Shown: positions 1 to 21,874 of the stretch, piece after piece
Layout of the letters: each line of letters begins with the position of its first letter
Numbering within the stretch: the stretch's first letter is position 1
IMG/VR virus record: IMGVR_UViG_3300050014_000226
Span: 1-21,874 of that record
DNA from: a virus
Length of the DNA: 21,874 nucleotides
Reading direction: 5' to 3' (one strand)
Translations under genes and position numbers: made by a program
The notes under the pieces: model-generated
What the model was told of the DNA's origin: nothing
Database searches by the model: none
The model's input: only the letters and a program-made list of their open reading frames with translations

Positions 1-6
1 CAAGTT

Positions 7-125
7 CGGTATGTATATACAACGAATCGTTATATTACTGCGATTGATATTTTAGTATGTAAGTATATAGAGTAAAAGGTATGTAGACGGAGAGGCGCAC
101 TGTTTCATCACTTCAGACGGTATGT
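7..125. repeat. Dispersed GGTATGT repeats in left-edge non-coding DNA
   Basis: The heptamer GGTATGT occurs at 8-14, 78-84 and 119-125, and a related AGTATGT lies near 54-60. Two copies are preceded by C. The stretch 1-186 carries no convincing gene on either strand. The repeats could be protein-binding sites or chance in AT-rich DNA; no function is claimed. Confidence 0.3.
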
Positions 126-186
126 GAAAAAATATGCACGGTACATAGATACATATAATACACTCTGCATATATTTTCTTTCCAAA

Positions 187-732
187 CTATGCACTTTTTT
201 TCTCTTCATTGATTTGTAAATACTTAACAGCGCTCATTAACAAGTCTTGCATATCCTTAAACATACCTAATCCTATGTTACAAGATAAACATAATAAACC
301 ACGAACGGCTCCAGTAATGTGATCATGATCAACAGCTAATCCTCTTTTTAACAGTGATTGATGCTTACCACATATAGCACATTTACCCTCTTGAGTGTTA
401 AACATTTGTTTGTACTGTTCGGATGTTACACCATATTTTATTTTTCTGAGATATGCTGTTGTGTATTCCGATGCACCTTTAGGACCACGACGATTCCACT
501 CTCGTTTTTTAGGTTTAAGTAGATCTTTAGCTTTTTTAGTAGCTTCTTTCTCTAATATTACATCAGCATTCTTTATCATTGATGTAAGAGTTCTAACAGA
601 ACATTCGAGAATTAATGCTAGCTGCGTTCGAGTTATATGAGGATTTAGTTCACATAACTCGGCAGCTTTTTGTAATCTTTCGACCGGAGTATATTTCTTC
701 CGATGCAATTTTTTTTCTTCTCTGTAAGTCAT
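187..732 (-). CDS. HNH endonuclease of the recombination endonuclease VII type, with N-terminal HTH
   Basis: A 181-aa predicted nuclease. The C-terminal half carries the endonuclease VII signature: CAICG (C118, C121), VDHDH (residues 134-138), TG, then VRGLLCLSCN with C148 and C151. The four cysteines should bind a structural zinc and the D/H cluster forms the HNH metal site. Residues about 15-62 form a helix-turn-helix-like segment (ITRTQLALILECSVRTL). A very basic linker joins the two parts. In phages such proteins resolve DNA junctions or act as free-standing homing endonucleases; the HTH fusion favours the homing role. The start codon overlaps the stop of the small upstream membrane peptide (ATGA), so the two are probably translationally coupled. 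It is the only gene here ending in TAG. Confidence 0.88.
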   Translation of the reverse strand: MTYREEKKLHRKKYTPVERLQKAAELCELNPHITRTQLALILECSVRTLTSMIKNADVILEKEATKKAKDLLKPKKREWNRRGPKGASEYTTAYLRKIKYGVTSEQYKQMFNTQEGKCAICGKHQSLLKRGLAVDHDHITGAVRGLLCLSCNIGLGMFKDMQDLLMSAVKYLQINEEKKSA

Positions 733-827
733 CTGCCAAATATATAATATATCAACGGCTTACGCGCGGCGATAAGTATACCAATAATAGCAGCTGCAAC
801 AACAACACAACAAATGATTTGTATCAT
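729..827 (-). CDS. 32-aa single-pass membrane peptide
   Basis: A short leftward reading frame of 32 codons starting at 827. The product begins MIQIICCVVVAAAIIGILIA, one clear hydrophobic helix, followed by a basic tail (ARKPLIYYIFGR). Its TGA stop overlaps the ATG of the HNH nuclease gene in an ATGA arrangement, which is typical of real coupled phage genes and is the main support besides the helix. An ACTTAAT sequence about 12 nt upstream resembles the TTAATAC element of the other leftward genes. Function is not recognisable; small phage membrane peptides can act as holin-like, superinfection or host-takeover factors, but nothing here selects among these. Confidence 0.55.
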   Translation of the reverse strand: MIQIICCVVVAAAIIGILIAARKPLIYYIFGR

Positions 828-903
828 AGTAATAAAATTAAGTGGCAGCAATGGTAGTCTGGCTAACTACTTTCATCACCGTATATTTAGACTGACAGGC
901 TGT

Positions 904-918
904 GGGAGAGCGACTCCC
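904..918. repeat. Hairpin with AGCGA loop, copy 1
   Basis: Perfect 5-bp stem GGGAG/CTCCC closing the five-base loop AGCGA. The same loop, with the same flanking AG and CT, recurs at 1106-1122 on a different stem. Confidence 0.5.
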
Positions 919-1105
919 TTCTTATAGATTGTTTATAATTTCACATGAGTATCCTTTCGGCTACGCTAGGTCCTTCCTATATGCCCTTGATACGCGTGCA
1001 ACAGGGATTTATTAATCCGGAAATACCGGCAGTTGTCTGTAATTCCCAACGTATACGTTTCAACGTTAGGACGTCTTGGACTAAATATTATAACTCTTCT
1101 TTACA

Positions 1106-1122
1106 ACATAGAGCGACTATGT
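1106..1122. repeat. Hairpin with AGCGA loop, copy 2
   Basis: Perfect 6-bp stem ACATAG/CTATGT closing loop AGCGA. Compared with 904-918 the distal stem bases differ but still pair, while AG-AGCGA-CT is unchanged. This looks like a repeated structural element, although two copies do not prove it. Confidence 0.5.
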
Positions 1123-1268
1123 CATCATGCCTTCCAAAGCACAAAAGAATTTCACTAGCACTACACTAGAGGAATCACCAGTTAGTTATGAGATCACACT
1201 CTCCAGGTAGATAAGGTTTAAAGTCTACTGTGCTCCATATCAAGGAACAGGATGACTGCATGAGTTTC

Positions 1269-1309
1269 GACTATGACTTCTTAGAGAATTACTTCTCTCC
1301 ATCATAGTC
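1269..1309. repeat. Nested hairpin in the gene-free region
   Basis: Outer arms GACTATGA (1269-1276) and TCATAGTC (1302-1309) pair perfectly. Inside, AGAGAA (1283-1288) pairs with TTCTCT (1293-1298) over a four-base loop TTAC. This is the largest simple hairpin in the 828-1487 region. No U-tract follows on either strand, so it is not a terminator. Confidence 0.5.
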
Positions 1310-1487
1310 AGCCTCGCACAAACTTACACTTCATTGGGGCGTTACTGCCAATGTTAGTACTATTCAAATCGGAAATTCGTTTCATTGCCCATTAAAGAAC
1401 AACATACTCCGGGATCCAACGTGATGATTCAAATAGAAATGTATAGTTGCCACTACATGCTTATCAAGGTTTACTAACCTTAACAGA

Positions 1488-1535
1488 AGAAAAAAAATAA
1501 CCCATCTCGGAATCTGCGGTTCTCTGATGGGTTAT
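1488..1535 (-). terminator. Leftward rho-independent terminator, distal of a tandem pair
   Basis: Arms ATAACCCATC (1497-1506) and GATGGGTTAT (1526-1535) form a 10-bp stem. On the minus strand the hairpin is followed by a run of T (the A-run at 1488-1497). It lies about 20 nt beyond a first terminator, giving double insulation of the 1611-2174 gene from the region to its left. Confidence 0.8.
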
Positions 1536-1556
1536 AATATGTTATGAAAAAGTCTT

Positions 1557-1594
1557 TAAAATTAAAAGAGAAGCAGGTATAATACCCGCTCCTC
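1557..1594 (-). terminator. Leftward rho-independent terminator, proximal of a tandem pair
   Basis: The segment 1568-1594 folds on the minus strand into a 12-pair stem (three G-U pairs) with a TTA loop, followed by TTTTAATTTT. It begins 16 nt past the stop codon at 1611 and should end that gene's transcript. Confidence 0.8.
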
Positions 1595-1610
1595 AGTAAA
1601 AGGTTTGCTC

Positions 1611-2174
1611 TTAGAAGCTAACTTTGAATACCGGCATAAGAACCTTGTCAGATTCTTTAACGTTGGCATTAAGTTTCGTTTCCCTCAAAGCGCCTGAAGC
1701 GTCATTGAAAGCATTTGATCTTTCTGTTCCAACCAGTTTAGCTGCAGCTTTGCAAGCTTTCAGATAAGCTGAATAACCCGAATAGCAAGTGTTCTTGTAT
1801 ACAGGAGCATCAGTAATAGTATCAAGGATACTTAACTGGTGAACAACTGTGAACTTACTGTCTTTGGTAACTGATTTGGAAGCATCATTCATTGCATCCT
1901 GGAGAGTTTTGTAGTCAGCTGACTGACGTGCATCTCTGGTTGTTTTCACAGCCTGAGCAGCCTTCTCGTCTTCAACTATACGCATTGCTGCGAGTGAAGC
2001 CAGGTTGTCTGGATTAAGAATGACTCTTTTCTTTGTCTCACTTACGAGAGCTACAGTAGCTTTACCAGCTGCTTCGCCAATCTCAATGTGATAAGTTCCT
2101 TCTTTAATGTCTGTCATACGAGCCCTGTTGATATCGGCTGTAGATACTGCGGTGTTGAGATCATCAAATGTCAT
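1611..2174 (-). CDS. Unknown phage protein, paralogue of the 2384-2986 product
   Basis: 187 aa, starting at ATG 2174; the frame is open a little further upstream but only with a TTG. I do not recognise a domain. Aligned by eye it matches the product of 2384-2986 in three blocks: an N-terminal GTYHIEIG segment against ETYTIEV, a central block with a shared CYSGYSAYLK / CYTGALDYLK, and nearly identical C-termini (LMPVFKVSF / KLPVFKIII). No signal peptide or membrane segment is visible. The gene stands alone: a TTAATAC element lies 9 nt before the start and two terminators follow the stop, which suggests a strongly and separately expressed transcript. Function unknown. Confidence 0.85.
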   Translation of the reverse strand: MTFDDLNTAVSTADINRARMTDIKEGTYHIEIGEAAGKATVALVSETKKRVILNPDNLASLAAMRIVEDEKAAQAVKTTRDARQSADYKTLQDAMNDASKSVTKDSKFTVVHQLSILDTITDAPVYKNTCYSGYSAYLKACKAAAKLVGTERSNAFNDASGALRETKLNANVKESDKVLMPVFKVSF

Positions 2175-2190
2175 AATCAAAAAGTATTAA
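2175..2190 (-). promoter_or_regulatory. TTAATAC-N9-ATG start-proximal element
   Basis: On the minus strand TTAATAC (2190-2184) sits exactly 9 nt before ATG 2174. The block around it, including TTATGA at the start codon, is shared with the starts at 2986 and 3673. It may be a phage-specific promoter giving a very short leader, or a translation element. Confidence 0.55.
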
Positions 2191-2268
2191 GTTAATTAAC
2201 TATTTATGGCCCAAGGTTATTTTCTGTTACGAAAACAAACATTGCGTCAGAACAAGCTAAGATCTATG

Positions 2269-2297
2269 AAGATATCGGTAATAGAGTAAGATATCGG
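2269..2297. repeat. 10-bp direct repeat AAGATATCGG
   Basis: AAGATATCGG occurs at 2269-2278 and again at 2288-2297, a 19-bp period, between two leftward genes and containing the palindrome GATATC. About two helical turns apart on one face, it could be a protein-binding pair. No function is known. Confidence 0.4.
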
Positions 2298-2331
2298 CCC
2301 CAGGCACAAGCAAATTGTTATATAGTTAAAT

Positions 2332-2366
2332 AAAAAAGGTTGAGCCCTCATTGTGAGAGCCCAACC
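2332..2366 (-). terminator. Leftward rho-independent terminator
   Basis: Arms GGTTG (2338-2342) and CAACC (2362-2366) with an inner GC pair and CTCA/TGAG around loop TTG (two mismatches). On the minus strand it is followed by six T (A-run 2332-2337). It begins 18 nt past the stop at 2384 and ends that gene. Confidence 0.8.
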
Positions 2367-2383
2367 CTAATTCATAGCAACGA

Positions 2384-2986
2384 TCAGATAATGATCTTAA
2401 AGACTGGAAGTTTAACTTCGTTCTTGGCTTCATCCATACCAGGTTTCAACGGAGTTGAGTATAGACCATCTCTAAGGTTACGAAGGCGACTGTAATACTC
2501 TTTCTGCTCAAGTGTTGGTTTGAGTTTAACAAGTTCACGAACCTGTTTCAGATAATCAAGAGCACCAGTGTAACATCTGTCAATGTAGATAGGTACATCA
2601 ACACCTTCAATCTGATGATTGCGCATCTTCAGTTGCCCAACAACTTTGAGCTGAACTGATGCAATGCCAACGCCATCTTCAACCAGCTTATGAGCTGCCA
2701 TCTGTAAGTTACAGAAGTCTTTGCTGTCTTTGAATTCGTCAAGCCAAATTTCTTTGACTTTACCTTCAGAGATTCTAAGAGCTGCAAGCTGGTTCACACT
2801 AACCTCATACTGTTTGCCTTTGGAGTTCTGAAGGTACAACTGGTGTCCTTCTTCCTTTGCAGGATCAACTTCAATGGTGTATGTTTCAGGGCCCATGGGT
2901 GCATCGTTAATACGATTAAACCCAAGAGAAATAGAACATACGATTGACAACAGAGATTCGCGGGTAATTTCAACGACTGATTTCAT
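2384..2986 (-). CDS. Unknown phage protein, paralogue of the 1611-2174 product
   Basis: 200 aa, starting at ATG 2986. No family is recognised. It shares three blocks with its left neighbour: ETYTIEV near residue 34, QLAALRI then a central CYTGALDYLK, and a closing KLPVFKIII. The pair probably arose by tandem duplication and has diverged strongly. The N-terminal 30 residues are moderately hydrophobic (SLLSIVCSISLGF), but I would not call a signal peptide. The start has the TTAATAC element 9 nt upstream, and a hairpin-rich leader lies between it and the membrane-protein genes to the right. A terminator follows the stop. Function unknown. Confidence 0.85.
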   Translation of the reverse strand: MKSVVEITRESLLSIVCSISLGFNRINDAPMGPETYTIEVDPAKEEGHQLYLQNSKGKQYEVSVNQLAALRISEGKVKEIWLDEFKDSKDFCNLQMAAHKLVEDGVGIASVQLKVVGQLKMRNHQIEGVDVPIYIDRCYTGALDYLKQVRELVKLKPTLEQKEYYSRLRNLRDGLYSTPLKPGMDEAKNEVKLPVFKIII

Positions 2987-3002
2987 AACAAGAATGTATT
3001 AA
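2987..3002 (-). promoter_or_regulatory. TTAATAC-N9-ATG start-proximal element
   Basis: Minus-strand TTAATAC (3002-2996) lies 9 nt before ATG 2986, followed by ATTCTTGTT and then ATGA. This is the same arrangement as at 2174 and 3673. Confidence 0.55.
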
Positions 3003-3006
3003 ATTG

Positions 3007-3129
3007 TTGAGCATCCAATCAAGTGAGGCTCAAGTTCACTTACTTTCCGGCTATAGTCTAGGACTATATACGGCGCAGACCCCAGGGAGAACTAACTCCC
3101 CGAACGCCTTGGGCTTAACTGCTCCCAAG
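3007..3129 (-). other. Hairpin cluster in the intercistronic leader of the 2384-2986 gene
   Basis: Four potential hairpins occur within about 125 nt: TTGAGC/GCTCAA (3007-3012/3028-3033), which competes with AAGTGA/TCACTT (3021-3026/3036-3041); TATAGTC/GACTATA over TAG (3052-3068); GGCG/CGCC enclosing GGGAG/CTCCC (3072-3108); and CTTGGG/CCCAAG (3108-3113/3124-3129). No U-tract follows the last on either strand. The segment could be a structured leader, an RNA-processing region or a small RNA. Transcription would be leftward if it belongs to the flanking genes. Confidence 0.4.
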
Positions 3130-3134
3130 AATAT

Positions 3135-3299
3135 TTAGTATCTCCAACCAGTTGTTGGAGCATCTCCGAAGATTAATGATAAGAACCACCCACCAACGCA
3201 TATTGCAACGATGATGAGTAAAATCTGTGGGCATAATATAAGTAGTGCTATTACAATTAATGCAATGACTACAAACCCAGAACCATCATGATTACTCAT
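3135..3299 (-). CDS. 54-aa small membrane protein
   Basis: A leftward 54-codon frame from ATG 3299 to TAA 3135. A short polar N-terminus (MSNHDGSG) is followed by a long hydrophobic stretch, residues about 9-44, enough for one long or two close membrane helices separated near CPQ, then a short tail ending TTGWRY. The start overlaps the TGA of the preceding membrane-protein gene (ATGA), so coupled translation is likely. The two genes form a small membrane-protein operon. A 7-bp hairpin (3142-3148/3154-3160) lies in its final codons. The family is not recognised; a holin-like or envelope-modifying role is possible but unsupported. Confidence 0.75.
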   Translation of the reverse strand: MSNHDGSGFVVIALIVIALLILCPQILLIIVAICVGGWFLSLIFGDAPTTGWRY

Positions 3300-3673
3300 A
3301 GCAATGATATTTCATCAGAACTTAATTCAACACTAAATCCATAGAAACCTGATTTCTCTTTGGCTATGATTGCCTGGAGATACAGTTGAACTTTCCTTTC
3401 TTCACTAGGAACGTTCTGAACAAGCCAAGCATGCATTGAAGCAACGTCTTGGAATAAAACAGAATGCATTCTATCAATTGCATTGTAATGAGGGATGCTA
3501 ATAGCATGAGGATCATCACGATCCTGGAACTCATCTGGCTGAGACATTCTGTATTTGTGATAGAATGTAAACCAAGCATCAATACCTGCAACAATACAAG
3601 CAACGAATAAGATAGAACCAAAGAACACATAGCCAATGGCTGTGTTTAAATGCAGAGACAAGAACCAGTTCAT
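3296..3673 (-). CDS. Single-pass membrane protein, function unknown
   Basis: 125 aa. Residues about 11-36 (TAIGYVFFGSILFVACIVAG) form a membrane helix near the N-terminus, followed by about 85 soluble residues rich in charged and aromatic side chains (RMSQPDEFQDRDDPHAISI, then SEERKVQLYLQAIIAKEKSGF). The topology is likely N-terminal anchor with one soluble domain. The start at 3673 carries the TTAATAC element 9 nt upstream, and the gene is the first of the leftward operon facing the divergent control region. It ends in an ATGA overlap with the 54-aa membrane protein. No conserved family is recognised. Confidence 0.8.
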   Translation of the reverse strand: MNWFLSLHLNTAIGYVFFGSILFVACIVAGIDAWFTFYHKYRMSQPDEFQDRDDPHAISIPHYNAIDRMHSVLFQDVASMHAWLVQNVPSEERKVQLYLQAIIAKEKSGFYGFSVELSSDEISLL

Positions 3674-3689
3674 AACATAAGTGTATTAA
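3674..3689 (-). promoter_or_regulatory. TTAATAC-N9-ATG start-proximal element
   Basis: Minus-strand TTAATAC (3689-3683) lies 9 nt before ATG 3673, with ACTTATGTT between and ATGA at the start. It is the third copy on leftward genes and the closest to the divergent control region. Confidence 0.55.
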
Positions 3690-3810
3690 ACACCAACGCT
3701 CATACTATCTCCTTACTATCTATGTAAGGTACAATGGTAGAGTGAATGGTAAGTATGTACTATAGTCTGGTAGTATATCGGAAAGTATAATGAAGTCTTT
3801 GGTTTTACAA

Positions 3811-3834
3811 GGGGGTGTAGGGGTGTGGGGGTGG
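3811..3834 (+). other. G-run cluster with possible G-quadruplex
   Basis: Runs GGGGG (3811-3815), GGGG (3820-3823), GGGGG (3827-3831) and GG (3833-3834) occur in 24 nt, with further GGG, GGGG and GGGG at 3874, 3879 and 3895. This is striking in AT-rich DNA. Three long runs plus a short fourth could form a two-tier quadruplex. Confidence 0.45.
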
Positions 3835-3999
3835 CATGAACGAATTTATAAAAGTAATTTCCCATTGGAATTTGGGCAGGGGAGTAATTACTAAGGGGTG
3901 CACACTTTAATACCTACCCATAAAATTTTCCAAAAATTTTTTTTAGAACACTACACAATGCGTAGTTAATTGCAAACTCATTACATACCAAACATGAAA

Positions 4000-4082
4000 T
4001 TATACCCGAACTGGTATAGCTACTTTTTCAACTAGTTAATAACCAGGTGTAGTTACTCTTCAGTAGGCTCGATCGGGTATAA
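4000..4082. repeat. 10-bp inverted repeat spaced by 63 nt
   Basis: TTATACCCGA at 4000-4009 is the exact reverse complement of TCGGGTATAA at 4073-4082. The spacing suits a pair of protein-binding half-sites or DNA looping better than a simple hairpin. Confidence 0.55.
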
Positions 4083-4093
4083 CTTAGACACTA

Positions 4094-4126
4094 GCATGGA
4101 CACTTACATAGACACTATGTCCATGC
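4094..4126. repeat. 9-bp stem-loop with alternative inner stem
   Basis: GCATGGACA (4094-4102) pairs perfectly with TGTCCATGC (4118-4126). The 15-nt loop and inner arm can instead form ACATAG/CTATGT over ACA, so two mutually exclusive folds exist. No U-tract follows. Confidence 0.6.
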
Positions 4127-4332
4127 GCGATCTACTACGAAGTGTGTAGTAAGTTGCTCGGGACATTGATGTCCTTACCACTCATTAATAATAGGAATTA
4201 AATAGGTAGTCACAGTACCAATATCGTAACATTTTTAATGGATATTAACTACCCGCGAGTATGCACTTTAGTACTAATAGGCAGATAATAATTAGCTTAC
4301 TGATTGAGAAAAATATTTACTATAATGTCATT

Positions 4333-5136
4333 ATGAATGATGTATTAGTATTAAGATCTGCAATAGATCTCATGGATACTGGGACTCAGATATGCTGGAG
4401 TAACAAGCATATGCTGCCACCAGGTTACACATGGAATGAAGATGGTTATGTGATTACCGCGATACCATATCCCTACGTTAGGGCATGTGTCGGCTTACGA
4501 TTCTCCTTCCTTATTGGGAAGTTAGGAATGAATGAATTTGTCAGACAAAATTTAATTGTTGTCAGACTACTTAATGGAGATGTGCATAAAGCAATAGTTA
4601 CAGCGGTTATATGGTCAGCTTTTAAGAAGTCTGGTTTTATACTAGATAGAATTAAGTTTGATAAAGTTGCAACTGAAGTATATGCATTAAGTACATTACC
4701 AACGCTGGATCAGGCTTTTATAACCTGGAGACGAACATGGTTCTCGGAGTCTTGTGATTACAATACAGTAAGTAAAGTACTTAGAGTTGAGAATAGTTCG
4801 AAGATAGATGCTGACCGGGACCTTATGAAGGTTGATGAGAAGTATATTACCGAAGCGGTAGCGGAGTTCACAGGATTTAGCCGGCGACGAATAGATAGTT
4901 ACTGGAGTGAGAAGCAGTGGACAAAGAAACTTAGAACACTATTCACGATTGAAGAAGCGATAGATGAGTTGGAAAGTAAAGGAATTCTTAATCCTACCCG
5001 GGAACAGATTGCACTTACTGCTGGATTATCAACACGAACAGTTATATCCTCTGTAAAGGATATGGAAGTTTTACTAGCAAATAATAGAGTCGAAGCACTC
5101 GAAGAGAATAATGTTAATAAGGATAATGAGTTATGA
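4333..5136 (+). CDS. Unknown protein with C-terminal helix-turn-helix segments, probably DNA-binding
   Basis: 267 aa from ATG 4333; the frame is open back to ATG 4261 (291 aa), but the extra 24 residues look like translated AT-rich leader. The last 90 residues hold two HTH-like segments: AVAEFTGFSRRRIDSYW, and TREQIALTAGLSTRTVISSV near the C-terminus. The second closely resembles the N-terminal HTH of the leftward HNH nuclease (187-732). The N-terminal two thirds are unrecognised. It is the first gene of the rightward block, beside the divergent control region, and overlaps the nuclease gene that follows by ATGA. A regulator or replication-initiation role is plausible from position, but is inference. 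TATAAT at 4321-4326 lies so close to the start that a transcript from it would be nearly leaderless. Confidence 0.75.
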   Translation: MNDVLVLRSAIDLMDTGTQICWSNKHMLPPGYTWNEDGYVITAIPYPYVRACVGLRFSFLIGKLGMNEFVRQNLIVVRLLNGDVHKAIVTAVIWSAFKKSGFILDRIKFDKVATEVYALSTLPTLDQAFITWRRTWFSESCDYNTVSKVLRVENSSKIDADRDLMKVDEKYITEAVAEFTGFSRRRIDSYWSEKQWTKKLRTLFTIEEAIDELESKGILNPTREQIALTAGLSTRTVISSVKDMEVLLANNRVEALEENNVNKDNEL

Positions 5137-6005
5137 GAATACATGAAGAAGTTAATGGTCTGGAGTATGATAATATATCTACGGACAAAAAAGTTATATT
5201 TAGAGAGAAGGGTCACAAATATATTCATGTGGACCATCCCGAGTTAAAATTTACATCAGTTACCCAACTGTTAGGATACTACAAAGAAAAGTTTGACGGC
5301 TTAGCAGTTGCGGAGAAATGTGTAGCGGATCCAAAATCAGAATACTATGGACAAGATGCAGAAGCCGTTGCAGCAGAGTGGATCAGATACGGAGCCGAGT
5401 GTGCCGAAAATGGAACCATACTTCATGAGTACGGAGAAAAACTCTTTAATAGAGTTACAGACATTGTGGTTCCGGATAATCCTAAGGCAAAGCATGCTAA
5501 GGCTGCTGTTGACTTTCTATTCTCGCAAGGATACGAACTAGCAATGTCCGAGATGTTATTATACTCTGAGGAGTTAGGCATAGCCGGAATGGATGATATT
5601 ATACTTAAGAAAAGAATATATGGTACTACGGACTATGACTTCATGATATTTGACTGGAAGTTCCTTAGTAAACCAATAACAAAGAAATCATTTTACTCCA
5701 GGAAGAATGGATACAAGATGATGAAAGGTCCATTCAAACACCTAATGGATTGTAACTGGATTCATTACAGCATACAGTTATCCTTATATCAGACACTAAC
5801 TGGGGAACCGGGGAAGATAACTGAGAAGGTACTAATTGTAGTTGGAGATAATGGTTATGAATTAATTCCCGCATATCCGATGAGAGTTTTCTGGGATCAG
5901 AATAATGAACTACAATGTGTTCATGAGATCTGGAACGGTAGGTGGTGGGATTCAAGAATGCAAGAATTATATAAGCGTAAGCCAAAAGATATTATAGGTA
6001 TTTAA
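5133..6005 (+). CDS. PD-(D/E)XK nuclease, RecB/Cas4-like
   Basis: 290 aa. The RecB-type core appears in order: GTILHEYGEKL with H98, a glutamate in MSEMLLYSEE (140-147), GIAGMDDII with D154/D155, DWK with D174 and K176, and the trailing QxxxY motif as QLSLY (Q215, Y219). These are the catalytic metal-binding and lysine residues of Cas4/RecB/AddB-like exonucleases. In phages such enzymes serve recombination, replication-fork processing or degradation of host DNA. No cysteine cluster of a Cas4 iron-sulphur site is evident. The ATG overlaps the upstream stop (ATGA), pairing the nuclease with the HTH protein in one operon. Confidence 0.85.
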   Translation: MRIHEEVNGLEYDNISTDKKVIFREKGHKYIHVDHPELKFTSVTQLLGYYKEKFDGLAVAEKCVADPKSEYYGQDAEAVAAEWIRYGAECAENGTILHEYGEKLFNRVTDIVVPDNPKAKHAKAAVDFLFSQGYELAMSEMLLYSEELGIAGMDDIILKKRIYGTTDYDFMIFDWKFLSKPITKKSFYSRKNGYKMMKGPFKHLMDCNWIHYSIQLSLYQTLTGEPGKITEKVLIVVGDNGYELIPAYPMRVFWDQNNELQCVHEIWNGRWWDSRMQELYKRKPKDIIGI

Positions 6006-6067
6006 ATCGGCATAGAAGAAGCAGTCCGAAACAGAAACAGAATTAGAAACAGTAATACATAGAAGAA

Positions 6068-6379
6068 ATGTTGACACTTAAGATCATACACATCGACAAT
6101 GAAGGTGGTAAAACTACCTATCTTTTCGCAGGAGAAAGAATATCACATACTGAAGTAGAACAAACCGATCATTCAATGGAATTTAAATCCTTAGAAGAGA
6201 ATGATTATTTCTTGGTCGGAGAATTTACAAATGAGTTAAGTAAACAACCGTACGTAATGTCTACGGTGAATATATTTGACGGCAATGACTATCAGACAAT
6301 ACAAGTACTACCAAAGTCAGATTGCTTTATAATGGCAAATGGCAAAACGGTAGATACATTCGCAAGCTACTATAAATAA
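6068..6379 (+). CDS. Hypothetical protein, 103 aa
   Basis: An unrecognised soluble protein. The composition suggests mostly beta strands (LKIIHIDNEG, TTYLFAGERI, YVMSTVNIF, YQTIQVL), with no membrane segment or cysteine cluster. The 60-nt gap before it is purine-rich with short GAAACA repeats near 6028-6051 and no Shine-Dalgarno sequence. It lies between the nuclease and the basic virion-type proteins, so it may be either the last early gene or the first structural gene. Confidence 0.7.
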   Translation: MLTLKIIHIDNEGGKTTYLFAGERISHTEVEQTDHSMEFKSLEENDYFLVGEFTNELSKQPYVMSTVNIFDGNDYQTIQVLPKSDCFIMANGKTVDTFASYYK

Positions 6380-6405
6380 TTATTAACAATTGACTGCTTC
6401 TACTA

Positions 6406-6789
6406 ATGCCATTACTTATACATAGAAAATTAGAACCAGGAGATGAAGCTATAGCAAAGGCTAAAAGCGGCATCCATATTAAGCCGGAGAACAAAGATAA
6501 GTTTACCGCGACTAAAAAAGCTACAGGAAAATCAACTGAAGCGCTTACACACAGTAAGAATAAGAAGACTAAGATGCGTGCTGTATTTGGTCAGAATGCA
6601 AAAAAGTGGGCTAAGAAAAGAATGTGTGGCGGGTTACTTCATAAGAAACCAGTCATAGCTAGAAACGTATCTACGAATATCGGGAGAGTTCCTTCCGGAG
6701 CCAATCAACTTGGTAGACCAACAAATAAAAATAGAGTAGGAACAACAAAGGCTAATGTTGGGAAACCACAACCGCCTACTAAAAGATAA
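6406..6789 (+). CDS. Small basic protein, probably virion-associated
   Basis: 127 aa and highly basic. Residues 22-69 contain GIHIKPENKDKF, TATKKATGKSTEALTHSKN and a closing RAVFGQNAKKW. This is a short conserved motif I recall from many tailed-phage proteins, often virion-associated; the recollection is not a database hit. A CGGLL segment at residues 74-78 starts a low-complexity K/P/N/T-rich tail (residues 80-127) that looks disordered. Basic disordered proteins in late regions often bind packaged DNA or enter the head as cargo, but that is inference. It is the first of several neighbouring proteins carrying a GG(L/V/M)(L/M) tetrapeptide. Confidence 0.75.
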   Translation: MPLLIHRKLEPGDEAIAKAKSGIHIKPENKDKFTATKKATGKSTEALTHSKNKKTKMRAVFGQNAKKWAKKRMCGGLLHKKPVIARNVSTNIGRVPSGANQLGRPTNKNRVGTTKANVGKPQPPTKR

Positions 6790-6794
6790 TAACC

Positions 6795-7616
6795 ATGATG
6801 GGATTATATCTACCCGGAGGACCACTTAATAAAACTAAGGTAAAACAAACGCCAACTAAGATTGTTGGTGATGTGTCTAAGACCCCCGGGACTCAGATAC
6901 CTCCTGCTAAACCATTGACTACTAAACCACAAAGAATGGCTTTAAATAAAACGCCAAGGAAGGGTTCAGTTAGTGGTCAGGATAGGAATCCCTATGAGAA
7001 GAAACAAGATGGTGGCGTTATGAGACCATCGGATCCCAGGAATCGTCCAGTTACAGCAGGTGATAGAATTCATAATGCTATCTCCGATGTAGGCACAGGC
7101 GTAGCAACCTGGGGAACTTCATTTCGCCCGCCAACCGACGCCGAGAAGAAACTTGGTAGAGGTACATGGGCCGATAGAGCTAAGTTACTCGCCGGTGCAG
7201 CAACACAAGGGCTTACAAATGAAATGATTGCAGGAGGCATTGGAAAAATTGCCGGCAAATTTATACCTAAGTCAGTAACCAAGATAGTACCTAAGTCTGA
7301 AACAATAGACGTAGGATCTAAAATGTATAATCGCCAGAACGTAACAAACGAAATAACGACTAATGCTCCGATGGAGAAAGACCTTGTAGAATACTTGAAT
7401 GGTCTGCCACATGATGAGTTTGCAGCGTACGCAAAAAAGCGTGCTGGGTATGTTAATCTCGGTAGATATTTTACCGTTACACCTTCTGGTTTAAAGAAAG
7501 GTGGATTACTTTCTACCAAGAAAGCAAAAACAATATTACACGATAAAGAGGTACGCGGACATCCGCTGACAGATAAACAACGCAGATACTTTGGGTATCT
7601 ATCTAATAAAAAATGA
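6795..7616 (+). CDS. Basic protein with conserved C-terminal PLTDKQRRYFG motif, probably virion-associated
   Basis: 273 aa. The first 90 residues are K/P/T-rich and look disordered, with a GGVM at 73-76. A middle section (100-165) is rich in Gly, Ala and Ile (AGAATQGLTNEMIAGGIGKI), perhaps an amphipathic or membrane-active helix. The C-terminus has KKGGLLSTKKAKTILHD followed by GHPLTDKQRRYFGYL. I know this last motif, usually written GKPLTxKQRRFFG, as a short element at the ends of diverse phage virion proteins; its function is unknown. The start is uncertain between adjacent codons 6795 and 6798. It sits 5 nt after the upstream basic protein. Confidence 0.75.
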   Translation: MMGLYLPGGPLNKTKVKQTPTKIVGDVSKTPGTQIPPAKPLTTKPQRMALNKTPRKGSVSGQDRNPYEKKQDGGVMRPSDPRNRPVTAGDRIHNAISDVGTGVATWGTSFRPPTDAEKKLGRGTWADRAKLLAGAATQGLTNEMIAGGIGKIAGKFIPKSVTKIVPKSETIDVGSKMYNRQNVTNEITTNAPMEKDLVEYLNGLPHDEFAAYAKKRAGYVNLGRYFTVTPSGLKKGGLLSTKKAKTILHDKEVRGHPLTDKQRRYFGYLSNKK

Positions 7617-7635
7617 CAATTTAATAACTAATGAG

Positions 7636-7860
7636 ATGACAATGATGGAAGAAAGAATTTTCTTTACAGCGGGCGATGTAGTCACGCTGCGTCAGAACAT
7701 ACCAAATGTTCCGACAATGATCGTGAGATCTATCGATAAGGTAGCTGCCCACGGCGAAAAACCTCTTCTACTTGGAGTAGCATGCTTCTGGTTTACCCAG
7801 TTAGGCGAGTTCCAGGAAAAGAGATTCAACACAAAAGACCTGATACACGTAGAGAAATAA
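7636..7860 (+). CDS. YodC-like small protein (DUF2158-type)
   Basis: 74 aa from ATG 7636. An earlier in-frame ATG at 7591 would overlap the previous gene and adds residues with no resemblance to the family, so I prefer the later start (7642 and 7645 are also possible). The pattern FTAGDVVTLRQNIP, TMIVRSI, then CFWFTQLGEFQEKRF and a final DLIHV matches the YodC/DUF2158 fold: a GDVV strand, a conserved hydrophobic strand, a CxWF strand and a closing strand. This is a small SH3-like beta barrel of unknown role, common in phages and bacteria. Confidence 0.7.
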   Translation: MTMMEERIFFTAGDVVTLRQNIPNVPTMIVRSIDKVAAHGEKPLLLGVACFWFTQLGEFQEKRFNTKDLIHVEK

Positions 7861-7863
7861 GCG

Positions 7864-8079
7864 ATGGACTCGGTAGTAGACGATAACAATAAAATAATGG
7901 AGCATGGCATTAAGCAATTGCTCGGTAAAGAAGAGTATGATCCTGCAGAAAAACTAAAAGTATGCACACACATCTCGGATGGTTTTGTCTATGATGATAC
8001 TCCAGTGTTTACAACTCTTCAATGTGCAAGGTGCGGTTTACAGTATGATGTACTGAAAGCAACCGGAATGATAATGTAA
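7864..8079 (+). CDS. Small putative zinc-binding protein
   Basis: 71 aa. Residues C34 and H36 (VCTHI) and C54 and C57 (CARCG) form a plausible CxH...CxxC zinc site with a 17-residue spacer (FVYDDTPVFTT). The first 30 residues are acidic and probably helical. It starts 4 nt after the YodC-like gene, so the two are likely co-translated. No named family is recognised and no function is assigned. Confidence 0.65.
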   Translation: MDSVVDDNNKIMEHGIKQLLGKEEYDPAEKLKVCTHISDGFVYDDTPVFTTLQCARCGLQYDVLKATGMIM

Positions 8080-8083
8080 TTCT

Positions 8084-8713
8084 ATGAGCCTATCATTTAC
8101 CATAAGGAAAGAACGTATCGTAACTGATCCTAAGTTTTTCTTATTCAAGGCTTTCACGGATATCTGGGAGTGGGACAAATCAGAAAATAAAGATAAAGCA
8201 CATAGGATGTTAAGATTCGTCTTCCTATTATGTGACATCACTGAGGAGTGCCCACTTAAAGATGTACCGGTCTTGAAGAGAGAAGCAGAAGCATTATTTC
8301 ATGCATACAAGGACAAGAACTACAAATTTACTAAGAAGGAAAGGGAATTAGTCTCAGCGGCTATCGATACGTATATAAAGTACAACGAGACTGCCGAAGA
8401 AAGATTGCTTGGTGAGTTTGATTGGAAGGCAGATGAACTCCGAAATAAACTCGAGGAGACAATGCCTGAGACAGAAACAAATGTGATTAATGGAGTTACT
8501 TCATTTGTAAGTAATTCAGATATAATAACCAAAGCCTTAAAGGAGTTGAATTCCGTTAAGAAGTCGAAGATCTCTGTGATCTCCGCAATAAAAAGAGAAG
8601 CGTTGAGCCAGAGGGTTAGAGGTGCAGCATCACTATCACCAAACTCAAGAGGATTAATAACCATGCCATCGCTGGCAGATAGAGATATGAATGATGAAAC
8701 TAGTAGCGTATAA
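8084..8713 (+). CDS. Unknown late protein, first of a tandem paralogous pair
   Basis: 209 aa, mainly helical and charged. It is homologous to the next gene by eye: RFVFLLCDITEECPLKD aligns with IFIFLLCDLSNDNPLVD, REAEAL with RREEAL, DTYIKYNETAEE with DIYIKNVNTDEQ, and RGAASLSPNSRG with RGGLSPLAQG, in the same order and similar spacing. No catalytic motif, membrane helix or signal peptide is visible. The FLLCD segment (47-51) is the best-kept block. It overlaps its paralogue by 23 nt. Location among late genes suggests a structural or assembly role; this is inference. Confidence 0.75.
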   Translation: MSLSFTIRKERIVTDPKFFLFKAFTDIWEWDKSENKDKAHRMLRFVFLLCDITEECPLKDVPVLKREAEALFHAYKDKNYKFTKKERELVSAAIDTYIKYNETAEERLLGEFDWKADELRNKLEETMPETETNVINGVTSFVSNSDIITKALKELNSVKKSKISVISAIKREALSQRVRGAASLSPNSRGLITMPSLADRDMNDETSSV

Positions 8714-9356
8714 GGGTGCAGTAAGAATAGATCCTGCATCAATTGTTGAACCAGAACTAAAACGATTGCTGCATGAACTCGAGGATGTGTTACAAGATCC
8801 GTCACTTCATGATAGAGTTTGCATTTTTATTTTTCTTTTGTGTGACTTGTCCAATGATAATCCTCTTGTGGATCGTCCTTGGAATACTCGGCGTGAGGAA
8901 GCACTTTCCGTTGCTTTCGGATCAGATCTCGACAAGTTTACAACACTTAAAGACTCTAATGAGAAGATAAGAGATCTAATTAATAAGAGTATTGATATCT
9001 ACATTAAGAATGTTAATACTGACGAACAAAAAGATATTGCTACCTATAGTAAGAAGATGGACCAGTTCCGTGTCATGCTTCATGATATGAAACCGGTTAT
9101 AGCAAAAAATGTCAACGAGTTCAACGAGAAGATAACTTATTCAACAAATATGGAAATTATCAACTCAGTACTTAGTGATATAGTTTCTCTCATACAAGCT
9201 AAGGCTTCTATGATTGCACTTCATACAACAGGTCAAATACCCAAGCATTTACGTGGCGGACTATCTCCACTTGCCCAGGGTAATGTATTAATAGAATTAG
9301 AACAAGAAATTTTATTGGAACCCGATACCACCGAAGAAGAGGTTGAGGAAGAGTAA
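8691..9356 (+). CDS. Unknown late protein, second of a tandem paralogous pair
   Basis: 221 aa, helical, with a strongly acidic tail (TTEEEVEEE). It shares with the preceding product the FLLCD block (48-52), an arginine-rich RREEAL stretch, a DIYIK helix and a glycine-containing RGGLSPLAQG near residue 188. The predicted start at 8691 lies inside the upstream gene; 8694 is equally possible. Divergence is deep enough that the duplication must be old or under different selection. Tandem paralogues that form hetero-oligomers are common in phage necks and tails, but no evidence points to this specifically. Confidence 0.75.
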   Translation: MMKLVAYKGAVRIDPASIVEPELKRLLHELEDVLQDPSLHDRVCIFIFLLCDLSNDNPLVDRPWNTRREEALSVAFGSDLDKFTTLKDSNEKIRDLINKSIDIYIKNVNTDEQKDIATYSKKMDQFRVMLHDMKPVIAKNVNEFNEKITYSTNMEIINSVLSDIVSLIQAKASMIALHTTGQIPKHLRGGLSPLAQGNVLIELEQEILLEPDTTEEEVEEE

Positions 9357-9369
9357 CATTTTTATAATT

Positions 9370-10062
9370 ATGCCAATACTGAAAACAGCAAAACCAATTA
9401 ATACTAAAGATCTTATACCAATGAGAACTGATACTTATACACAGAATAAGGTTGCAGAGACAAAAGTTAATCCCGCAAATAATCGATCAGTCAATCCGTC
9501 AATTCCAATGGCTAGTACTGGTGGATTACTTAGACACGTTAGTGCGGTGATACCCAAGACAATACCATCAGCACAATCTGGAACAGTACTAGATACAACC
9601 GTATCACAAGATACTCTTAATGATAGAGCTCTTAAAAGTATGATGAAAGAAAAAATGGCTGCTAGAGCGTTCATAAATAATGAACAAAAATCTGGTACTA
9701 TTGGCGGACTTATGTCAACAAAATTATCGACGGTTTCTCCAGATAGAAAATTACCACAAATGGATAATCCGGATGTAGGAAAAGTAAGAACATTTGCCGA
9801 ATCAATCTCAAGACCTGAAATGAAGGCATTACTTAATACTACTGCCAATCCGTTCGGTAAGAGTGGTTGGTTAAAGAATATAGTATTTAATCCAGATGTA
9901 CACATCACCATGGATAAGGTTGCTAAAGCTGGCTCTGCTGCAAAAGGACTGTTTAATCTCAATAAGCAAGGATATAAATTCACAATAGGTGGTACATTAA
10001 GTGCAGCAGAATTAAAAGATAGAAGAAATGAAGAACTTAATCCCAACTACTCACATGGATGA
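9370..10062 (+). CDS. Unknown late protein with two GG(L/M) motifs
   Basis: 230 aa from ATG 9370. The frame also opens at 9343 inside the previous gene, but MPILKTAKP gives a clean start 13 nt after the preceding stop and matches the MPLLIHRK start of the gene at 6406. Sequence is low in aromatics and rich in S, T, N, P and K, suggesting extended or disordered structure. ASTGGLLRHV (49-57) and TIGGLMSTK (110-118) carry the tetrapeptide shared with neighbouring proteins. The C-terminus FTIGGTLSAAELKDRRNEEL is charged and may be helical. No domain recognised; probably virion-associated from context. Confidence 0.7.
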   Translation: MPILKTAKPINTKDLIPMRTDTYTQNKVAETKVNPANNRSVNPSIPMASTGGLLRHVSAVIPKTIPSAQSGTVLDTTVSQDTLNDRALKSMMKEKMAARAFINNEQKSGTIGGLMSTKLSTVSPDRKLPQMDNPDVGKVRTFAESISRPEMKALLNTTANPFGKSGWLKNIVFNPDVHITMDKVAKAGSAAKGLFNLNKQGYKFTIGGTLSAAELKDRRNEELNPNYSHG

Positions 10063-10951
10063 AAAATCAACACTAGAACATCTCTGGAGTCTGGCAATGC
10101 CAAGGCAAAATAGATACGAGAGAACTTTAATGTATAAACCGAGTGTAAAGAAACAAGCTAAGGGTGGACCTGCAACAGAACCTCCTACTACAACTCCAAA
10201 CATTAAACCGGTTGATATGTCTGATTGGGAAAAGGGTGGACAGCAGGACATTGAAGAGTATAAAAAGACTATACCTACAAATGAGTCAATTAATAATAGT
10301 GCAAGACTTTATGCATACAAAGCTAAGTTAGATTCAGCACTTGCAGCAAAGAATCCAAATGCTTGGAAAAAGATAAGCGGTTCATACGATCCAAATGCTT
10401 CAGTGCAAGATAGACTTACAAAAGCTCAAGGATACATTCAAGATAAAACTTATCCTTATGCTTTAAACGAAGCAGATCAGAGAGCAACGTTAGGTAATGA
10501 CTACGAAGACTTTAATAAACTACGTACTGGATATGCAGCAAACGTAGCTAAATTTGGAGAAGGAAAGTATACAGTACAAGGCAGTGGCGAACAAGGTCAA
10601 CCAGTCGATCAGACAGCATATGGATTAAGAAACTCCTGGGCAATTGGTCCAGCAAGACATGAGTTTGGATCTAGTATCAATGGAGCACCAAGAGCGCACA
10701 TAAATACAACTGCATCATATGATACCACAAAGAAGGCGTACGATTATCAATATAGTCAACCTAAGTACTATCCGCTTGCAAACACTAAGAAGCAAGGTGG
10801 ATTATTAAGAGGTTATAGTTCAAAGAAAGATCCTATGACTAAAGAGCAGACTGCGAAGCAGTATGAAGCCGATAGACGTCGCGATTCCTCACTTCGTAAA
10901 CCGGATATGGTTCCAGGGTCGGCAAGTAAATCACGTTCACACAGATCATAA
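10055..10951 (+). CDS. Unknown late protein, probably virion-associated
   Basis: 298 aa from ATG 10055, which overlaps the upstream gene by 8 nt; starts at 10028 and 10097 are also in frame. The N-terminal 60 residues are basic with KGGPATEPPTTTPNIKP. The middle is a helical section (NSARLYAYKAKLDSALAAK) and a Tyr/Gly-rich part (YGLRNSWAIGPARHEFGSS, YDYQYSQPKYYPL). The last 50 residues begin KKQGGLLRGY (GG at 248-249) and are very basic. I recognise no enzyme motif. Its stop and the next start form a TAATG overlap, so it is co-translated with the zincin-like protein. Confidence 0.72.
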   Translation: MDEKSTLEHLWSLAMPRQNRYERTLMYKPSVKKQAKGGPATEPPTTTPNIKPVDMSDWEKGGQQDIEEYKKTIPTNESINNSARLYAYKAKLDSALAAKNPNAWKKISGSYDPNASVQDRLTKAQGYIQDKTYPYALNEADQRATLGNDYEDFNKLRTGYAANVAKFGEGKYTVQGSGEQGQPVDQTAYGLRNSWAIGPARHEFGSSINGAPRAHINTTASYDTTKKAYDYQYSQPKYYPLANTKKQGGLLRGYSSKKDPMTKEQTAKQYEADRRRDSSLRKPDMVPGSASKSRSHRS

Positions 10952-12072
10952 TGGATAGACGAGATTCAATAAGTTTACTCCGAGACTACGGAGTACCAAT
11001 GCAGGATAACACTGCTTATAGTTTATCCTATGGTAAAGATAGTTCAAAGGATCCCAGTAAATCTGGACCTAAGAAACCAAAAGTAACAGTACCTGGTAAA
11101 CCAGCTAAAACCAAAGCTTGGTTAAAAGATAAGACTGGTTTGCTTAAGATCAAACAAGCTTCGGCTAAAATGGATGTTGGTGGAGTATTATATAATAGAC
11201 CATGTCCTAATTGTGGTAAGAGAGAATGCCAGGGTTGTGGTCCGGAGATGGAACCAACTAAAGGAAAAGTACCAGCAAATATAAAGGATAGAGAAAAGAA
11301 GATTCCTGTAAAGAATCCAAATGCTATATCTGGGGTACCAAAGAAACTCTTATATACTACACTAGACGGTATTAAAGTATATCAGGTTGATGATGATTAT
11401 GTAAAGGTAAATCTATATGAAGATTTTACAGAGGGTGGTAACTGGGAAGCATACCCTGAGTTTGTTCCAATCGGAGAAGTCTGGGTAGCAAACGATAAGA
11501 CTCCGCAGAATCAGGAAGATATTATAACTCACGAATTAACAGAAGTAAGACTCATGAAAAACAAAGGCATGACTTACGACAAAGCACACGTTATAGCAAA
11601 TAGAACAGAAATGAATAAAAGAATTCAAGAACGTCCAGGACTACTTGTACCCAAAGAAAAAAAGGGAGGCAAAGTAGGTAACCCAGAGAACCGCGACAAA
11701 CCAGGAGGATCTAACGTAGGTAAGTATTCAAAATCAGAAGGACCATTTGCTGGACCATCTGGAGGTGCTCCTGCAGGAAGTTATCCTATTGGAAGCAAGT
11801 CTCGCGGCAAATCAGCACTTAAGTTAGCTCATAATGCTCCGAATCCAAGTGGTATAAAAGCTGCAGTCTATCGTAAGTATCCTGATCTTAAGAAAGATAC
11901 AAAGAAAGCAATGGAAGGTGCAAAGTTAGGATTAGGCGGAATGGGACAACTTCAAGATAAAGCTCCATCACCAAGTAAACCTAAACATACTTTTCCACCG
12001 GATAAGGTAAAACAAAATTTTGCTTTGTACAAAAGAAAAACTAAAATACCAAAGTCTGCATACGGACACTAA
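10951..12072 (+). CDS. Zinc-cluster and zincin-like metallopeptidase-domain protein, putative virion or maturation factor
   Basis: 373 aa in a multi-part layout. After a K/P-rich N-terminus comes a CPNCGKRECQGCG cluster (C85, C88, C93, C96), likely one zinc. Residues about 130-220 resemble a small zincin domain: DGIKVYQVDDDYVKV, FVPIGEVWVANDKTP, then THELTEVRLM with H194, E195 and E198, and GMTYDKAHVIAN with H213. HExxE plus a downstream AH is a pattern I associate with phage minor metallopeptidase-like domains; activity is unproven, and the third ligand could be E198 or H213. Residues 266-311 (PFAGPSGGAPAGSYPI, KSALKLAH, YRKYP) match a short motif seen in phage structural proteins. A maturation protease or internal virion protein are the main options. 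Start overlaps the upstream stop (TAATG). Confidence 0.7.
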   Translation: MDRRDSISLLRDYGVPMQDNTAYSLSYGKDSSKDPSKSGPKKPKVTVPGKPAKTKAWLKDKTGLLKIKQASAKMDVGGVLYNRPCPNCGKRECQGCGPEMEPTKGKVPANIKDREKKIPVKNPNAISGVPKKLLYTTLDGIKVYQVDDDYVKVNLYEDFTEGGNWEAYPEFVPIGEVWVANDKTPQNQEDIITHELTEVRLMKNKGMTYDKAHVIANRTEMNKRIQERPGLLVPKEKKGGKVGNPENRDKPGGSNVGKYSKSEGPFAGPSGGAPAGSYPIGSKSRGKSALKLAHNAPNPSGIKAAVYRKYPDLKKDTKKAMEGAKLGLGGMGQLQDKAPSPSKPKHTFPPDKVKQNFALYKRKTKIPKSAYGH

Positions 12073-12090
12073 TGGTAACCAATATGAATT

Positions 12091-15000
12091 ATGGAAAATG
12101 AAAATGCAATTGTTGCGCCAGGAATAATTACTTCTGACCAAGGAATAGTTAAACCAGAGATGTGGATTCCAAACATGAAACTTATTACTGAGTCAGAACA
12201 AGTCCGACAGGAGATGGAATGGCTACGTAAGAAAAGTGGATATGATGGAAAGAAACCAACTGAGTTAGGTATAGATGCTTATAGATTCTCAGCAAAGTTA
12301 CATCCTAAGTTTTTCGAAGGACGTACACCCCCGGCAGTGCCTTTAGATTCTCTTGAGAATATAGAATGGTACGAAGACCAACTAAAGCGTTGTGTCTACG
12401 GATTCGAATACAGGGGTCAAAGAATAACAGGAGACCATTACTGGTTTCTAAACATGTTCCCCTTCCTTGTTGCTAAACTTAACAAGGCAGGTAAAGTTAC
12501 AAATGAGTTTGACGTAAACTTCGCATACTACGCCGGAATGCATGATTATGTATTCAAGTCTATAGAACAAGCCCAGTACGAAGGTAAGGGGTTTCTGTGG
12601 ATGTCTGGTCGTGGTTCGGGCAAGTCATATGTTGTATTATCAATAGTAGCTAAAATATATCATTTAAAACCTAAATCACATGGTATAGTATCAGCCTCAC
12701 ATTCCGGGCATGCTAATGAAACCTACTCAAAACTATTACAAGCATTAGATTCTATAGCAGAAGTACATCCAACTTTAGCACTACATAGATTAGTCGATAC
12801 AAAATCATTAGTAGAATCTGGGCAAGAGATACTTAGAGATGGTATAAAATACAAAGAAGGACCAAGATCAAAAATACAAAAGGTTATTTATGGTGATAAT
12901 CCTGGCGCTACCAGAGGAAGCAGACCAGATATACAATTGATGGAAGAGTGTATGGCTCCAGGCACAAAAGTGCTTATGTATGATATGTCCTATAAAAATA
13001 TCGAGGATATACAACTGGGAGATAAAGTAATGGGTATAGATTCTCTACCAAAAGAAGTTGGTAAAACCACTACTGGAAAAGATAGAATGTTTAAAATATC
13101 TCAGAGTAAAGGGGTATCTTATATAGTAAATAGTTCGCATAAATTATATGTAGAACAACGTTATGGAGTAAGTTCTGATGGTATAAAATTACTAACACCA
13201 GAAGAGTATAGTAATATAGTTTCTAAAAAGAAACAAAGTACAACATACGGGATAAAGTCAGCTTGCATTTCTGCGTTTAATAAGCCTACATTTATAAATC
13301 CTTATATACTAGGATTATGGCTTGGGGATGGAAGGAAGGGGACAGATGTAATTCTAATAGATAAATCAATGAATGAATACTTTATAGAATTAGCTATAGA
13401 GTTAAATGCAGACATTAAGTTTACGAATCATAAATTATCTACAAAAGTAAACTATGTAAAATTATATCAAGTTGGAACAAAGAAAGGATATTTTATTGAT
13501 ACATTAAATAACTTTAAATTAAAAAACAACAAACATATTCCAGAGCAGTGTTTATTATGGAATAAAGCTTCAAGATTGCAATTACTAGCCGGGCTTATCG
13601 ACTCTGATGGGTGGTTAGAGTATAATAAAAATAAGACGACATATAGATATGCTATATATCAAAAAGATTTGTCATTTGTTGAAATGGTAAGACGTATAGC
13701 AATGTCGTTAGGTATATACTCAACTATCAGAACTAAATCAAAGATAACAGATGCTAAAGTATTTGATGGATATGTGGTCTCCTTAATTGGAGATACTATA
13801 AAAGAAATACCAGTAGTTTTAGAAAGAAAAAAGATACCGGCAGACTGGAAACGATCTCATGATGTTTTAAGGACGGCAAGTCTAACTATAGAACCACTTG
13901 GAATAGGTACTTATTACGGATTTACCCTAATAGGTGATAAATTAGAAGACCACTTATTCATACTTGAAGATGGAACTATTACTAAAAACTGTGGCGACTG
14001 GTCAACTGGTAAAGGGGATTTGAAGTCCTGTATCGGTGCATCAATCGGATCATGGTTTGTTGGTTCTATAAACAAGTGCCGAGTATTTATGATTGGAACT
14101 GGAGGGTCTGTTGCATCTGACCAAATTAAAGATGTATTCAAGAATCCGGAAGCTTATAACTTATTGCAGTTTAAGGACTTTGCTCCTAAATCAGCATTTT
14201 TCTTACCAGCCTATTACTTCCTTGGAGGTCAAGGGTGGGAGGAGACGAGTGTAAATAACAATGATGGTGCTAAGGCTTATCTAGAAGCAGAGCGAGTTAG
14301 AACGAAAGATGATATGGAAATCCATAGTAAAATCGTTCAAGAATTCCCGTTCACTATTGATGAGGTTTTTAGAAAGAATGGTACCAATAACTTTAATCAA
14401 AGAAAGATCGCGGAACAATGGTCGGCGCTACACTATGAGTTAGAAGGGCACAAACCAGAAAAAGGATTTTTGACATGGATCAAATCTCCAAGTGGTTCCA
14501 TAAAAGGCGTGAAGTGGGAGAAGAATCCTGAAGGGAATATAGAAATTCTAGAACATCCTTACAAAGGTCAAACTGGAAAAGAAGTATTTACAGATCTATA
14601 TGTCGGTGGGGTTGACAGTATAGACCAGGGTATTATGGATTCCACAAGTATAAAAAATAGATCATCGTTGGCATGCCTAATAAAGAAAAGAATTATTGAC
14701 GGTAAATTTTTTAGTCAAACATCTAACATTTATGTAGCTAAGTATATCGGTCGTAGCCTTGACGTACGTTGGGATTATGAGGAAACTCTTAAACTAGCAA
14801 TGTACTACAATGCTAAAATGAATATTGAGTATACCAAGATTGGAGTAGTAAACTATTTCCGCGAGGCTAAACAATATCATAGACTTCTTAAAAGACCATT
14901 AGTAGCAATGCCATCTAAGGGAGAAAAGGTTCAGGGTCTTCAAAAAGATCAGAGTAACCTGATAGGTACCCCAGCATCAACAAATGTCATTGACCACCAA

Positions 15001-15423
15001 GACGGGAAGATCAAGGAATATATCGAAGACTACTATAATAACATTTTCTTTATAGATGTCCTAGAGCAACTACGTGATTACCAACGCGAAGATAGGCGTA
15101 AGTATGACTTAGTAATTGCGATGGGATTATGTGAACTTGCAGACGAAGACATGTTTGGTATTGCAGCACGAGGAGAGGATTCACCGACAAGTGAGTTTGT
15201 TCCATTCGGTTGGTACAATGACGAACATGGTAGGAAAAAATTTGGTAAGATACCTGGAAAGTCATCTCCAGAAAAAGAAGCGCTTAATAAGCCAGGACAG
15301 ATGTCTATGGCGACGTGGATTGATATGTCAGGTAAACCTAGGTTCGATGATAACTTCGAGATAGGTGACGCAGATGATTTACCGATCAATAAACCAAGTA
15401 GTAGTCAAGAAGAACAAATATAA
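12091..15423 (+). CDS. terL: Terminase large subunit (packaging ATPase and nuclease), intein-containing precursor
   Basis: 1110-aa precursor. The ATPase domain has Walker A GRGSGKS (173-179) and Walker B IQLMEE, with the catalytic glutamates at 285-286. A 347-aa intein (287-633) interrupts the chain directly after them; joining C634 gives LMEECGDW and a spliced protein of about 763 aa, normal for crAss-like TerL. The nuclease domain shows motif I GVDSID (D842), motif II NIEYTK (E913) and motif III KYDLVIAMGL (D1006), an RNase H-like fold that cuts concatemeric DNA. TerL docks on the portal, encoded 1.7 kb downstream, and pumps DNA into the head. Without splicing, the ATPase catalytic site would be split, so packaging should depend on intein removal. 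The C-terminal 70 residues are polar and probably flexible. Confidence 0.95.
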   Translation: MENENAIVAPGIITSDQGIVKPEMWIPNMKLITESEQVRQEMEWLRKKSGYDGKKPTELGIDAYRFSAKLHPKFFEGRTPPAVPLDSLENIEWYEDQLKRCVYGFEYRGQRITGDHYWFLNMFPFLVAKLNKAGKVTNEFDVNFAYYAGMHDYVFKSIEQAQYEGKGFLWMSGRGSGKSYVVLSIVAKIYHLKPKSHGIVSASHSGHANETYSKLLQALDSIAEVHPTLALHRLVDTKSLVESGQEILRDGIKYKEGPRSKIQKVIYGDNPGATRGSRPDIQLMEECMAPGTKVLMYDMSYKNIEDIQLGDKVMGIDSLPKEVGKTTTGKDRMFKISQSKGVSYIVNSSHKLYVEQRYGVSSDGIKLLTPEEYSNIVSKKKQSTTYGIKSACISAFNKPTFINPYILGLWLGDGRKGTDVILIDKSMNEYFIELAIELNADIKFTNHKLSTKVNYVKLYQVGTKKGYFIDTLNNFKLKNNKHIPEQCLLWNKASRLQLLAGLIDSDGWLEYNKNKTTYRYAIYQKDLSFVEMVRRIAMSLGIYSTIRTKSKITDAKVFDGYVVSLIGDTIKEIPVVLERKKIPADWKRSHDVLRTASLTIEPLGIGTYYGFTLIGDKLEDHLFILEDGTITKNCGDWSTGKGDLKSCIGASIGSWFVGSINKCRVFMIGTGGSVASDQIKDVFKNPEAYNLLQFKDFAPKSAFFLPAYYFLGGQGWEETSVNNNDGAKAYLEAERVRTKDDMEIHSKIVQEFPFTIDEVFRKNGTNNFNQRKIAEQWSALHYELEGHKPEKGFLTWIKSPSGSIKGVKWEKNPEGNIEILEHPYKGQTGKEVFTDLYVGGVDSIDQGIMDSTSIKNRSSLACLIKKRIIDGKFFSQTSNIYVAKYIGRSLDVRWDYEETLKLAMYYNAKMNIEYTKIGVVNYFREAKQYHRLLKRPLVAMPSKGEKVQGLQKDQSNLIGTPASTNVIDHQDGKIKEYIEDYYNNIFFIDVLEQLRDYQREDRRKYDLVIAMGLCELADEDMFGIAARGEDSPTSEFVPFGWYNDEHGRKKFGKIPGKSSPEKEALNKPGQMSMATWIDMSGKPRFDDNFEIGDADDLPINKPSSSQEEQI
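12949..13989 (+). mobile_element. Intein with LAGLIDADG (DOD) homing endonuclease in TerL
   Basis: Residues 287-633 of the precursor. The N-terminal splicing block begins CMAPGTKVLMYD with C287 as nucleophile, followed by DIQLGDKVMGID. Block B is seen as IVNSSHKLYV (H350), where the usual Thr is replaced. The two DOD endonuclease motifs are LGLWLGDG (407-414) and LLAGLIDSDG (498-507), with KIPEQ-type spacing between. Block F is YYGFTLIGDKLEDHLFIL (H621). The element ends DGTITKN with N633, and C634 is the first C-extein residue. The penultimate residue is Lys, not the usual His. The AT-rich coding resembles the rest of TerL. It should self-splice and spread by cutting intein-less terL alleles. 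Confidence 0.93.
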
Positions 15424-15433
15424 CTAAAAGATT

Positions 15434-15453
15434 CCCGTCAGAGTTTCGACGGG
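15434..15453 (+). other. Hairpin between terL and the tRNA-like gene
   Basis: CCCGTC (15434-15439) pairs perfectly with GACGGG (15448-15453) over an 8-nt loop. It starts 10 nt past the terL stop and ends 5 nt before the tRNA-like gene. There is no T-run after it, so it may protect the terL mRNA 3' end or help tRNA processing rather than terminate. Confidence 0.45.
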
Positions 15454-15458
15454 TACTT

Positions 15459-15535
15459 GCCTGCAACGCATAAATGGTGGTGCACTAGCCTTGTAAGCTT
15501 GAATAGAATCCGTTCGATCCGGATTGTGGGCTCCA
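15459..15535 (+). tRNA. tRNA-Thr (anticodon UGU), slightly atypical
   Basis: A 77-nt cloverleaf with encoded CCA. Acceptor GCCTGCA/TGTGGGC pairs over 7 bp (two G-U). D-arm GCAT/GTGC encloses an 8-nt loop containing GG. Anticodon stem CTAGC/GCTTG has one T-T mismatch around loop CTTGTAA, giving anticodon TGT. T-arm ATCCG-TTCGATC-CGGAT is perfect. Discriminator is T, followed by CCA. G1-C72 and C2-G71 agree with known threonine identity elements. Unusual points: position 8 is A rather than T, and the 15-48 Levitt pair is not standard, so it may be degenerate or specialised. It would read ACA (and with wobble other ACN) codons during late gene expression. Confidence 0.8.
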
Positions 15536-15550
15536 AAATAATATGATAAT

Positions 15551-16072
15551 ATGGATAAGACTGAATTAGAAAACTTTATCCTTAATGGATTAAGTCAAAG
15601 ACAGATAGCAAAAATTAAAGGGTGTACTCAATCTACTATTGGTAGATGGTTGCGACGTTATAATATTACTAAATCTGATACAATTAAAAGAAAGTGTATA
15701 CAATGTGGACAACCAATAAATACTGGTCCAGCAAAGTTCTGTAGTAATACCTGTTGTGCTAGATACGGGTTTCTATCTAGAATGAACTCATGGTTAAATG
15801 GAACTCATTTTCCTGGTATTGTAGCAATAAGACATTATTTAGAAGAATTACGTGGGCACAAGTGTGAAGTATGCAATACATCAGAATGGATGGGCAGACC
15901 TATACCAGTTGAGGTAGAACATAAAGATGGTCATTCTGAAAACGATTCTCCAGATAATGTAATACTTATATGTCCTAACTGCCATGCACAGACAGACACG
16001 TATAAAAATAAGAATAAAGGGAATGGTAGACACTCACGTAGAGAACGCTATTCTAAAGGTTTATCATATTAA
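15551..16072 (+). CDS. HNH homing-type endonuclease with HTH and zinc cysteines
   Basis: 173 aa in three parts. Residues 13-38 form a resolvase-like HTH (LSQRQIAKIKGCTQSTIGRW). Residues 49-68 hold a zinc cluster (CIQC, C64, C68). The HNH nuclease core is at 103-145: GHKCEVC (C105, C108), VEVEHKDG with E123, H124 and D126, DNVILICPNCH with N136, C141, C144 and H145. The tail is basic. This layout fits free-standing phage homing endonucleases. It lies between the terL-tRNA segment and the small gene before the portal, where a mobile gene may have been inserted. No Shine-Dalgarno sequence precedes ATG 15551. It differs from the endonuclease VII-type protein at 187-732, so the window holds two independent HNH families. 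Confidence 0.88.
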   Translation: MDKTELENFILNGLSQRQIAKIKGCTQSTIGRWLRRYNITKSDTIKRKCIQCGQPINTGPAKFCSNTCCARYGFLSRMNSWLNGTHFPGIVAIRHYLEELRGHKCEVCNTSEWMGRPIPVEVEHKDGHSENDSPDNVILICPNCHAQTDTYKNKNKGNGRHSRRERYSKGLSY

Positions 16073-16079
16073 CTTAATG

Positions 16080-16108
16080 TTGTCAAACAACTAAAAATAA
16101 ACTATAAT
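16080..16108 (+). promoter_or_regulatory. Sigma70-like promoter TTGTCA-N17-TATAAT
   Basis: TTGTCA at 16080-16085 and TATAAT at 16103-16108 are separated by exactly 17 nt, five and six matches to the classical -35 and -10 boxes. It directly follows the HNH gene and precedes the 16151 gene. The Bacteroidota primary promoter is different (TTTG and TAnnTTTG), so if the host is Bacteroidota this site may be chance or read by another polymerase. Confidence 0.55.
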
Positions 16109-16150
16109 AGTGTCGATAAGATACTTTCACAATGTTTAATAAGAACCAAT

Positions 16151-16405
16151 ATGGACGAACAAGTAAAACAACAAGAACCGGATTCTGTCATCCTTCCAAT
16201 CGCATTGGTAAATGACATTCTCAATTACATGAACGAGAAACCTCACAAAGAAGTATTCAATCTTATTGCTGCAGTTCAGAAGAACGCACAACTGATTAGT
16301 ACTAAACCTCTCGAAGCTGACACCGCTAAAAAACCGGATGCAATTCAAGAAGAAGTTAAGACTGAAGTGATTGAAGAAGTTAAGGCTGAAGAAGTTAAAG
16401 CATAA
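16151..16405 (+). CDS. Small protein with acidic repeat tail, encoded between terL and portal
   Basis: 84 aa. The first half (SVILPIALVNDILNYMNEKP, HKEVFNLIAAVQKNA) forms amphipathic helices in a pattern I recall from small proteins near the packaging genes of Bacteroidota phages. The second half is an E/K/V repeat (EEVKTEVIEEVKAEEVKA) produced by near-identical GAAGAAGTTAAG units in the DNA. Helical oligomerisation with a charged tail is likely. A small terminase subunit would fit the position, but nothing in the sequence demonstrates DNA binding. It follows the 16080 promoter and precedes the co-chaperonin gene. Confidence 0.72.
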   Translation: MDEQVKQQEPDSVILPIALVNDILNYMNEKPHKEVFNLIAAVQKNAQLISTKPLEADTAKKPDAIQEEVKTEVIEEVKAEEVKA

Positions 16406-16429
16406 TATAAATGAAAATGTTAATGTGAT

Positions 16430-17044
16430 ATGAGAGTAAATGATATTAAGAAAGTAAAACCTGCGAAGGAAAATATAGTTGTCAAAACTATCGAGCTAGA
16501 TAAAGACAATGAGTTATTCTTTGCTAAATCCAAAACACAAGATACCAAAAATTCTGAACTCTCTTTTGGAGAGATTATTTCATTAGGTCCCAATGCAGGG
16601 AATCCGAGTCAATGCCCGGACGTAGAAGTTGGAGATATGGTTGTCGTTAATAGATACGCCGGCTCTCACATAGCAACAAACGAACTTAATGAGATTTACA
16701 AAGTAATGGTAGGATACAGTGTCATGGCTAAACTAGATGATATAAATAATATTGACGTTGAAACAACACAACCGTCATCGAACAGATTACTCATTGCAGT
16801 TAAACTAGTTGACTCCACAGATGGAGAACTCTACATACCTGCGAATGAATCATCTGACCCTCGTCTTGAGGATATAGATTATGGTGTAATAGTGAAGTTG
16901 GGACCGTCTTGTAAATTAGGATATAAAGTAGGCGATATAGTTGCATACAATCCATACTCAGGCGAGAACGTAAGAGCCGCTGAGTCTATGGATAAACCAG
17001 CACTACGCGTACTTATTGAGGAAGATGTACTTCTAACAATATAA
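16430..17044 (+). CDS. Tandem GroES-like co-chaperonin
   Basis: 204 aa with two Cpn10-like domains. Domain 1 (about 10-103) has PAKENIVVKTIELDKD, a mobile-loop-like region near 28-44, then FGEIISLGP and VEVGDMVVVNRYAG. Domain 2 (about 115-204) repeats the plan with SSNRLLIAVKLVDS, YGVIVKLGP and YKVGDIVAYNPYSG. The paired GxIxxLGP and VGDxVxxNxYxG blocks leave little doubt about the fold. Usual GroES has one domain of about 95 aa. Phage co-chaperonins such as T4 gp31 replace host GroES to fold capsid protein inside GroEL. Here one polypeptide carries two domains, so the seven-site ring would need a different stoichiometry. It is followed by a strong terminator. Confidence 0.85.
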   Translation: MRVNDIKKVKPAKENIVVKTIELDKDNELFFAKSKTQDTKNSELSFGEIISLGPNAGNPSQCPDVEVGDMVVVNRYAGSHIATNELNEIYKVMVGYSVMAKLDDINNIDVETTQPSSNRLLIAVKLVDSTDGELYIPANESSDPRLEDIDYGVIVKLGPSCKLGYKVGDIVAYNPYSGENVRAAESMDKPALRVLIEEDVLLTI

Positions 17045-17057
17045 AAAAGACATATTG

Positions 17058-17086
17058 GGCTCACTCTACAAAGTGGGCCTTTTTTT
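17058..17086 (+). terminator. Rightward rho-independent terminator
   Basis: GGCTCACT (17058-17065) pairs with AGTGGGCC (17072-17079, one G-U) over the loop CTACAA, followed by seven T (17080-17086). It lies 13 nt after the co-chaperonin stop and separates that unit from the portal gene. Confidence 0.88.
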
Positions 17087-17096
17087 ATTATAACAA

Positions 17097-17110
17097 TTAA
17101 TACGTAACGA
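17097..17110 (+). promoter_or_regulatory. TTAATAC element before the portal start
   Basis: TTAATAC (17097-17103) lies 7 nt before ATG 17111 and just after the terminator, where a new promoter is needed. The flank AACAATTAATAC closely matches AACAATTTAATAC before the leftward gene starting at 2986. Spacing to ATG is 7 rather than 9 nt. Confidence 0.45.
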
Positions 17111-19516
17111 ATGGCATCCACAAGTAGTAACTACTACAGCGACCACTATCTAGAGGATATTCATATTTCCGAAAAAGAGAAAAGTGAAGAGTATTATCTT
17201 AAAGATAATATAGATTATTGGATCGCACAACTTGTAAGAGATAGAAATCAGATTAAAACATTTCGGGATTATTACTATGGTATTCGTAACGAACCTGATT
17301 TTAATTACCTTACAGAAAACTTTGGTATTGGCACTCCATCTAAATTAAAGTTTACCTCACTTATTAAGCCTCGTGTAGATGCTTTACTAGGCGCCATGGT
17401 ATCCGAAAAGTTTACTTACCGGATAACTGCGACCGATGATAAGACTATTGACCAGGCTGAAGAAGATAGGAAAAAGAAATTGCTGGATGAGATTGATTCA
17501 AAATTAGACTCATTTGTTGATAATGTTATAGTTAATGCTAGAGCAAAAGCTAAAGCAGACAAACTAAAAGAACCAACCCCAGAAGAAAGACTCGCTCCAG
17601 GACAGACAACTGGTCAAGCGTTAGGTCAAACTACAGGTGCCACTAAAAGCCCCGATGAAATTAATCCTCCTGATCCAGGAGAACTTGGAGTTGCACTTCG
17701 TAAGATTCATAGTAAGTATACTAATAACTACGTCTCTGATTTTGAGATAGCTGCACAGGATATATTAAGATTCTTTGAGAATGATATTAATATGGACCTA
17801 AAACAGAAACTAAAGCAACTAGCTTTAGACTTACTAATAACTGGAGAAGGTTATTGGAGAGTATTTTGTGATAAGGTTGGGGCAGACCCAGTACTTGAAA
17901 TAATTAAACCAGAGAATATGTTCTATAATAAGAACACTAATAGTCAATATATCGATACAGCCGATGCAGTTGTTCATAGAGAGTTTTTAACAAGAAAAGA
18001 AGTTCTGAAACGCTATGGTCAGTTTATGGATGATGACCAGAAGTTCTTTATATTTGGAAATAATGCCAGGACAAGGACTGCTAGATCATTGAGATCGGCT
18101 ACAGATCTGGAACTATATTATAACGATATTGACCCTGTTAGTACACAGAAGTCATATACCATGCTTGATGTACTAGAGGTATTTCATGTTGAATGGTTGG
18201 CACTTAATGCTGTTGACTTTACCGACGAAGAAAGACCAGACTATGCTCAGACTGAAGGATATATGTCAGAGATTGGCAAGACAGGTTGGAGACAGGATAA
18301 ATACGAAGGTATAAGAATATCCGGATCTGTTTATGTCAACTGTGGTAAGAGTATTAATACAGCAAGAAGCGAAGCAAGACCTTACGAAACAAGTCTATCC
18401 TATGGTGGTATTTGTTATAATGACCGTAATGGTAAACCTTATTCATTAGTTGGAGCTTTAAAAGATATACAGGATATATATGATGTAACACAATTCTATC
18501 GCGATGTCCTTATTGCTAACTCCGGAGTACCTGGAAGTAGGATCAATATTGCAGGAATACCTAAGAAACTTGGTAATGACTTCATGGAGAGATTATTAAA
18601 GTTCATGGCATTAAAGAAGAATGGTGTTGAACTTATAGATCCTACCGAGCCTGGAGCACAATTGTTCCAACATTACGGCGAATTTGATAACTCTGTAAAT
18701 GGAAATTCTCTTCAAGCCATAGAAATGGTCCTAAGAGCGATGGAGAAGCAGGCCGACACAATTGCGGGCACAACTCCACAAATGATGGGAACTATTCAAC
18801 AGCGCGATGCTGTGACTAACGTTGAGACTGGAATTCACCAGACTCAAGTTATGAATGAAGATATCTACGAATTACAGAGAACCCAAATAAAGAGATTGCT
18901 AAATGCAATGCTTAATATATCAAAAGTTTGCTACAGAAAAGGCAAGAAGGGTTCCTATATTATGGGATCGGAAAGCTATTCGTTTCAGATACTTCCAGAG
19001 AAATTTTGTTTTAGTGACTTTGCAATATCATTAAGTTTTGCAGGCAAAGATGAAGTTAAACTTCAAGAGATAAGATCATTAGCTAAAGAACTTGTAAAAG
19101 CCCAGGCTATGGATCCAACAGTTATCTCGCATATCGTAATGTCAGATTCAGTTGGTGAGATTCAAAGACTAATTGATGATTCATGGAAACAAAGAAAAGA
19201 AGAGAATGACGTTATTGGTCAAGCCAAACAAAAGATTGATGAGTTAGAAAATAACCAAAAAGAACTTGAGGCACAACTTAACTCAGCCACACAACAGATA
19301 GCAACTCTTAAACAAGCTGCAGATAAATTTAAAGGTAGAGAACTTGATCTTAAAGAGAAAGAGATTAACCTTAAATACCAGGTTGAGAATAAAACAATTG
19401 ACGTTGAGTCTAATAACTATATTAAGGAACAAGAACTTAAAGAGAAAGAAGTACAACTTCAACGAGAACAATTATACCTTACAACCGGTAACGCACGAGA
19501 GGTCAAAAACTTTTAA
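17111..19516 (+). CDS. Portal protein
   Basis: 801 aa, the size of large podovirus-type portals. The portal is the dodecameric ring at the head vertex through which DNA enters, with TerL docking on it. Evidence is the position after terL, the size, and characteristic segments: an N-terminal helical DYWIAQLVRDRNQIKTFRDY, LIKPRVDALLGAMVSEKFTY near 83-103, VYVNCGKSINTARSE, the long helical DIQDIYDVTQFYRDVLIANSG region, and EMVLRAMEKQADTIAGTTPQ. A Gly/Gln/Thr repeat, GQTTGQALGQTTGA (164-177), looks like a flexible insertion. The last 110 residues form a charged coiled coil (KIDELENNQKELEAQLNSAT onward), probably the barrel or internal tail. Assignment is by pattern and context, not by a search. 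Confidence 0.85.
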   Translation: MASTSSNYYSDHYLEDIHISEKEKSEEYYLKDNIDYWIAQLVRDRNQIKTFRDYYYGIRNEPDFNYLTENFGIGTPSKLKFTSLIKPRVDALLGAMVSEKFTYRITATDDKTIDQAEEDRKKKLLDEIDSKLDSFVDNVIVNARAKAKADKLKEPTPEERLAPGQTTGQALGQTTGATKSPDEINPPDPGELGVALRKIHSKYTNNYVSDFEIAAQDILRFFENDINMDLKQKLKQLALDLLITGEGYWRVFCDKVGADPVLEIIKPENMFYNKNTNSQYIDTADAVVHREFLTRKEVLKRYGQFMDDDQKFFIFGNNARTRTARSLRSATDLELYYNDIDPVSTQKSYTMLDVLEVFHVEWLALNAVDFTDEERPDYAQTEGYMSEIGKTGWRQDKYEGIRISGSVYVNCGKSINTARSEARPYETSLSYGGICYNDRNGKPYSLVGALKDIQDIYDVTQFYRDVLIANSGVPGSRINIAGIPKKLGNDFMERLLKFMALKKNGVELIDPTEPGAQLFQHYGEFDNSVNGNSLQAIEMVLRAMEKQADTIAGTTPQMMGTIQQRDAVTNVETGIHQTQVMNEDIYELQRTQIKRLLNAMLNISKVCYRKGKKGSYIMGSESYSFQILPEKFCFSDFAISLSFAGKDEVKLQEIRSLAKELVKAQAMDPTVISHIVMSDSVGEIQRLIDDSWKQRKEENDVIGQAKQKIDELENNQKELEAQLNSATQQIATLKQAADKFKGRELDLKEKEINLKYQVENKTIDVESNNYIKEQELKEKEVQLQREQLYLTTGNAREVKNF

Positions 19517-19519
19517 GTC

Positions 19520-20632
19520 ATGATAAGAGAAATCGAAACAAATAATACAACAGAATACTTGGACGTAAGTCTTCAACCTGTTGACTTCGAACATATCCCA
19601 GACATCGTTACTGCAACATTGTCCGCAAATGGTATGGTTCTTACTGCAATGGTAAATAGGTATCTCAGGAACGATTGTGTTCGTAAAGTTACTTTGAACT
19701 ATATGTTACCATTTAGTGAACAGCAGTTTGTTATGGAATATGTCCTTGGAACATATGGACCATCAGATACGGTTGATGAACTTACAAAATATGTATTCAG
19801 CCTTGATCCAGTTCTTCATCAGATAGTTCATCCTGCACCAGAACAACTTCCAGATAATACAGTAAATATTAGGTTGTATACATATGAAGCAAACACGGCA
19901 TTTAATTATGGTACATGTTATCCTCAATACGATGGTGCAGTATTATATGCAGTAGGATCTTATGTACAGTATGGTGGAAGACTTTGGCAGGCACTTGTTT
20001 CAACAATAGGTAACCTACCAACTAATCCACAATTCTGGAATCCAACCGGAGTTCCATCTTCAGGGACTATTACATTTAATATGCCATTCACAGTAAGTTA
20101 TCCTGGGTTATCAATTATTCCAAGATCAACAGATGGATGGTATACATTAAGAGTTGTTGATATTGAGAAGTATAATAATGGAATACTTTACAATGTTAAT
20201 GATATAGTATTCTATCCTACTGGATTCTTTATATGCACAAGACAGACTTTAGGTAACCTTCCAACTGATGGACATTATTGGACACCAATGACTGTCGAAC
20301 AAGAACATAATTTATATGAATTTGGATACACATATAGTCCAACCCTGGCAACAGTATTGAACACGGATATGTTAATAACCAGATATATAAAACAAAAATT
20401 TATATATGAGTTACTTGTTAAGAGTAACTATAAGAGATACGATAACTTAACTGTAGTCAGTCAATTAGAGAAGATCTATGCTATGAGAGAAGCTGCAGTT
20501 GTACATTTAAATGCTGGCAATCCAATTACAGCAAGAAATATGCTCGACCTAATAACCATTGAAGACAATAGTTTCATGGTTAATAACCGGGAGAATAAAG
20601 CAATAGAAACCTTCACTAACTTTACGATCTAA
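19520..20632 (+). CDS. Putative virion protein with two carbohydrate-binding-like repeats
   Basis: 370 aa. Two repeats of about 35 residues, 142-175 and 222-257, share the plan Y-x-V-x-x-Y/I-V-x-Y ... GNLPT ... W-x-P: YAVGSYVQYGGRLWQALVST then GNLPTNPQFWNP, and YNVNDIVFYPTGFFICTRQT then GNLPTDGHYWTP. This resembles the small aromatic carbohydrate-binding modules (CBM5/12 type) that occur in phage adsorption and decoration proteins. The flanking parts are unrecognised: an N-terminal FEHIPDIVTATLSANGMV and a helical C-terminus. It starts 4 nt after the portal stop, so a neck, decoration or tail-adaptor role is likely. It may help hold virions on host surface or mucosal glycans; binding is inference. 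Confidence 0.75.
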   Translation: MIREIETNNTTEYLDVSLQPVDFEHIPDIVTATLSANGMVLTAMVNRYLRNDCVRKVTLNYMLPFSEQQFVMEYVLGTYGPSDTVDELTKYVFSLDPVLHQIVHPAPEQLPDNTVNIRLYTYEANTAFNYGTCYPQYDGAVLYAVGSYVQYGGRLWQALVSTIGNLPTNPQFWNPTGVPSSGTITFNMPFTVSYPGLSIIPRSTDGWYTLRVVDIEKYNNGILYNVNDIVFYPTGFFICTRQTLGNLPTDGHYWTPMTVEQEHNLYEFGYTYSPTLATVLNTDMLITRYIKQKFIYELLVKSNYKRYDNLTVVSQLEKIYAMREAAVVHLNAGNPITARNMLDLITIEDNSFMVNNRENKAIETFTNFTI

Positions 20633-21588
20633 TGAAACCAAATATTTATTACGGTAATATTGTCACCCATGGAGCAACTCCACCGGCAATTAGACCATTC
20701 AGTGAGGTCACAGGGTCTATAGTTACATTTACAGGGTTTGATTTGTCAGCAATATTATCAGTCGAAGCTAAACTTGATCTTCTATTCTATAACAGAGTTA
20801 ATGAAATTGGAGAGGTATTATCCTCTCTAGTTTACATATCTGATATGCTAGATCCGGACGATACTGACGATAAGACATATAATGTTAAGAAATTGTATGC
20901 CAATACTGATGCTGAAAATGCAATGGGATTAACAAAGGATAAAGTAGATTTTACTTATCTTAACTGTAAATGGGCTACAAGTAAGTTCTTTACAAATTCT
21001 ATCTCTCCGATGGTAGATACCCAGCACGACGAGCTAGCAACTAATGGCGATCCTTCGGTTAAGATGAATAAATATGGAATAGCATGTGATGGTTGGTATA
21101 CACAACTATCTGTGGGGTTTAGAACCATATCAAGCGGATCTCCGGCTACAATACCAGTATTACAAGGGTTACTTGGACTACATGATTTTATTACGCTTGG
21201 AACATTACCAGCAGTATTGTTAGTTAATGATCCGGTAGATATTGATTTAGATTCTAATTGGAACCTATATACAATAGCTGTAGAGGATGGAACAACAAAT
21301 CCAGACGGCTCAATACTTATACCCGGGACTTCTCTGGCTAATGTACTTATTACATTGTCGGATGATAATCCATACATTAAACAAGATTTATTTATACTTC
21401 CTACATACAATGAGTTGTACGATAATGCAGTAGTGCAGTATGCAGAATACCCAACCTATGGTAATCCTTACCCAACGTTACGAGACAAACATAGAATAAT
21501 GCATGACTATGCCTCAGATAATAATTTCTTAGAGGCTCAGTATATACTCCAAACAACAGATTATTTTAGGGCAGTAACACACTTGTAA
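20632..21588 (+). CDS. Putative structural protein of the head-tail region
   Basis: 318 aa, unrecognised. The start overlaps the upstream stop (TAATG). The sequence is rich in aromatic, Asp and Asn residues with little Lys, and looks largely beta-structured (SIVTFTGFDLSAIL, VLLVNDPVDIDLDSNWNLYT), consistent with a virion component. A helical C-terminal stretch (YPTLRDKHRIMHDYASDNNF) contains His residues but no recognisable catalytic pattern. Its position two genes after the portal suggests an adaptor or tail protein. No signal peptide or membrane helix is visible. Function remains unknown. Confidence 0.72.
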   Translation: MKPNIYYGNIVTHGATPPAIRPFSEVTGSIVTFTGFDLSAILSVEAKLDLLFYNRVNEIGEVLSSLVYISDMLDPDDTDDKTYNVKKLYANTDAENAMGLTKDKVDFTYLNCKWATSKFFTNSISPMVDTQHDELATNGDPSVKMNKYGIACDGWYTQLSVGFRTISSGSPATIPVLQGLLGLHDFITLGTLPAVLLVNDPVDIDLDSNWNLYTIAVEDGTTNPDGSILIPGTSLANVLITLSDDNPYIKQDLFILPTYNELYDNAVVQYAEYPTYGNPYPTLRDKHRIMHDYASDNNFLEAQYILQTTDYFRAVTHL

Positions 21589-21589
21589 T

Positions 21590-21874
21590 ATGTCAACATA
21601 TAGTGATCAGATAGATGTAGTACTTAGAGACCGATTGATTCCTAAGATGCAATCAGTATCCAAGGATATGGCAACAGTAGAACAGTATAGTTACGGTAGT
21701 TCTCAGTTACTCTCGCTAAAGCGTCAGTCTGATTATTATAGTATGATATATGATTTTTTGAAAGAGTATCTTGTTGGATCTGAGCAGATTGATAATGATA
21801 AACTTATCAATATTGTTAGATTGCTGGAGAATCCTGATAGTGAACGTAAAGGAATGGATTTCTTAGGAACACAA
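21590..21874 (+). CDS. Partial helical protein running off the window
   Basis: 95 codons are visible and no stop is reached. The start ATG 21590 follows the previous stop by 1 nt. The product begins MSTYSDQIDVVLRDRLIPKM and continues as a mostly helical chain (YYSMIYDFLKEYLVG, DKLINIVRLLENPD). The family is not recognisable. Context suggests another structural or assembly protein of the same late operon. Confidence 0.75.
   Translation, partial: MSTYSDQIDVVLRDRLIPKMQSVSKDMATVEQYSYGSSQLLSLKRQSDYYSMIYDFLKEYLVGSEQIDNDKLINIVRLLENPDSERKGMDFLGTQ

Follow-up and report, generated by a model that had tools for sequence, protein, structure and literature searches.

A homing intein of class 1 follows the Walker B glutamates of a phage terminase and has lysine as its penultimate residue

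Inteins have been described in the large terminase subunit (TerL) of phages within the Walker A motif, the Walker B motif (TerL1-e, in phage Gaia) and the C-motif, and splicing has been reported (Kelley et al. 2016, PMC5050341). The same work describes phage class 1 inteins with Gly, Lys or Ser at the penultimate position; the RDF intein, whose penultimate residue is Gly, splices fast, and its ‘repaired’ Gly to His mutant is slow. TerL inteins are also known from the Delta crAss-like phages (Yutin et al. 2021, PMC7886860).

The DNA analysed here, called the window, is the whole stretch of 21,874 bases of a virus record. On its forward strand, to which all TerL features below belong, the open reading frame at 12091..15423 encodes a TerL precursor of 1110 amino acids with an intein in frame: the phrog_6681 profile matches it at 6e-57 outside residues 287-633, and residues 287-633 match the Pfam families Hom_end_hint (1.8e-15), LAGLIDADG_3 (1.3e-8) and Hom_end (2.1e-8). 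The N-extein (12091..12948, 286 amino acids) holds the ATPase domain as far as Walker B, and the C-extein (13990..15420, 477 amino acids) the remaining ATPase and the nuclease domain, including a GTGG motif at 14095..14106 that is the coupling motif by position and that has a different intein beside it in other crAss-like TerLs. They are respectively 82% and 84% identical in amino acids to the intein-free TerL of a relative, L001. The window reads in the standard code. Among the TerL relatives, L116, L118-L123, L126-L128, L131, L132, L134, L135, L140, L145, L148, L152 and L170 have an in-frame TGA in conserved TerL and others a TAG, so that stop-codon reassignment is likely in them.

Between the exteins lies an insert of 1041 nucleotides, or 347 amino acids, at 12949..13989, bounded by the codons of Cys1 (12949-12951) and Asn347 (13987-13989) and followed by that of Cys+1 (13990-13992). 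The TerL of L001, 753 amino acids long, lacks the insert and reads QLMEE/VGDW across the junction (a slash marks a splice junction or insertion point); since it is uninterrupted, it fixes both junctions. At the DNA level, GAAGAG/TGT...AAC/TGTGGC in the window faces GAAGAG/GTCGGT in L001. Two other intein-free relatives, L002 and L003, read QLLEE/IGDW, and in all three the sequence is continuous across the junction. The earlier note had placed the intein at exactly these coordinates, with a 347-residue element and a spliced product that translation also predicts at 763 residues. It had held that uninterrupted homologues would argue against the intein; such homologues exist, but what they reveal is that the insert is mobile and optional, not that there is no intein. 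In the close empty relatives the +1 residue is Val or Ile, where the window TerL has Cys, which implies that the site had to change to Cys for splicing. Among 76 TerL relatives this residue is Ala in 45, Ser in 15, Ile in 6, Gly in 5, Phe in 3, and Val and Cys in one each; a natural Cys is found in one intein-free TerL, L128.

We accept the motif LMEE (12937..12948), directly after whose second Glu the intein sits, as Walker B, on the basis of sequence, strict conservation and a fold model of moderate confidence. Position -1 is Glu in all 76 relatives, -2 is Glu or Asp in all 76, and +2 is Gly in all 76, which bears out the description of the site as one of the least mutable in the protein. 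The only match of the family profile in the PDB is the P74-26 TerL, a weak one (E 0.03), in which fEEaG is aligned to VILDEA, so that the last two acids of LMEE face those of ‘LDEA’. In a model of the L001 TerL (pLDDT 78), a strand at 272-275 is followed by E276-E277, and the P-loop lies between a strand at 158-163 and a helix at 169-183; in the window the corresponding Walker A motif, SGRGSGKS, is at 12604..12627. The best structural neighbours of this model by Foldseek are T4 gp17 and the terminases of T7, Sf6 (gp2), HK97 and P74-26.

The insert has a Hint splicing domain and a LAGLIDADG homing endonuclease. Compared with 52 aligned relatives, block A (12949..12987, CMAPGTKVLMYDM) begins with Cys1, present in 52 of 52, and block B (13111..13152) reads V-N61-S-S-H64, with Asn61 at position B7 and, at B10, His64, also found in all 52. 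The two endonuclease motifs, ILGLWLGDG (13306..13332) and LAGLIDSDG (13585..13611), both keep their catalytic acids: Asp127 is shared by 51 of 52 relatives, Asp218 by 50 and Asp220 by 52. Block F (13906..13965) contains His335 (13951-13953) and an insertion of a few residues common to the inteins of the Walker B site. Block G (13966..13992) reads ITKN/C, with Lys346, Asn347 (52 of 52) and Cys+1. An AlphaFold (AF2) model of the intein has a pLDDT of 94.3, and its best fold match is PI-SceI (E 3.3e-28, TMq 0.79), with I-DmoI also matched; PI-SceI is again the best match when the sequence is compared with solved structures (2.9e-16). Cys1, Asn347, Cys+1, the block B His and an in-frame insert absent from homologues are all features of class 1, and the one feature that departs from it is the penultimate residue, Lys346 instead of His. 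A class 3 identity, as in TerL1-e, was considered and rejected: Cys1 is present, B12 is Leu66 and there is no WCT triplet. Sequence and model together identify it as a PI-SceI-like homing intein of class 1 with a LAGLIDADG endonuclease.

The penultimate His of class 1 inteins is common, but neither obligatory nor defining. Among the 52 aligned sequences the residue is His in 31, Leu in 11, Met in 8, and Lys and Phe in one each. The earlier note had pointed out the ending TKN followed by C, with Lys for His, and this Lys is indeed present and unusual. It had also pointed to the Asn of block B as a departure from the usual Thr; this Asn is present too but is no oddity, being the commonest B7 residue in relatives (Asn in 33, Ser in 10, Thr in 9).

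A wider collection helps to interpret the Lys. Searches of IMG/VR recovered 112 distinct inteins, 34 of which immediately follow the [DE]E in the Walker B motif of a TerL (including L232, truncated upstream and placed by its C-extein). Their penultimate residues are Leu (18), Met (14), Phe (1) and His (1); with the window, the site counts 35 distinct sequences, one of them with Lys. The other 78 inteins, at other sites, have His in 75 cases and Arg in 3. Inteins with a penultimate Arg (TRN/TGK) are found at the P-loops RSGHG/ or ESGHG/ of L074, L204 and L218, and form a further set without His. None of these 112 distinct relatives, and none of the phage homologues examined, shares Lys346; homologues in cultured phages are 29-36% identical to the window intein. 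The closest relative found, the intein of L184, is 40% identical, no relative above about 40% was found, and the window intein is known from one metagenomic copy. A direct pattern search with this intein alone returned no relative, whereas profile searches did, and a scan of genome contigs for cellular relatives gave five weak matches at 21-24% identity.

When the last three residues are left out of the intein tree, all 24 Walker B-site inteins included form one clade (support 98/94), and 23 of them lack the penultimate His, having Leu, Met, Phe or, in the window, Lys; the exception is L184, which the window adjoins (support 95/65). Near this clade are inteins of crAss-like TerLs inserted two residues further on (EEAG/) and inteins of portal genes. 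A first tree favoured two independent losses of His, one in the window and one in the DE clade. An AU test, however, rejects neither one loss only (p 0.53) nor a placement of the window apart from the other clade members, so the number of losses is left at one or two. A universal rule by which inteins of the Walker B site have no penultimate His is ruled out by L184 (ITHN) and Gaia (VTHN). We found no description of this class 1 clade in the open-access literature; a lineage tied to one site in which almost every member has lost the penultimate His is apparently undescribed. The window intein itself is a further member of a known, published sort of element, and its Lys is interesting mainly through the clade.

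Class 1 splicing chemistry and LAGLIDADG homing are both established, and together they explain everything observed. The reading that we prefer, with a probability of about 85%, is that of a homing class 1 intein whose endonuclease copies it into the Walker B codons and which splices itself out, the role of the penultimate His being non-essential. The endonuclease would cut intein-free TerL alleles at these highly conserved codons, and repair would copy the intein into the cut allele. After translation, the intein would be excised through Cys1, Cys+1 and Asn347, and LMEE ligated to CGDW to give the TerL of 763 amino acids. The role of the penultimate His would be dispensable in this lineage, with Lys standing here in its place and His335 of block F as the likeliest helper. 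We infer splicing because its residues are intact and the C-extein is under strong purifying selection; for the C-extein compared with L001, dN/dS is about 0.04, a rough ratio given that dS is near saturation. Because of this selection, we take it that the phage still uses its TerL. The unspliced precursor would be dead as an ATPase, judging by the position of the insert, and packaging very probably needs splicing because the intein interrupts the ATPase core, as the earlier note had proposed. This dependence would follow from the places in which a selfish element can persist, rather than being evidence of regulation. The reading draws further support from the low GC of the insert (given below) and from Gaia, whose TerL intein sits at the same position and splices. 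Against it speak the lack of a counterpart to Lys346 among the relatives examined, the single metagenomic copy, and the Val or Ile at +1 of the empty relatives.

A regulatory reading is the best of the alternatives, and one that we consider unlikely. The Lys would weaken Asn cyclisation, making splicing slow or conditional, and the activation of TerL would be delayed or would respond to pH, redox state or the folding of the ATPase site, thereby timing packaging. The rarity of a penultimate Lys and the insertion within the ATPase core speak for it, and sensor-type inteins have been proposed in the literature (PMC5050341; PMC6195587). However, the whole Walker B-site clade does without His, L184 excepted, the block F His is present and the block B Asn is normal. 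Published losses of the His do not predict slowness either: phage inteins without it splice well, and putting a His into the RDF intein slowed it. Slower or conditional splicing as an effect of the Lys and the Asn together, which the earlier note had suggested, is thus conceivable but unsupported.

It is very improbable that the non-canonical block G residue marks a decaying intein, splicing poorly in a phage on its way to extinction or able to live with unspliced TerL: all 347 codons are open, the other catalytic and endonuclease residues are kept, the fold is predicted with confidence, and the selection on the C-extein points the same way. An assembly chimera of an unrelated intein with a TerL is scarcely credible, since a single metagenomic contig and a sharp GC shift at the junctions (0.308 in the intein versus 0.383 and 0.389 in the exteins, and below all 209 sampled contig windows of 1041 nucleotides) are set against junctions that fall exactly between codons, with Cys1, Asn and Cys+1 in place, and against dozens of relatives, among them L184, L191 and L220, in which an intein fills the same position on an independent contig.

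The preferred reading, of a homing intein, is consistent with the distribution of the element. Carriers and empty sequences are mixed on the TerL tree, with 6 changes of which at least 4 are forced; only 2 of the 76 SGKW-type loci that cover the site carry the intein, and even in the main carrier group the majority of TerLs lack it. The intein is therefore mobile and optional. The window offers a clean case of a homing element lodged in those codons of an essential motor that can change least, and its empty close relatives serve as natural controls. A doubtful reading, though one worth stating, takes the Walker B-site inteins of phrog_6681 TerLs as a single site-specific lineage that lost the penultimate His and whose catalysis is partly lent by the catalytic glutamates of the host protein. 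If the site is the cause, the acidic extein residues at -2 and -1 might replace the chemistry of the His, or the formation of the ATPase site might gate Asn cyclisation. The clade is a natural experiment on Asn cyclisation without the usual His in class 1, and on whether these extein acids contribute.

Other elements are found in the same genes and their neighbours. In L108, the TerL (2448-7211) has a group I intron (RF00028) at 3655-3929, shortly (a few codons) before the place of the Walker B inteins, and a GIY-YIG-like reading frame accompanies it on the other strand; a second insert, with an HNH-like reading frame, lies at the nuclease motif GVD/SIDQG, a place where L107 has an insert as well. 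The active-site codons of TerL are a point of convergence of several element types. Relatives of the Walker B TerL inteins also occur in the portal genes of L035 and L063 (both phrog_6547) and of L092, at FINP[HY]E/; together with the sister inteins at EEAG/, they suggest a local spread of inteins within the crAss-like packaging module.

Around the TerL gene, the window has a tRNA-like gene at 15459-15532, which scores 37.5 bits with Rfam and has the anticodon loop CUUGUAA but escaped both ARAGORN and the scan of the whole window, and, just after TerL at 15551-16072, a free-standing HNH endonuclease, where L003 has different HNH-like reading frames. Between TerL and the portal gene, 16430-17044 encodes a Cpn10/GroES protein of 204 amino acids with two Cpn10 matches, as in a tandem domain, and similar reading frames are found in L001, L002 and L004. 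An endonuclease VII-like protein is encoded on the reverse strand at 187-732. Several basic reading frames in 6406-12072 share a short GG[LV][LM] motif (for example KKGGLLSTKK and KQGGLLRGYS), and may form one family, of scaffold proteins or virion cargo.

Set beside known systems, the intein shares features with each. The closest cultured-phage homologues read out, the Walker A inteins found in four phage helicases and in the Vibrio phage pYD38-A TerL, are of the same class 1 family, with 29-38% identity and a block B VNxSH, but are inserted in the P-loop and end in THN/T or THN/S. The inteins of the Delta crAss-like phages (PMC7886860) and of L027, L042 and L083 also occupy phrog_6681 TerLs, at or near Walker B (WEEAG/C) or at GTGG; unlike the window intein they have retained the His and lie either two residues on, at EEAG/, or at the coupling motif, in some cases in TAG-recoded genes. 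The GTGG motif is also the intein site in the TerL of Dulem virus 42, and the crAss-like TerL of L042 (2604-6944) apparently has two inteins, at WEEAG/ and GTGG, like the Delta case. The intein of L184 (IMGVR_UViG_3300014208_000005) has the same position and the same +1 Cys (EE/C...N/CG), but keeps the penultimate His. PI-SceI, the Sce VMA intein, is likewise class 1, with Cys1, Cys+1 and LAGLIDADG motifs, but resides in a V-ATPase, is 454 amino acids long and has a penultimate His. Gaia TerL1-e, reported to splice readily (PMC5050341), also sits in a TerL directly after the Walker B Glu and has a homing endonuclease-like region; we checked in the gp2 sequence (FIILNE/A...VTHN/S) that the position is the same. 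It differs in being a class 3 intein without Cys1, starting ALALDT, that keeps its penultimate His, is followed by Ser at +1 and belongs to an unrelated TerL family.
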